Assembly: GCF_003044275.1 (NCBI RefSeq)
Contig: NZ_PZPL01000001.1
Location: forward strand, 3,804,018-3,868,017
Length of the DNA: 64,000 bases
From: Rathayibacter caricis DSM 15933
GTDB lineage: Bacteria > Actinomycetota > Actinomycetes > Actinomycetales > Microbacteriaceae
Direction: 5' to 3'
Shown piece after piece: positions 1 through 64,000 of the stretch (positions are counted from its first letter, which is position 1; each line of letters starts with the position of its first letter). A program made the translations under genes and the position numbers. Below the pieces are notes generated by a model, which saw only the letters and a program-made list of their open reading frames with translations, made no database searches and had not been told where the DNA came from.

Positions 1-453
1 GACGAGCTGCGTCAGGCCGACGCTGACGAGGGCGGCGACGGCGTAGTACAGCGCGGCCCAGCGCCTCCGGAACACGAGCAGGACGGCCACGATGGCCAGC
101 GGGATGATCGCGGTGCCGGTGATGCCGGCGCCGACCGTGTTCATGATCAGGGCGGGGATGTCCCAGACGCTCGAGCGGTGCTCGACGACCTCGTCCATCC
201 ACTCGACGTCGAAGCCGAAGGCGGTGGTGGGGCGGTAGGCGATCATGATCGCGAGGACGACGGTGATCAGCAGGGCGATCGACGCCGAGATGAGCGGCCA
301 GCGGCGCGAGACGCGGTGCGCGACCTCCTGCGTGAGGACCTTGGTCGCCGCGGGGTCCGCGGACGGCGCGGCCGTGGTCATCCGCTCGCGCTGCACCGCG
401 TCGGGGGACGCCGACGCCGGCTCGGTCGGGGGGCGGTTCTCGCGGTTCACCAT
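1..453 (-). CDS. PAP2-family phosphatase-like membrane protein, partial (3' end outside window)
   Basis: The gene starts at 453 and runs off the left edge, leaving about 151 residues. A polar Ala/Pro-rich N-terminus of about 50 residues is followed by a hydrophobic helix (ISASIALLITVVLAIMIAY), a loop beginning with an acidic stretch (VEWMDEVVEH), and two more hydrophobic helices. This order resembles the N-terminal half of PAP2 (phosphatidic acid phosphatase type 2) membrane phosphatases, but the catalytic KxxxxxxRP / SGH / SRxxxxxHxxxD motifs would lie outside the window, so the family call is an inference. An in-frame ATG at 381 is an alternative start; neither start has a strong ribosome site. 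Confidence 0.5.
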   Translation of the reverse strand, partial: MVNRENRPPTEPASASPDAVQRERMTTAAPSADPAATKVLTQEVAHRVSRRWPLISASIALLITVVLAIMIAYRPTTAFGFDVEWMDEVVEHRSSVWDIPALIMNTVGAGITGTAIIPLAIVAVLLVFRRRWAALYYAVAALVSVGLTQLV

Positions 454-532
454 ATGGACATGATGCCGCGATGGCCGTTCACCTTGCGGGGGCTTGCGCC
501 GGGCGCGGGGCGCTGCGTTCGGGCGGTGCTGT

Positions 533-897
533 GCGCGATCTGCAGGGGTCTGCGCGATCTGCAGGGGTTCCGGAGGGGAACTCGCTTTCCTCCGCGGGGA
601 CCCCTCGCCGACAGCGGGATCCCCTGCGAATCGTGCAGATGCCTGCAGATCGTGCGGGGGCCTGCAGATCGGACGACGGCGCCTCGGTCGGTGCGATCTG
701 CAGGGGTTCCGCGCCGGAACACGCTTCCCTCCGGACAACGGCGTCGGGATCGCCCGGATCCCCTGCAGATCGCACTGAGGCCTGCAGATCGCACCGAGGC
801 CTGCGAATCGTGCAGAGGCCTGCAGATCGCACCGGGGCCTGCAGATCGTGCAAGTCCCTGCGGATCGCACCGGGGCCCCGCGGATCGCACCGAGGGA
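533..897. repeat. Array of GCGATCTGCAGG / CCTGCAGATCGC repeats in two inverted composite units
   Basis: This gene-free interval holds at least 12 copies of a 12-14 nt core, GCGATCTGCAGG or its complement, spaced about 18-20 nt apart. Copies are oriented: GATCTGCAGGGG copies at 533-571 are followed by a roughly 45 nt spacer and then CCTGCAGATCG copies to about 671. A second unit starts with GTGCGATCTGCAGGGGTT at 691 and, after about 45 nt, ends in a run of CCTGCAGATCGCACC copies from 756 to 897. Both spacers are bounded by GGTTCC and GGATCCCC. The same composite recurs at 27459-27622. I know of no named family that matches it. No open frame in the interval looks like a protein. Confidence 0.85.
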
Positions 898-911
898 GGA
901 GGAGCCGCGCG

Positions 912-2174
912 TCAGTCCTGCAGGGCGGCGACCGTCCGCGGGCGGACGATCAGCCAGAGCGCGAGGATCGAGACGGTCGCGGTCGCCATCATGACCAGGG
1001 CCATCGGCACGGCGGAGGACGCACCGAAGATCCCGGAGATCGGCGAGAGCAGGCCGGCGACTCCGAAGTTCACCGCACCCAGCAGCGACGCGGCGGTGCC
1101 CGCCTCCCTGCCGTGGTTCACGAGGCCCAGCACCTGCACGCAGGGGAAGCTGAAGCCGCAGGAGGCGATGAACAGCCAGAGCGGGACGAGCGTGCCCCAG
1201 AGTCCGAAGCCGAGGACGTCGAACAGCGCGATCAGCCCGGCCGACGTGAAGAGCGACACGGTGGTGATCGCGAGGATCCACTGCGGGCCGACCCGGCGGC
1301 TGAGGCGCGAGGACGCCTGCACGCCGAAGACGACTCCGAGCGAGTTGACCGCGAAGAGCAGGCCGTACTGCTGCGCGTCGAAGCCGTAGAGGCCCTGGAA
1401 GAGGAAGGAGGAGCTCGAGAGGTAGGTGAAGAGGCCGGCGAAGGTCATGCCTCCGATGACCGCGACGCCGACGAACTGGCGGTCGCCGAGCACCGAGCCG
1501 TAGCGCTGCGCGAGGGAGCGGCGATCGCGGTCGTCGCGCGCGGTCCGCGGGCGGGTCTCGACGATGAGGAGCGCCACGGCGACCATCACGACGAGGCCGT
1601 AGCCGGCGAGGAAGACGAAGACTCCGCGCCAGTCCATGACGAGCAGGAGCTGCGAGCCGATCACCGGGGCGAGGACGGGAGCGAGACCCGACACCAGGGC
1701 GAGGCGGGAGAGCATCTTGACGAGCGGACGACCGCCGAAGAGGTCGCGGACCATCGCCATGGCGACGACTCCGCCCGCCGCGGCACCCGCGCCCATCAGC
1801 ACGCGGAACACGCCGAGCCAGACGATGTCGGGCGCGAAGGCGGCGCCGATGCAGGTGAGCACGTGCACGGCCGTGGCCAGGATCAGCGGCAGCCGGCGCC
1901 CGACCGCGTCGCTCCACGGCCCCACGATCAGCTGGCCGAGGGCGAAGCCGAGCGTCGTGCCGGTGAGGGTCAGCTGCACCGCCGCCTCGGACACGTTCAG
2001 CTCGCTCTGCAGCACCGGGAACGCGGGGAGGTAGAGGTCGATCGTGAACGGGCCGAGCGCGGTGAGCGCTCCCAGAACGATGATGTAGACGAGCCGCTGA
2101 CGCGCGGTCAGGGCGTCGCCGGGGTGGCGGTGGACGGGGACGGAGCCGGTGGGCGTCGAGGCGACGGTGGTCAC
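912..2174 (-). CDS. Bcr/CflA-type multidrug efflux MFS transporter
   Basis: The 420-residue protein is a 12-helix major facilitator antiporter that should export drugs or other small molecules across the cytoplasmic membrane. The first loop carries the MFS motif-A variant GPWSDAVGRRLPL after helix 2, and the first helix ends in FTIDLYLPAFP, which is characteristic of the Bcr/CflA (DHA1) group. I start it at the GTG at 2174 because AGGAAGG lies 6-8 nt upstream; the open frame continues to an ATG at 2264, but those 30 residues are Ala/Pro-rich and unlike the family. It stands alone, 200 nt from the GH42 gene, with a repeat array downstream. Confidence 0.9.
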   Translation of the reverse strand: MTTVASTPTGSVPVHRHPGDALTARQRLVYIIVLGALTALGPFTIDLYLPAFPVLQSELNVSEAAVQLTLTGTTLGFALGQLIVGPWSDAVGRRLPLILATAVHVLTCIGAAFAPDIVWLGVFRVLMGAGAAAGGVVAMAMVRDLFGGRPLVKMLSRLALVSGLAPVLAPVIGSQLLLVMDWRGVFVFLAGYGLVVMVAVALLIVETRPRTARDDRDRRSLAQRYGSVLGDRQFVGVAVIGGMTFAGLFTYLSSSSFLFQGLYGFDAQQYGLLFAVNSLGVVFGVQASSRLSRRVGPQWILAITTVSLFTSAGLIALFDVLGFGLWGTLVPLWLFIASCGFSFPCVQVLGLVNHGREAGTAASLLGAVNFGVAGLLSPISGIFGASSAVPMALVMMATATVSILALWLIVRPRTVAALQD

Positions 2175-2376
2175 GGAGGCCTTCCTGCGCAGGAGCGCGG
2201 GGAGCGGAGCTGGAGCGGCTGGAACGGCCGCGAGGAGCGGCGCCGGACCCTCGGATCCGTGCACCGCTCCTCACGCTAACCGCCGAGAGCGCCTGTGTAC
2301 TCCCCCTCGGTCGAATTGATTCGACTATCAGTCCATGCGAGGACGTGATCGGCGCGATCCGAGACCGGGAGCGCTC

Positions 2377-4353
2377 TCACTCCACCCGGAGCAGTGCGAC
2401 CCCCTGGGGCGCGAGGGTGACGGAGTCGGCGCGCCCGCCGGTCAGCACGTCGACCCCCGCGATCGGCACGACGGCGTCCGAGCGCCCGTGGTTGATCGCG
2501 AAGACGAGCGCGCCGCGGCGGATGAGCTCCACTCCCTCGAGGGGCTCGGCGAGGATCCCCTCGACACCCGCGTCGGCGAGCGCGCGCTCGACGACCGTGC
2601 CGAGCAGCTCCGGCGCGGGCCAGGTCGCGACGTACCAGGCGGAGCCGCCTCCCACCGTCTCGCGGCGGGTGATCGCGGGCCAGCCGTCGAGGTCGTCGGT
2701 GAAGCGCGCGAGTACCTCCGCACCGTCGGCGTGCAGGTACTCGCGCCACCGGGTGATCGCGCCCGCCAGCGAGCCGGTCACGGTGGACTCGGGAAGATCG
2801 TCCGAGAACGCGTCGGCGGAGGCGAGCGGAGCGAACTCCTCGACGCGCACGCCGAGCGTCGACTGCAGCGCGCCGAGGTAGCCGCCCTCGGTGATGTGCG
2901 CGTCCTCGTCGGTGATGCCGCTCTGGAACGTGGTGATGAGGTGCCCGCCGCCCTCCGCGTACGCGGCGAGGCCGGCCAGATCCTCCGCTCGCGCGGTGAA
3001 CAGCGCCGGAGCGACGACGAGGTCGTAGCCGTCGAACGGCCCGGAGGCACGCACGAAGTCGACCGTGACGTGGCGGCGGGTGAACTCGCGGTGCCAGGCG
3101 GTCACGTGCGCCGCGTAGTCGATCTCGCCGGGAGTGGCGTCCTGCTCGATCGACCACCAGCTGTCCCAGTCGAAGACGATCGCCACGCGCGCGGCCACCT
3201 CCGTGCCCAGGATCTCGTCGAGGCGGCCGAGCTCGGCGCCCAGCTCCTCGACCTCGCGGAACACGCGCGTCTCGGGGCCGCCGTGCGGCACGAGGCCGGA
3301 GTGGAACTTCTCGGCCCCGGCGCGCGACTGCCGCCACTGGAAGAACAGGATGCCGTCGGCTCCGCGGCCCAGCACCTGGTAGCTCCAGGCGCGCATCTGG
3401 CCGGGCTTCTTCGGGGCGTTGCTGCGGCGCCAGTTGACGGCGCTCGTCGCCTGCTCCATCAGCAGCCACGGGCGGCCCTCGCCCAGCGAGCGCATCAGGT
3501 CGCGGGCGACCGCGGCGGTGAAGGGCGCCTCCGGATCGGCGGGGTCGGGGTAGAGGTCGTCGGACACGACGTCGACGTGCGGCGCCCATGCCCAGTAGTC
3601 GACGGGCTTGAAGAGCCCCATGAAGTTGGTGGTGATCGGGGTCTCGGGCGAGTACTCGCGCAGGATCTCCTTCTCGGCCAGGTAGCACTCGAGCAGCTGG
3701 CGGGAGGAGAAGCGGTCGAAGTCCAGGCGCTGGGTCGGGTTCGGCAGGGTCGGCATCGCGGCGGGCGGGCGCACCTCCTCGAAGCTCGAGTAGCGCTGCG
3801 ACCAGAAGGCGGTGCCCCAGGCCTCGTTGAGCGCCTCGATGCTGCCGTACTTGGCGCTCAGCCACTCGCGGAACGCGACGACGGCCGACTCGGAGTAGTC
3901 GTGCGAGACGTGGCAGCCGTACTCGTTGCCGATGTGCCACATCTCGAGCGCGGGGTGGCCGGCGTAGCGCTCGGCCAGCTTCCGGACGAGGCGCGCGGCG
4001 TAGCGGCGGTAGACGGGCGAGGACGGCGCGTACTGCTGGCGCGAGCCGACTCCGAGGACCACGCCGTCAGCGGTGACGGGCAGCATCTCGGGGTGCTCGT
4101 GGCTCAGCCACGGGGGCGGGGACGCGGTGGCGGTGGCGAGGTCGACGCGGACGCCGCCGGCGTGCAGGCCGTCGAGGACCTCGTCGAGCCAGGCGAAGTC
4201 GAACTCGCCGTCGCGCGGCTCCAGGTGCGCCCACGAGAAGACGCCCACCGTCGCGAGATTCACTCCGGCGCGGTTCATCAGGGTCACGTCCTCGGGCCAC
4301 ACCTCCTTCGGCCACTGCTCGGGGTTGTAGTCGCCTCCGTAGCGAACGGGCAT
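2377..4353 (-). CDS. Beta-galactosidase, glycoside hydrolase family 42
   Basis: The 658-residue enzyme should hydrolyse terminal beta-galactosides in the cytoplasm (no signal peptide). It opens with GGDYNPEQWPKEVW, the family signature. The acid/base Glu144 is in IGNEYG, and the probable nucleophile Glu300 is in LLMEQATSAVNW. The order is a TIM barrel (about 1-380), a trimerisation domain of Rossmann type, and a small C-terminal beta domain, at normal family length. AAGGAGAG sits 6 nt before the ATG. It lies downstream of the ROK regulator and the alpha-xylosidase, which suggests removal of galactose from xyloglucan- or galactan-type oligosaccharides. A LacI-type operator 80 nt upstream (4436-4449) shows that it has its own promoter. 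Confidence 0.95.
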   Translation of the reverse strand: MPVRYGGDYNPEQWPKEVWPEDVTLMNRAGVNLATVGVFSWAHLEPRDGEFDFAWLDEVLDGLHAGGVRVDLATATASPPPWLSHEHPEMLPVTADGVVLGVGSRQQYAPSSPVYRRYAARLVRKLAERYAGHPALEMWHIGNEYGCHVSHDYSESAVVAFREWLSAKYGSIEALNEAWGTAFWSQRYSSFEEVRPPAAMPTLPNPTQRLDFDRFSSRQLLECYLAEKEILREYSPETPITTNFMGLFKPVDYWAWAPHVDVVSDDLYPDPADPEAPFTAAVARDLMRSLGEGRPWLLMEQATSAVNWRRSNAPKKPGQMRAWSYQVLGRGADGILFFQWRQSRAGAEKFHSGLVPHGGPETRVFREVEELGAELGRLDEILGTEVAARVAIVFDWDSWWSIEQDATPGEIDYAAHVTAWHREFTRRHVTVDFVRASGPFDGYDLVVAPALFTARAEDLAGLAAYAEGGGHLITTFQSGITDEDAHITEGGYLGALQSTLGVRVEEFAPLASADAFSDDLPESTVTGSLAGAITRWREYLHADGAEVLARFTDDLDGWPAITRRETVGGGSAWYVATWPAPELLGTVVERALADAGVEGILAEPLEGVELIRRGALVFAINHGRSDAVVPIAGVDVLTGGRADSVTLAPQGVALLRVE

Positions 4354-4435
4354 GTGCTCTCTCCTTCGACCGCCGCAGCGGTGGTGCGGGCCGGGGCGCC
4401 GACGGTGGTGCCCGATCCCGGTGGTCCTCCAGCAG

Positions 4436-4449
4436 GGTAAACGCTTACC
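4436..4449. promoter_or_regulatory. LacI-type operator GGTAAACGCTTACC upstream of the GH42 gene
   Basis: The 14-mer is a near-perfect palindrome around the central CG typical of LacI-family sites. It lies between the ROK stop and the GH42 start. Almost the same word (GGTAAACGCTTTCC) occurs at 35155-35168 before the DUF993 operon, suggesting a shared regulator. Confidence 0.65.
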
Positions 4450-4473
4450 TCCGCCGCGCCCAAGTCCCCGTCA

Positions 4474-5664
4474 TCACGGGGCGAGCGGATGCAGCGGCGC
4501 GGCCAGCGGATGGGCGAGCAGCTGCTCGAACGCGAGCTCGGCCGCTCCGATCATCAGCAGATCGCCGCCGAGCTCGGTGCGCGCGATGCGGACCGACTCG
4601 AGCGCCACCCGGAACGGACCGCCGTGGGTCAGGCGCTCCTCGAGGAACCCGGGCGCCACGCCGACCAGGGCGCCGAGGAAGCCGCCGAGCACGACCAGCT
4701 GCGGGTTGAAGATGTTGACGACGTTCCGGAGGGCCACGGCCAGGTGGCCGAGCTGGCGCTCGACCTCCGCGCGGACCGCCGGGTCCTCGGAGGCGGCGAG
4801 CGCCTCCTCCAGCCGCTCGCTCTCCTCCAGGCCCAGCACGCGCAGCAGCTCGGCGCGGCCGACCTCGGTCTCGAGGCAGCCGACCGCGCCGCAGTGGCAG
4901 TCGACGCCCGCGCTGTTGACGAGGGTGTGGCCGATCTCGCCCGCGTAGCCGTCGATGCCGTGCAGCGGAGCGCCTCCGACGATCACGCCCGCGCCGACGC
5001 CGCTGGCGCCGCCGTTGAGGTAGATCAGGTGCGAGACGTCGCGGCCGGCGCCGAGCGCGCTCTCGGCCAGGGCGCCGAGGTTGGCGTCGTTCGCCGAGAG
5101 GACGGGGAGCCCGGTCGCGTCGGCGAGCATCCGCGAGAACGGCTCGTCGCTCCAGCCCAGGTGCGGGCCGGTGCGGACGAGGCCGTCGGCGTCGCGGACG
5201 AGGCCGGGCACCGCGACTCCGATGCCGACCGTGCGGGCGTCGGCGGGCAGCTCGGCGCGCAGCTCGGCGATCGCGTCCGCGGCGAGCGCGGCGGCCGCCT
5301 CGGCAGTGGGCACGAGCGCGGTGCGGCGGAGGCGGCGGCGCACCTCCGCGTCGAAGCCGACCACCGCGACCGTCACGGCGTCGATCTCGGGGTTCACGGC
5401 GAACGCGACGACCCGCGGATCGGCCCCGACGATCGGACTCGGCCGGCCGACCTGGTTCAGCGTGTCGGGATCGCGCTCGCGCACGATGCCGAGCTCGACC
5501 AGCTCGCCCACGAGGGCGGCGATGGTCGAGCGGTTCAGCCCGGTCGCCCGCGTCAGCTGCGAACGGGAGCGGGGCCCGCCGCGGTGCACGAGGCGCAGGA
5601 TCGCCGCCAGGTTGTGGCGCCGGACCCGGTCGAGAGTGTTGCCGCGCGTCGCGTGGTCGGGCAT
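4474..5664 (-). CDS. ROK-family transcriptional regulator (NagC/XylR type)
   Basis: The 396-residue protein has an N-terminal winged helix-turn-helix (about residues 10-75, with SRSQLTRATGLNRSTIAALV as recognition region) fused to an actin-like ROK sugar-binding domain. The ROK zinc motif is intact as CHCGAVGCLE, and the inducer pocket motif HLIYLNGGASGVGAG is present. It probably represses neighbouring sugar genes and is released by a sugar or sugar phosphate. Glycosidase genes lie on both sides, both on the same strand. AGAGGAGA precedes the ATG. Family members of this layout are about 380-410 residues, so it is full length. Its ligand cannot be read from sequence; xylose, galactose or glucose are plausible. 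Confidence 0.92.
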   Translation of the reverse strand: MPDHATRGNTLDRVRRHNLAAILRLVHRGGPRSRSQLTRATGLNRSTIAALVGELVELGIVRERDPDTLNQVGRPSPIVGADPRVVAFAVNPEIDAVTVAVVGFDAEVRRRLRRTALVPTAEAAAALAADAIAELRAELPADARTVGIGVAVPGLVRDADGLVRTGPHLGWSDEPFSRMLADATGLPVLSANDANLGALAESALGAGRDVSHLIYLNGGASGVGAGVIVGGAPLHGIDGYAGEIGHTLVNSAGVDCHCGAVGCLETEVGRAELLRVLGLEESERLEEALAASEDPAVRAEVERQLGHLAVALRNVVNIFNPQLVVLGGFLGALVGVAPGFLEERLTHGGPFRVALESVRIARTELGGDLLMIGAAELAFEQLLAHPLAAPLHPLAP

Positions 5665-5798
5665 TCCGCGGTCTCCTCTGGTCTCGGGTCAGCCTATCGG
5701 CGGGCCTCGGCGCCCTCGTTCCGACGGAACGTCCGCCGAGAGCCCCTCTCGCGCACGATGGTGACTGAGAGGCGCTCCCGGCGGAGGTTCTGCACGAT

Positions 5799-8015
5799 TC
5801 AGGCGCCGACGCGGCTCCAGGTCCAGCTGCCCTCCGGCCCGTCGACGCTCACATCGGCACCCGAGCGGGTGACGGTGAAGACCGTCTCGACCCCGGAGTC
5901 GTGCGCCACGACCCGCACCTCGCGCGCGCCGCCGCCGCCCGGGAACACCAGGAGCTCGAGCCCGTCGAGGTAGTCGTACTCCGCGACGTCGGTCCGCGAG
6001 CCGACCGGCACCACTGCCCCCTCGCGCACGTAGAGCGGCAGGGTGTCGAAGCCGTGGACCTCGCGGCGCCACTCCCCCGTCGAGTCGACGATCTCACCGG
6101 TCCACCAGCTGGTCCAGCGTCCGCGGGGCAGGTAGAACTCGACCGAGCCGTCAGGAGTGAAGACCGGGGCGACCAGCAGGTCGCGGCCGAGCATGTACTG
6201 CGTGTCCAGGTGCGCCGCGTTCCGGTCGTCCTCGAACTCGAGCGTCATCGGCCGCATCACCGGGATCCCCTCGCGCGCCGCCTCCGCGCCCGCCGCGTAG
6301 AGGTACGGCATCAGCGAGAGCTTGAGCTCGGTGAAGCGGCGGGTGATGTCGACCGCCTCGTCGCCGAACTCCCACGGCACGCGGACCGAGGTGGAGCCGT
6401 GCAGGCGGGAGTGCGAGGAGAGCAGTCCGAACGCGAGCCAGCGCTTGAAGACGCCCGGGTCGGGCGTTCCCTCGAAGCCGCCGATGTCGTGCGCCCAGAA
6501 GCCGAAGCCGCCGAGCGCGAGCGAGAGTCCGCCGCGGAGGGTCTCGGCCATCGAGACGTAGGACGAGGTGTTGTCGCCGCCCCAGTGCACCGGCAGGGCC
6601 TGCCCGCCGACGGTGGCGCTGCGGGCGAAGAGCGTCGCGCGCCCCTCCCCCAGCTCCTCGACGAGCACCTGGTGCACCGCGAGGTTGTAGAGCTGGGTGT
6701 ACCAGTTGTGCATCGCCTCCGGGTCGGTGCCGTCGGCCCAGACCACGCCCTCGGCCGGGATCCGCTCGCCGAAGTCGGTCTTGAAGGAGTCGACGCCCTG
6801 GCGGACGAGCACGCGCAGCTTGTCCTGGAACCAGCGCGTCGCGTCCGGGTTCGTGAAGTCGACCAGCGCCATGCCGGCGACCCAGAGGTCCCACTGCCAG
6901 ACGTCGCCCGACGTCGTCCTCAGCAGGTAGCCCTTCTCGCGGCCCTCCGCGAAGAGCGGCGACGCCTGCGCGATGTACGGGTTGATCCAGACGCAGGTCT
7001 TCAGGCCCCGGTCGTGCAGGCGGGCGAGCATGCCCTCGGGGTCCGGGAAGGTGCGGGAGTCCCACTCGAGGTCGGTCCACTGGAACTCGCGCATCCAGAA
7101 GCAGTCGAAGTGGAAGGCCGACAGCGGCAGCTCGCGCTCGGCGAAGCCGTCGATGAAGGAGTTGACGGTGTCCTCGTCGTAGCTCGTCGTGAAGCTGGTG
7201 GTCAGCCAGAGGCCGTAGCTCCACGCGGGCACGACGGAGGGGCGGCCGGCGAGCCCCGTGTACCGGCGCAGGACGTCCTTCTTCGTCGGGCCCTGGATCA
7301 CCAGGTACTCCAGCGCCTCGCCGCCGACCGAGAACTGCACGCGCTCGACCGACTCCGAGCCGATCTCGAACGAGACGAGGCCGGGGTCGTTGACGAGCAC
7401 GCCGTAGCCGCGGTTGGAGAGGTAGAAGGGCACGTTCTTGTAGGCCTGCTCGGAGGAGGTCCCTCCGTCGGCGTTCCACACGTCGACCGTCTGGCCGTTC
7501 TTCACGAACGGGCCGAATCGCTCGCCGAGACCGTAGACGAGCTCGCCGACTCCGAGGTCGAGCTGCTCGTGCACGTAGGGATCGCCGTCGGGTCCGGTCA
7601 GGTAGCCCTGGGACTTGTGGCCGGAGCCGGTCAGGCGCGTGCCGGTCGCGGTGTCCCAGAACTCGAGCGACCAGGGCGCGCCCTGCGCGACGCGGACCTC
7701 GAGGTCGCCCGTGCGGAGCACGCCGCCCGCCTCCGTGACGCTCGCCTCGCCGACCGAGCCCTCGGTCAGGGCGAAGCCGGGCCGTGTGGCGGTGCCGCGC
7801 CAGTGCTCGATGCGCACCTTCGCGACTCCCTCGGCGGGCGAGGAGACCGTGACGGTGAGCGCGGGACGGTTCAGCACGTCGCCGCGGCCCTGGATGACCT
7901 TCGTCGGCGCGATCACCTCCAGTGCGGAGCCGGTGGCGCGGATGTCGTACGCCTCCTGCGCGAACAGGGCGGTGAATCCGGCCCTCGTCTGCCAGAACCC
8001 GTCGGTGAACTTCAT
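5799..8015 (-). CDS. yicI: Alpha-xylosidase, glycoside hydrolase family 31 (YicI type)
   Basis: The 738-residue cytoplasmic enzyme should release alpha-linked xylose from isoprimeverose-type ends. The nucleophile Asp414 lies in FKTDFGERIP and the acid/base Asp481 in VHWGGD, at almost the same numbering as E. coli YicI (416/482). SHDIGGFE-like WAHDIGGFEG follows. An N-terminal beta-sandwich precedes the barrel and two beta domains close the protein. The start is the ATG at 8015, with AGAGAGG ahead; the longer frame to 8072 adds 19 residues lacking a family match. It is the fourth gene of the binding protein-permease-permease run, separated by about 100 nt with a GC-rich hairpin, so import and cleavage are coordinated. 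Confidence 0.95.
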   Translation of the reverse strand: MKFTDGFWQTRAGFTALFAQEAYDIRATGSALEVIAPTKVIQGRGDVLNRPALTVTVSSPAEGVAKVRIEHWRGTATRPGFALTEGSVGEASVTEAGGVLRTGDLEVRVAQGAPWSLEFWDTATGTRLTGSGHKSQGYLTGPDGDPYVHEQLDLGVGELVYGLGERFGPFVKNGQTVDVWNADGGTSSEQAYKNVPFYLSNRGYGVLVNDPGLVSFEIGSESVERVQFSVGGEALEYLVIQGPTKKDVLRRYTGLAGRPSVVPAWSYGLWLTTSFTTSYDEDTVNSFIDGFAERELPLSAFHFDCFWMREFQWTDLEWDSRTFPDPEGMLARLHDRGLKTCVWINPYIAQASPLFAEGREKGYLLRTTSGDVWQWDLWVAGMALVDFTNPDATRWFQDKLRVLVRQGVDSFKTDFGERIPAEGVVWADGTDPEAMHNWYTQLYNLAVHQVLVEELGEGRATLFARSATVGGQALPVHWGGDNTSSYVSMAETLRGGLSLALGGFGFWAHDIGGFEGTPDPGVFKRWLAFGLLSSHSRLHGSTSVRVPWEFGDEAVDITRRFTELKLSLMPYLYAAGAEAAREGIPVMRPMTLEFEDDRNAAHLDTQYMLGRDLLVAPVFTPDGSVEFYLPRGRWTSWWTGEIVDSTGEWRREVHGFDTLPLYVREGAVVPVGSRTDVAEYDYLDGLELLVFPGGGGAREVRVVAHDSGVETVFTVTRSGADVSVDGPEGSWTWSRVGA

Positions 8016-8115
8016 GCGTGTGCCTCTCTGGTGGCGGTGGAGGTGGTCGTGCGTCGTGCGGAGTGCGGGCACCGCGGAGCAGGGGCCGGTGGGGCCCCCG
8101 CTTGCGGTGGTGGTG

Positions 8116-9036
8116 CTACTTGACCGCGCCGGCGGTGATGCCGCGGGTCAGCGTGCGCTGGAAGATCAGGAAGAAGATCAGCGTCGGGAGCAGGCCCAGC
8201 AGGGCGCTCGCGCTGGTCGTCGTGACGTCCATGATCTTGTCGCCCTGGAGGCTCGAGATCGCGATCGGGACGGTCTGCGTCGCGTCGCTCACGAGGAACA
8301 CCAGCGGGATGAGGAACTCGTTCCAGGTCCAGATGAAGAAGAAGATCATCAGCACCGAGAGGGTCGGCCGCGAGATCGGCACGATCACCCGGGTGAGCAC
8401 CTGCCACTTCGAGGCGCCGTCCAGCGCCGCGGCCTCGAGGATCTCCTTCGGGAACGTGCCGTAGACGCTCGAGAGCAGGTACGTGCCGAAGGCCGACTGG
8501 ATGACCGTGAAGATGATGATCACGGACAGCTGGCTGTCGTAGATCCCCACCGCCTTGAACATGTAGTACAGCGGGTAGAGCAGGGCCTCCTGCGGCAGCA
8601 TGTTCGCCAGCAGGAACAGCACGATGATCCAGCTGCGGCCCTTCACCCGGCCGATGCCGATCGCATAGGCGTTCAGCACCGAGAGGGCGACGGCGAGGAT
8701 CGCGACCGACCCCGAGATCAGGATCGAGTTGCCGAGCTTCTCGGGGAAGTTCACCCGCTCCCAGAAGGTCGACAGGCCGTCGAAGGAGAGCCCGGTCGGG
8801 AACGCGAGCGGCCCGTTCGCCGAGTACTCGTCGGGGGTCTTGAACGAGTTGAGCAGGATCAGCAGCACCGGGCTGATGATCACCAGCCCGATGACGATCG
8901 CGACCACGAGGATCGCCCAGTCGCCGATCGTGCGCTTGGTGGTGCCCTTGGCCGGCTTGGGCGCTCGGCGCGACGTGGTCAGGTCGCTGTCCGCGGTGCC
9001 CGCCTGCGTGAGGGGCAGGGTCTCGATGGCCGACAT
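8116..9036 (-). CDS. Carbohydrate ABC transporter permease, MalG type
   Basis: The protein of about 306 residues has an unusually long polar N-terminus (about 35 residues) followed by six membrane helices. The binding-protein-dependent permease EAA loop is visible as EAAALDGASKWQVLTRVIVP, and the C-terminal part matches the MalG/CUT1 class. It pairs with the upstream MalF-type permease, whose stop overlaps this start in TGATG, implying translational coupling. Together with the 10301-11677 binding protein it forms a CUT1 oligosaccharide importer. No ATPase gene is present, so a shared MsiK/UgpC-type ATPase encoded elsewhere is presumably used. The substrate is inferred to be a xylose-containing oligosaccharide. 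Confidence 0.93.
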   Translation of the reverse strand: MSAIETLPLTQAGTADSDLTTSRRAPKPAKGTTKRTIGDWAILVVAIVIGLVIISPVLLILLNSFKTPDEYSANGPLAFPTGLSFDGLSTFWERVNFPEKLGNSILISGSVAILAVALSVLNAYAIGIGRVKGRSWIIVLFLLANMLPQEALLYPLYYMFKAVGIYDSQLSVIIIFTVIQSAFGTYLLSSVYGTFPKEILEAAALDGASKWQVLTRVIVPISRPTLSVLMIFFFIWTWNEFLIPLVFLVSDATQTVPIAISSLQGDKIMDVTTTSASALLGLLPTLIFFLIFQRTLTRGITAGAVK

Positions 9037-9998
9037 CAGCGGGCTCCTTCGCTGCGCTCGACGCGCTCCTGGGCGCGGATGAACAGCACGGCCAGGATCA
9101 CGATGACGATCGTGAGCGCGGTCGCGATGGTGGCGCCGTAGCCCACCTGCTGCTTCTGGAAGAACTCGGTGTAGGAGTAGTAGCTCGGCACGATCGTCGA
9201 ATCGCCCGGCCCGCCGCGGGTCAGCGCGTAGATCGGTCCGAAGACCTTCAGCGCGGCGATGGTGCAGGTGAGGGTGACCACGAAGATCTCGGGGCGGATG
9301 ATCGACACGGTGATCCAGCGGAAGCGCTGGAACCAGTTCGCGCCGTCGAGCTCCGCGGCCTCGTAGAGCTCCGGATCCACGCGCTGCAGCGCCGCCATGA
9401 AGATGACGACCGGGTAGCCCAGCTGGACCCAGATCATCACGACCATGATCGAGAGCATCGCGGTGTCGGGCTTGCCCAGCCAGTCGTGCGAGAGGGAGCC
9501 GAGGCCGACGGCCTCGAGGATCGTGTTGAGCGCGCCGTTGTCGGGGCGCAGGATCCAGCCGATGACGATCGCGGCGATCACCGTGGGGAGGATCTGCGGG
9601 AGGTAGTAGGTGGCGCGGAGGAAGCTCGCGAGCTTCCCGCCGAACTTCTTGCCGACCAGGTCGAACAGGATCGCGGCGAGCAGGAGGCCGAGGATCGTGG
9701 GCACGATCACCATGGCGATGATCATGTAGACGGAGTTGAGGAACGACGTCCAGAACTGGTCGTCGCCCATCAGCTCGACCCAGTTCTCGAGGCCGATGAA
9801 GATCGGCGGCTTGATGCCGCGCCACGAGGTGAAGCTGATGTAGACGTTCCACACGAGCGGGATCAGCACGATGAACGTGAAGAGCACGAACCCGGGGATC
9901 AGGTAGAGCCAGTAGCCGCCCGAGCGCTTCTCGCGCGGGGGCTTCGCGGCCGGAGGCGGTGGCGCGCTCTCCGCGCGACGCGGGGCGGTCGTCGTCAT
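9036..9998 (-). CDS. Carbohydrate ABC transporter permease, MalF type
   Basis: The 320-residue protein has a Pro/Ala/Lys-rich cytoplasmic leader, a first helix (WLYLIPGFVLFTFIVLIPL), and five further helices. The EAA loop reads EAAELDGANWFQRFRWITV. It is the first-permease partner of the downstream MalG-type protein, with which its stop codon overlaps by one base. The binding-protein gene lies 303 nt upstream on the same strand, and the gap contains an inverted repeat element. That spacing probably allows the binding protein to be made in excess. CUT1 permeases of this length are typical. Confidence 0.93.
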   Translation of the reverse strand: MTTTAPRRAESAPPPPAAKPPREKRSGGYWLYLIPGFVLFTFIVLIPLVWNVYISFTSWRGIKPPIFIGLENWVELMGDDQFWTSFLNSVYMIIAMVIVPTILGLLLAAILFDLVGKKFGGKLASFLRATYYLPQILPTVIAAIVIGWILRPDNGALNTILEAVGLGSLSHDWLGKPDTAMLSIMVVMIWVQLGYPVVIFMAALQRVDPELYEAAELDGANWFQRFRWITVSIIRPEIFVVTLTCTIAALKVFGPIYALTRGGPGDSTIVPSYYSYTEFFQKQQVGYGATIATALTIVIVILAVLFIRAQERVERSEGAR

Positions 9999-10054
9999 GG
10001 GTACTCCTAGAGGGGTGTGCGGTGCGATCGCGGATGGGAATTCCGGCGGTGGGG

Positions 10055-10154
10055 GATCTCGATACGCCCGCTGCGCGGGCTACTCGATCAGCAAGAGGGA
10101 GGCGGCGGATCCGTGCCTGCTGGTCGAGTAGCCCCGGAGGGGCGTATCGAGACC
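10055..10154. repeat. Palindromic intergenic element, outer arms TCTCGATACGCC / GGCGTATCGAGA
   Basis: A nested inverted repeat spans 100 nt: outer arms (GATCTCGATACGCC at 10055, GGCGTATCGAGACC at 10141) and inner arms (GGCTACTCGATCAGCA and TGCTGGTCGAGTAGCC). The same design occurs at 15798-15885. It sits between the binding-protein gene and the permeases, the only feature apart from a small hairpin in this 302 nt gap. Confidence 0.85.
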
Positions 10155-10285
10155 CGCCCGATCGGGAGGGAGGAGCAGCGGGGGACCTCAGCGGACGTTC
10201 ATGCGACCCCATTGAGGGGTCGCCGTCGCGTCGGCGAGGCTTCCGCGGTCACTCCGCGCCTGTGGGCGCGGGGCTGGCCGCCTTC

Positions 10286-10306
10286 AAGTGACGCTGCGCG
10301 TCACTT
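10286..10306 (-). terminator. Hairpin overlapping the stop codon of the sugar-binding protein gene
   Basis: AAGTGACGC and GCGTCACTT form a 9-bp perfect stem with a 3-nt loop that includes the TGA stop. No U-run follows, so it may be an attenuator or 3' stabiliser rather than a full terminator. Confidence 0.5.
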
Positions 10307-11677
10307 GATGTCGTCCACGCCGTCGTCGTACTTCTCCTGGAGCTGCGAGAGCATGTCGTCGGGCGACGTGGACTTGTTCAGCAGCTCCTGCGTCGCGGCG
10401 ACGAGGTCGTCGTAGAAGGTCGCGGTGGGCCAGTCGGGGTAGAACGAGAGCTGGTCGCCGTCGACGACCGTCTTCCACTGCGACAGCAGCTCCTTGCTCT
10501 TCTCGTCCGTGATCGCCGACTCGTCGACGACCAGCGGGATGCCTCCGTTGTTGCCGATCAGGTTCTGGATCTCGGGGCGCATCGTGATGTCGATCCACTT
10601 GTAGGCGAGGTCCTTGTTCTTCGCCGTCTCGGGGATCACCCAGTGGTTGCCCGCCGAGCCCATCGTGAACTCCGCGCCCGGGAAGAGGAACGTGTTCCAC
10701 TCGAAGCCGGTGATCTCGGTCTTGAAGCGGCCGAACCACCAGGAGCCCGAGAAGAAGATCGGGTAGTCGCCCGAGATGAACGCGGTGCCCGCGTCCTCGG
10801 CCTTGAGGCCGGAGGCGTCCGGCGAGATGTAGCCCTTGTCGACGTACTCCTGGAGCTGGTCGGCGGCGTAGGACCACGCGGCGTCCGAGAAGTCGACCTC
10901 GCCCGTGTAGGTCTGGTAGTCGGTGATCCACTGGCGGTCGGCCTTCAGCAGCGCGAGCTGGTAGAAGAGCTGCTGCAGCGGGTACTCGGCCCCGGCCTCG
11001 GCGAGCGGCGTGATGCCCTTGGCCACGAACGCGTCGAGCACAGCGATGAACTCGTCGTAGGTCGTCGGCACCTCGATGCCGTTCGCCGCGAAGGCGTCCT
11101 CGTTGTAGTAGACGAAGGTGAACTCGCCGTAGTTCGGGATCCCGTACCAGGAGCCGGAGCCCATGATGCCGTCCTCGTCGTACTTGGCGGTCGTCTGCAG
11201 CGCACCCGGGACCAGCTTGTCCCAGCCGTAGAACTCGACGGCCTCGTCGAGGTTCGTGAGCAGGCCCTGGCTCGAGAGCAGGCCGCTCGTGGCGTTGCCC
11301 TTGTTGTACTCGACGACATCCGGTGCCGAGTTGGAGTTGAAGATCTGGCTGGCGCCGGTGCGCAGCTGCTCGAAGGCCTTGAACTCGTAGGCGATCTCGG
11401 CGCCGGTCTCCTGCGTGAAGATGTCGCGGGCGGCGAGCCAGGCGATGCCGCGGTCGCTGTCGGGGGTCTCGAAGTCCCACATGGTGAGGGTGCGGCCGGC
11501 GCCGTCGACCTCGGTGGCGAGGGCGTCGGATCCGGCGTCGGATCCTCCTCCGGAGCAGGCGGCGAGCGCGAAGACCGCGCCGAGGCCGACGCCGCCGGCG
11601 AGCAGGCCGCGACGGCTGAGCGAGCCGACCGCGGAGGCGGTGGGGCGGTGGAAGGCGGTGCGGGGACGAGGCGACAT
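10301..11677 (-). CDS. Extracellular sugar-binding lipoprotein of a CUT1 ABC importer
   Basis: The 458-residue protein starts at ATG 11677 (a much longer open frame upstream belongs to antisense DNA of xylA). The N-terminus combines a twin-arginine-like SRRGLLAGGVGLG with the lipobox ALAAC, so it is exported and lipid-anchored. The mature part is a type-1 solute-binding fold with WYGIPNYGEFTFVYYN and FFSGSWWFGRFKTEITGF segments rich in aromatic residues that would stack on sugar rings. It feeds the two permeases downstream. A LacI-type operator 80 nt upstream (11759-11772) matches those around xylR/xylA, so expression is probably xylose-responsive. The substrate, likely an alpha-xyloside oligosaccharide, is an inference from context. 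Confidence 0.93.
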   Translation of the reverse strand: MSPRPRTAFHRPTASAVGSLSRRGLLAGGVGLGAVFALAACSGGGSDAGSDALATEVDGAGRTLTMWDFETPDSDRGIAWLAARDIFTQETGAEIAYEFKAFEQLRTGASQIFNSNSAPDVVEYNKGNATSGLLSSQGLLTNLDEAVEFYGWDKLVPGALQTTAKYDEDGIMGSGSWYGIPNYGEFTFVYYNEDAFAANGIEVPTTYDEFIAVLDAFVAKGITPLAEAGAEYPLQQLFYQLALLKADRQWITDYQTYTGEVDFSDAAWSYAADQLQEYVDKGYISPDASGLKAEDAGTAFISGDYPIFFSGSWWFGRFKTEITGFEWNTFLFPGAEFTMGSAGNHWVIPETAKNKDLAYKWIDITMRPEIQNLIGNNGGIPLVVDESAITDEKSKELLSQWKTVVDGDQLSFYPDWPTATFYDDLVAATQELLNKSTSPDDMLSQLQEKYDDGVDDIK

Positions 11678-11758
11678 AGCGGGTGTTCTCCTTCGGACGG
11701 TGCCGCTGGGCTGTGACTGCGTGGGTGGGTGGTGGAGCGCTCTCCGATCGGACGAATG

Positions 11759-11772
11759 TCGAAGCGTTTCGA
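11759..11772. promoter_or_regulatory. XylR-type operator TCGAAGCGTTTCGA
   Basis: A 14-bp near-perfect palindrome lies 80 nt before the binding-protein start and just beyond the xylR stop. It shares its pattern with 12894-12906 and 12940-12952, so the LacI-type regulator encoded between them is the probable ligand. Confidence 0.65.
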
Positions 11773-11817
11773 CGATCGGCCGACGAGGAGCAGGAGCAGG
11801 AAGTGGAGGGAGGGGCG

Positions 11818-12852
11818 TCAGGAGGCGGTCGGCACGCGAGCGCCGATCGCCGCGGCCGCGACGGAACCGCGGTCGACGTAGTGGGGCGGGAGGAGGTCGA
11901 CGCCGACGGTGCGGCCGGAGTCGATCTGCTGGAGGGTGCGACCGACGGCCGCACGGCACATCGCGTCGAACGGGAGGGGGAAGGAGCTCACCGGGACCGG
12001 CAGCGCCGCTCCGTCGTAGCTCGCGCAGGCGGCGAGGACCGAGAGGTCCCCGGGGACGGAGAGGCCGCGCTCGAGCACGCGCTCGACGGCGGCCTCGGCC
12101 ACCGGCTCGTTGCAGTGCAGCACGAGGGCGGTCGGGGCGATCGCGGATCCGAGGATCGCGTCGACGGCGGACGCGGCGTGGGCGCGGCCGAGGTGCGGGC
12201 GCTCGACCACGATCTCGAGGCCGAGCGCGACGCACTCCGCCCGGAACGCGTCGTCGAAGCGGCGGACGAAGCCGGCGTTGCGGTCGGTGTACGACTGCGG
12301 GTGCTCGATCAGGCCGACGGACCGGTGGCCCTGCTCGGCGAGCGTGCGGACGCTGCGACGCGCCGCCTCCGCGAAGTCGAGGTCGACGCACGCGAGGTCG
12401 TGGGCGTCGGCGGGGACGCCGATGAAGGTCGCGGGCACCCCCGCGTCGCGGATGAGCGCGGCGCGGTCGTCGTCGTCGTCGACGCCCATCAGCACGATGC
12501 CGTCGACGAGCGAGGAGGAGGAGACCCGGTCGATGCCACTGGAGGCCTCGTCGGTGACGAGCAGCAGCACGTCGTAGTCGGACTCGCGGGCCCGCTCGAG
12601 CACCTCCGTCACGAAGCGCATGTGGGTGGGGAGGTGCAGCTCGCCGCGCATCGGCGCCGAGAGGGCGAGGATGTGGGTCCGCGCCCCGGCGAGCATCCGG
12701 GCGCCGGCGTGCGGCCGGTAGCCGAGCTCGCGCACCGCGTCGTCGACCCGCTGGCGGGTGGTGGCGGCGATGGAGCGCTTGCCCGAGAGGGCGTAGGACA
12801 CCGTGCTGATCGAGACCCCGGCAGCGCGGGCGACGTCGTGGATGGTCGCCAT
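11818..12852 (-). CDS. xylR: LacI-family transcriptional regulator of the xylose/xyloside locus
   Basis: The 344-residue repressor begins at ATG 12852, directly preceded by AGGAGGAA; the frame is open for 97 more codons, but those cover the divergent promoter. The N-terminal LacI helix-turn-helix reads [20 protein letters not shown], followed by the hinge [13 protein letters not shown] and a periplasmic-binding-protein-like effector domain. It is divergent from xylA and transcribed toward the sugar-importer genes. Three operator-like sites of one pattern flank it: two in the xylR-xylA gap, one before the binding-protein gene. This supports autoregulation and control of both branches. The symbol is given by function, not by a tested orthology; actinobacterial XylR may also be of ROK type. 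Confidence 0.85.
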
Positions 12853-12893
12853 CGTTCCTCCTGCCGGACCTCGTCGTCGGACCCCCTCGACGC

Positions 12894-12952
12894 TCGAAAC
12901 GCTTCGTCGGGGCTGTGCTGCTGAGCACTGTACGCAGAGTCGAAGCGCTTCC
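12894..12952. promoter_or_regulatory. Two XylR-type operators in the xylR-xylA divergent promoter
   Basis: TCGAAACGCTTCG at 12894-12906 is 42 nt from the xylR start, and TCGAAGCGCTTCC at 12940-12952 is 46 nt further on. Both are imperfect palindromes with the CG centre expected for LacI-family repressors. Their centre-to-centre spacing is 46 nt, which would allow cooperative binding or looping. Confidence 0.65.
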
Positions 12953-12962
12953 GCAACAGGTT

Positions 12963-12979
12963 TGTCGCGACCCGCGACA
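12963..12979. promoter_or_regulatory. Perfect 7-bp inverted repeat TGTCGCG-ACC-CGCGACA
   Basis: This symmetric site lies just upstream of the putative xylA -35 element and differs from the LacI-type sites nearby. It could bind a second regulator, such as a global one. Confidence 0.4.
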
Positions 12980-13016
12980 TATCGACCGCCGAGACCGAGG
13001 ACGCAGTCGATCGGCG

Positions 13017-13045
13017 TTGCGCGTAGACGCCGCCCCCGATATGTT
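13017..13045 (+). promoter_or_regulatory. Candidate xylA promoter (TTGCGC, 17 nt, TATGTT)
   Basis: TTGCGC (13017-13022) and TATGTT (13040-13045) are separated by 17 nt and point toward xylA, whose start is 46 nt beyond. The -35 match is only partial, so the call rests on spacing and position. Confidence 0.45.
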
Positions 13046-13090
13046 GGCCGCAACAACAATTCGGCGACGTCGCCGGAAAGGATCGGATCC

Positions 13091-14281
13091 ATGTCCCTGA
13101 CCCCCACCCGCGCCGACAAGTTCTCGTTCGGCCTCTGGACCATCGGCTACAACGGCACGGACCCCTTCGGCGGCCCGACCCGCGAGCCGCTCGACGTGGT
13201 GCACGCCGTCGAGAAGCTGGACGAGCTGGGCGCCTACGGCCTCACCTTCCACGACGACGACCTCTTCGCGTTCGGCTCGACCGACGCCGAGCGCCAGACC
13301 CAGATCGACCGCCTCAAGGGCGCGCTCGAGTCGACCGGCCTCGTCGTGCCGATGGTCACCACCAATCTCTTCAGCGCCCCGGTCTTCAAGGACGGCGGAT
13401 TCACCTCCAACGACCGCGACGTCCGCCGCTTCGCGCTGCGCAAGGTCCTCCGCAACATCGACCTCGCCGCCGAGCTGGGCGCGCAGACCTTCGTGATGTG
13501 GGGCGGCCGCGAGGGCGCCGAGTACGACTCCGCGAAGGACATCCGCGCCGCTCTCGAGCGCTACCGCGAGGCCGTCAACCTGCTCGGCGACTACGTCACC
13601 GACAAGGGCTACGACATCCGCTTCGCCATCGAGCCGAAGCCCAACGAGCCCCGCGGCGACATCCTCCTGCCGACCCTCGGTCACGCGATCGCGTTCATCG
13701 ACTCGCTCGAGCGCCCCGAGCTCGTCGGCGTGAACCCCGAGGTCGGCCACGAGCAGATGGCGGGCCTGAACTTCACCGCCGGCATCGCCCAGGCGCTGTA
13801 CCACGGCAAGCTCTTCCACATCGACCTCAACGGCCAGCGCGGCATCAAGTACGACCAGGACCTGGTCTTCGGCCACGGCGACCTGCACAACGCGTTCTCG
13901 CTCGTCGACCTCCTCGAGAACGGCGGCCCCGGCGGAGTCCCCTCCTACGACGGCCCGCGCCACTTCGACTACAAGCCCTCGCGCACCGAGGACGAGACCG
14001 GAGTCTGGGACTCGGCCGCCGCGAACATGCGCACCTACCTCCTGCTGAAGGAGCGCGCCGCGGCCTTCCGCGCCGACCCCGAGGTGCAGGAGGCGCTCGC
14101 CGCCGCCAAGGTCGCCGAGCTGCAGACCCCGACGCTGAACGAGGGCGAGTCCTACGACGACCTGCTCGCCGACACCGCGTCGTACGAGTCGTTCGACACC
14201 GACGCCTACCTCGGCGGCAAGGGCTTCGGCTTCGTGCGCCTGCAGCAGCTCGCGACCGAGCACCTGCTCGGCGCCCGCTGA
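13091..14281 (+). CDS. xylA: Xylose isomerase
   Basis: The 396-residue enzyme interconverts D-xylose and D-xylulose in the cytoplasm. It is a TIM barrel with [11 protein letters not shown] (catalytic His region), the metal-binding [29 protein letters not shown], and [16 protein letters not shown]. Its length and motifs are those of the short actinobacterial class I enzymes. GGAAAGG lies about 9 nt before the ATG. It is divergent from the LacI-type regulator and followed, after a strong terminator-like hairpin, by xylB on the same strand. It would process xylose freed by the GH31 enzyme encoded 5 kb away. Confidence 0.98.
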
Positions 14282-14302
14282 TCGCTCCGGCACTCCCCTG
14301 AC

Positions 14303-14340
14303 GGACGAGACCCCCTGCCCTCCGGCACGGGGTCTCGTCC
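14303..14340 (+). terminator. Hairpin between xylA and xylB
   Basis: GGACGAGACCCC-C-TGCC pairs with GGCA-C-GGGGTCTCGTCC across a CTCC loop, a 17-bp stem with one mismatch. It is GC-rich with no U-run. It may reduce read-through into xylB or protect the xylA 3' end. Confidence 0.7.
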
Positions 14341-14399
14341 GTTCCCCCGTACCCCCTTTGAAGACGCATCCCGCCGCGGCGGGAAGAACGGACACGGCG

Positions 14400-15785
14400 A
14401 TGACGCTGGTCGCAGGAGTCGACTCGTCGACCCAGAGCTGCAAGGTGGTCGTCCGCGACCTCGAGAGCGGAGCGGTGGTCCGCACCGGTCGCGCGAGCCA
14501 CCCCGACGGCACCGAGGTGCACCCCTCGGCCTGGTGGGACGCGCTGACCGCGGCCCTGGCGGATGCCGGCGGACTCGACGACGTCGCCGCGATCTCGATC
14601 GGCGGGCAGCAGCACGGCATGGTCGTGCTCGACGCCGACGGCGAGGTGATCCGCCCCGCACTGCTCTGGAACGACACGCGCAGCGCGGGCGCCGCCGAGG
14701 CGCTGGTCGCCGAGCTCGGGGCGGAGGAGTGGGCGCGCCGCACGGGCACCGTCCCGGTCGCCTCCTTCACGGCCACGAAGCTCCGCTGGCTGCGCGATGC
14801 CGAGCCCGAGAACGCGGCGCGCGTCGCGGCGGTGGCCCTCCCCCACGACTGGCTGACGTGGCGCCTGCTGGGCTACGGACCCGGATCCCCGCGCGGCGTG
14901 GACCTCGACGCGCTGACGACCGACCGCTCGGACGCCTCCGGCACCTCGTACTGGGGCGCGGACGGCTACGACGTGGAGCTGCTCGAGCACGCGCTCGGCC
15001 ACCGCCCGGCACTCCCCCGCGTGCTCGGGCCGTCGGAGGAGGCGGGCCGGACGCCGGAGGGCCTCGTGGTCGGCCCCGGCGCCGGCGACAACGCGGGCGC
15101 GGCGCTCGGTCTGGGTGCGGGGCCCGGCGACGTGGTCGTCAGCATCGGCACGAGCGGCACCGTCTTCGCGGTGACCGAGGACCCGGTGCGCGACCCCTCC
15201 GGGACCGTCGCCGGCTTCGCGGACGCGAGCGGGCGCTTCCTGCCGCTCGTCGCGACGCTCAACGCCGCCCGCGTGCTGTCCTCGACCGCCGCCCTGCTCG
15301 GCGCCGGCTTCGACGAGTTCGCCGACCTCGCGCTGCAGGCGGAGCCGGGCGCCGACGGCCTCGTGCTCGTCCCGTACTTCGAGGGCGAGCGCACCCCGAA
15401 CCTGCCCGACGCGACCGCGAGCCTGCACGGCATGACCATCGCCTCGACCACGCGCCCGAACCTCGCCCGCGCGGCGATCGAGGGCATGCTCTGCGGTCTG
15501 GCCGACGGCCTCGACGCGGTGCGCGAGCTCGGGGTGGAAGCGCGGCGCATCCTGCTGATCGGCGGAGCGGCGCAGAACCGCGCCGTGCAGCTGGCCGCCT
15601 CGCAGGTGTTCGACGTTCCCGTGGTCGTGCCGACCCCCGGCGAGTACGTGGCCGACGGAGCCGCGGTGCAGGCCGCGTGGGCGCTGACCGGCTCGCGGCC
15701 GACCTGGCAGGTCACCTCGGTCGCCGAGCCGACGGCCGACCACCGCCCCGCGATCCGCGCGCAGTACGCGGCGGCCCGCGCCTGA
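14400..15785 (+). CDS. xylB: Xylulokinase (FGGY family)
   Basis: The 461-residue kinase phosphorylates D-xylulose to xylulose 5-phosphate for the pentose phosphate pathway. The FGGY N-domain opens with [14 protein letters not shown]. Substrate-contact [11 protein letters not shown], the nucleotide-site [13 protein letters not shown] and the adenosine motif [12 protein letters not shown] are all present. I choose ATG 14400; an upstream TTG at 14358 would add 14 residues without family support. It follows xylA by 118 nt including a hairpin. At about 460 residues it is a typical short actinobacterial XylB. Confidence 0.96.
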
Positions 15786-15797
15786 CGCCGCTGGTGA

Positions 15798-15885
15798 GGC
15801 GGGTCTCGATACGCGCTGCGCGCTACTCGACCAGCAGCAGCTCGCTGATCGAGTAGCCGTCGCAGACGGCGTACCGAGACCCGCC
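15798..15885. repeat. Palindromic intergenic element, second copy (GGCGGGTCTCGATACGC arms)
   Basis: The outer arms GGCGGGTCTCGATACGC and GGCGTACCGAGACCCGCC enclose inner arms GCTACTCGACCAGCA and TGATCGAGTAGC. It matches the element at 10055-10154. It fills the convergent gap between xylB and the betaine importer and could act as a two-way terminator. Confidence 0.85.
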
Positions 15886-15890
15886 CCGGG

Positions 15891-17639
15891 TCAGGACGTC
15901 ATCGAGTCCACGTACTCGCGGTTCTCGTCCATCCAGGCCGCGAGCGCCGCGTCGCGGTCGTCCGACGCGGAGTTGAACAGCGCGTTCTCGAGCGAGTAGA
16001 GCGTCTCGGAGTCCATCCGGAAGTCGCGCATCCAGCTGCTCAGCGTCGGGAAGTCGCCGTCGAACGAGCTCGAGCCGAACGAGTGGATGTCCTCCGCCTC
16101 GCCGAGCAGCCCCTTCGGGTCCTCGAGGTCCTTCACCGGGAACGCGTCGTACGCCCAGTGCGGGCGCCAGAGCGTCACGGCGATGTCCTCGCCGTTCGCC
16201 GTCGCGGTCTCGAGCTCCTGCAGCATCGCCGGCGTCGACGACGTCAGGTACTCCATCCCCTCGAGGCCGTACCCGGGGATGACCTCCTCGGTCGTCACGG
16301 CGTTCAGCCCCGACCCGGGCTCGATGCCGATGAGCCGGTTCCCGACGACGTCCGGATTCGCCGCGAGCTCCTCGAGCGTGTCGATCGGAGCGTCCTCGTT
16401 GACCGCGATGGTCAGCTTCGCCTCGTCGTTCCAGGCTCCGAGGTCGACGAGCTGGTCGCCGTACTGCTCCAGGTAGCTGCCGTGAGTGGTCGGCAGCCAG
16501 GTGTCCAGCGCCAGGTCGTAGCTCCCGGCGGCGAGCCCCGCGAAGCCGGGCGCCACGTCGATATCCGAGAGCTCGACGTCGTAGCCCTGCTCCTCGAGCA
16601 CGGCGCCCCAGAGCGCCGACACCGCGATGCCCTCGTCCCAGCCCTGGAACACGGCCAAGCGCACGTCGGTGCGGTCGCCGTTGTCGACGGAGGCGGTGCT
16701 CGCCGGCCCCGCGACGGCCGACGCGCCGAGGGAGGCGACGACCGCGACCGACACGGCCGCGACGGCCGAGCGGGTCAGGACCACGGCGCGGCGGCTGCCG
16801 GCCCGGGCGACCCGGGCGGGCGAGGGCTTCCCCAGCGCTCCCGTCATCCGGTCGAGCACGATCGCGAGGATCACCACCGAGATGCCGGCCTCGAACCCGA
16901 GCGACACGTCGATCCGGTTGAGGCTCGCGACGACGTCGCCGCCCAGCCCGCCGGCGCCGACGATGCCGGCGATGACCACCATCGAGAGCGACAGCATGAT
17001 CACCTGGTTGAGCCCTGCCAGGATCGACGGCAGCGCCAGCGGCAGCTGGATCTGGCGCAGGATCCGCCACTTCGACGAGCCGAACGCCTCCCCCGCCTCG
17101 ACGAGCTCGGGGTCGACCCCGCGGATGCCGAGCTCGGTCAGGCGCACCCCCGGCGCCATCGCGAAGACGATCGTCGCGACGATGCCGGGCACGACTCCGA
17201 CGCGGAAGAAGATCAGCGCCGGGATCAGGTACACGAACGCCGGCATGGTCTGCATCAGATCGAGCACCGGGCGGAGGATCGTGGAGGCCGTCCGGTTGCG
17301 CGCGGCGAGCACGCCCAGCGGCACGCTCAGCGCGATGGCGATCACGGAGGCGACCAGCACCAGCGCGAGCGAGTCCATCGCGTTCTCCCACTGGTCCACG
17401 CTCACGATCACCAAGAGCCCCACCGCGGTGCCGATCGCGAGGACCCACCCGCGCGCGGCATAGGCGAGCACCGCGAGGAACGCGATGATCACCCAGAACG
17501 GCGGAGTGGCGAGCACCGCGTCGACTCCCGTGTAGAGAGCGCCGAAGACGGTCCTGATCAGGTCGAAGACGGGCTGGAGGACCGCGGTGAGGGCGTCGAT
17601 GCCGCTCTCGACGGCGTCGCCCAGGGGCAGGCGGATCAT
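15891..17639 (-). CDS. Glycine betaine/proline betaine ABC transporter: permease fused to substrate-binding protein
   Basis: One uninterrupted 582-residue protein carries both parts. Residues about 1-270 are a ProW/OpuAB-type permease with several membrane helices and the EAA-type loop VEAGEAFGSSKWRILRQIQLPLALPS. After a basic linker and another hydrophobic segment (about 285-310), residues about 320-582 form an OpuAC/ProX-type binding domain: DVRLAVFQGWDEGIAVSALW, LALDTWLPTTHGSYLEQYG, and TLWRPHWAYDAFPVKDLEDP with the Trp residues that cage quaternary ammonium groups. The binding domain would be displayed outside the membrane. The start overlaps the stop of the ATPase gene (ATGA). Such fusions are known in OpuA-type importers. 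Confidence 0.92.
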   Translation of the reverse strand: MIRLPLGDAVESGIDALTAVLQPVFDLIRTVFGALYTGVDAVLATPPFWVIIAFLAVLAYAARGWVLAIGTAVGLLVIVSVDQWENAMDSLALVLVASVIAIALSVPLGVLAARNRTASTILRPVLDLMQTMPAFVYLIPALIFFRVGVVPGIVATIVFAMAPGVRLTELGIRGVDPELVEAGEAFGSSKWRILRQIQLPLALPSILAGLNQVIMLSLSMVVIAGIVGAGGLGGDVVASLNRIDVSLGFEAGISVVILAIVLDRMTGALGKPSPARVARAGSRRAVVLTRSAVAAVSVAVVASLGASAVAGPASTASVDNGDRTDVRLAVFQGWDEGIAVSALWGAVLEEQGYDVELSDIDVAPGFAGLAAGSYDLALDTWLPTTHGSYLEQYGDQLVDLGAWNDEAKLTIAVNEDAPIDTLEELAANPDVVGNRLIGIEPGSGLNAVTTEEVIPGYGLEGMEYLTSSTPAMLQELETATANGEDIAVTLWRPHWAYDAFPVKDLEDPKGLLGEAEDIHSFGSSSFDGDFPTLSSWMRDFRMDSETLYSLENALFNSASDDRDAALAAWMDENREYVDSMTS

Positions 17640-19003
17640 CGGACGCCCCCCTCGCTCGCGAGCACGGAGTCGTCGACGGGTCCGCCCGTCGCGTGCAGCG
17701 TGGCCGTGACGAGCTCCGTCGGGATCGTCGCCGGCGGCTCGATCACCGGCTGCTCCCCGGTCTGCGAGCTGATGTTGCCGAGGGCGGCCAGCAGCGTGAC
17801 GCGCGGGATCGCCCCGAGCAGGCGTCCGCTCCCGTCGACGACCGCGACGGGCAGCTCCGTCTCGACGGCGGGCTCGATGATCTGGCTCAGCGCGGTGTCC
17901 GGAGCGACGGCGACGACGTCCGAGGTGACGACGGCCGAGAGGTCGACCTCGCTCCGGCGCACCTGCCCCATCACGTCGCGGTCGCGGACGGTTCCGACCA
18001 GTCGGCGTCCGGCGCCGACCACGAACGCCGCGGAGGTCTGCAGGTCGCGCATCCCGCGGAGCGCCGCGCGGGGCCCGGCGGCGAGGGTCACGACGGAGCG
18101 CGGCGGCTCCATCACGGCGGCGGCGGTCAGCACGCGCGCCCGATCGACGTCCTGGACGAACTGCGCGACGTAGTCGTTCGCCGGGTCGGTGAGGATCTCC
18201 TCCGGGGTGCCGATCTGGACGATGCGGCCGTCGCGCATGACGGCGATGCGGTCGCCGAGGAGCATCGCCTCGTTGAGGTCGTGGGTGATGAAGACGATCG
18301 TCTTCCCGAGCTCCTGTTGCAGCTCGATCAGCTGCTCCTGCATCTCGCGCCGGATGAGCGGATCGAGTGCCGAGAACGCCTCGTCCATCAGGACGATGCC
18401 CGTGTCGGCCGCGAGCGCGCGGGCGAGGCCGACGCGCTGGCGCATGCCTCCGGAGAGCTCGCCGGGCGTCGTGTCGTGCCAGCCGGCGAGTCCGGCGCGC
18501 TCGATCGCCAGCAGCGCGCGCTCGCGCCGCTGCTGAACGGGGACGCCCTGGATCTCGAGCGGGTAGGCGACGTTGTCGAGCACGGTGCGGTGCGGCAGCA
18601 GCGCGAAGTGCTGGAACACCATCGAGACGGACGAGCGGCGCACCCGCCGCAGCTCCCCCTCGGGCACTCCGGTGATGCTCGACCCGTCGATCAGGACCTC
18701 GCCCGCCGTCGGCTCCTGCAGGCCGTTGAGCATGCGGATCAGCGTGGACTTGCCGGAGCCCGAGAGCCCCATCACCACGAAGATCTCGCCGCGGCGCACG
18801 GCGAACGAGGCGTCGATCACCGCCGCGGTCCCGGAGGAGCCGAGGTCGTCCCGGTCGGCGCCCGCCCGCAGTCGCCTCACCGCCTCGTCGGGACGCCGTC
18901 CGAAGACCTTGAAGAGCCCTCTCGCCTCGAGGGCGGGAACGGCGAGGTCCTCGAGGACCACTCCGCCCGCGGGCTCGCTGATGTCGTTCTGGTTCTGCTG
19001 CAC
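17636..19003 (-). CDS. proV: Glycine betaine ABC transporter ATP-binding protein with CBS domains (ProV/OpuAA)
   Basis: The 455-residue ATPase energises betaine or other compatible-solute uptake. It has Walker A GLSGSGKSTLIRM, signature LSGGMRQRVGLARA, and Walker B IVLMDEAFSALD, preceded by the ProV-type insertion around RRPDEAVRRLRAGADRD. Residues about 300-430 hold a CBS pair, which in OpuA senses ionic strength. It is the first gene of a two-gene operon, and its TGA overlaps the start of the permease/binding-protein fusion. The protein is typical in length for ProV with two CBS motifs. Osmotic control is known for the family, but no osmotic promoter element can be read here. Confidence 0.94.
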   Translation of the reverse strand: MQQNQNDISEPAGGVVLEDLAVPALEARGLFKVFGRRPDEAVRRLRAGADRDDLGSSGTAAVIDASFAVRRGEIFVVMGLSGSGKSTLIRMLNGLQEPTAGEVLIDGSSITGVPEGELRRVRRSSVSMVFQHFALLPHRTVLDNVAYPLEIQGVPVQQRRERALLAIERAGLAGWHDTTPGELSGGMRQRVGLARALAADTGIVLMDEAFSALDPLIRREMQEQLIELQQELGKTIVFITHDLNEAMLLGDRIAVMRDGRIVQIGTPEEILTDPANDYVAQFVQDVDRARVLTAAAVMEPPRSVVTLAAGPRAALRGMRDLQTSAAFVVGAGRRLVGTVRDRDVMGQVRRSEVDLSAVVTSDVVAVAPDTALSQIIEPAVETELPVAVVDGSGRLLGAIPRVTLLAALGNISSQTGEQPVIEPPATIPTELVTATLHATGGPVDDSVLASEGGVR

Positions 19004-19429
19004 GTACGCTCCGTCGGGGCGCAGGACGGATCCCGCGCTCTCTCATCTCGTGGTGCCGGGTCGGGGCGCGTGGGACTCCCCGGAGCGGGCCTCCGCGTGC
19101 TGCCCGCCGCGCGACGCAGGCGGGGGATGGAGGCGTCCGGGGTGTGTCCGAGACGGCCTCGGGGCCGCCTCCGCTCCCGCTGACCGTACGCTCGCGGCTC
19201 TCCGTCACGGGGACGGGGCACGGGCGCGGACCGGTTCATCGGGGTCTCGAAGACCGCCGTCCACGGTAGCCGCGGAGCCCCGATCCGGCAAATGTCGGAC
19301 TAATGGAGGAGGGGTGTCAGCGGCCGCGCGCGTCCGCGTCGTCAGCGAGGAACCCCAGATCAGGGCTCATTACGCTTCGTTGCTCGATCGTTACCCGACC
19401 CTCCCTGGAGAACCGACCGGCAGTCCGGA
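19004..19429. other. Gene-free interval between the betaine operon and the phosphatase gene
   Basis: These 426 nt must contain the promoter of the betaine importer. I see no convincing ORF, RNA gene, repeat or strong hairpin in it; the frames that stay open are compositional. Confidence 0.5.
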
Positions 19430-20080
19430 TCAGGCCGTCGTGTCCCCCGACGGACCGGACGGAGCAGCGGCTCCCACTCCGCTCACCGGCTCGCCCTGCC
19501 ACGACTCGAGCACCCACTCCGAGCCGCCGCCCACGAGCACGACGACGCCGGTGTTGTCGAGCAGGTGATCGGCGATGAAGCGCGCGTCGAGGTCCTTCGA
19601 GCGCAGCCCCGCCCAGCAGCGGATCGCCGCCCCGTGGCTGACCAGCGCGACCGTGCCGTGCCCCGACGACTCCGCCTCCGCGACGACGGAGTCGTACCGC
19701 GCCGCGAACTCCTCGCCCGTCTCGCCCCCGGCGAGCCTCAGCCCGGTCTCGCCGCCGGCCCAGCGGAACACGGTGCCCATGTACTCCTCGACCGCGGCCT
19801 CGTCGCCGCGCATCTCGAGACCGGCGGCCGCGATCTCGCGGATCCCGTCGCGCTCGATCGGCTCGAGCCCCAGGGCCGCCGCGAGCGGCGCCGCCGTCTC
19901 CTGGGTCCGGCGCATCGTCGAGACGTAGAGCGCGCCGATGCCCTCACCGGCGAGCGTCTCGGGCAGCAGCTCCGCCTGGGTGCGTCCGAGCTCGGTCAAC
20001 CCGGGTCCGGGGATGCGGGTGTCGAGGAGCCCGGCGACGTTCGAGGGCGTCTGGCCGTGGCGGATGAGGAGCAGGCGCAT
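19430..20080 (-). CDS. Histidine phosphatase family protein
   Basis: The 216-residue protein begins at ATG 20080 with LLLIRHGQTPSNV, the phosphohistidine RHG motif of the phosphoglycerate-mutase-like superfamily. The second catalytic motif is TVALVSHGAAIRCW near residue 165. The catalytic Glu is probably in the segment EIAAAGLEMRG. It is likely a small cytoplasmic phosphatase; the substrate is unknown. A TACCGT box ends 6 nt before the ATG (20087-20092), so the mRNA is probably leaderless. It is divergent from the LacI regulator at 20195, with a 114 nt shared gap. Confidence 0.9.
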   Translation of the reverse strand: MRLLLIRHGQTPSNVAGLLDTRIPGPGLTELGRTQAELLPETLAGEGIGALYVSTMRRTQETAAPLAAALGLEPIERDGIREIAAAGLEMRGDEAAVEEYMGTVFRWAGGETGLRLAGGETGEEFAARYDSVVAEAESSGHGTVALVSHGAAIRCWAGLRSKDLDARFIADHLLDNTGVVVLVGGGSEWVLESWQGEPVSGVGAAAPSGPSGDTTA

Positions 20081-20194
20081 CCGTCCACGGTACCCGCCGC
20101 GCATCCAGGGAACCCCGGCCTCGGCCCAGGGCCACGGCTCCCGCCCCGCGCGCACCCCCTGTGCCAGAATGACCGGGACCGAAGGGACGCGCCT

Positions 20195-21238
20195 GTGCCG
20201 ACACGATCAGGACGCAGCTCCGGAGTGACCCTGCACGACGTCGCGCGAGAGGCCGGCGTCTCGCTCGCCACCGCCTCGCGATCGCTGAACGGCAGTCAGC
20301 GCAAGGTCGCCGAGGAGTACCGGGTCCGCGTGCTCGCGGCCGCCCAGCGCCTCGGCTATTCCCCCAACCTCTCGGCCCAGGCCGTCGCCAAGGGCTCGAC
20401 CAGCACGGTCGCCCTGATCGTCAGCGACATCGCCGACCCCTACTTCTCGACCATCGCCGCGGGCGTCGCGGGAGCGGCGGAGCAGCTCGGCCTCGTCGTC
20501 ACGATGGCCGTCACCGGCCGCGACTCCGCCCGCGAGCTCGCCATCGTGCGGGCCCTGCGCGGCGCGCGGCCGCGGGTGATGATCCTCGCGGGCAGCCGCT
20601 TCGCCGGCGAGGACGAGCGCGACGCGCTCATCGCCGAGCTCACCTCCTTCGAGGCCGCCGGCGGCCGCGTCGTGCTGATCAGCCAGGGCGGACTGCCGTT
20701 CCCGACCGTCGTGCTCGACAACCGCGCGGGTGCGCGAGCGCTGGCCGAGGCTCTCGTCGAGCAGGGCTACCGGCGCTTCGGAGTCGTGTCCGGCAGCCCC
20801 GCGATCCTCACGTCGCACGATCGCGTGCAGGGCTTCCGCGAGGGGCTCGAGGCGCACGGCATCGCCCTCGACGACGCGCTCGTGGTCGAGGCGCCCTTCT
20901 CGCGCGACGGCGGATTCGACGGCGCCACGAGGCTCCTCGCCGAGCACCGCGACGAGATCGACCTCGTCTTCGCCGTGAGCGACGTGATGGCGATGGGAGT
21001 CTCCTCCGCCCTGCGCGCGGCCGGGATCGAGCCCGGCGCCGACCTCGGCGTCGCGGGCTTCGACGACATCCCCACGGTGCGCGACGTGCACCCCGCGCTC
21101 ACGACCGTGGCCGTGCCGCTGCGCGAGCTGGGCGAGCGCTCCCTCGCCGTCGCGCTCGGCGACGACGACGCTCCCGCCGAGCCCGTCGCGACCTCGGTGG
21201 TCCTCCGCGCGAGCACTCCGGGGCCCCGAGCGACGTAA
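20195..21238 (+). CDS. LacI-family transcriptional regulator
   Basis: The 347-residue regulator starts at GTG 20195 with AAGGGA 8 nt upstream. The helix-turn-helix is VTLHDVAREAGVSLATASRS, the hinge LSAQAVAKGSTSTVAL, followed by a sugar-binding effector domain with DIADPYFSTIAAGVAGAAEQ and FDDIPTVRDVHPALTTV. It is full length for LacI/GalR proteins. It precedes a second LacI regulator and a multiple-monosaccharide importer on the same strand, so it may control that importer, but the ligand is unknown. Confidence 0.92.
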   Translation: MPTRSGRSSGVTLHDVAREAGVSLATASRSLNGSQRKVAEEYRVRVLAAAQRLGYSPNLSAQAVAKGSTSTVALIVSDIADPYFSTIAAGVAGAAEQLGLVVTMAVTGRDSARELAIVRALRGARPRVMILAGSRFAGEDERDALIAELTSFEAAGGRVVLISQGGLPFPTVVLDNRAGARALAEALVEQGYRRFGVVSGSPAILTSHDRVQGFREGLEAHGIALDDALVVEAPFSRDGGFDGATRLLAEHRDEIDLVFAVSDVMAMGVSSALRAAGIEPGADLGVAGFDDIPTVRDVHPALTTVAVPLRELGERSLAVALGDDDAPAEPVATSVVLRASTPGPRAT

Positions 21239-21342
21239 GGTGTGCTCACACGCGCCCGCGGACGGGCGGGTCCCGCGCTGACGCGGGCTCGGACGGTCCC
21301 TGCGACAGGGCGCCGCCGATCACAGAGAGCCACGGTGCCCCG

Positions 21343-22452
21343 ATGCCGGAAGACAAGCCCGCGCCCCGGGCTCCCAGCATCTACGACGTCGCGCGCGCCG
21401 CCGGAGTCTCGCACCAGACCGTCTCGCGCGTCCTGAACGACCACCCGAGCCTGCGCGCCGAGACCAAGCGCCGCGTCCTCGCAGTGATGGCCGACCTCGA
21501 CTACCGTCCCAACCTCGCCGCCCGCGCGCTGGTCACCAGCCGCACGCGCACCGTCGGCGTGCTCTCCTCGCAGAGCCTCCAGTACGGCCCGGCGTCGAGC
21601 ATCCAGGCGATCGAGGTCGCCGCGCGCGATGCCGGCTACCTCGTCGTCACCGCCAACGTCGACGGCACCGACGGCGAGTCGATCCAGGCCGGGATCCGCC
21701 ACCTGCTGAACCAGGCGGTCGAGGGTCTCGTGGTCATCGCGCCGCAGATCCGCGTGTTCGACATCCTCTCGGGAGCCGCGCTGCGGATCCCGCACGTGAC
21801 CCTGCAGACCTCGGACGACTCCCGCGACGACGCGCTCTACGTCGACCAGATGGCGGGGGCGCGCCTGGCCACCGCGCACCTGATCGACCTCGGGCACACC
21901 GAGATCGTGCACCTGGCCGGCCCGCAGGACTGGATCGAGGCGGAGGCGCGGATGCGCGGCTTCCTGGCCGAGCTCGACGACCGCGACATCGCGATGCGAC
22001 CGCCGCTCCTGGGCGACTGGAGCGCCGAGCGCGGCCACCGCGTAGGCCTGGAGCTCGCGCGGTTCCTCGACTTCACGGCCGTCTTCGCCGCGAACGACCA
22101 GATGGCGCTGGGCCTGCTGAGCGCCTTCCACGAGCGCGGAATCCGGGTGCCCGAGGACGTCAGCGTGATCGGCTACGACGACATCCCCGAGGCCGCGTTC
22201 TACTGGCCGCCGCTGACGAGCGTCCGCCAGGACTTCGCCGAGCTCGGCCGCCGCTGCATGGCGACGCTGCTCAGCCTGATCGAGGGCGAGCGGCCGGAGC
22301 CGGCGCCGCCGATCGAGCCGCAGCTCGTCGTCCGCGGGTCCACCGCGGTGCCCCGCACCCTGCGCCCGGTAGGCGTCGCGGAGCGTCCGTCACCGCGCGC
22401 CGTTACCGAGTCGCAACTTTCCCGGTGGCACGAAAGCGATCCACGGGTCTAG
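21343..22452 (+). CDS. LacI-family transcriptional regulator, probable regulator of the downstream monosaccharide importer
   Basis: The 369-residue protein has the LacI helix-turn-helix [20 protein letters not shown], hinge [16 protein letters not shown], and an effector domain with [13 protein letters not shown] and [20 protein letters not shown]. Its C-terminus has an extended basic tail of about 30 residues. The gene ends only 96 nt before the ChvE-type binding-protein gene, and the gap contains a tandem operator (22463-22488), which makes it the best candidate regulator. The ligand is unknown. Confidence 0.92.
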
Positions 22453-22462
22453 CATCACTCCA

Positions 22463-22488
22463 TGTGATCGCTCACATGAGCGCTCACA
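22463..22488. promoter_or_regulatory. Tandem LacI-type operators before the monosaccharide importer
   Basis: TGTGATCGCTCACA (22463-22476) is followed at once by TGAGCGCTCA (22477-22486, perfect palindrome, then CA). The two sites repeat with a 12-13 nt period, 60-85 nt before the binding-protein start. Sequence class differs from the XylR sites. Confidence 0.6.
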
Positions 22489-22547
22489 TCCCCGCCCCGC
22501 AACCGGGAGCGGCCCCTCCCACTGCATTCAATGACGAAGGAATCACA

Positions 22548-23678
22548 GTGACCACTATGAAGCGCTCCCTCCTCGCCGGCCTCGCCGGCGGAGCGATGAT
22601 CCTCTCCCTCGCAGCCTGCTCCAGCGGCGGCGACTCGGGCAGCGGCGACGGCGGCGGCGAAGGCGGACTGGTCGGCGTCGCGATGCCGACGAAGTCCTCC
22701 GAGCGCTGGATCGCCGACGGCGACAACGTCAAGTCGCAGCTCGAGGAGGCCGGCTACGAGGTCGACCTGCAGTACGCCGAGGACGACATCCCCACCCAGG
22801 TCTCGCAGCTCGAGAACATGATCACCAAGGGCGCCAAGGCCCTGATCATCGCCTCGATCGACGGCACCACCCTCACGAGCGTGCTCGAGGAGGCGGCCGC
22901 GAACGACATCCCGGTCATCGCCTACGACCGCCTCATCCGCGACTCGGCCAACGTCGACTACTACGCGACCTTCGACAACTACAAGGTCGGCGTGCAGCAG
23001 GCCACCTCGCTCCTCGCGGGCCTCGGCCTGACCGACCTGACCGGAGCCCCCGCCGCCGACGCGCCGGCCGGCCCGTTCAACATCGAGCTGTTCGCCGGAA
23101 GCCCCGACGACAACAACGCCACGTTCTTCTTCAACGGCGCGATGGACACCCTCAAGCCCTTCATGGACGACGGAACCCTCGTCGTCAAGAGCGACGAGAC
23201 CGAGTTCACCACCGTCGCCACGCTGCGCTGGGACCCCGAGGTCGCCCAGAGCCGCATGGAGGACATCCTGACCAAGTCGTACTCCGACGGATCCCAGGTC
23301 CAGGGCGTCCTCTCGCCCTACGACGGCCTCAGCCGCGGCATCATCTCGGCCCTGACCGACGCCGGCTACACCGTCGGAACCGACTTCCCGATCATCACCG
23401 GCCAGGACGCCGAGCTCGACTCGGTCAAGGCGATCATCTCCGGTGAGCAGTACGCGACCATCTACAAGGACACCCGCGAGCTCGCGGCCGAGGCCGTCAC
23501 CATGGCGCAGGCCGTCCTCGAGGGCACCGAGCCCGAGGTCAACGACACCGAGACCTACGACAACGGCGAGAAGGTCGTCCCGTCGTACCTCCTCGAGCCC
23601 GTCATCGTGACCAAGGACGACATCGAGTCGGTCCTGGTCGACGGCGGCTACTACACCGACGCCGAAATCAACGGTTAA
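22548..23678 (+). CDS. chvE: Multiple-monosaccharide ABC transporter substrate-binding lipoprotein (ChvE type)
   Basis: The 376-residue protein is exported and lipid-anchored: [12 protein letters not shown], a hydrophobic stretch and lipobox LAAC, then a Gly/Ser linker. The mature type-1 periplasmic-binding fold has [20 protein letters not shown] and [20 protein letters not shown], hallmarks of the ChvE/xylose/multiple-sugar group. I use GTG 22548, because AAGGAA lies 7 nt before it; ATG 22557 is the alternative. It heads an operon with a duplicated-domain ATPase and a permease, but 342 nt with several hairpins separate it from them. Substrates of relatives include xylose, arabinose, galactose and glucose. 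Confidence 0.93.
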
Positions 23679-23720
23679 TCGCGAACCTCGGTGGGGTGAT
23701 CTGCGGCGCTGTCGTCGGGC

Positions 23721-24001
23721 GCGATGGTTCCACCATCGCTTCCTCCTCCGCCTTGCAGCTCACCCCACCGAGAACCGCGACCGCCCTCCAGGAGGAGGAG
23801 CTCCGCGACAGCCCTCCCGAGGAGGAGCCGCCGCGGATGCCCTCCTGAGGAGGAGCCGTTGCGTCACTCCTCTTAACAAAGAGGAGCGGAAGCGAGCGAG
23901 GCCTCCCCGAGGGGCCGTGACCGGATCGGCGCCCGAGAAGGTGCGGGTCGCGAGTCGGTACTGAACGATCCGAGCCGGGTCCCCGAGAGGGGGCCCGGCT
24001 C
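23721..24001 (+). promoter_or_regulatory. Chain of intercistronic hairpins between binding-protein and ATPase genes
   Basis: Six stems follow one another: GCGATGGT/ACCATCGC (23721-23739); three CCTCC-GGAGG stems at 23785-23795, 23813-23825 and 23841-23853; CTCCTCTT-AACA-AAGAGGAG (23867-23886); and GAGCCGGGTCCCC-GAGA-GGGGGCCCGGCTC (23972-24001). The last is very stable and ends 20 nt before the ATPase start. The region probably stabilises the binding-protein mRNA and dampens downstream expression. No ORF is supported in this gap. Confidence 0.7.
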
Positions 24002-24020
24002 CCTGAAGGAGTGAGGCGTA

Positions 24021-25550
24021 GTGAGCACCAACATTCTCGAGATGCGCGGGATCACCAAGACGTTCCCGGGTGTCAAAGCGCTGCAGGACGTGACCCTGAA
24101 CGCCGCGCGCGGCGAGGTGCACGCGATCTGCGGCGAGAACGGCGCCGGCAAGTCGACGCTGATGAAGGTCCTGTCCGGGGTCTACCCGCACGGCACCTAC
24201 GAGGGCGACATCGTCTTCGAGGGCGACGTGATGCAGTTCGGCAGCATCCGCGACTCGGAGGCCAAGGGCATCGTCATCATCCACCAGGAGCTGGCCCTCA
24301 GCCCCTACCTCTCGATCGCCGAGAACATCTTCCTCGGCAACGAGGTCCGCGGATTCGCGGGGCTGATCGACTGGAACAAGACCAACCAGGAGGCGGCCGC
24401 GCTGCTCGCCCGGGTGGGTCTGAAGGAGAACCCCACGACGAAGATCCAGGAGATCGGAGTCGGCAAGCAGCAGCTCGTCGAGATCGCCAAGGCGCTCTCC
24501 AAGCGGGTCAAGCTGCTCATCCTCGACGAGCCCACCGCGGCGCTCAACGACGAGGACTCGGACCACCTGCTCGACCTGATCCTGCACCTCAAGGAGCAGG
24601 GCATCACGTCGCTGATCATCAGCCACAAGCTGAACGAGATCAAGAAGATCGCGGACACCGTGACGGTCATCCGCGACGGCAAGACGATCGAGACGATCGC
24701 TCACGACGACGTGACCGAGGACCGGATCATCAAGGACATGGTCGGCCGCGACCTCGACCACCGCTACCCGGACCACACCCCGCACATCGGCGAGGAGATC
24801 CTCCGCGTCGTGGACTGGACCGCCCACCACCCGCAGGACCCGACTCGCGTCATGGTCGACAAAGTGAACCTCACGGTGCACCGCGGCGAGATCGTCGGCA
24901 TCGCCGGACTCATGGGCGCGGGTCGCACCGAGTTCGCGATGAGCCTCTTCGGCCGCTCTTACGGCAGCCGGATCTCGGGCCAGGTCTTCAAGGCCGGCAA
25001 GGAGATCAAGATGCGCAACGTGTCGGAGGCGATCGCCCACGGGCTCGCCTACGCCACGGAGGACCGCAAGCACTACGGCCTCAACCTCATCGACGACATC
25101 AAGCGGAACATCTCGCTCGCCTCGCTCGAGAAGGTGTCGAAGGGCGGACTCGTCGACGACAACCGCGAGTTCGAGGTCGCGAACGAGTACCGCGGCAGCA
25201 TGAACATCAAGTCGCCGACCGTGCTCGCCAAGACCGGCAAGCTCTCGGGCGGCAACCAGCAGAAGGTCGTCCTGTCGAAGTGGATCTACTCCGACCCCGA
25301 CGTCCTGATCCTCGACGAGCCCACCCGCGGCATCGACGTGGGAGCGAAGTACGAGATCTACACCATCATCAACAAGCTCGCGGCGGCGGGTAAGGGGATC
25401 ATCGTCATCTCCTCCGAGCTCCCCGAGCTGCTCGGCATCTGCGACCGCGTGTACGCGCTGTCGGAGGGCCGGATCACGGGCGAGCTGCCCATCGCCGAGG
25501 CGACCCCCGAGGCGGTCCTCACCCTCATGACCCAGGAGAAGCAACGATGA
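24021..25550 (+). CDS. gguA: Multiple-monosaccharide ABC transporter ATP-binding protein (GguA/MmsA type)
   Basis: The 509-residue protein contains two ABC modules. The first has [16 protein letters not shown], a degenerate signature around [14 protein letters not shown], and [13 protein letters not shown]; the second lacks a good Walker A but has signature [14 protein letters not shown] and [11 protein letters not shown]. This asymmetry is normal for RbsA/XylG-type ATPases. The start is a GTG with AAGGAG about 11 nt ahead. Its TGA overlaps the permease ATG. It powers uptake of sugars delivered by the ChvE-type lipoprotein. Confidence 0.95.
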
Positions 25551-26782
25551 CCGATCTGCAGAACACCCCGCCCACGGCGGCGGGCGCGCAGGTGAACCCC
25601 ACCGAGAACGCTTTCACGAAGCGCCTCAGCCACGTGCTGGGCGACCTCGGCAAGAACGGCATCTTCATCGCCCTCATCGTGGTGGTGCTGCTGTTCCAGA
25701 TCATGACCGAGGGGATCCTGCTGCGCCCGCAGAACATCTCCAACCTGATCGTCCAGAACGGCTACATCCTGATCCTCGCCATCGGCATGGTGATGGTCAT
25801 CGTGGCCGGGCACATCGACCTCTCGGTCGGCTCGGTCGCCGCGTTCGTCGGAGCCGTCTCGGGCGTCTTCGCGGTCACCATGGGTCTCCCGTGGTGGCTG
25901 TCGATCATCCTGTCGCTCGGCATCGGCGCCCTCGTCGGCGCCTGGCAGGGCTTCTGGATCGCGTACGTCGGCATACCCGCGTTCATCGTGACGTTGGCGG
26001 GCATGCTGATCTTCCGCGGCCTCGCGCTCGTCGTCCTCGGCAACGCGAACATCGGCTCGTTCCCGATCGAGTACCGCGCGCTGGGCAACGGCTTCCTCAC
26101 CGACCTGTTCGGCGAGACCGCGCTCGACCCGCTGTCGCTCGGAGTCGGCGCGCTCGCGATCATCGCGTTCACCGTGCAGTCGCTGCGCACCCGCCGCGGC
26201 CGCCAGAAGTACAACCAGAGCGTCGAGCCGGGCGTCTGGTTCGTCACCAAGCTCGTCCTCGTCGCGCTCGTGATCGGCGCCTTCGCCTTCGCGCTCTCCA
26301 CCTTCAAGGGCATCCCGGTGACCCTGATCGTGCTGGCCGTGCTCGTGCTGGTCTACGGCGTCGTGATGAACCGCTCGGTCTTCGGCCGCCACGTCTACGC
26401 GATCGGCGGCAACCTGCACGCCGCGGAGCTGTCGGGCATCAAGACCCGCAACGTGACCTTCTGGCTGTTCGTCAACATGGGCGTCCTCGCCGCCCTCGCC
26501 GGACTCGTCTTCACCGCCCGCCTGAACCTCGCCGGCCCGAAGGCCGGAGACGGCTTCGAGCTCGAGGCCATCTCGGCCGCCTTCATCGGCGGCGCGGCGG
26601 TCCAGGGCGGCGTCGGCACCATCGGCGGCGCGATCCTCGGTGGTCTGATCATCGGCGTCCTGAACAACGGCATGTCGATCATGGGCATCGGCATCGAGTG
26701 GCAGCAGGCGGTCAAGGGCCTCGTGCTCCTGCTCGCGGTCGCCTTCGACGTCTACAACAAGCGCCGCGCAGGCGGACGCTGA
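25547..26782 (+). CDS. gguB: Multiple-monosaccharide ABC transporter permease (GguB/MmsB type)
   Basis: The 411-residue protein belongs to the RbsC/XylH permease family, with about ten hydrophobic helices and the conserved [20 protein letters not shown] and [20 protein letters not shown] segments. It overlaps the ATPase gene by ATGA. About 40 extra residues around [16 protein letters not shown] lie in a cytoplasmic loop, as in GguB relatives. It completes the importer encoded from 22548. Confidence 0.95.
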
Positions 26783-26792
26783 TCGGAGTCCC

Positions 26793-27422
26793 GTGCCCGA
26801 CTGGTCGCGGTTCCTCCCGCTGAGCGCTCGGCCCGACGTCGACGAGTCGGGGGTCAGCAACGACTGGCGCCCGCTCGTCGCCGATCGACTCGATCGCCTC
26901 GCGGTACTGGCCGCCTCCCCCTCCTTCCTGGAGGAGGAGGCGGCCGGTGCCGTCTCCGCCCCCTCCACCCCTCCTCCCTCCGCCGCCGCCGTGCTCGGCG
27001 AGCTCGTGGTGCGGCTCTCGAGCAGCACCGGCCAGCGCCTCGCCACCCGCGTCGGCGCCAGGGAGGCGGGCTCCCCTCCCCCGGCCGAGGAGATCCCCGG
27101 CGCTCTCACGGCGCTCGCCTCGGCCCGGCGCTCCGGCTCCGGGTCCCGCGGCGTGGCCGACCTGGTCGACGTCGTCCGGGTCGAGCTGAGCCTCGTCACC
27201 GGAGTCGACCTGCCGCCCCGCGTCTCGGGTGCGATCGCGATGGAGCGGATGCAGCGCGCGCCGCTCCCGATCCGCGCCGCGCTCCGCGGCCGCTCCCTCG
27301 TCGCGACGGACGCCGGCTGGGAGCTGGGCCTCGGCCCGGCCGTCCGCGCGCCGGCCGAGGTGCTGCTGCGCTTCCTCCTCGGGCTCGGCCCGTTCCCGGA
27401 CGCGCCGCCCGCCGACGCGTAG
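26793..27422 (+). CDS. Hypothetical protein in the monosaccharide importer operon
   Basis: The 209-residue protein begins with a GTG only 10 nt after the permease stop. It is Ala/Leu/Arg-rich with no signal peptide or membrane helix, and I do not recognise a domain. The central part (about 60-110) is Ser/Pro-rich, and the C-terminal half may be alpha-helical. The reading frame is free of stops and in the operon direction, which supports it as a gene, but in DNA of this GC content an open frame is weak evidence. A role in sugar metabolism is not shown. Confidence 0.6.
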   Translation: MPDWSRFLPLSARPDVDESGVSNDWRPLVADRLDRLAVLAASPSFLEEEAAGAVSAPSTPPPSAAAVLGELVVRLSSSTGQRLATRVGAREAGSPPPAEEIPGALTALASARRSGSGSRGVADLVDVVRVELSLVTGVDLPPRVSGAIAMERMQRAPLPIRAALRGRSLVATDAGWELGLGPAVRAPAEVLLRFLLGLGPFPDAPPADA

Positions 27423-27458
27423 GGCGGAGCCGTCCGCCCCCGCTGCGAACTCCCCCGT

Positions 27459-27622
27459 ACGAACTGCAGGCCTCCGCACGATCTGCAGGCCCGCGCACGA
27501 TCTGCAGGGCCGTGCACGATCTGCAGGGCACTGTGCGATCTGCAGGGGATGTGCACCCGGCGCGACGGCAGCAGGCGGAGGAATCCGCTTGCCGGCCCGG
27601 ATCCCCTGCGAATCGTGCACCG
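27459..27622. repeat. Third GATCTGCAGG composite repeat array
   Basis: Five forward cores (ACTGCAGG, then four GATCTGCAGG at a roughly 19 nt period) are followed by a spacer of about 50 nt and a reverse copy GGATCCCCTGCGAATCGTGC. The spacer resembles those at 533-897 (it includes GGAGGAATCCGCTTGCC). It sits between a hypothetical gene and the serine hydrolase gene. Confidence 0.8.
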
Positions 27623-27685
27623 GCCGCTCCGAGCCCGCACACCGCCGACCTCCGGCCCGGAGACCAGGACGTCGGACAGCGCCCG

Positions 27686-27691
27686 TAGCAT
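27686..27691 (+). promoter_or_regulatory. Putative -10 box TAGCAT of a leaderless transcript
   Basis: TAGCAT ends 6 nt before the ATG at 27698 and no Shine-Dalgarno sequence is present. Transcription would start at or next to the start codon. Confidence 0.5.
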
Positions 27692-27697
27692 CGGGGC

Positions 27698-29083
27698 ATG
27701 AACCGCTCGCTGCCGAGAAGCTCACCGTCCGCCCGCGGAGTGGACGCCGCCGGCGTCCTCGCCCTCGTCGACTCCCTCGAGGAGGCGCCCGGCATCGAGC
27801 TGCACGGGCTCGTGCTGGTGCGCGGCGGGAGCGTCGTCGCCGAGGGCTGGTGGGCGCCGTACTCGGCCGAGCGGCTGCACCTGCTCTACTCCTACTCCAA
27901 GAGCTTCACGGCGACGGCGGTCGGCCTCGCCGTCGCCGAGGGGCTCGTCGATCTCGACGCCACCGTGCTCTCCTACTTCCCGGAGCTCGACGCCGAGGTG
28001 ACGGACGAGCGCTCGCGCGCGATCCGCGTCCGGCACGTGCTCGCGATGGCGAGCGGGCACCGCGAGGAGACGATCGACCGCGCGCGGGCGATCGATCCGG
28101 TCGACATGGTCCGCGGCTTCCTCCTCGTGCCGCCCGACGAGGAGCCGGGCGCGCTCTTCGCCTACAACCAGCCGTGCACCTTCGCGGCCGCCGCGATCGT
28201 GCAGCGGGTGAGCGGGGAGTCGCTGGTCGACTACCTCCGGCCGCGGCTGCTCGATCCGCTGGGGATCGGCGAGGTCGCGTGGCTGCGCGACGCCTCCGGT
28301 CGCGAGATCGGCTACAGCGGACTGCACGCCACGACCGAGGCCGCGGCGGCGCTCGCGCTGCTGTACCAGCAGGAGGGCCGCTGGGACTCGGAGCAGCTGC
28401 TGAGCGCGGAGTGGGTCGCGGAGGCGTCGACCTCGCAGGTGCCGACATCGCAGGAGGAGAACGACGACTGGTCCGGCGGCTACGGCTTCCAGTTCTGGCG
28501 CTCGCAGCACGGCTACCGGGCCGACGGCGCCTACGGGCAGTTCGGCCTCGTACTGCCCGAGCACGACGCGGTGCTCGCGATCACCGGCCAGACGACCGAC
28601 ACCGAGGGTCTGCTCGCGCGGGTCTGGGAGCACCTGCTGCCGGCGCTCCAGCCGGAGGGCGCCGTCGCCCCGACCGAGGCGGAGGAGGCGCTCGCGACGC
28701 GCCTCGGCGCCCTCGGCCTCCCTCCGCTCGCCCCTGCCGCCGTCGACGTGGCGCCCGGTCGCTACCGGCCGTCGCACTCGGACGTCCTCTCGCTGACCGG
28801 TCTCGAGCTCTCGGGCGAGCCCGCGGGCTGGACGCTCGCGCTGATCGAGGGCGAGGACCGGCTGCTCGTCGCGCCGGGATCCGGGGCGTGGATGACGACG
28901 GACGTCCTGGCCTCGAGCGCCGGTCGCGGCCCCGACGGCGAGCTGCTCGTCGACGTGCTGTTCCTCGAGACGCCGCATCGACTGCACCTCGTGCTCGACG
29001 CCGCCGCCGCGACGTTCACCGCGCGCTGGGCGACGGAGCCGCTGCACGCCGGCCCGCTGCGCGAGCTGCGCGCCCCACGCTGA
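27698..29083 (+). CDS. Serine hydrolase, class C beta-lactamase-like family
   Basis: The 461-residue protein has the penicillin-binding/esterase nucleophile motif S65-Y-S-K68 (YSYSKSFTATAVG) and a Tyr motif around Y156 (FAYNQP). The C-terminal 120 residues form an extra beta-rich domain. No signal peptide is seen, so it is likely cytoplasmic, unlike true beta-lactamases. Members of this family act as esterases or D-amino-peptidases, and the substrate here is open. It lies alone between the repeat array and the GH43 gene. Confidence 0.88.
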   Translation: MNRSLPRSSPSARGVDAAGVLALVDSLEEAPGIELHGLVLVRGGSVVAEGWWAPYSAERLHLLYSYSKSFTATAVGLAVAEGLVDLDATVLSYFPELDAEVTDERSRAIRVRHVLAMASGHREETIDRARAIDPVDMVRGFLLVPPDEEPGALFAYNQPCTFAAAAIVQRVSGESLVDYLRPRLLDPLGIGEVAWLRDASGREIGYSGLHATTEAAAALALLYQQEGRWDSEQLLSAEWVAEASTSQVPTSQEENDDWSGGYGFQFWRSQHGYRADGAYGQFGLVLPEHDAVLAITGQTTDTEGLLARVWEHLLPALQPEGAVAPTEAEEALATRLGALGLPPLAPAAVDVAPGRYRPSHSDVLSLTGLELSGEPAGWTLALIEGEDRLLVAPGSGAWMTTDVLASSAGRGPDGELLVDVLFLETPHRLHLVLDAAAATFTARWATEPLHAGPLRELRAPR

Positions 29084-29144
29084 CACAGGGAGGGGCACCC
29101 CCCTCGTGCATGTCGACGTCGCCCTGTACGGTGGATCGCAGGAA

Positions 29145-29158
29145 TGTTGACGTGAACA
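29145..29158. promoter_or_regulatory. LacI/GalR-type operator TGTTGACGTGAACA
   Basis: A 14-nt palindrome with CG centre (two mismatches) lies 31 nt upstream of the GH43 start. A candidate -10 box TACGGT is at 29127-29132, so a bound repressor would sit over the early transcribed region. It differs from the other operator families in the window. Confidence 0.55.
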
Positions 29159-29189
29159 CTCGCGCAGTCCCCGTGCAAAGGAGCACAGA

Positions 29190-32036
29190 ATGACGACTCG
29201 ATTCAGACCGTTCGGATGGGCGGTGACGGCTCTCGTCGTCACGGGCCTCCTGGGAGCAGGAGCGCCCGCCCTCGCGGCGCCGCTCGCGAGCGCGGTGGTG
29301 ACCGATCCCGCCGACGGAGTGCCGCGCGCGGATCCGCCGCCCGTGTACGACTCCTTCCCCGCGATCCAGGATCCGGGCCGGAGTGCGGCCGGATACTTCC
29401 AGCCGAGCTGGTACGACACCGACGGGCGCCACATCCAGGCGCACGGCGGGCAGATCGTCACGGTGCAGGAGGACGGCGCCGATGTGCACTACTGGTACGG
29501 CGAGGACCGCACGAAGGGCTACTACAACAGCCCCGGAGTCGCCGTGTACCGCTCGACCGACGGGATGAACTGGGAGAACCGCGGCACGGCGCTGCGCAGC
29601 GTCCAGACCCCCGAGGAGCTCGAGCAGCCCTATTTCGACGCCCTCTACGACACCGTCGACGACGCCGGAGTGCCGCGCGCCGACCGGATCGCCGAGATCG
29701 ACTACCACCTCGACACGAACCAGACCTCGCCCAACACCGCGATCTTCGAGCGCCCGAAGGTGCTCTACAACGAGAAGAACGACCAGTGGGTGATGTGGTG
29801 GCACTCCGACGGCCGCATCACGCCGGGCGGCAGCACGTATGCGCGGTCGTTCGCCGCGGTCGCGGTCTCGGACAGCCCGACCGGTCCGTTCACGATGACC
29901 GGCGCCTACCGCCTCTACAACCGCACCGACTACCGGGCGTGCATCTCGGCGGCCGTGCCGGGCCAGGCCCGCGACATGACCGTCTTCCAGGACGAGGACG
30001 GCACCGCGTACATCTCCTACTCCTCCGAGGAGAACCGGAGCCTCTACATCGCCAAGCTCGACGCCGACTACACCAACGTCGAGCGCACGACGACCACGGA
30101 CACCCTGGACGCGAACCAGTACTCGGCCGACGGCACCTACCCGTACGTCTTCGCCGACGGGACGCCCGGCGCCCCGGTGCGCGGGACGGACTTCCAGATC
30201 GTGAAGGAGTGCGGCGTCCTGGAGGCGCCCGCGATCTTCGCCGAGGGCGGGAAGTACTACACGCTCGCCTCGGGTGCGACCGGATGGGCGCCGAACCCGC
30301 AGACCTACTACACGGCCGACAGCGTGCTCGGACCGTGGATCCGCGGCGTCCAGGCCGGCGACCCGTACGAGAACGTGGCGTACAACCAGATCCCGGAGGG
30401 CGGCGACGGACTCCTCTCGGTCGGCGACGGCCGCAAGACCACCTTCGGCTCGCAGTCGACGAACGTCCTGACCCTCGGCGCCGGCAGGCACGTGTACATG
30501 GGCGACCGGTGGAACGACGGCGCGGCCGACTCGAACTACGTCTGGCTGCCGATGACCATCGGCGAGAACGGGCGCCTCGAGATGCGCAATCCCGCCGTCG
30601 AGGACCCGGCGCGCTGGGCCGACGGCTGGGACGCGTCGTACTGGGACGACAAGGGCGTCGGAGCCGGCCTCTGGTCGGTCGTCGACGACCGCCTCCCCGA
30701 CACCGTCACCCGCGCGGCCGACATCGGCGCGAAGCTGCCCGCGACCGTCTCGGTCCGCTCCCCCGGCGGCACGCGCGACGTGGCCGTCGAGTGGGCGCCG
30801 ACCGGTCCGAACGTCCTGGGCACGCTCAGCGTCACGGGCGTGCTGGCCGGCGACGCCGAGTACTCGGACGGACGCCGCTTCACCCGCACCATCGAGGTCG
30901 CCGAGCCCGGGATCGCGAACCTCGCGCGCCTGGCGACGGTGACGACGACGAGCCGCTCGGACCTCGCTCCGAAGCTCGTCGACGGCGACCTGAAGGGCAA
31001 GGGCTGGGACGACTGGACCTCCACCGGGTACCCGCGCGACAGCCGCCTGACCTTCACCTGGGGCTCGCCGCAGGACCTCGACTCGCTCACCGTGCACACC
31101 TACAAGGACGGAGCCGCGAGCTGGCCCTCGAGGATCGAGGTCGAGTACCAGGTCGACGGCGCCTGGCGCACGTCGACCGTCGCGGCGACCCTGACCCAGG
31201 TCGCGACCGACGCGGCGCCGACCGTGGCACTGGATCTCTCCTCCCTCCCCGACACCGCGGCCGTGCGCCTGCACCTCACCAGTGCGGCGAACACCTGGCA
31301 GTCGATCTCGGAGGTCGAGATCTGGGGCGAGGCGCCTCCGGTCAACCTGTGCCGGATCGCCGGCTCGAGCGTGAGCGCGTCCTTCAGCCAGACGGAGTGG
31401 GCGACCCTGCCTGCGGCGAACGCGTGCGACGGGAACGCGGCGACCGCCTGGTCGACGTGGTCGAGCGCGCCGCTGCGGAGCAGCGCGGACCTCACGCTGA
31501 CCACCGCCGCGTCCCACCGCGTCGACCGGGTGACGTTCACCAACATCGAGGGCACGATCGCGTCGGCGAGCGTGGCGTACCGGGGCACCGACGGCGTGTG
31601 GCGCCCGACCACCGCGCAGACCGCTCCGGTCGCGGCGAACGGCGCGGCCACCACGCTGACGTTCGGCGCCGTCACGGCGACGGGACTGCGGATCACCTTC
31701 GCGACTCCGGACTCGTTCGTGAAGATCACCGAGATCGTGGTGCCGGAGGCCGCCGCCCCGGCGGTCGTGGCCCCCGTCAGCGTCACGAGCCGCTGCATCG
31801 CCAAGAAGGCCGTCCTGACGGTCACCACGGCGAACGGCTCGGCGATGCCGATCGACGTGACCGTGCGCTCGGCCTACGGGCAGAAGGCGTTCTCGCAGGT
31901 CGCTCCGGGAGCGAACGCGACGCACGCGTTCACGACGCGCCTGGCCACCGCACCGGCGGGCCAGGTGACGGTGACCGCGGTCGGCGGCGGGGAGACGCTC
32001 GAGCAGACCGTCGCCTACCCGGCGCGGAGCTGCTGA
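29190..32036 (+). CDS. Secreted GH43-like glycoside hydrolase with Ig-like and discoidin-type domains
   Basis: The 948-residue protein has a signal peptide (TALVVTGLLGAGAPALA). Residues about 50-430 look like a five-bladed propeller: IQAHGGQIVTV, VHYWYGEDRTKGYYNSPGVA, FERPKVLYNEKNDQWVMWWH, and ARDMTVFQDEDGTAYISYSS, which recall GH43 of the exo-beta-1,3-galactanase side (subfamily 24-like). About 490-570 is a Big_4-like Ig domain (LPATVSVRSPGGTRDVAVEW). Two F5/8 type C (discoidin) sugar-binding domains (about 575-715 and 720-850) and a short beta domain ending in YPARSC follow. It probably trims galactan or arabinan side chains outside the cell. AAAGGAG precedes the ATG. The subfamily is an estimate. 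Confidence 0.85.
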   Translation: MTTRFRPFGWAVTALVVTGLLGAGAPALAAPLASAVVTDPADGVPRADPPPVYDSFPAIQDPGRSAAGYFQPSWYDTDGRHIQAHGGQIVTVQEDGADVHYWYGEDRTKGYYNSPGVAVYRSTDGMNWENRGTALRSVQTPEELEQPYFDALYDTVDDAGVPRADRIAEIDYHLDTNQTSPNTAIFERPKVLYNEKNDQWVMWWHSDGRITPGGSTYARSFAAVAVSDSPTGPFTMTGAYRLYNRTDYRACISAAVPGQARDMTVFQDEDGTAYISYSSEENRSLYIAKLDADYTNVERTTTTDTLDANQYSADGTYPYVFADGTPGAPVRGTDFQIVKECGVLEAPAIFAEGGKYYTLASGATGWAPNPQTYYTADSVLGPWIRGVQAGDPYENVAYNQIPEGGDGLLSVGDGRKTTFGSQSTNVLTLGAGRHVYMGDRWNDGAADSNYVWLPMTIGENGRLEMRNPAVEDPARWADGWDASYWDDKGVGAGLWSVVDDRLPDTVTRAADIGAKLPATVSVRSPGGTRDVAVEWAPTGPNVLGTLSVTGVLAGDAEYSDGRRFTRTIEVAEPGIANLARLATVTTTSRSDLAPKLVDGDLKGKGWDDWTSTGYPRDSRLTFTWGSPQDLDSLTVHTYKDGAASWPSRIEVEYQVDGAWRTSTVAATLTQVATDAAPTVALDLSSLPDTAAVRLHLTSAANTWQSISEVEIWGEAPPVNLCRIAGSSVSASFSQTEWATLPAANACDGNAATAWSTWSSAPLRSSADLTLTTAASHRVDRVTFTNIEGTIASASVAYRGTDGVWRPTTAQTAPVAANGAATTLTFGAVTATGLRITFATPDSFVKITEIVVPEAAAPAVVAPVSVTSRCIAKKAVLTVTTANGSAMPIDVTVRSAYGQKAFSQVAPGANATHAFTTRLATAPAGQVTVTAVGGGETLEQTVAYPARSC

Positions 32037-32051
32037 CCCGGAGCGCTGAAG

Positions 32052-32093
32052 GGAGCCCCGGTCGGGTGGACATCGTCCCCCGACCGGGGCTCC
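32052..32093 (+). terminator. Strong hairpin after the GH43 gene
   Basis: GGAGCCCCGGTCGGG and CCCGACCGGGGCTCC form a perfect 15-bp stem with a 12-nt loop, 16 nt beyond the stop. TCCTCCGTGT follows, without a pure U-run. I read it as the terminator of the GH43 transcript. Confidence 0.85.
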
Positions 32094-32208
32094 TCCGTGT
32101 GACGGCGCGAGTCGGCGTGCACCGGAAGAGGGGTCTCGGAGCGGACGGCGGCACTGGTACGAAGGACTCGCCGCTCGCAGTGCCGCTCGGCAGAACCAGG
32201 ATCCACGC

Positions 32209-33084
32209 GTGACCCGCTCCGCCCGCACGGCCGCCCTCGCCGCCGCCGCCCCGACCGCCGGCCTCGTGCTGGCGCTCCTCTTCGCCACCGCCGCAGCCGC
32301 CCCCGAGGCCGTGCCGCAGACTCCCGGGACGGCGGTCGCGGAGCCGTCCGCGACTCCGACCGCGACTCCGACGACGACGCCGAGCCCCGTGGACTCGATC
32401 AGGAGCCCGCGCTCGAGTGCCGCCGGTGCCGTCGACGGCGTCGCGGAGGAGCGCCCCGAGGGCACCGACCTCGACGGGACCCCGGAGCCGCAGGTGTCCG
32501 CGCCGGTTCCGCCCGCCGCACCGGCTCCCGCGCCCTCGATCGCACCGAGCGTGCCGGAGGAGCAGTCGACGGACGGCGTCGACGTCGGCGTCTCGATCGA
32601 TCCCCCGGTCGACGGCGGTGCTCTGACCATGACCGTCGCGGGCGACGCGGCCGCGCTGACCGAGTCCGGGTCCACCGCCACGGCCCGCCGCTTCCTCGGC
32701 GTCCTGCCGACCGTCACGGTGCGCGACACCCGCGATCCGGACGCGGTGCCGGAGGGCGCGGACTGGTCCGTGCTCGGCACCGCCGCCGACCTCACGGGCG
32801 ACGACGGGCAGCCGGCGCTCGGAGTCGAGCACCTGGGCTGGGCGCCCCGGCTGCTCGAGGGAGAGGGCCCCGTCGTCGCGGGACCGGCCGTCCGGACCGT
32901 GCTCGACGGCGGCACGGAGGGACCGCGCCCCGGACTCGTCTCGGCCGAGCTGCTCGCCCTGGCCGACGGGGCGGCGGCCCGGCCCGGCCGGTGGACCGCG
33001 GACGCCGAGCTGGTGCTGCGCACCGCGCCGTCCGTCCGCGCGGGCGGCTACGCCTCCGTCGTCACCCTCTCGCTCTTCGAGTGA
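32209..33084 (+). CDS. Secreted protein of unknown function with Thr/Pro-rich linker
   Basis: The 291-residue protein starts at a GTG with AGGAT ahead. A signal peptide (about 1-30, ending TAAAAPEA) is followed by a low-complexity region of about 80 residues rich in Ala, Pro and Thr (PTATPTTTPSPV). A compact domain (about 125-291) then begins with VGVSIDPPVDGGALTMTV and ends in VVTLSLFE. This resembles small WxL-like or spore-coat-like beta domains that occur in secreted actinobacterial proteins, but I cannot assign a family with confidence. It would sit in or outside the wall. No anchor (LPXTG or C-terminal helix) is visible. Confidence 0.7.
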   Translation: MTRSARTAALAAAAPTAGLVLALLFATAAAAPEAVPQTPGTAVAEPSATPTATPTTTPSPVDSIRSPRSSAAGAVDGVAEERPEGTDLDGTPEPQVSAPVPPAAPAPAPSIAPSVPEEQSTDGVDVGVSIDPPVDGGALTMTVAGDAAALTESGSTATARRFLGVLPTVTVRDTRDPDAVPEGADWSVLGTAADLTGDDGQPALGVEHLGWAPRLLEGEGPVVAGPAVRTVLDGGTEGPRPGLVSAELLALADGAAARPGRWTADAELVLRTAPSVRAGGYASVVTLSLFE

Positions 33085-33192
33085 GCGCGGCTCGCGGCCA
33101 CCCGTGATCGAGTCGTAGGCTGATCCGACCGCTGCAGGCGGATCGGACAGGATCGATCCGCTTCGATCACACTCGAGCACACGGGACGAGAC

Positions 33193-35070
33193 ATGTCGAC
33201 GACGACCGCCCAGCCCTTCACCGGCCCCCTCCGCCGCCGCTTCGGCGCCGCCCTCGACGCGGAGGCGCTGGTCCCCCTCCTGGCCGCCGCCCGGCTCCCC
33301 CTCGGGGTGCTCGAGCACGCGCCGACCCTCGAGGCGCTCCGGCGCCGTGCGGAGGAGGACCTCGGCACGCCGTGGCCGCAGCCGCTGCTCTCGCACTACG
33401 CCCGCTACGCCCGCGACGGCAACCGGACCGACTACGAGGGCCGCATCGGCGAGCGCCAGCGCCGCCTCACCCGCGCCGCCGTGCTCGCGACGGCCACCGG
33501 CGAGCAGCCCTGGCTCGACGAGACGGCCGACGGCGTGCAGCTGCTGTGCGAGCAGAGCAGCTGGAGCTGGGCCGCGCACGACGACGCACTGCCCCTGCTC
33601 GGCCGGGTCGTCCCTCCGATCGACCGCCCCTACCTGGATCTCGGAGCGGGTGAGGTGGTCGGGCAGCTGGCCTGGATCGACGCCTTGCTGGGCGAGCCGC
33701 TCGGCCGACGGGCCCCTGGCCTGCGCGAGCGGATGCGTGCCGAGACGCGGACGCGCGTGATCCGGCCGTTCCTCGACCGGCGCGACTGGCACTGGCTCGG
33801 GCTCGACGGCGACGTGCACAACTGGAACCCGTGGATCCACGGCAACGTCCTGCTCGCCGCCGTCGCGCTGGTCGACGACCCGGAGGAGCGGGCCGACGTC
33901 ATCGCGCTGGTGCTCGAGGGGCTCGACCGGTTCCTGGACTCGCTGCCGGCGGACGGCGCGATCGACGAGGGCTTCGCCTACTGGTGGAACGGCGCCGGCC
34001 GGGCGCTCGAGACCCTGGAGCTGCTGGCGGAGGCGACCGACGGCGCGCTCGACGCCTCCGACCTGCCCGTCGTGCGGCAGGCCGTGCGGTTCCCCCACCG
34101 GATGCACCTCGGCGGTGCGTGGTACGCGAACGTCGCCGACGGGCCGGCGCGCGCCTCCGACACTCTGCCCTGGCACGTGCTGCACCGCTGGGGGCGGCGG
34201 ATCGGGGACCGGGACGTGATCGCGCACGCCGCCGCCCTGCGCCGGCCGGCCGAGCCGCTCGCCGATCCGGCGGCCGGGCTCGGGCGCCTCGTCCGCGCCC
34301 TCTCGGACCGGCAGTGGATCGCGGCCGAGCCCGGGCCGGCACCCCTCGTCTCCCCCACCTGGCTGCCGTCGGTGCAGCTCCTCGTGACGCGCGAGCACCC
34401 GGGCGGCGCGGAGGGTCTGGGCCTCGTCGTCAAGGGCGGGCACAACGGCGAGCACCACAACCACCTCGACGTCGGGAGCGTGATCGTGGCGCTGGACGGC
34501 GTGCCCGTGCTGGTCGACGCCGGACAGCCGACGTACACGTCGCAGACCTTCGGCCCTGAGCGGTACGGCATCCGCGCGATGCAGAGCCGCTGGCACTCCG
34601 CTCCGGCACCGTGGGGTCTCGAGCAGGGGGTCGGCCGCGGCTTCGGCGCGTCGGACGTCTCGTCGGGGCCGGCCGGGCTGCTGCTCGAGCTCGCCACCGC
34701 GTACCCCCTGCCCGCCGGATCGAGCCTGAGGCGCCGCGCTCGGCGCGAGGGGGCGCAGGTCGTCGTCGAGGACGAGTGGCGCCTGCCCCGCCCCCCGAGC
34801 GTCGTGGTGGACGGCGTCGAGGTGCACCTGCTGATCGCGGGAGACGTGGAGCTGCAGGACGGCGCCGCGGTCGTGACTCCGATCGAGGGGGCGAGGCGGC
34901 TGAGGGTCGAGTGGACCGGCGCCGAGGCGACGACGGAGGAGTGGCTGCTCGAGGATCCGCTGCTCGAGGCGAGCTGGGGGGAGCGGCTGACACGGCTGAC
35001 CCTGACGGTCGCCGCGGAGGGCGCCGAGGTCTTCGAGGGCGCGCTGCGCGTCACGGCGTCGGTGGTCTGA
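33193..35070 (+). CDS. Heparinase II/III-like polysaccharide or oligosaccharide lyase
   Basis: The 625-residue protein has an N-terminal alpha/alpha-toroid (about 1-330, with WLGLDGDVHNWNPWIHGNVL and IDEGFAYWWNGAGRALETL) and a C-terminal beta-sandwich. The family motif GGHNGEHHNHLDVGS with His residues is at about 415-430. No signal peptide is present, so it would work on imported oligomers in the cytoplasm. The fold is used by lyases that cut uronic-acid polymers by beta-elimination; the substrate is unknown. It precedes the oxidoreductase/DUF993/isomerase operon by 146 nt on the same strand, suggesting that its product feeds that pathway. Confidence 0.85.
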   Translation: MSTTTAQPFTGPLRRRFGAALDAEALVPLLAAARLPLGVLEHAPTLEALRRRAEEDLGTPWPQPLLSHYARYARDGNRTDYEGRIGERQRRLTRAAVLATATGEQPWLDETADGVQLLCEQSSWSWAAHDDALPLLGRVVPPIDRPYLDLGAGEVVGQLAWIDALLGEPLGRRAPGLRERMRAETRTRVIRPFLDRRDWHWLGLDGDVHNWNPWIHGNVLLAAVALVDDPEERADVIALVLEGLDRFLDSLPADGAIDEGFAYWWNGAGRALETLELLAEATDGALDASDLPVVRQAVRFPHRMHLGGAWYANVADGPARASDTLPWHVLHRWGRRIGDRDVIAHAAALRRPAEPLADPAAGLGRLVRALSDRQWIAAEPGPAPLVSPTWLPSVQLLVTREHPGGAEGLGLVVKGGHNGEHHNHLDVGSVIVALDGVPVLVDAGQPTYTSQTFGPERYGIRAMQSRWHSAPAPWGLEQGVGRGFGASDVSSGPAGLLLELATAYPLPAGSSLRRRARREGAQVVVEDEWRLPRPPSVVVDGVEVHLLIAGDVELQDGAAVVTPIEGARRLRVEWTGAEATTEEWLLEDPLLEASWGERLTRLTLTVAAEGAEVFEGALRVTASVV

Positions 35071-35113
35071 GGGCTCGGCCCTGCGCGGACCGGCCGTTCA
35101 GCGACACTCGGCG

Positions 35114-35168
35114 GGAATGCGCTTGCCCCCGATCGATCCGCGGTCCTACACTCTGGTAAACGCTTTCC
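35114..35168 (+). promoter_or_regulatory. Promoter and two LacI-type operators before the DUF993 operon
   Basis: TTGCCC (35123-35128), 18 nt and TACACT (35147-35152) form a plausible promoter. GGTAAACGCTTTCC at 35155-35168 covers the start region, and GGAATGCGCTTGCC at 35114-35127 overlaps the -35. The downstream site nearly equals the GH42 operator at 4436-4449. Confidence 0.6.
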
Positions 35169-35216
35169 GTCCGGCCCGTCGGCCGATCGGGGCACCGCAC
35201 AGCAGAAGGGCCTCCC

Positions 35217-36458
35217 GTGTCAGAGTCGACCACCCCCGCCACCACCTCCGCCGAACCGCGGACCCTCGGCATCATCATGAACGGCGTCTCGGGCCGCATG
35301 GGATACCGTCAGCACCTCGTCCGCTCGATCCTCGCGATCCGCGAGCAGGGCGGCGTGCTGCTCTCGGACGGCACCCGAGTGCAGCTCGAGCCGCTGCTCG
35401 TCGGCCGCAGCGAGGCCAAGCTCGCCGAGCTCGCCGCGAAGCACGGTCTGCAGCACTGGACCACCGACCTCGACGCCGCGCTCGCCGACCCGAAGTGGCA
35501 GATCTACGCCGACTTTCTGGTCACCAAGGCCCGCGTCCCCGCGTTGAAGAAGGCCATCGCCGCCGGCAAGGACATCTACACCGAGAAGCCCACCGCCGAG
35601 AGCTACGCCGAGGCGCTCGAGATCGCCGAGCTGGCCGAGGAGGCCGGCATCAAGAACGGCGTCGTGCACGACAAGCTCTACCTGCCCGGCCTGCAGAAGC
35701 TCAAGCGCCTGATCGACTCCGGATTCTTCGGCCGCATCCTCTCGGTGCGCGGCGAGTTCGGCTACTGGGTCTTCGAGGGCGACTGGCAGGACGCTCAGCG
35801 CCCCAGCTGGAACTACCGCAAGGAGGACGGCGGCGGCATCATCGTCGACATGTTCCCGCACTGGAACTACGTGCTCGAGAACCTGTTCGGCGCCGTCGAG
35901 GGCGTCTACGCCAAGGCCGCGACCCACATCCCGGTGCGCGTGGACGAGAACGGCGACGAGTACACCGCCACCGCCGACGACGCGGCCTACGCGATCTTCG
36001 ACGTCGCGGGAGGCGCGACCGTGCAGCTCAACTCCTCCTGGGCCGTGCGCGTGAACCGCCCGGAGCTCGTAGAGTTCCAGGTCGACGGCACCCTCGGCAG
36101 CGCGGTCGTCGGGCTCTTCGGCGCCAAGGTGCAGCCGCGCGTCGCGACCCCCAAGCCGACCTGGAATCCCGACCTGCCCGAGCAGCACGTCTACGCCGAG
36201 GACTGGCAGGAGCTGCCCGTCAACGACGTCTTCGAGAACGGCTTCAAGACGCAGTGGGAGGAGTTCATCCGCCACGTGGTCGAGAACGGCCCGCACTCGT
36301 ACGACTTCTTCGCCGGCGCCCGCGGCGTCCGCCTCGCCGAGCTGGGCCTCGAGTCGGCCCGCGAGGGCCGCCGGATCGACGTCGCCGCGCTCGACGCCGC
36401 GGCCGACGAGCAGGCCCTCGCCGCCTCCGCCGCCACCTCCGCCGAGGTCGCTCCGTGA
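35217..36458 (+). CDS. Gfo/Idh/MocA-family NAD(P)-dependent oxidoreductase
   Basis: The 413-residue protein has an N-terminal Rossmann fold (TLGIIMNGVSGRMGYRQHL, an extended dinucleotide loop) and a GFO C-terminal domain. The catalytic EKP motif is DIYTEKPTAESYAEAL, and the substrate-site HDKLYLPGLQKLKRLIDSGF and DMFPHWNYVLENLFG (His) are intact. It begins at a GTG with AGAAGGG upstream. It should oxidise a sugar or sugar acid in the cytoplasm. The stop overlaps the next gene (GTGA), so the three genes to 38520 are coupled. The nucleotide loop is atypical and gives no safe choice between NAD and NADP. Confidence 0.92.
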   Translation: MSESTTPATTSAEPRTLGIIMNGVSGRMGYRQHLVRSILAIREQGGVLLSDGTRVQLEPLLVGRSEAKLAELAAKHGLQHWTTDLDAALADPKWQIYADFLVTKARVPALKKAIAAGKDIYTEKPTAESYAEALEIAELAEEAGIKNGVVHDKLYLPGLQKLKRLIDSGFFGRILSVRGEFGYWVFEGDWQDAQRPSWNYRKEDGGGIIVDMFPHWNYVLENLFGAVEGVYAKAATHIPVRVDENGDEYTATADDAAYAIFDVAGGATVQLNSSWAVRVNRPELVEFQVDGTLGSAVVGLFGAKVQPRVATPKPTWNPDLPEQHVYAEDWQELPVNDVFENGFKTQWEEFIRHVVENGPHSYDFFAGARGVRLAELGLESAREGRRIDVAALDAAADEQALAASAATSAEVAP

Positions 36459-37648
36459 CCGACGTCACCCTGCTCGCCGCGGACGGATCGCTCCGCGTGC
36501 ACACCGTCTCGGCCGCGCCGGACCTCGTCCGACCGCGCCGTCCGCTGGGCGCGCGGGTGGCCTACGCGGCCGCGCACGTCGTCCCGGTCACCTGGGCCGA
36601 GAACACCCCCGGCAGCCCCGCGGCCGTCGACTGGGACGCGACGCTCGCGTTCCGGCACCACGTCTGGTCGTGGGGCCTCGGAGTCGCCGACGCGATGGAC
36701 ACCGCCCAGCGCAACATGGGCATGGACTGGGCCGCGACCACCGAGCTCATCCGCCGCAGCGGCGCCGAGGCGGCCTCGGTCGGCGGCGACGTCGTGGTCG
36801 GAGTGAACACGGACCAGCTGACCGACGAGGTCGTGCCGCTCGAGCGCGTCATCGACGCGTACCTCGAGCAGCTCGAGGTCGCGGAGGACGCCGGAGTCGG
36901 CGTGGTGCTGATGGCCAGCCGCCATCTCGCCCGCGCGGCGCAGTCCGGCGCGGACTACGAGCGCGTCTACCGCGCCGTGCTCGAGCGGGCCTCGCGCCCG
37001 GTCGTGCTGCACTGGCTCGGACCGGCGTTCGACTCCGTGCTCACCGGCTACTTCGGCAGCGAGGACGTCGCCACGGCATCGGACACCGTGATCCGCATCA
37101 TCGAGGACAACCTCGCGAAGGTGCGCGGCATCAAGATGTCGCTGCTCGACGCGGACGCCGAGATCGCGGTGCGAGCGCGCCTCCCGTTCGGCGCGACGCT
37201 CTTCACCGGCGACGACTTCAACTACGTCGGCCTGATCGAGGGCGGGCAGGACGCCGACGGCGAGGTGCGCCACTCCGACGCGCTCCTCGGGGCGTTCGCC
37301 GCGTTCGCACCGAACGCCTCCGCCGCGATCCAGGCGCTCGACGTCGACGACGTCGAGGCCTACCGCCGCGTCCTGGGGCCCACCGAGGCGCTCGCTCGCC
37401 AGGTCTTCGCGGCGCCCACGCAGTACTACAAGACCGGCGTGGCGTTTCTCTCGTGGCTGAACGGCCACCAGACCGCGTTCGCGATGGTCGGCGGACTGCA
37501 CTCGGCGCGCTCGCTGCCGCACCTCTCCGAGATCGTGCGGCTGGCCGACGAGGCCGGAGCGCTCGAGCGCCCGGAGCTCGCCGCCGCCCGCTGGACGGGC
37601 CTGCTCGCCGTGAACGGCGTCGATGCGCTCCGGACGGTGCTCGCATGA
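36455..37648 (+). CDS. DUF993 protein, DapA/aldolase-like TIM barrel
   Basis: The 397-residue protein belongs to DUF993 (PF06187), a family of unknown function related to dihydrodipicolinate synthase. K227, in VRGIKMSLLD, occupies the position of the Schiff-base lysine of DapA-type aldolases (GIK motif). Other conserved parts are VVPVTWAENTPGSPAAVDWD and ATLFTGDDFNYVGLIEGG. The first 35 residues form an added beta strand region. GTG start and stop are coupled to both neighbours. I infer a retro-aldol or dehydratase step on a keto-sugar made by the oxidoreductase. Confidence 0.85.
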   Translation: MTDVTLLAADGSLRVHTVSAAPDLVRPRRPLGARVAYAAAHVVPVTWAENTPGSPAAVDWDATLAFRHHVWSWGLGVADAMDTAQRNMGMDWAATTELIRRSGAEAASVGGDVVVGVNTDQLTDEVVPLERVIDAYLEQLEVAEDAGVGVVLMASRHLARAAQSGADYERVYRAVLERASRPVVLHWLGPAFDSVLTGYFGSEDVATASDTVIRIIEDNLAKVRGIKMSLLDADAEIAVRARLPFGATLFTGDDFNYVGLIEGGQDADGEVRHSDALLGAFAAFAPNASAAIQALDVDDVEAYRRVLGPTEALARQVFAAPTQYYKTGVAFLSWLNGHQTAFAMVGGLHSARSLPHLSEIVRLADEAGALERPELAAARWTGLLAVNGVDALRTVLA

Positions 37649-38520
37649 CCGCGCTCGATCCGGTGGTGCGGGCCGATGCGACCACCGTGCATCCGCGGCT
37701 CTCGCTGAACCAGGCGACCATCAAGTACGCGGACCTGCGCGAGGCACTCGACGTCACCGCGCGGGCCGGCTACTCCTCGATCGGCCTGTGGCGCGAGCCC
37801 ATCGCCGAGGTGGGGGTCGCGGAGGCGATGCGCCTGGTCGCCGAGAGCGGCCTGCGCGTCTCGAGCCTGTGCCGGGGCGGCTTCTTCACCGTGCCCGAGG
37901 GGCCGGACCGCCGCGCGGCCCTCGAGGAGAACCGCCGAGCCATCGACGAGGCGTCCGCGCTGGGCGCACCGGCGCTGGTGCTCGTCGCGGGCGGCCTGCC
38001 GACCGGCTCGCGCGACCTCGTCGGCGCGCGCGCCCGGGTCTCGGAGGCGCTGGCCGAGCTGGCCGACTACGCACGCGGCTCCGGAGTGCAGCTGGCGATC
38101 GAGCCGCTGCACCCGATGTACGCGTCCGATCGCGCCGTCGTCTCGACGCTCGGCCAGGCCCTCGACCTCGCCGCGCCGTTCGAGGCGGCCGCGGTCGGCG
38201 TCGTGGTCGACACGTTCCACGTCTGGTGGGACCCGCAGGTGCTGCCGCAGATCCTGCGCGCCGGGGCGGAGGGGCGCATCGCCTCGTACCAGGTGTGCGA
38301 CTGGGCCACTCCGCTCGCCGCCGACGTGCTGCTCTCGCGCCACTACGTGGGCGAGGGGGTCATCGACTTCGCGCTGCTCACGCAGACCGTCGTCGAAGCG
38401 GGCTACACGGGCGACATCGAGGTCGAGATCTTCCACCAGGAGGTCTGGGACACGGCGTACGCGGACGTCGCGGCGAAGGTCGCGGCGGGCTTCGCGGAGC
38501 ACGTGGCTCCGCATCTCTGA
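37645..38520 (+). CDS. Sugar phosphate isomerase/epimerase-like TIM barrel (AP endonuclease 2 family)
   Basis: The 291-residue protein is of the xylose-isomerase-like TIM-barrel superfamily (PF01261). Metal ligands are probably Glu in LAIEPLHPMYASDR, Asp/His in VGVVVDTFHVWWDP, and Glu in GDIEVEIF. Members epimerise or isomerise keto-sugars and related acids. It overlaps the DUF993 gene by ATGA and closes the operon, before a small hairpin at 38526. The substrate is not known. Confidence 0.9.
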   Translation: MTALDPVVRADATTVHPRLSLNQATIKYADLREALDVTARAGYSSIGLWREPIAEVGVAEAMRLVAESGLRVSSLCRGGFFTVPEGPDRRAALEENRRAIDEASALGAPALVLVAGGLPTGSRDLVGARARVSEALAELADYARGSGVQLAIEPLHPMYASDRAVVSTLGQALDLAAPFEAAAVGVVVDTFHVWWDPQVLPQILRAGAEGRIASYQVCDWATPLAADVLLSRHYVGEGVIDFALLTQTVVEAGYTGDIEVEIFHQEVWDTAYADVAAKVAAGFAEHVAPHL

Positions 38521-38525
38521 CGCGC

Positions 38526-38544
38526 GGTCGGCGCGCCGCCGACC
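38526..38544. terminator. Convergent hairpin GGTCGGCG-CGC-CGCCGACC
   Basis: A perfect 8-bp stem with a 3-nt loop fills the 30-nt gap between the convergent isomerase and phosphopantetheinyl transferase genes. It may end both transcripts. Confidence 0.55.
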
Positions 38545-38550
38545 CGCCGC

Positions 38551-39186
38551 TCAGGCCTCGGCGAGCGCCAGCGTGACGACGAGCGCCGAGTGGACCGTCG
38601 GCTCCGAGACCGCGAAGTAGCGCTCGGAGCCGTCGATCCAGGCCTCGGTCGCGCCCTCGCGGGTGCGGAAGCGCACCGCCTCGTCGATGTCCGTGCCGCG
38701 ACCGTCGGCCTTGGCGACGGCCTGCGCGCGGAGCCCCTCGAGCACCTGCTCGGCGCTCTCCTGCCCGGAGGCGATGCGCTCGCGCACGACGCGGGTGCGG
38801 GCCGCGTCGATCCCGACGTCGCGACCGGTGGCCAGCGCCGCGACGACGGCGCCCTCGCAGTGGGCGATGCTGATGCGCATCCGCTCGAGGGCGGGGTGCT
38901 CCCCCGCGAGGACGGGGCGGCCGTGCGGTCCGCCGCAGCGGGCGCAGCGGGCCTCCACCGCGATCTCGAGCGGATCGATGCCGAGCGTCTCGGCGGCGAG
39001 CTCGCGCACGAGCACCCGGCCCAGGAGGAAGCTGTCGCGCGCCTCGCGGCGGCCGGTGGCTTCGAAGCGCAGGCGCTCGGCGAGGGTGAGGAGGCGGAGC
39101 ATCCGGTGCCGCGAGGAGTCGAGCACCTCGGGGCGCGCCCAGCGCAGCTGGACGTCGTCGGTGGCGAGGAGGGGGAGTCCGGTCAT
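38551..39186 (-). CDS. 4'-phosphopantetheinyl transferase superfamily protein
   Basis: The 211-residue protein should transfer phosphopantetheine from CoA to a carrier protein. It has the Sfp-type order: RFEATGRREARDSFLLGRVL, a Cys-containing CARCGGPHGRPVL, ISIAHCEGAVVAAL, the Mg-binding GRDVGIDAARTR, and AVAKADGRG, where Lys stands for the usual WxxKEA. The start is ATG 39186; TACCGT ends 7 nt upstream (39194-39199) with no Shine-Dalgarno, suggesting a leaderless mRNA. No PKS/NRPS or carrier gene is nearby, so its partner is elsewhere. Confidence 0.87.
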   Translation of the reverse strand: MTGLPLLATDDVQLRWARPEVLDSSRHRMLRLLTLAERLRFEATGRREARDSFLLGRVLVRELAAETLGIDPLEIAVEARCARCGGPHGRPVLAGEHPALERMRISIAHCEGAVVAALATGRDVGIDAARTRVVRERIASGQESAEQVLEGLRAQAVAKADGRGTDIDEAVRFRTREGATEAWIDGSERYFAVSEPTVHSALVVTLALAEA

Positions 39187-39305
39187 GGACCGCACGGTAC
39201 GGGCCGCAGGCGTCCTCGACGTGACGACCGGGTGGCCGGGGGGCGACGCGGCGAAGGGGAGAGGGGGCTCGTCCCGCACGCGCGCCCTCGTGTTGACTGG
39301 AGGGG

Positions 39306-39755
39306 ATGCAGACGTTCCTCCCGTTCCCCGACTTCCACGCGAGCGCGAGCTCCCTCGACGACCGGCGCCTGGGCAAGCAGCGCGTCGAGACGCTGCAGGT
39401 GATGAAGGCGCTCACCGTCGCCGGCTACGGCTGGCAGCACCACCCGGTCACCGCGATGTGGCGCGGCTACCGGCCCGCGCTGATGGAGTACCAGCGCGAG
39501 ACCTGCGCCGTCTGGACGGAGCGGGGCTTCGCCGACACCTGCCTCGTCAAGACGATGGCCGTGCTCGAGACGGTGCCGGAGGACGCCGAGGCGTACCTGC
39601 TCGACGGCTTCCCGGTGCCGCCGTGGCTGGGCCGGGAGGAGCTGCACCGCTCGCACCGCTCCAAGCTGCTCGCGAAGGCTCCGGAGTTCTACGCGCCGCG
39701 CTTCCCCGGCACCCCCGACGACCTCGACTACGTCTGGCCCGTCGCGACGTCCTGA
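39306..39755 (+). CDS. MSMEG_6728-type / pyrimidine dimer DNA glycosylase-like protein
   Basis: The 149-residue protein begins MQTFLPFPDFHASASSLDDR, the pattern of the MSMEG_6728 family, related to T4 endonuclease V (pyrimidine dimer DNA glycosylase). The segment LDDRRLGKQRVETLQVMKAL and HHPVTAMWRGYRPALMEYQ match. A role in excision of UV damage is expected by homology only; the T4-like catalytic N-terminal amine would need removal of Met. GGAGGGG lies directly before the ATG. It stands alone between a divergent and a convergent gene. Confidence 0.85.
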   Translation: MQTFLPFPDFHASASSLDDRRLGKQRVETLQVMKALTVAGYGWQHHPVTAMWRGYRPALMEYQRETCAVWTERGFADTCLVKTMAVLETVPEDAEAYLLDGFPVPPWLGREELHRSHRSKLLAKAPEFYAPRFPGTPDDLDYVWPVATS

Positions 39756-39759
39756 GCGG

Positions 39760-40221
39760 TCAGTGCGCGGTGCGGCGGCGGAGGAACGGGATCGCGAGCG
39801 GGTTGCGGAACACGTGCCCGCGGTTCGCCGAGACGAGGCCGCAGATGATCACCACGAGGTGGGCCACGGCCAGCACCGCGAAGACCGTGATCGGGATGCC
39901 GATCGGGTAGAAGCTCGTCGACGGCGCGTCGGCGGTCAGCGCGAAGAGCAGCACGAAGTGGCCGACGAGGCAGAGGACGGTGATCAGGACCGTCGTGAGA
40001 CCCCAGTTCGCCGCCCGCCGGCCGTTCTCGGCGGCCGCTCCCCCGCGCCGCCGGGCCGACGGGTACACGGCCGCCATCACGACGCCCGCGACGATCAGCG
40101 AGAGGAACGGGATCCCGGTCAGGGCGAGGAAGCCGAGGGCGTAGGGCATCGCCCCGGTGGGCGGCGCGGGCTGCGCGGGCGGCAGCGCTTCCGGACGGGG
40201 GTCGGGAGGGGTGCTCGACAT
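39760..40221 (-). CDS. DUF4870 domain membrane protein
   Basis: The 153-residue protein has a Pro-rich cytoplasmic N-terminus (about 25 residues) and three to four hydrophobic helices with the DUF4870 pattern (GRRAANWGLTTVLITVLC in the middle). Function is unknown. TAGGGT ends 6 nt before the ATG (40228-40233), suggesting a leaderless transcript. It ends 5 nt from the convergent glycosylase-like gene. Confidence 0.85.
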   Translation of the reverse strand: MSSTPPDPRPEALPPAQPAPPTGAMPYALGFLALTGIPFLSLIVAGVVMAAVYPSARRRGGAAAENGRRAANWGLTTVLITVLCLVGHFVLLFALTADAPSTSFYPIGIPITVFAVLAVAHLVVIICGLVSANRGHVFRNPLAIPFLRRRTAH

Positions 40222-40276
40222 ACCAGCACCCTAGAAGACCGGCTTCCCGGAAGGGACCCCGCCCCCGCCGCCGCGC

Positions 40277-42190
40277 TCATCCCGCCCTCAGGGCGAGCGC
40301 CGGCTCGATCCGCGCGGCACGGAGCGCCGGTCCGACCGCGGACAGCGCCCCCGCCCCCACGCCCGCGACCAGGCCGACGGCGGCGCTGGTCGCGTCGAGC
40401 ACGGGCGACCAGCCCTGCAGACCGCTGAGCACCGAGGTCGCGAGGACGCCGAGAGCGAGCCCCGAGACCCCACCCGCCAATCCGATGACCGCTCCCTCGA
40501 TGAGGAACAGCAGGCGGATGTCGCGTCGGGTCGCTCCGACGGCCCGCCGCAGCGCGATCTCGCGGGTGCGGGCCGACACGGCGAGGAACATCGACGTGGC
40601 GCTGCTGAAGCAGACCAGCAGGAGCAGCACGGCCGAGACCACGAGCAGGTTGGACGCGAGGTCGCTGCTCACCCCGCGGGCGAGCAGCCGCAGGTCGGCG
40701 ACGGTCTCGACGACGACCCTCTCGGGATGCCCCGGGTCGACGGCGAGCGGGATCGATCCGGCCACCGCGGCCGGACGACCCGGGCTCGTCCGGGCGACGA
40801 CCTGGCGCTCGGACCGCGGAGGAACGGACAGGTCGGTGAGCGAGACGAGGATCGACTCCGTCAGCGCGGGATCCCGCTCCGAGGACGTGAGGAACCCCGC
40901 GACGACGACGGACTGCCCTGCGATGCGGATCGTGTCCCCCGTGCGCCCGATGGGGATCCCGAGGTCCTCCGCCGCTCCGATCCCGAGCAGTGCGACGGGC
41001 ACGCCGTCGACGACGTCGAGCCAGGCCGGCGCCGTCGTGGGGGCGACCGCGACCAGCTCGACGGCGAGGAACGACTCGTCGACCGCCAGGACGGTCGCCT
41101 CCGTCGACAGTCCGTCCGGCCCGAGGAGACGCCCCGGTCGTCCCTCCGATCCCGTGAGCAGGACCCTCGGGCCCGCCGCGGAGACTCCGCCGAGACCGGC
41201 GATCGCCGCGGCCGCGTGCCGCAGGTCCTCGTCCGAGGAGGACTCGGGCATCCGGACGGTCACCTGGTCGAGCGCCGCGGCGTCGAGGCGCTCGGTCACC
41301 TGCTGCGCGGCGGTGGCGCTGATCCCGACCGAGGACACGAGTCCGGCGATCGCGAGGACGAAGGCGGCCAGGACCCCCAGGGTGCGGGCGGGCGAGAGGA
41401 GCAGCGCGGACACGGCGTCGGCGAGCACCCAGGCCGGACCGCGTCGCCCCCGCTCCCGCGGCACCGCGGTCGCCACTCCTCCGGGCACCCCGAGCCGATC
41501 GTCGACGCCGTCGCCGCTGTCGGCGACGATCGCGCCGTCCTCGAGTCGGATCCGCCGTCCCGCGACCGCGGCGACCTCCGCCGAGTGCGTGATGAGCACG
41601 ACCGTGACCCCGCTGCGGTGCAGCTCGACGAGCAGGTCCATCACGACCGCGGTCGTCGCCGAGTCGAGGTTCCCCGTGGGCTCGTCGGCGAGGACGACCG
41701 CGGGCCGGCCGACCACGGCGCGGGCCAGGGCGACCCGCTGGCGCTCCCCGCCCGACAGCGTGCCGGCGGGCTGCTCCGCCAGTCGGAGCAGCCCGAAGCG
41801 GTCGAGCACCGCGGCGACGGCGGTGGTCTGCGACTCGTGGGACTCCCTCCGCATCCGCAGGGGCAGCGCCGCGTTGCGAGCGACGCTCTCGCCCGGCAGC
41901 ACGAACGAGTCCTGGAACACGAAGCCGAAGGTGCACGCCCGCAGGGCGTCCCGGTCGCCCTCCGGCAGCTGCGAGACGTCGAGCCCGCCGATCCGGTACT
42001 CCCCCGCGTCGGACGAGTCGAGGAGCCCGAGCACGTTGAGGAGCGTCGACTTGCCCGCTCCGGAACGGCCGACGACGGCGACGAACTCGCCCTCGTGCAC
42101 GTCGAGGTCGATGCCCTGGAGCGCGAGGGTGCCGGTCGTGCCGGCGTAGCGCCGCGAGACGCCGCGGAGGGACAGGAGCGGCACGGTCAC
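40277..42190 (-). CDS. MacB-like ABC exporter (ATPase fused to FtsX-type permease)
   Basis: The 637-residue protein has an N-terminal ABC domain (about 1-225: Walker A GRSGAGKSTLLNVLG, signature LSGGERQRVALARA, Walker B VVLADEPTGNLDS) and a MacB/FtsX permease: TM1 about 265-285, an extracytoplasmic domain about 290-500, and three C-terminal helices. The permease carries the FtsX-type EIALRRAVGATRRDI loop. MacB proteins are mechanotransmitters that push substrates out rather than through the membrane. GTG start and preceding stop overlap (GTGA). It is the last gene of a coupled run with an adaptor, a lipoprotein and a small secreted protein, so it likely serves them. Confidence 0.92.
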   Translation of the reverse strand: MTVPLLSLRGVSRRYAGTTGTLALQGIDLDVHEGEFVAVVGRSGAGKSTLLNVLGLLDSSDAGEYRIGGLDVSQLPEGDRDALRACTFGFVFQDSFVLPGESVARNAALPLRMRRESHESQTTAVAAVLDRFGLLRLAEQPAGTLSGGERQRVALARAVVGRPAVVLADEPTGNLDSATTAVVMDLLVELHRSGVTVVLITHSAEVAAVAGRRIRLEDGAIVADSGDGVDDRLGVPGGVATAVPRERGRRGPAWVLADAVSALLLSPARTLGVLAAFVLAIAGLVSSVGISATAAQQVTERLDAAALDQVTVRMPESSSDEDLRHAAAAIAGLGGVSAAGPRVLLTGSEGRPGRLLGPDGLSTEATVLAVDESFLAVELVAVAPTTAPAWLDVVDGVPVALLGIGAAEDLGIPIGRTGDTIRIAGQSVVVAGFLTSSERDPALTESILVSLTDLSVPPRSERQVVARTSPGRPAAVAGSIPLAVDPGHPERVVVETVADLRLLARGVSSDLASNLLVVSAVLLLLVCFSSATSMFLAVSARTREIALRRAVGATRRDIRLLFLIEGAVIGLAGGVSGLALGVLATSVLSGLQGWSPVLDATSAAVGLVAGVGAGALSAVGPALRAARIEPALALRAG

Positions 42191-43443
42191 GGGCCCACCT
42201 CGATCCGATCGCCCTCGAGGAGCCCCGACTCCTCGTCGATGCGCACCCAGCCGTCGCCGGAACCGAGCACCTGGACCGGCACCCGCTCTCCCCGGTCGAA
42301 GCCCGCCGTCTCGGAGGAGACGACGTAGGGGTCCGTGGACGCGTCGTGGACCGCCGTGAGCGGCACCGCCAGCACCGGCTCGCCCGCCTCGACGGTCGTG
42401 AGCGTGACCGTCGACTTCTCGGCGAGATCGGCCCAGTCGGCCGGGAGGTCGACGCGCACGTCGCGTCCCGACACGCTCTGCGCGGTCCCGTCGGCGGCGA
42501 CGAACCCGCCGACCGTTGCGACGGTGCCGCTCTGCTCGGGCCGTCCGCTCGCCCGCAGGGTCACCGCGGTCCCGACGACGAACTCGTCCGCATCGAGGAC
42601 GCTCGCGCGGGCGACCACCCGGCGCGGGCTCGTCAGCAGCGTCGCGAGCGGGGCGCCGGCCTCGGCGATCGCGCCGACGTCGAGCACGGTCAGCACGCCG
42701 ACCGCGTCGGCGTGCAGCTGCACGATCTGCGCCACGTCGATGTAGGCCTCCGGAGCCGCAGCGATCGCCGGAGTCGTGGCCGTCGCGGGAGGTGTCGTCG
42801 CCGTCGCGACGGGAGCACCGGTGGCCACCGGACCCGGTGCCGACGGGGACGGCGCCGGAGCGACCACCTCGCCGGGACGGGTCGGCAGGTCGTACCCGAG
42901 CCGCTGCCAGAGCTGCTCCGCCGCCGCGAGGGTGCGGGCGGTGAAATCCTCGTCGACGTCGAAGTCGCCGGGGACCACGGCCTTCAGCGCGGTCTCGAAC
43001 GCCCGCACGTCCTTCCCCTCGTCGCCCACGCGGAGGTCGCGGTACAGGGGCGAGGCGACGTGCAGCGCGATCCGGGGCCGGTCGGCGACGGCGAGCAGGA
43101 GCCCTCCGTTGACGAGCGCCGCTCCCGCAGCGGTGCCGACCTCGGTCACGTAGGGCAGCACGTCCTCACCGCCCGCGTCGCGGAAGGCGACCGTCGTCGT
43201 GTCCCCCGCGTCGACGGCCCCCTGCAGCATCCGGGCCGGATCGATGGAGCGCCTCTCGACCGCCGCGTCGACCGGCGGAGGAGCCAGGAGCGCCTCGTCG
43301 TCGACGTCCGACGTCGAGCGCATCGAGGCCCCGAGCGCGACTCCCGCGGCACCGACCAGTAGCACCGCGACCGCGAACACCGCCAGAGCGCGCGGACGCA
43401 CGACGGCGGGCAGGCGGACACGGGAGGGCGGCTCGTCGCTCAC
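42187..43443 (-). CDS. Membrane-anchored efflux adaptor with peptidoglycan-binding domain
   Basis: The 418-residue protein has one N-terminal membrane helix (AVFAVAVLLVGAAGVALG), then a HlyD/MacA-like adaptor. A peptidoglycan-binding-like segment (LRVGDEGKDVRAFETALKAV, about 130-180) is inserted, followed by a Pro/Thr/Ala-rich linker of about 45 residues and beta-barrel domains. Such adaptors pair with MacB-type ABC transporters in actinobacteria. It overlaps its upstream neighbour and the exporter gene by GTGA on each side. No Gram-negative outer-membrane partner is expected. Confidence 0.85.
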   Translation of the reverse strand: MSDEPPSRVRLPAVVRPRALAVFAVAVLLVGAAGVALGASMRSTSDVDDEALLAPPPVDAAVERRSIDPARMLQGAVDAGDTTTVAFRDAGGEDVLPYVTEVGTAAGAALVNGGLLLAVADRPRIALHVASPLYRDLRVGDEGKDVRAFETALKAVVPGDFDVDEDFTARTLAAAEQLWQRLGYDLPTRPGEVVAPAPSPSAPGPVATGAPVATATTPPATATTPAIAAAPEAYIDVAQIVQLHADAVGVLTVLDVGAIAEAGAPLATLLTSPRRVVARASVLDADEFVVGTAVTLRASGRPEQSGTVATVGGFVAADGTAQSVSGRDVRVDLPADWADLAEKSTVTLTTVEAGEPVLAVPLTAVHDASTDPYVVSSETAGFDRGERVPVQVLGSGDGWVRIDEESGLLEGDRIEVGP

Positions 43444-44339
43444 CGGCCGCTCCCCGCGATGATCCTGTCGGCCCGCTCGACGATCTCCCGCTCCTTCTCG
43501 GCGACCTCGTCCAGAGCCGCCCGCTCCCGATCGATGAGGGCCGCCTGGTACTGCGCCTCGAGCGAGCTCAGCGTCTCGACCAGCTCGGTCCTCGCCTTGC
43601 ACTCGACGTCGAGGACGGCCGTCCTGATCGCCGCCTCGGGATCCTCGGGCACCTCGGGAGCCCAGGGCGACGTCTCGCCCTCGCGCAGGCGGAGTCCCTC
43701 CGCGACGAGGCAGTCGGTCCACCTGGCCCTCGCCTCGTCCCAGCGCGGGTCCGTCATCGCGAGCATCTTCGCGTCGTCGGCGACCTGCTTGGCCGGACCG
43801 GAGATCGCCAGCTCCTCGTCTCCGCCGTAGCCGCGCCCGGGCTCCGGGATCCGGGGTGTCGACTCGAGGCAGACGTCGAACGCGGGATCCCATCCGGGAT
43901 CCGCCGCCGCGGCCGCCATCAAGGCCTCGTTCGCCGCCTCCATCACCGCGTCGTTCGCGGGGTCGAGCCCGTACCCCCACTGCCGGGCGTTCTCCGGGCT
44001 CCAGATCCCGTACAGCGTGTCGGGCAGCATGCCCGACGTCGTGAGGTCGAAAGCGGCCGGAGGGTAGGTCCGCCCGCCCTCCCGCATGCACGCGTCCCAG
44101 AGCAGCGCGTTCGCCTGGCCGACCCGGCCGAGCGCGGCGGGAGACAGGAAGAAGGCGTCGATCGGGAACGTCATCGTCTCGTTCGCCGCGTCCAGGCCGG
44201 CCCTGACGTCCGCGTATTCACTGATGTCGACGCGCTCCGGCATCGTGGCGCCGGTCGGTTCGGGGCCCGGCCCGGTGCACGCGCAGAGCGCGAGCACCGG
44301 GACCAGGACGAGCGGCGGGAGCAGGCGGACCCCCGCCAT
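43440..44339 (-). CDS. Lipoprotein of unknown function in the exporter operon
   Basis: The 299-residue protein starts at ATG 44339, overlapping the stop of the preceding gene (TGATG). A short signal peptide ends in the lipobox LALCAC, so it is anchored to the outer membrane face. The mature part is helical, acidic and has Cys pairs (LLWDACMREGG, DVCLES, TDCLVAEG, DVECKAR) that may form disulfides, with a long Glu-rich helix at the end. I recognise no family. It may present or sense the exported substrate. Confidence 0.8.
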   Translation of the reverse strand: MAGVRLLPPLVLVPVLALCACTGPGPEPTGATMPERVDISEYADVRAGLDAANETMTFPIDAFFLSPAALGRVGQANALLWDACMREGGRTYPPAAFDLTTSGMLPDTLYGIWSPENARQWGYGLDPANDAVMEAANEALMAAAAADPGWDPAFDVCLESTPRIPEPGRGYGGDEELAISGPAKQVADDAKMLAMTDPRWDEARARWTDCLVAEGLRLREGETSPWAPEVPEDPEAAIRTAVLDVECKARTELVETLSSLEAQYQAALIDRERAALDEVAEKEREIVERADRIIAGSGR

Positions 44340-44725
44340 CAGTCGACGCTCGAGATGAAGTCGTTCCAGTCGGAGTGGTACCAGACCCCGGGCGAGCGGT
44401 CCTGGAGGTTCGAGATCTTCTCGTACGCCTTCACCTTCAGGTACTGGCCTCCGCGGTCGATGTGCTCGAACCAGGTCTTCTGACCCGGGTACCGGTTCTT
44501 GATGCTCGAGATGGAGTCGTTGAAGATGCGGCCGCCGACGGCGTAGTACTCGTGGTAGTTGGCGTTGCCGCGGCCGGAGTAGCTGCTCGAGTAGTCCTTG
44601 TCGGTCCAGACGCAGCTGAAGCCGGTGGGGCACTGACTCTCCGCCGCGGTGGCGGCGGGAGCAGCGAGGGTCGCTGCGGCGACCGCTACGAGGGCGAAAG
44701 CGCTTGCGCGCCGGGTGAGGGACAT
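44339..44725 (-). CDS. Small secreted beta/gamma-crystallin-like protein (peptidase inhibitor I36 type)
   Basis: The 128-residue preprotein has a signal peptide (ALVAVAAATLAAPAATAAES), leaving about 100 residues. CPTGFSCVWTDKDYSSSYSG with two Cys and the aromatic pattern match the inhibitor-I36/crystallin-like fold of SMPI relatives. The start is ATG 44725, with AAGGAGAT upstream. It leads a four-gene coupled operon that ends with a MacB-type exporter. Its role, an inhibitor, wall-binding factor or antimicrobial, is not shown. Sec export seems likely. Confidence 0.85.
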   Translation of the reverse strand: MSLTRRASAFALVAVAAATLAAPAATAAESQCPTGFSCVWTDKDYSSSYSGRGNANYHEYYAVGGRIFNDSISSIKNRYPGQKTWFEHIDRGGQYLKVKAYEKISNLQDRSPGVWYHSDWNDFISSVD

Positions 44726-45161
44726 GGGATCTCCTTCGGATCGGTGAGGTTTCCTCGGAGAGTAGGGACAACACCGGTATGGCGCAACGGCGCGACCCTG
44801 TGGAGGAAGCCCCTGGGCCACCGGCGCGCGGCACCGAGGAGAACGGACGGGCCGCGTCACCGCACTGAGGCCGCGCTCTCCCGAGCGGCCACTGCACCCG
44901 ACCCGCTCGCCGTCATCCTGTGTTTCTTCTCAGGCGATCACCAGCCCGTGGCGCCCGAGCATCCCCGACCCGCCGAGCCCGGCGCGCACGCGCCGACCGC
45001 CCGGCTGCCTCCGCCCCGCGTCCCAGCCCCCTTTCAGGCCTCGGACCGGGCCTTCGTCTTCAGGAGGTCTCGGGTTAGTCTGTCGAGGTTGACCTGTCGC
45101 AGAGCGCGTCAGGGCGTCGGTCGCGACCGTCGCGAGACCGGGGGTACCCGAAGGAGACGGA
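44726..45161. other. Divergent promoter region between the exporter operon and the PBP gene
   Basis: These 436 nt hold promoters for both neighbours. TTAGTCT at about 45074 is a possible -10 for the PBP gene. I see no repeats, RNA genes or convincing ORFs. Confidence 0.45.
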
Positions 45162-47714
45162 TTGGCGACGGACAGACGGACCACCGGCGGCGTGATCAAG
45201 GCGATCGTCGGCTTCCTGGGCATGAGCGTCGTGGCCGGAGTCCTCGTGACCGCCACGGTGACGCCCGCTGTGGCGATCGCCGGCGTCGCCGCGAACCAGT
45301 CCATCGGCGTCTTCGACGGCCTCCCCGAGTACCTCGAGGTCGACAAGCTCTCCGAGAAGAGCAACATCTTCGCCACGCGCGCCGACGGCTCGACCCAGCT
45401 GCTCGCGTCCTTCTACGTCGAGAACCGCGTCGAGGTCCCGCTCGACCAGATCTCGCAGTTCGCCAAGGACGCCGCGGTCTCGGGTGAGGACCCGCGCTTC
45501 TACGAGCACGGCGGAGTCGACCTCCCCGGCACCCTGCGCGCGGTCGCTCAGACCTACGTGCTCGGCAACGACGTGCAGGGCGGCTCCTCCATCACGCAGC
45601 AGTACGTGAAGAACGTGCTCATCGAGAAGGCCGTCCGCAACATCACCGACGAGGCCGAGCGCGCCGCGGCGATCGAGAGCGCGACGAAGACCACTCCCGA
45701 GCGCAAGCTCCGCGAGATGAAGCTCGCGATCGGTCTCGAGAAGGAGTACACGAAGGACCAGATCCTCCAGGGCTACCTGAACATCGCGTTCTTCGGCGGC
45801 ACCACCTACGGCCTCGAGACGGCCGCCAACTACTACTTCAACACCACCGCCGCGAACCTCACGATCGCCCAGGCCGCGAGCCTCATCGCGATCGTGAACA
45901 ACCCGGCGAACCTGCGCCTGGACCAGCCCGACGACCCCGACAACGGCGCCGCGAACGGGTACGCCCGCAACAAGGACCGGCGCGACTACATCATCGGCAA
46001 GATGCTGGAGGAGGGGAAGATCACGCAGGCGGACCACGACGCGGCCCTCGCCACGCCGGTCCAGCCCGCGATCACCGAGCCCAGCACCGGCTGCTCGACC
46101 GCCGGCAACGCGGGCTTCTTCTGCGACTACGTCACGAACGTCCTCAAGAACTCCCCCACCTTCGGCGACAACGAGGACGCGCGGTGGACGAACTTCCGCC
46201 GCGGCGGCCTCGACGTCTACACGACGCTCGACGTCTCCCTCCAGGACACGGCGGTGAACGCCGTGAACGCGCAGGTCCCCGAGACGTGGAACTTCGACGT
46301 CGGAGCCGTCTCCGTCAGCGTCGAGGTCGGCACCGGCCGAGTGCTCGCGATGACGCAGAACAAGAAGTACTCGCAGGACCCCGACGTCCTGAACGCCGAC
46401 GCCTCCTACAGCGCGATCAACTTCAGCACCGACAAGGCCTACGGCGGCTCCTCCGGCATCCAGCCCGGATCGACCTACAAGCTCTTCACCCTGATCGAGT
46501 GGCTGAAGGAGGGGCACAGCATCAACGAGCGCGTCGACGGCACGCGCAAGTCGACCTGGGGCACCTTCACCGACTCGTGCGTGGACGGCGGAACCGACAC
46601 GAGCAACGAGACGAGCGCCAAGAACGACGAGGGCGGCACCGGAGAGGTGGGCACTCCCGTCTCCTTCACGAAGACGTCGCTGAACACCGGCTTCGTCGGC
46701 ATGGCGCGCAAGCTCGACCTCTGCGGCATCCGCGACACCGCGCTCGACATGGGCGTGAAGCAGGGCAGCGGCGCCGAGCTCGAGCACAACCCGTCCTCGG
46801 TCCTCGGCACCAACTACGTCTCGCCGCTCTCGATGGCCGGCGCGTACGCGACCGTCGCCTCGGGCGGCATCACCTGCGACCCGATCGCGATCGACCGCAT
46901 CACCGACACCGCCGGGGTGGAGCAGCCGGTCCCGCCGGCCAACTGCCGCCAGTCGATCGACGCGAACGTCGCGGCCACCGCCGCCGTCGCCCTGCAGTCG
47001 ACCTTCACCGCGGGCGGAACGGCGACCGCGTCGCGCACCCGCGACAGCATCCCGCTGATCGGCAAGACCGGAACGACCGACAGCGCCGCCGCCACCTGGA
47101 TGAGCGGAGCGAGCACCCGGGTCGCGACCGTCGTCGGCGTCTTCAACGTGAAGGGCACCGCGAACCTGCGCCTCCGTCAGTTCAACTTCGACTCCGGGTC
47201 CGCGGCGACCGCCCGTCACCGCATCTGGCCGGTCGTGATGGCGGCCGCGAACGCCGAGTACGGCGGAGCGGCCTTCCCGAAGGCGAACGGCTCGCTCCAG
47301 GTCGTGCCGCGGGTCGAGATCCCCGATGTGACGGGGCTCGCCCTCGCGGATGCGAAGGCCAAGCTGTCCGCGGCGGGCTTCCCCCTCATCGAGGGCGGCA
47401 CCGAGGCGTCCGACGCCCCGGTCGGCACCGTGACGCGCCAGGACCCGTCGGGCTCGGCTCAGGCGGGCACCGGCATCACGGTGTTCACCAGCAGCGGGAA
47501 CCAGAAGACGGTGCCGGACGTGACGGGTCAGGACCTGGAGGCGGCGAAGGCCGCTTTCGGGGCCGCCGGATTCACGCAGATCACGCTGTCCTGCACCGAG
47601 GCCGGCGATGCGCCGGACACCGGGAAGGTGACCGGTCAGGAGCCGGCGGGCGGCTCCTCCGTCGCCCCGGACGCAGCCCTGAAGGTCTCGATCACCGCGA
47701 AGAAGTGCCCCTGA
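45162..47714 (+). CDS. Bifunctional penicillin-binding protein (class A) with two PASTA domains
   Basis: The 850-residue protein polymerises and crosslinks peptidoglycan. The N-terminal membrane helix (about 10-45) is followed by a GT51 glycosyltransferase domain (VSGEDPRFYEHGGVD with catalytic Glu; GGSSITQQYVKN) and a transpeptidase (SxxK in QPGSTYKLF, SLN in KTSLNTGF, KTG in LIGKTGTTDS). Two PASTA domains (about 710-850: VEIPDVTGLALADAKAKL and KTVPDVTGQDLEAAKAAF) close it, as in actinobacterial PonA-type enzymes. The start is TTG 45162, supported by AAGGAGA 6 nt before. It stands alone. Confidence 0.96.
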   Translation: MATDRRTTGGVIKAIVGFLGMSVVAGVLVTATVTPAVAIAGVAANQSIGVFDGLPEYLEVDKLSEKSNIFATRADGSTQLLASFYVENRVEVPLDQISQFAKDAAVSGEDPRFYEHGGVDLPGTLRAVAQTYVLGNDVQGGSSITQQYVKNVLIEKAVRNITDEAERAAAIESATKTTPERKLREMKLAIGLEKEYTKDQILQGYLNIAFFGGTTYGLETAANYYFNTTAANLTIAQAASLIAIVNNPANLRLDQPDDPDNGAANGYARNKDRRDYIIGKMLEEGKITQADHDAALATPVQPAITEPSTGCSTAGNAGFFCDYVTNVLKNSPTFGDNEDARWTNFRRGGLDVYTTLDVSLQDTAVNAVNAQVPETWNFDVGAVSVSVEVGTGRVLAMTQNKKYSQDPDVLNADASYSAINFSTDKAYGGSSGIQPGSTYKLFTLIEWLKEGHSINERVDGTRKSTWGTFTDSCVDGGTDTSNETSAKNDEGGTGEVGTPVSFTKTSLNTGFVGMARKLDLCGIRDTALDMGVKQGSGAELEHNPSSVLGTNYVSPLSMAGAYATVASGGITCDPIAIDRITDTAGVEQPVPPANCRQSIDANVAATAAVALQSTFTAGGTATASRTRDSIPLIGKTGTTDSAAATWMSGASTRVATVVGVFNVKGTANLRLRQFNFDSGSAATARHRIWPVVMAAANAEYGGAAFPKANGSLQVVPRVEIPDVTGLALADAKAKLSAAGFPLIEGGTEASDAPVGTVTRQDPSGSAQAGTGITVFTSSGNQKTVPDVTGQDLEAAKAAFGAAGFTQITLSCTEAGDAPDTGKVTGQEPAGGSSVAPDAALKVSITAKKCP

Positions 47715-47757
47715 CGGGGTGACTCCCAGGCGCTGAGACCCTCTCGGGGGCGCAGAA

Positions 47758-48006
47758 CTACTGCCCGCGCCCCCGGATCGCCCCGACGATCGCGACCACC
47801 GCGAAGTGCACGATGAGCGCCGCGATGCCGAAGCACGCCAGCGCCCCGCTCGCCTCGGCGTAGGGCCGTGCCGCGTCGGTCATCGACCCCGGAGTGACGA
47901 CGTCGAGCGCGAAGAAGCCGACGGCGAGCCCGAAGCAGACGAGCGAGATCCAGAGCAGGGCGCGGATCGCGCGACCGACCGGGTCGTAGTAGCGCGGGTT
48001 CGACAT
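47758..48006 (-). CDS. Small two-helix membrane protein
   Basis: The 82-residue protein has a basic N-terminus (SNPRYYDPVGRAIRAL) and two membrane helices. GGAGGCC lies before the ATG. I recognise no family. It converges on the PBP gene and is divergent from nothing; the clpC terminator lies about 75 nt upstream. Confidence 0.7.
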   Translation of the reverse strand: MSNPRYYDPVGRAIRALLWISLVCFGLAVGFFALDVVTPGSMTDAARPYAEASGALACFGIAALIVHFAVVAIVGAIRGRGQ

Positions 48007-48080
48007 CGGGCCTCCGGTTCTCGTGCTCTCCCGTGTCTATCCGCCGGAGCGGGCCCGCGCAAGCGGCCCGGCGCACACCA

Positions 48081-48119
48081 CGACGCCCCGGCTCCCGAGG
48101 TGAGGGAGCCGGGGCGTCG
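48081..48119 (-). terminator. Strong terminator of the clpC-type gene
   Basis: CGACGCCCCGGCTCCC and GGGAGCCGGGGCGTCG form a perfect 16-bp stem with a 7-nt loop, 13 nt beyond the chaperone stop. No long U-run follows on the minus strand. Confidence 0.85.
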
Positions 48120-48131
48120 GCGGGTGGCGGG

Positions 48132-50678
<2,547 letters not shown>

Positions 50679-50693
50679 CAGTCCTCCTGAAGA

Positions 50694-50714
50694 GTTGAGT
50701 CACTTGCACTCAAG
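50694..50714 (-). promoter_or_regulatory. HAIR element (HspR operator) of the chaperone gene
   Basis: On the minus strand the sequence reads CTTGAGT-GCAAGTG-ACTCAAC, one base from the HspR-associated inverted repeat consensus CTTGAGT-N7-ACTCAAG. It lies 16 nt before the GTG, so HspR would block transcription or early elongation. hspR itself is not in the window. Confidence 0.88.
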
Positions 50715-50776
50715 TTCAACGCGGAGGGGCGGATCCTATTCCCGGGTCTTCGCTGTACAGCTCCCCCCGCCCTCGG

Positions 50777-50782
50777 TACCGT
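50777..50782 (+). promoter_or_regulatory. Putative -10 box TACCGT of a leaderless MNT gene
   Basis: TACCGT ends 6 nt before the ATG at 50789 and no Shine-Dalgarno is present, matching the TANNNT-N6-start pattern of leaderless actinobacterial genes. Confidence 0.55.
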
Positions 50783-50788
50783 CGAGTC

Positions 50789-51130
50789 ATGAGCAGTGAC
50801 GGAGGAGAGGTGCGTGCGCAGGAGCGCGCGAGACCGACGGCTCCGTCGCTGCAGGAGCTGCGAGCGCACCGCGAGGAACTGCTCGACCTGGCGTCTCGCT
50901 CCGGGATCACCTCGGTCGCCGTCTTCGGTTCGGTCGCGCGCGGCACATCGACGAGCGGCAGCGACATCGACCTGATCGTCGACGCCGAACCCGGCACGAG
51001 CTACTTCTCCCTCGCGGCCTTCGCTCTCGGCGCGGAAGCGCTTCTCGGTCGCTCCGTCGACGCCGTCTTCCGGTCAGGTCTGCGTCGAGGACGAGACGAC
51101 GCCGTGCTCCGCGATGCGGTGCCTCTGTGA
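50789..51130 (+). CDS. MNT-type nucleotidyltransferase, probable antitoxin (MntA-like)
   Basis: The 113-residue protein has the minimal nucleotidyltransferase motif GSVARGTSTSGSDIDL (G47-S48, D59, D61) near residues 45-62. In the MntA/HepT system this enzyme adds AMP to the HEPN toxin and neutralises it; by family knowledge that is the likely role. The first 20 residues are a polar extension. Its stop overlaps the start of the HEPN gene (GTGA). The pair is preceded by a leaderless-type promoter. Confidence 0.9.
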   Translation: MSSDGGEVRAQERARPTAPSLQELRAHREELLDLASRSGITSVAVFGSVARGTSTSGSDIDLIVDAEPGTSYFSLAAFALGAEALLGRSVDAVFRSGLRRGRDDAVLRDAVPL

Positions 51131-51474
51131 CGGACCGATCGGCACGCTGGCTCGACCTGATCGTCGAGGACTGCGCGAGAGCCCAGGCCCTCGTCGATCG
51201 CGGGCGGGACGCCTTCGACGCGGACCCCGCACTCCCTCTGGCGTTCGAGGCGCTCGCGAATCGGATCGGCGACCTCGCGAAGCGGCTCGCGCACGACGAT
51301 CCGCAGCGCTTCTCGGAAGCACTGTGGTCGATCGCCGCGAAAAACCGGGACTTCATCGTCCACCACTACGACGTCGTGGATCGCGACCGACTCTGGCTCA
51401 CGGTGGCGACGGATTTCCCATCCGTCGCCGATCTCGCCCGCTCGAAGCGGGGCGAGAGCCGACTCGGTGATTGA
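51127..51474 (+). CDS. HEPN-domain protein, probable RNase toxin (HepT-like, DUF86)
   Basis: The 115-residue protein has the HEPN catalytic motif R74-x4-H79-x-Y81 (RDFIVHHY). The Tyr is the residue modified by the partner nucleotidyltransferase in known HepT proteins. The fold is a four-helix bundle. It is coupled to the upstream MNT gene by GTGA and to the next gene by TTGA. Toxicity is inferred from the family. Confidence 0.9.
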   Translation: MTDRSARWLDLIVEDCARAQALVDRGRDAFDADPALPLAFEALANRIGDLAKRLAHDDPQRFSEALWSIAAKNRDFIVHHYDVVDRDRLWLTVATDFPSVADLARSKRGESRLGD

Positions 51475-51776
51475 CAGCCGCGGGTGCTGAGCACGTGGAG
51501 ATCGAGTTCGCCGCCGTCGTCGTCTTCTGGCGAGGGCCGGCGCCCTGGCACTTCGTGCGGGTTCCGGAGGAGCACGTCCCGGCGATCGCGGACGCCGCAG
51601 CGCACGTGTCCTACGGCTGGGGAATGATCCCCGCGACGGTCGTGCTCGGCTCGAGCACTTGGAGCACGTCGCTTTGGCCGAAGGACGGCGGCTACCTGGT
51701 GCCGCTCAAGACCGCGGCGCGCCGGGCGGAAGGCGTCGAGGTCGACTCCGCCGTCACCGTTCGCCTGCGCATCTGA
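51471..51776 (+). CDS. DUF1905 domain protein
   Basis: The 101-residue protein has the DUF1905 pattern: IEFAAVVVFWRGPAPWHFVRVP, SYGWGMIPATVVLG, and GGYLVPLKTAARRAEGV. Function is unknown. The TTG at 51471 overlaps the HEPN stop; a GTG at 51495 is an alternative. Its coupling to the toxin gene may be real or only due to compact packing. Confidence 0.82.
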   Translation: MTAAGAEHVEIEFAAVVVFWRGPAPWHFVRVPEEHVPAIADAAAHVSYGWGMIPATVVLGSSTWSTSLWPKDGGYLVPLKTAARRAEGVEVDSAVTVRLRI

Positions 51777-51792
51777 CGCCTCCCGGACGAGC

Positions 51793-51822
51793 GAGAGGGC
51801 ACGACCGGAGTCGTGCCCTCTC
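51793..51822. terminator. Convergent terminator GAGAGGGCACGAC-CGGA-GTCGTGCCCTCTC
   Basis: A perfect 13-bp stem with a 4-nt loop lies between the DUF1905 and aldo/keto reductase genes, which converge. It probably serves both. Confidence 0.88.
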
Positions 51823-51858
51823 TGTGCGCCGACGCGCCTTTCCTCCGGGGTGGGAGCT

Positions 51859-52791
51859 CTAGGGGACCGTGTAGCCGGCGGCGCGGAACATCTCGTACCA
51901 CTCGGCCCGGGTCAGGGGGATGTCGGAGCCGAGTGCCGCGTCGTGCACGCGCTGCTCGTTGGTGGTGCCGAGCACGACCTGCATGTTCGCGGGGTGGCAC
52001 GTGATCCATGCGGTCGCGATCGCGATCGCGGGCACGTCGTACTGCGCGGCGAGGCGGTCGATCACGGCGTTGAGCTCCGTGTACGCGGGGTTGTCGAGGA
52101 AGACGCCGGTGAAGAAGCCCGCCTGGAACGGCGACCACGCCTGCACGGTGATGTCGTTGAGACGGCAGTAGTCGACGATGCCGCCGTCGCGCATGATCGA
52201 CTGGTCGAGCGCCGCCATGTTCGACGCGACTCCCTGCGCGATCAGCGGAGCGTGCGTGACCGAGAGCTGCAGCTGGTTCGCCACGATCGGCTGGTTCAGC
52301 GACTTCTTCAGCAACTCGATCTGGAACGGCGTGTGGTTCGAGACGCCGAAGTGCGTCACCTTGCCGGCGGCGTGCAGCTCGTCGAAGGCGCGGGCGACCT
52401 CGTCCGGCTCGACGAGCGCGTCGGGGCGGTGCAGGAGCAGCACGTCGATGCGGTCGGTCCGAAGAGCCTTCAGCGACCCCTCGACGGACTCGACGATGTG
52501 CTCGTAGGAGAAGTCGAAGTACGGGCCGTCGCCGACGATGCCGCACTTGGTCTGCAGCACGATCTCGTCGCGCTGGGACGGGGTGAGCTGCATCGCCTCG
52601 GCGAAGCGCTCCTCGCAGTGGTGCACGGCGTTGCCGTAGACGTCGGCGTGGTCGAAGAAGTCGATGCCGGAGTCGCGCGCGGTGCGCACGAGATCGCGGA
52701 TGGCGTCGTCGATCATGTCGGGGATGCGCATGAGGCCGAGGACGACGTTCGGGGATTCGATGCCGGAGGCACCGAGGGGGACGTGCTTCAA
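51859..52791 (-). CDS. Aldo/keto reductase family oxidoreductase
   Basis: The 310-residue NADPH-dependent enzyme starts at TTG 52791, supported by GAAGGAG 6 nt before; the frame extends ten codons further without a ribosome site. Catalytic residues are visible: Asp/Tyr in IDFFDHADVYGN, Lys in IVLQTKCGI, and His in VLLLHRPDALVEP. The C-terminal cofactor segment contains VVLGTTNEQRV. It resembles the YdhF group. The substrate is unknown. Confidence 0.93.
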   Translation of the reverse strand: MKHVPLGASGIESPNVVLGLMRIPDMIDDAIRDLVRTARDSGIDFFDHADVYGNAVHHCEERFAEAMQLTPSQRDEIVLQTKCGIVGDGPYFDFSYEHIVESVEGSLKALRTDRIDVLLLHRPDALVEPDEVARAFDELHAAGKVTHFGVSNHTPFQIELLKKSLNQPIVANQLQLSVTHAPLIAQGVASNMAALDQSIMRDGGIVDYCRLNDITVQAWSPFQAGFFTGVFLDNPAYTELNAVIDRLAAQYDVPAIAIATAWITCHPANMQVVLGTTNEQRVHDAALGSDIPLTRAEWYEMFRAAGYTVP

Positions 52792-52933
52792 GGGGGACTC
52801 CTTCGTCGGGTACTCCCCCACGGTAGGGGGGGCGGCTGAGTGGCGTCCAACAGCGGGTGCTGGTGCGATTCATGCGACGGAGTGGTCAATCCGGACGCTT
52901 GCTCGTCCCCCATCCCGGTGGCAGGGTGCCGTC

Positions 52934-53506
52934 ATGACGATCGAGGTGCGCCCGGCGTCCGTCTTCGACGACGTCGCGACGATGAACGGGCCGAAGCGAG
53001 CGGATGCGAGCGTGTGCTGGTGCCTGAGCTACCGGCTGCGCTCCTCCACCGAGAACACCTCACTCCGCGGTCCTGCGCGGGGCGAACGGATGCGCGAACT
53101 GGTGGCGCAGGATCCCCCGCCGGGCGTGCTCGCCTACGACGGCGACGAGGTGGCGGGCTGGGCCGCCGTGCACCGCCACGCCGACACGAGCTACGCGAAG
53201 AACCGCAGGATCCCGCACGTCGACGACCTCGATGTGTGGACCGTCTGGTGCATCCGCGTCCGCCCGGGCTTCCGCCGCCGCGGCATCTCGCACGCCCTGC
53301 TCGCGGGAGCCGTCGACTTCGCTCGGTCTCACGGCGCTCCGGCGATCGAGGGCTACCCGGTCGACAACCACGGCGCGACGGTCGAGCAGACAATGGCGTA
53401 CGTCGGGACCCGCGCCCTCTTCGAGCGCGCCGGCTTCTCCTGGGCAGCCGATACCACCTCCGTGCTGAACGGCTTCCCGCGGGTGCTGATGCGCCTGCCG
53501 CTCTGA
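52934..53506 (+). CDS. GNAT family N-acetyltransferase
   Basis: The 190-residue protein shows the GNAT core: VWTVWCIRVRPGFRRRGISH is the acetyl-CoA-binding stretch with an RRRGI version of Q/RxxGxG/A. An N-terminal segment with SVCWCLSYRLR precedes it, typical of a GNAT subgroup of unknown substrate. The start is ATG 52934. It lies between the aldo/keto reductase and the second toxin pair. Confidence 0.88.
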   Translation: MTIEVRPASVFDDVATMNGPKRADASVCWCLSYRLRSSTENTSLRGPARGERMRELVAQDPPPGVLAYDGDEVAGWAAVHRHADTSYAKNRRIPHVDDLDVWTVWCIRVRPGFRRRGISHALLAGAVDFARSHGAPAIEGYPVDNHGATVEQTMAYVGTRALFERAGFSWAADTTSVLNGFPRVLMRLPL

Positions 53507-53519
53507 CATACCACGGCGA

Positions 53520-53525
53520 TATGAT
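53520..53525 (+). promoter_or_regulatory. Putative -10 box TATGAT of a leaderless HTH-MNT gene
   Basis: TATGAT ends 6 nt before the GTG at 53532. The promoter would give a transcript that begins at the start codon. Confidence 0.6.
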
Positions 53526-53531
53526 GCGGTC

Positions 53532-53999
53532 GTGAACCTCGACCGCCTCCCTCTCGGTGCCGTCCTGCGGCGCGCCCGCGAGGACGTCGCGATGTCCCAG
53601 ACGGCGCTCGCGGCCGCCGCCGGCCTGCGCCAGCCGAACATCGCCGCGATCGAAGCCGGGTCGCGACGCCCGAGCCCGGAACTGCTCGAGCGAGTCCTCC
53701 GGGCCGCCCGGCTCCGCCCGTCGATCGTCCTGGAGTACCTCGCCGACGACGTCCGGCAGCTCGCCGCGGACCACGGACTGAGCGACGTCCGGGTGTTCGG
53801 ATCCGCTGCCCGGGGCTCGGACGACGAGCGGAGCGACATCGACCTGCTCGCCGCGGCGGATCCCTCCATCGACTTCCTCCGCCTGGCCGCGTTCCGCGGT
53901 CGCGCGGAGGAGCTCCTCGGATTCCCGGTGGACGTCGTGATCGACAGCCCTGACGACGACGTCGTGGCCGCGATCCGCCGCGAGGCGGTGCCGCTGTGA
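53532..53999 (+). CDS. HTH (XRE)-MNT fusion, probable antitoxin
   Basis: The 155-residue protein joins a Cro/C1-type helix-turn-helix (about 5-65: MSQTALAAAAGLRQPNIAAI) to a minimal nucleotidyltransferase (GSAARGSDDERSDIDL, G90-S91, D102, D104). The fusion would let one protein both neutralise the HEPN toxin by AMPylation and repress its own operon. It overlaps the HEPN gene by GTGA. The transcript looks leaderless. Confidence 0.9.
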   Translation: MNLDRLPLGAVLRRAREDVAMSQTALAAAAGLRQPNIAAIEAGSRRPSPELLERVLRAARLRPSIVLEYLADDVRQLAADHGLSDVRVFGSAARGSDDERSDIDLLAAADPSIDFLRLAAFRGRAEELLGFPVDVVIDSPDDDVVAAIRREAVPL

Positions 54000-54406
54000 C
54001 CGCGCCGGACGAGGGAGGCACGACGCCGAACCGCTTCACCGCCCGCCCCCGACGTCCCGCCGACGACACCGACAAGCGCTCCCGGCTGATCCTCGAGGCG
54101 GATCGGCTCCTCTCCCGCCTCGATCGTGCCGCCCGGGACGGCGAGGCCGAGTTCGTCCGCCCGGTGTCGGACAGCAGGGACATCGGCGCGCTCGCCCTGA
54201 TCACTCTCGCCGAGTTGGTGCACCGCGACCTGCCGGCCGCCGTCGTCGCACAGCTGCCCAGCGACGCGGTCGAAGGGCTGCGAGCGACACGGAACATCGC
54301 CGCGCACCACTACTCCGCGCTCGACAACGAGCGCCTGTGGGCGACCGTGACCGAGCACGCCCCCGCTCTGCTCCGCACGATCCGGGCCGCGCTCCTCGAC
54401 GGCTGA
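53996..54406 (+). CDS. HEPN-domain protein, probable toxin partner of the HTH-MNT fusion
   Basis: The 136-residue protein carries R99-x4-H104-x-Y106 (RNIAAHHY), the HEPN ribonuclease motif. It begins with about 25 polar residues and then a helical bundle. The pair is distinct in sequence from the 50789-51474 pair. A shared terminator with nrdF follows. Toxicity is inferred. Confidence 0.87.
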   Translation: MTAPDEGGTTPNRFTARPRRPADDTDKRSRLILEADRLLSRLDRAARDGEAEFVRPVSDSRDIGALALITLAELVHRDLPAAVVAQLPSDAVEGLRATRNIAAHHYSALDNERLWATVTEHAPALLRTIRAALLDG

Positions 54407-54430
54407 CCACCTCACCCCCGTGCGAACGAG

Positions 54431-54466
54431 GAACGGCCCCTCACCCGTGTCGGGGAGGGGCCGTTC
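54431..54466. terminator. Terminator shared by the HEPN gene and nrdF
   Basis: GAACGGCCCCTC and GAGGGGCCGTTC form a perfect 12-bp stem, and ACCCG/CGGG can extend it. It lies between convergent genes. Confidence 0.85.
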
Positions 54467-54496
54467 GCCGTGGAGGACCGGACGTGGTGTCGACGC

Positions 54497-57641
<3,145 letters not shown>

Positions 57642-57666
57642 CTGCGCGGCGTCCCGGGGGCGTCGA

Positions 57667-58083
57667 TCACTGCTGCGTCCAAAACGTGTCCAATCCTTCG
57701 TCGACGGCGCGGACGTCGTCAGGGGTTCCGAATACTTCGAAGCGGTAGAGGTGCGGCACGGCGCACTTCCTCGCGATGATGTCGCCGGCGAGGCAGTAGG
57801 CCTCGCCGAAGTTCGTGTTGCCGGCGCCGATGACGCCGCGGAGCAGGGAGCGGTTGCGGGGCTGGTTCAGGAACCGGATGACCTGCTTGGGCACCGCTCC
57901 CCCGTCGATCCCGCCGCCGTAGGTCGGCAGGACGAGCACGTACGGCTCGTCGACGTGGAGCGTCTCGGCCTTCGCGCCGTCGCGGTGCGAGTGCAGCGGG
58001 ATGCGCTGCGCGGGCCGCCCCAGCTTCTCGATGAAGCGGTGCGTGTTGCCCGAGCTGCTGGAGAAGTAGACGAGCTCACTCAT
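57667..58083 (-). CDS. nrdI: Flavodoxin-like protein NrdI
   Basis: The 138-residue protein supplies the oxidant that activates the manganese cofactor of NrdF. The FMN phosphate loop [14 protein letters not shown] and the FMN-site [12 protein letters not shown] and [13 protein letters not shown] are intact. Its ATG overlaps the end of the nrdH frame as read (ATGAGTGA). Confidence 0.97.
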
Positions 58084-58474
58084 CGCGTGCTCCTCCTCCG
58101 GGTGCCCTGCGGGGCGTCGTGGCGGTCGTTCCGGTGAGGACCCGAGCCTCGCGACTCGGATCCTCCGCCGGTCCGGGGCAGAACCTGCCCACCCGGACCG
58201 GCGGAGCGTGGGGCCGCCGCATCGGGGAGGGACGCGGGCGGCGAGGGGTGTCAGGCCCGAGGGTCGCGATCTTGTCGGGGCGGAAGCCGCTCCAGTGGTC
58301 GTCGTCGGTGATGACGACGGGCGCCTGCAGGTAGCCGAGCGCCTTGACGGCCTCGAGGGCCTTCTCGTCGACGGAGAGGTCGAACACCTCGTAGTCGATG
58401 CCCTTGCTGTCGAGGGCGCGGTAGGTCGCCGTGCACTGAACGCAGGAGGGCTTGGTGTAGACCGTCACGGCCAT
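58076..58474 (-). CDS. nrdH: Glutaredoxin-like NrdH (as read 132 aa; probable true end near 58251)
   Basis: NrdH is the thioredoxin-reductase-dependent electron donor of class Ib reductase. CVQC at residues 11-14 and [12 protein letters not shown] near residue 73 are typical. Known NrdH proteins end there (about 75-80 residues), but this frame continues for about 58 unrelated Arg/Pro-rich residues. Adding one G to the GGG run near 58257-58260 would make it end at the TGA at 58251. A deletion of one G, as seen in many places further right, is the simplest explanation; an extended protein with ATGAGTGA coupling to nrdI is the other. Confidence 0.9.
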
Positions 58475-58619
58475 GCGTGTCGTCCTTTCCGGGAGGGTGT
58501 CCTGGGCCGGCTCCGAAGCGTTCCGTCGGCGTGCCGATCGGGGTGGGAGACGGTCGTGAATGGTACGTCTGGGGTGGTGCTGGGCGCCGGAGGGGCGCTC
58601 GCCCCGACCTGCTCAGCAA

Positions 58620-58665
58620 TACTACATATAGGGGGCGCCCGGCGGGAGCCCACTAGGGCTAGTAG
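58620..58665 (-). promoter_or_regulatory. Pair of candidate NrdR boxes upstream of nrdH
   Basis: TACTACATATAGGGGG (58620-58635) and CCACTAGGGCTAGTAG (58650-58665) have centres 30 nt apart, close to the usual spacing for NrdR pairs. The second contains ACTAG-GG-CTAGT. A further CCACCATATGTAGGGG lies at 58853-58868. Matches to the NrdR consensus are partial. Confidence 0.45.
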
Positions 58666-58679
58666 TTACATTCGTGTAG

Positions 58680-58799
58680 TTATCCACCGGTTCGTCCCCC
58701 GTTCATCCACAGGCCGAGGCCCGCGGATCCGCGTGAGGACGCGGATCGCCCGGAGTTGTCCACCGCTGTGGAGAGGCTCCCGGCGTTCCCTGTGTACAA
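58680..58799. promoter_or_regulatory. Cluster of DnaA-box-like 9-mers upstream of nrdH
   Basis: TTATCCACC (58680), TCATCCACA (58703), TTGTCCACC (58756), the complement of CTCTCCACA (58767) and the complement of TTGTACACA (58791) lie within 120 nt. Each is 1-2 bases from TTATCCACA/TTGTCCACA. DnaA control of nrd genes is known in E. coli. The rest of the 465-nt gap to the glycerate kinase stop holds no supported gene. Confidence 0.5.
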
Positions 58800-58939
58800 C
58801 GCTCGTCGGCGTGTCGCTGTTCCCGACATCCGGGGTCGGAGGCAGGGGCCCACCACCATATGTAGGGGTCGTCGCACGTCCGGGATCATGCTCGAACGGT
58901 AGGCCGCACCACCGACACCGGAAGCGCGGCCGAGAGCTC

Positions 58940-60029
58940 TCAGGCCAGGCGCGCCAGGTCCCGCGCCACTGCCCTCAGGTACGGCAGCGGGTCCGCGATC
59001 GCGGCCGCGGCCGACCCCGCGGCCTCGACCAGGGAGCCCGCCGCGGCGAAGCCCGTGGTGGGCGCCTGGATCGCTCCGGCGACCAGCATCGCCCGCGCAC
59101 CGGCCTCCTCCGCCAGCCCGAGGAGGTAGGACGGCACCTTCCCCGCCCTCGATTGGGCGTCGAAGCGCCCCTCCCCCGTGAGCACGACGTCGGCGCCGTC
59201 GATCAGCGCGGGGAGTCCGAGCGCCTCGCCCACCGCGGCCGAGCCGGGGGCGAGCCGGGCGCCCCACGCGAGCAGCCGAATCCGGTGCCGCCGGCCGCCC
59301 CCGTGCCCGCCTCCTCGGGATCGGCGTCGAGGTGCGCGGCCACGTGCCGCAGCCCGTCGTCGAGCCGCAGCACGTCGTCGCGGGAGGCGCCCTTCTGCGG
59401 CCCGAACACGTGCGCGGCTCCGGACTCGCCCAGCAGCGGGTTCGTCACGTCGCTGAGGATCAGCGCGCCGCCGGCCGGCACCCGCCGCAGCGCGTGCAGA
59501 TCGACGGCCGCGAGGTCGTGCAGGGCGCCTCCGCCGTCGCCGATCCCGTGCCCGGACACGGTGAGGAAGCGCGCGCCCAGCTCGCGGAGGGCACCGACTC
59601 CGCCGTCGGTGGAGGAGCTGCCGCCGATCGCCAGCAGGAGCGAGTGCGCCCCGGCGTCGAGAGCGGCCGCGATCACCTGCCCGAACCCCCGGGTGTGCGC
59701 GGTGAGGGGGCGGAGCGGGTCGAGCAGGGTGATCCCGCTGGCGGAGCGAGCTCGACGACCGCCGCGCCGTCGGCAGGAGCAGCCACGAGGTCTCGACCGG
59801 CCGGTCGTCGGGCCGGTCACGGTGAGCGTGTGCCGCGCCGCCTCGGGGACGCGACCTCGAACGCGTCGACCGTCCCCTCCCCGCCGTCGGCCATCGGAGC
59901 GAGCACGACCTCGTCTCCGGGACGCTCCTCGCTCCAGCCCTCGGCGAGCGCCTCCGCGACCTCGACGGCCGTCGCGGACCCCTTGAAGGAGTCGGGGGCG
60001 ATCACGACACGGAGGGCTGCGCTGCTCAT
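58940..60029 (-). pseudogene. Glycerate kinase (GlxK/GarK family), broken by apparent single-base deletions
   Basis: The start (MSSAALRVVIAPDSFKGS, ATG 60029), centre (LLLAIGGSSSTDGGVGALRE; LILSDVTNPLLGESGAAHVF) and end (VVLTGEGRFDAQSRAGKVPS) all match type II glycerate kinases that make phosphoglycerate from glycerate. They lie in different frames. About five losses of one G/C, near 59854, 59815, 59780, 59757 and 59275, would restore a single protein of about 360 residues. The pattern is one of sequencing undercalls, but real decay cannot be excluded. Confidence 0.85.
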
Positions 60030-60172
60030 GCGCCCATTCTGGCAGCCGCGCTCGGCCCGCCACTCGGCAGGAAACGGGCTCCGAGCGCCTCGCACAGCCC
60101 GGTTCGCGGCCGATCGACGCCGGCCTGTGGAGAACGCGCTCGCCGAAGCCGCACATCGGGCACGATGACGCG

Positions 60173-61107
60173 ATGCCCCGGCCCGCGCCCCTCCCGCTCG
60201 AACTGCGCGGACGCGCCTTCTCGGTGGAGGAGGCGCGGGCCGCCGGCGTGACGGAGGACCGGCTCCGCGCGTCCGATCTGGCGATCCCCTTCCGCGGAGT
60301 GCGGGCACCGGCCGGAGCCGTGACGAGCGTCCTCGAGCGCGCCACGGCGTACGCGACGATCATGCGGCGCTCCGTGTTCTGCGGACTGACCGCCGCTCGG
60401 CTCTGGCCGCTGGATCTTCCGAGCGAACCTCCGGACGAACCGCTGCACGTCGCGGTCCGGTATCCGGCGCGCGCCCACGGGGGCGCGGGCTCGTGGGCAG
60501 CTCGCTCGCGGACCCCGAGCTGAACGCCGTGCGCCGGGCGGGCTGCTCCTGGCCGACGGCGCGAGCGTCTTCTGCCAGCTCGGCGACGTGCTCCGGCTGG
60601 AGGATCTGGTCGCGGTCGGGGATGCGCTCGTCCTCTCTCCCGTGAAGCCGCGGACGGGCGATCCCCGACCGTGGGTGCCCCTACCCGAGCTGCAGCGCCG
60701 CGTGGAGCGCCTCGAGGGCCGCGGATCACGCGCCGTTCGTCGCGCGCTCGCCCTCGTCCGCGAGGGAGCGGAGTCGCGGCGCGAGACCCGACTCCGCCTC
60801 GTCCTCGTCCTCGTGACCGCGGGACTCCCCGAGCCCGAACTGCAGGTCGAGCTGTTCGACGCCCTCGGGAGGATCGGCCGGGTCGATCTGCTCTACCGGA
60901 GGTGGCGTGTCGTCGTGGAGTACGAGGGTGATCACCACCGCACGGACCGCGGCAGTGGGATCGCGATCTGATCCGCTACGAGAGGCTCGCGGCGGCCGGA
61001 TGACGGTGGTGCGCATCGCCTCGGCCTCGTTCGACGCGGACCCGCTCGGCTGCGCCGCCCGCGTCCGTCGGGCGCTCCTCGCGGGCGGATGGCGTCCCTC
61101 GTCGTGA
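60173..61107 (+). pseudogene. Endonuclease-domain (DUF559-like) protein, broken by apparent single-base deletions
   Basis: From ATG 60173 the N-terminal half (RGRAFSVEEARAAGVTEDRL and VFCGLTAARLWPLDLP) resembles the winged-helix/AbiEi-like regulatory part of a common actinobacterial family. The C-terminal half (VDLLYRRWRVVVEYEGDHHR, then QWDRDLIRYERLAAAGW across a frame change) is of the DUF559/very-short-patch-like nuclease type. Losses of G near 60495, 60542, 60952 and 61002 explain the breaks. If repaired, the protein would be about 310 residues. Function is unknown. Confidence 0.7.
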
Positions 61108-61128
61108 CAGCGGCACGGACCCGAGCAG

Positions 61129-61379
61129 CGAGTGGACGCGGACCGGGTGCCCCGAGCCATGTACGACCCGACACTCCGACAACTCGTGACGATCGGGAGA
61201 AACGAGACGACGCGAAACGGGCGCCCTACCCCCGCGCAGACCCGCCGCACGACCACTCACGATCGACGGCAGACGCGAGGAGACACGAACCGGGCGCATG
61301 CACCCACGCTGACCCCGATACGCGGCCACCTGCGTCGCCAGAGGCGCGATACGACGAGTGGACGCGAACCGGGCGCTCG
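61129..61379. repeat. Four degenerate CGAGTGGACGCGAACCGGGCGC repeats at 73-79 nt spacing
   Basis: Copies start at 61129, 61203, 61276 and 61355, with consensus CGAGNNGACGCGAACCGGGC. Two also share ACGATCG about 20 nt before. This is the only feature in the 333-nt gap between the endonuclease-like gene and the HemD-like gene. Confidence 0.7.
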
Positions 61380-61440
61380 AGCGCCGGAGACCCGGTACGC
61401 GACCGGTCGCGGGGTGCGAGCGCAGTTGGAAAGCGCGCGG

Positions 61441-62584
61441 TCAGAGCGGGGTCGCGAGGCGGTAGCCGCGCTTGATGACCGTCGCGACGAGGCGCGGCTC
61501 CGGGAGCGACTGGCGCAGGCGGCTGATCGCGACGTCGACCGCGTGGTCGTCGAGCGCCTCGGGGCGGGAGGCGGCGAGCACGCCGCGCGCGACGGTCGCG
61601 CCTCGGCGGCGACCAGGGTGCGGAACAGCGCCAGCGCCACCGGGGTCAGCGGCACCCGCTCCCCCGCGAGCACGGCGTGGCGGCCGCGGAGCTCGAGGGG
61701 TCCGTACGCGGTCTCGATGCGCGGGGCGCTCTGCTCGAGGTGCTCGCAGAGCAGGCGGATGAGGGCGCCCATCCGGAACCGGTCGGGGACGATCGGCAGG
61801 ATCTGCGCCTCGACGAGCGGTGCCGCAGTGACGGGCCGACCGCCGCCGGCGACGACCGTCTCGCGGAACGCGGCCTGCAGGGCGTCGGAGCCGGCCCGCG
61901 GCCTCGGCGACCGTGAAGAGGGCCTCGACCCGCGGGGCGCTAGTGAAGGTGACGGCGTCGATCCCGCCGCAGCAGATCGCCTCGATCAGGCGGAGGACCC
62001 GCGCCGAGTCCTCGTGCACGCTCCAGCGGTAGGGGGCGGCGGTGAGGACCGTCGCGCCGCGTCGGTCAGGCGCTCGAGCTGGTGCGGATCGGTGAAGCCG
62101 TGCAGCTGCACCGCGATCGTGCGGCCGTCCACGCCCTCGCGCAGGGCCAGGTCGACGAGGGAGGTGGTGGTCTCGCGCTCGCTCATGCCGTGGTCGTCGA
62201 GGCCGGCGGCGCGGACGGCTCCGCGGGCCTTCGGACCCCGGACGAGGATCCGCGCGGCCGAGAGCGCGTCGGTGAGCTCGTCGCCGAGGCCCGCGGCGTC
62301 GGCCGCCTCGAGCCAGCGGCGCATGCCGTAGGAGGTCGTCGCGAGCAGCACGTCGGGCGCCCGGCGACGATCGCGCGGGTCTCGTCCTCGAGGACGCCCT
62401 CGGTGTCGATGCCGCGCATCCGGATGGTGGGCGCGTGGGTGACGTCGGCGCCGCGGCGCTCGAAGGCGGCGATGAGGTCCTCGGAGCGGCGGTCGGAGGT
62501 CACGCCGATGCGGAAGCCGACGAGCTGGTCGGGCCGGAATCCCGGTGAGGAGGCGTCGGAGTCGGGTGCGTCGGTGGTGCTCAT
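61441..62584 (-). pseudogene. HemD/winged-helix regulator (NnaR-like), broken by apparent single-base deletions
   Basis: Joined in frame, the pieces give a uroporphyrinogen-III synthase-like domain (LVGFRIGVTSDRRSEDLIAA at the start; GGIDAVTFTSAPRVEALFTV in the middle) and a C-terminal winged helix (VDVAISRLRQSLPEPRLVAT then IKRGYRLATPL). This architecture is that of Streptomyces NnaR, a regulator of nitrate/nitrite assimilation. G losses near 62362, 62057, 61903 and 61600 each restore the frame. The start is ATG 62584. The siroheme and nirB genes next door support the call. Confidence 0.8.
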
Positions 62585-62603
62585 CGGCGGCCCCCTCGGG
62601 CTC

Positions 62604-63656
62604 TCACGTCGTCAGCGCATCGACCGCGCGGGCGATGCTCTCGGGATCCTGAGAATCATCGCACGAGGCCTGGCGCACGACCTCGCCGATGACGATGACC
62701 GCGGGAGAGCGCGGGGCGAGGTCGGCCAGCAGCCCCATCACCTCGCCGACGGAGGGTGATCGTGGTGCGCTGGCGTGCGACCAGCCGCGCTCGACGATCG
62801 CGAGCGGCATCCCGGCGGTCATGCCCGCGCGCTGCAGCCCGGCGACAGGTGCGGGGAGGGTGTTCACGCCCATGAGGACGACGAGCGCGCCGCCCAGCCC
62901 GGCCAGGTGCCCGAGCTCCTCCTCGCTGAAGGGGGCGTGGCCCGAGACCACGGTGAACGCGCGGCTGACCTCGCGGTGCGTGACCGGGATGCCCGCGGCG
63001 GCCGGTACCGAGATCGCGCTCGTCACTCCGGGCACGACCGTGACGGGCACGCCGGCGACGCGGCAGGCGCGCACCTCCTCGGAGCCGCGGCCGAACACGA
63101 ACGGGTCGCCGCCCTTCAGCCGCACCACGTCCAGGCCGTCGAGCGCGCGGGCGACCATCAGCCGCTCGATCTCGTGCTGCGGCACGGCGTGGTGGCCGGG
63201 GGTCTTGCCGACGTCGATCAGCTCGGCTCCGGGCGCCCAGTCGGCGAGGCCGTCGTGCGGGCCGAGGCGGTCGTAGAGCACGACGTCCGCCTCGCGCAGC
63301 GCGCGGTGCGCGGCGAGCGTCATCAGATCGGAGTCCCCGGGGCCGCCGCCGACGATGCTCACGTGCCCGAGGGGCCGGTGGGGCGCGCCGGCCTCGTCGA
63401 CGGTCCAGATCCCGTGCCGACCGGCCTCGGCGGAGGCGGCGGCGCGCAGCTCGGCGGCCCCTCGACCCAGACGAGGAGCGCGGGGCATCCCGCGGCCAGG
63501 AGCGACACGGAGGCGAGCCGCACGGGCAGCGCGTCGTCGGCCTCGCGCCGCTCGACGACCGCCCCGCGGCGCGGTAGCGGGCGAGCACGCGGCGGGTCCG
63601 GAGGCGGTGCCCACCACGAGCACGCGCCGGCCGGTCAGATCGAGCGAGAGCTGCAT
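62604..63656 (-). CDS. cysG: Uroporphyrinogen-III C-methyltransferase / siroheme synthase with garbled N-terminal part
   Basis: Residues from about 90 on form an intact SUMT (VSIVGGGPGDSDLMTLAAHR; VRLKGGDPFVFGRGSEEV; VVPGVTSAISVPAAAGIPVT) that makes precorrin-2 for siroheme. The first 20 residues (MQLSLDLTGRRVLVVGTASG) match the precorrin-2 dehydrogenase-like N-terminus, but between about 63590 and 63460 the sense moves through the other frames and returns. Three single-base losses would do this and leave the frame open. The start is ATG 63656. It serves nitrite or sulfite reductase next to it. Confidence 0.85.
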   Translation of the reverse strand: MQLSLDLTGRRVLVVGTASGPAACSPATAPRGGRRAARGRRRAARAARLRVAPGRGMPRAPRLGRGAAELRAAASAEAGRHGIWTVDEAGAPHRPLGHVSIVGGGPGDSDLMTLAAHRALREADVVLYDRLGPHDGLADWAPGAELIDVGKTPGHHAVPQHEIERLMVARALDGLDVVRLKGGDPFVFGRGSEEVRACRVAGVPVTVVPGVTSAISVPAAAGIPVTHREVSRAFTVVSGHAPFSEEELGHLAGLGGALVVLMGVNTLPAPVAGLQRAGMTAGMPLAIVERGWSHASAPRSPSVGEVMGLLADLAPRSPAVIVIGEVVRQASCDDSQDPESIARAVDALTT

Positions 63657-63666
63657 CAGGACTCCT

Positions 63667-64000
63667 TCACCGAAGCGGAAGCGGACGCCGCCAGCGACGC
63701 CGGCGGCCCACGACACTCACCGGCCCGACCGGGATCGTCGTCCCCGCCACCAGCACCGGCCCGTCGGAGCGCTCGTCGCTCCCCGCCGGCCGGATCTGCC
63801 CGCGCTCCCGCACCGTCGAGACCCGCGGATCCGCCGTGTCAGGCGCGTTCACGAACGAGCGGAAGCGCCGCAGCCGGTCGGGGTCGGCCAGGGTCGCCGC
63901 CCACTCGTCGACGTAGGTGTCCACGTGGGTCGCCATGGCGGCCTCCAGTTCGGCGGCGATCCCGAGCGAGTCCTCGCAGACCACCTCGCGCACGTGGTCG
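63667..64000 (-). CDS. nirB: Nitrite reductase (NAD(P)H) large subunit, C-terminal end only
   Basis: The frame enters from the right edge and ends at 63667. DHVREVVCEDSLGIAAELE, HVDTYVDEWAATLADPDRL and RRFRSFVNAPDTADP are the C-terminal signature of assimilatory NirB, which reduces nitrite to ammonium with siroheme and Fe-S. The tail after RGQIRPAG is variable and may also be affected by a base loss (RRRRWRRPLPLR). It is 10 nt before the siroheme synthase gene, fitting cofactor supply. Confidence 0.82.
   Translation of the reverse strand, partial: DHVREVVCEDSLGIAAELEAAMATHVDTYVDEWAATLADPDRLRRFRSFVNAPDTADPRVSTVRERGQIRPAGSDERSDGPVLVAGTTIPVGPVSVVGRRRRWRRPLPLR

Follow-up and report, generated by a model that had tools for sequence, protein, structure and literature searches.

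The REPIN-RAYT system (REPtron) is the best-known pairing of one enzyme gene with dispersed repeats. In the cited sections of the literature, a REPIN is an inverted doublet of REPs at a preferred spacing around a variable spacer (PMC3116915), a RAYT gene sits between two REPs, together with which it changes quickly (PMC2817692), and REPs carry the end tag GTAG or CGTC (PMC3733652). The elements described here share with these sections the inverted doublet at a preferred spacing, the variable spacer, and the intergenic, dispersed placement (PMC3116915), as well as a fast-evolving partner gene that is flanked by two repeats and changes with them (PMC2817692). However, the partner is an AbiEi-like domain joined to a Vsr/EDxHD nuclease rather than a Y1 transposase, the arms are built of tandem 19-nt units, and little covariation was seen in the spacer. 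The Y1_Tnp family (PF01797) was absent from all 15 Rathayibacter genomes, whereas the same search was positive in 5 of 14 control genomes, and the consensus showed neither a GTAG nor a CGTC end tag; the system is therefore not a REPIN-RAYT member. A classical REP or REPIN moved by a RAYT, which would account for the inverted pairs, fixed spacing, and variable spacer known from REPINs (PMC3116915), can hardly be the explanation unless a diverged HUH enzyme exists. The BOX element of Streptococcus pneumoniae is also a composite repeat, with strains differing in the number of modules, but BOX varies in the middle between its end modules, while the present element varies in its opposed arms around a fixed core, and the cited part of the BOX description names no partner gene (PMC3049150).

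The window, which is the whole stretch of DNA that was analyzed, comprises the final 64 kb of the 3.87-Mb contig C1 in a Rathayibacter genome of 4.12 Mb and two contigs (G000). The cluster lies between a PAP2-type gene (1-453, minus strand) and an MFS-type gene (912-2264, minus strand), both named from their translations. With at most one mismatch, GCGATCTGCAGG had 16 matches in the window, including 10 at 535-868, compared with a mean of 1.13 and a maximum of 4 in 100 shuffles. At three or fewer mismatches to the 15-nt unit, 13 units were found at 532-891 (3 forward and 10 reverse) with a period of 19 nt. The original prediction had described opposed runs of at least 12 core copies around a single spacer. 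The repeats proved real, but there are two spacers (566-622 and 705-761), so that two adjacent composites make up a cluster larger than claimed, and a third composite lies elsewhere in the window at 27456-27619. The parts of the three composites are as follows.

532-565, plus strand: forward arm of composite 1, two units at the 19-nt period (15-nt cores at 532 and 551)
551-637, minus strand: composite element 1, 87-nt core with the centre motif on the minus strand (match to sequence model R1)
566-622, minus strand: centre of composite 1, 57 nt, GGTTCC...GGATCC, with a variable part and the GCGGAGGAAAGCGAGTTCC motif
623-675, minus strand: reverse arm of composite 1, units at 623 (GATTCGCAGG variant), 642, and 661
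690-776, minus strand: composite element 2, 87-nt core with one forward unit at 690 (model R1)
705-761, minus strand: centre of composite 2, 57 nt
762-891, minus strand: reverse arm of composite 2, seven units at 762, 781, 800, 819, 838, 857, and 877
27456-27546, plus strand: forward arm of composite 3, five units
27532-27619, plus strand: composite element 3, 88-nt core (model R1)
27605-27619, minus strand: reverse arm of composite 3, one unit (GATTCGCAGG variant)

The cluster in the window thus consists of a short interspersed element present twice. As predicted, it is not a CRISPR: the units are opposed and contiguous at the 19-nt period, with no direct repeats separated by equal unique spacers. 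No Rfam family matched within the window at its gathering score.

Throughout G000, the element has a fixed core in which two inverted sites, TGCAGG...CCTGCA, span 69-70 nt and enclose a variable centre; the GCGGnGGAAnGCGCnTTCC motif lies off the middle of this centre. Outward of the core, each arm carries 1 to 8 tandem 19-nt units; allowing up to six mismatches, the 44 arms hold 106 units. The surroundings of CGATCTGCAGG matches yielded 22 composites in 18 arrays, and the sequence model added two at 1155408-1155614, giving at least 24. Placed in one orientation, the 22 composites align with one gapped column as TGTGCGATCTGCAGG-GGATCCG-about 20 variable nt-GCGGnGGAAnGCGCnTTCC-CGGATCC-CCTGCAGATCGCACG. 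The innermost forward and reverse units stood 72 nt (5 composites) or 73 nt (17 composites) apart in all 22, when a few weak unit-like matches inside the centres were ignored (for example, L026 1664 and L036 1743). Among all innermost convergent pairs of the collected loci, with such matches included and overlapping loci counted repeatedly, 196 of 229 lay at 72-73 nt, and the next offsets were 31 (7 pairs) and 38 (6 pairs). Within the 106 units, positions 3-4 of the 15-mer were mostly CA or TG (75 of 106), a complementary swap, and CT at positions 9-10 was replaced by TC in 6. The centre motif may resemble a LacI-type operator, a reading that was set aside.

The core is not an ordinary 12-mer spread over the genome. 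Exact CGATCTGCAGG occurred 96 times, of which 57 were in the listed arms and 4 were unclassified; the 35 isolated copies that were checked lay mostly in genes (32 in called genes and 3 outside), and the core outside arrays behaves as chance. All 18 arrays were intergenic according to a codon-usage gene caller, although one extended 18 nt into the end of a called gene, and the L407 array was also located between called genes. Six arrays lay between convergent, nine between co-directional, and three between divergent genes, compared with 4, 26, and 5 of the window gaps longer than 30 nt (Fisher p 0.07), and a bias among gap classes was rejected. Only 2 of the 19 known arrays on contig C1 were located between 1.5 and 3.44 Mb, and no dnaA-like start was recognized in its first 4 kb.

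The original prediction had proposed a transcript-folding element as one of three roles, next to a mobile miniature element and a protein-binding array. An element acting at the RNA level, as a terminator or an mRNA-stabilizing hairpin, would fit the strong hairpins predicted, without shuffle comparison, on both strands of the composites, and some arrays directly follow gene ends. However, two-sided change was seen in only 4 of the 14 pairs of the consensus fold, with a covariation term of -0.65 kcal/mol, and the centre motif lay on either strand relative to same-direction neighbor genes (4 against 6 of 10 elements). At site B, moreover, the array lies beyond what reads as the upstream gene's own terminator hairpin. 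An RNA-level function is very improbable on these data, and the transcript-folding role was dropped. The mobile element was supported by presence and absence at orthologous sites and by a gene bracketed by elements, and the protein-binding array by the fixed spacing, the constrained cores, and the AbiEi-like half of the partner protein.

The search for core runs in the genome and its relatives, as suggested with the original prediction, extended the family beyond G000. The pattern of two tandem CTGCAGG units was found in 11 of 15 Rathayibacter genomes and, with one extra required base, in 10 of 398 family genomes and 3 of 85 genera. At E <=0.01, the sequence model matched in all 15 Rathayibacter genomes, with 2 to 69 matches each, where one element can match both strands; the best match in G012 reached only E 0.0024. 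The suggested comparison of occupied and empty sites showed both states among the relatives. Seventeen of 18 sites were comparable, and 32 of 69 comparisons, at 9 sites, contained no unit at three or fewer mismatches. Some of the empty gaps were filled with other sequence and others were closed, for example 0-5 nt versus 280-360 nt at site E, and the gap at the window's own site was 0 nt in G013. No clear target-site duplication was found in 12 occupied/empty comparisons at 6 sites, where the flanks have diverged. Near-identical centres were absent from distant loci, outside orthologues and near neighbors, and thus no recent dispersal is visible, although the centres decay fast.

The closest relative, G004, had units at all 17 compared sites, with differing unit numbers at most of them, and site I was matched by the model on the corresponding contig. 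In the 18 of 20 G000-G004 pairs that were used, the unit cores differed at 15 of 396 positions, compared with 49 of 373 in the variable centre (Fisher p 3e-6). Exchange between units could contribute to this constancy of the core, and detection required a recognizable core. The centre motif differed at 33 of 342 positions, which was not significant (p 0.16).

Other repeats were observed in some of the same slots. A GGCTCG-type family, GGCTCGCGGAATCGGCTTC, with a 19-nt period and opposed runs, occupies the window's site after the MFS gene in five species, G003, G006, G008, G010, and G011 (L220, L221, L222, L219, and L224). The palindromic family GTCGAGTAGCC...GTATCGAGACC occurs in several same intergenic slots of other species (L310, L331, L335, L321, and L323) and has one 11-nt match in the window at 10123-10133. 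At site G, other species carry palindromes of the ACAAGTAAGGCTGGA and GAGATGCCACTTGTGCACG types (L301, L320, and L331).

Outside the window, arrays N and O of G000 bracket an ORF between dapA and thyX. The ORF matches DUF559, and MTES_1575 and AbiEi_4 fell below the cut-off. Its product is predicted to be an AbiEi-like domain, matched with moderate confidence, fused to a Vsr/EDxHD-type nuclease with a Vsr-like catalytic fold and the conserved acidic and His residues of EDxHD homing endonucleases. The Foldseek matches also included mitoribosome chains. In contrast to the EDxHD homing endonuclease I-Bth0305I, the partner has an AbiEi-like N-terminal half, no intron was seen, and dispersed paired elements bracket the gene. 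In contrast to the AbiEi antitoxin of type IV toxin-antitoxin systems, it carries a nuclease domain of its own; an adjacent AbiEii nucleotidyltransferase toxin was absent at the shared locus, whose immediate neighbors are dapA and thyX. VsrA of Caulobacter shares the DUF559/Vsr-like nuclease domain and has been proposed as a mismatch-repair endonuclease; it was studied for mismatch repair and methylation, and repeats are unmentioned in the cited part of that work (PMC12907096). A Vsr-type repair or restriction-like nuclease with incidental flanking repeats would leave the bracketing and dispersed elements of matching design unexplained, and we consider it highly improbable.

Homologues of the partner gene were found in 7 of 15 Rathayibacter genomes at 71-100% identity and in G009 and G012 at 40-42%, all nine beside dapA. 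The other six genomes had no match or at best one of 32-40%. Paralogues of 31-41% occur elsewhere in some of the nine genomes. Both dapA and thyX were matched at 8 of the 9 loci and dapA alone at L421. A composite was located on both sides of the gene in 9/9 loci, including one after the stop codon. Words shared between the upstream and downstream flanks beat all 100 shuffles in 6 of these loci, and the unit search identified drifted arms in the other three. The units of G009 and G012 differ (GGAAATGCAGG type, in 19-nt steps), while the TGCAGG...CCTGCA span is still 69 nt and most centres are GCGGATGAGAGCGC-like. Monophyly of the Rathayibacter nucleases was not rejected (AU p 0.477), and replacement of the gene in these two genomes therefore gains no support. 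In G007, the homologue contains one in-frame stop, and both bracketing elements are kept (L419). The dapA-thyX gap was 1226-1592 nt in the 8 occupied loci measured, compared with 61 nt in G003 and G005, which have neither gene nor elements. G013 has a gap of 229 nt, and that of G010, at 437 nt, contains another repeat family.

Arrays adjoin one of the 8 DUF559 matches in G000, namely the one between N and O, and L339 has a lone unit-like match; DUF559 genes in general were rejected as partners on this count (1/8). Five of 20 in-genus paralogues beat the shuffles, with other words, and 15 do not (L427 was omitted for its short contig); the paralogues L428 and L429, at 40-41% identity, showed no shared flank words. 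Copy numbers of the elements differed between genomes with and without a homologue (6 versus 6 genomes, omitting G007, G009, and G012; p 0.045), a weak contrast because the model was built on G000 and counts may include both strands.

These distributions bear on the possibility that a separate transposase left the elements behind as MITE-like relics, with the nuclease gene only a passenger or neighbor. Presence/absence polymorphism is consistent with such relics, as are six Rathayibacter genomes that have 7-54 model matches and no homologue above 40% identity, the gene being absent at dapA in the four examined (G003, G005, G010, and G013). However, lineage-specific elements bracket homologous genes at dapA and elsewhere, and Y1_Tnp, the one transposase family searched, was missing from all 15 genomes. 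We regard relics of this kind as distinctly unlikely.

The main rival is a regulator. The protein would be an AbiEi-type autorepressor or global regulator, the bracketing elements its operators, and the dispersed copies more binding sites for silencing, insulation, or local DNA structure, with a nuclease domain that moves none of them. According to the cited part of PMC7319586, AbiEi proteins bind a promoter of their own at inverted repeats that are paired; the N-terminal half of the partner is AbiEi-like, and the unit cores are steadier than the variable centre between G000 and G004. Nevertheless, an element also follows the stop codon at every Rathayibacter locus, the dispersed arrays take no consistent promoter position in the three gene contexts counted above, and element presence varies between species. 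On these grounds, a regulator is unlikely to be the explanation.

In the whole family, homologues at E <=1e-30 were found in 110 of 398 genomes and 39 of 85 genera, and we examined 23 non-Rathayibacter loci from among the best-scoring matches of this search. Outside Rathayibacter, homologous genes likewise stand between elements of this design, whose arm sequences differ. Flank similarity exceeded every one of 100 shuffles at 18 of the 23 loci, compared with 0 of 50 control windows (50 shuffles each). At 14 loci, one word or close variants of it formed an inverted pair on both sides, and L459 makes fifteen. The arm words by lineage were AAATGCAGGAGAT, GTTGTGCAGGAG, AAATCAAGGAGAT, GAATGAAGGAGAT, AAATCACGGAGAT, and ATCTCAAGGAGT. 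On the tree, the AATGCAGG, CAAGGAG, ACGGAG, and GAAGGA arm types do not form single groups. The candidate L383 (G161), a match to the centre pattern in another genus, was discarded as a longer repeat of a different kind.

Because 9 of 9 Rathayibacter loci and 15 of the 23 other loci, as judged from the fetched stretches, lie beside dapA, much of the association reflects one inherited locus. Its independent part consists of the loci away from dapA, where 7 of the 8 still beat every shuffle, and of a second paralogue in G391 (37% identity, 1975181-1975978), which is bracketed by elements at 1975064-1975134 and 1976139-1976209. In G391, 43 of 45 listed spans measured 69-71 nt, where 59-89 nt were allowed.

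The elements are dispersed in most genomes with TGCAGG-type arms. The pattern TGCAGGA-N45..75-TCCTGCA had 54, 35, 31, 25, 17, 15, 15, 12, 11, 11, 10, 5, and 3 matches in 13 genomes with a homologue, compared with 0-3 in 11 genomes with none at E 1e-30. Only one or two matches were found in G000, G001, G012, and G396, in which the homologue is present and the arms or the next base differ. These counts cover TGCAGG-type arms only.

Further DUF559 paralogues showed repeats of their own. In G006, the GGCTCGCGGAATCGGCTTC family flanks another DUF559 paralogue (L443) on either side. The two flanks of the more distant paralogues L440, L442, L433, and L438 share words particular to them, CAACCGAGGTTG and CAACCTCGGCTGAGAG among others; the latter are possibly further enzyme-repeat pairs.

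We favor, at slightly better than an even chance, a system that works like REPIN-RAYT and is not homologous to it, in which the nuclease would recognize the paired sites and bring about their spread or maintenance. The gene and the elements are associated at the loci described above, whereas binding, cleavage, and mobilization are inferred. Two protomers would bind the inverted arms through the AbiEi-like domain, and the nuclease domains would act on DNA between or beside the arms. Repair or strand transfer could then copy or home the element into further intergenic sites. The fixed spacing would represent the footprint of the dimer, and the tandem units would serve as additional binding sites. 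The change of units across lineages may reflect co-evolution of nuclease and site, as in RAYTs and REPs but by an unrelated enzyme.

More tentatively, and at somewhat less than an even chance, the elements may represent a new class of mobile repeats. A nuclease gene with an AbiEi-like binding domain and an EDxHD/Vsr domain, largely inherited at one locus, would drive its own family of paired sites through a genome in a reaction resembling homing. Enzyme and sites would turn over jointly, and the system would be a convergent counterpart of REPIN-RAYT across Microbacteriaceae. Different DUF559 paralogues would then each own a repeat family, the GGCTCG type beside L443 being a second. Among the matches listed in a search of the open-access literature, with most subscription journals outside its scope, there was no paper on the element and none with both DUF559 and an inverted repeat.

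If this explanation is true, a second, unrelated enzyme shares the arrangement of REPIN-RAYT, which would show that such pairs arise repeatedly. One branch or more of the DUF559/MTES_1575 proteins would gain a possible function, and a natural series of enzyme-site pairs would be available for testing the joint change of recognition and repeats. Part of the unannotated repeats between genes in Microbacteriaceae would be explained as well.
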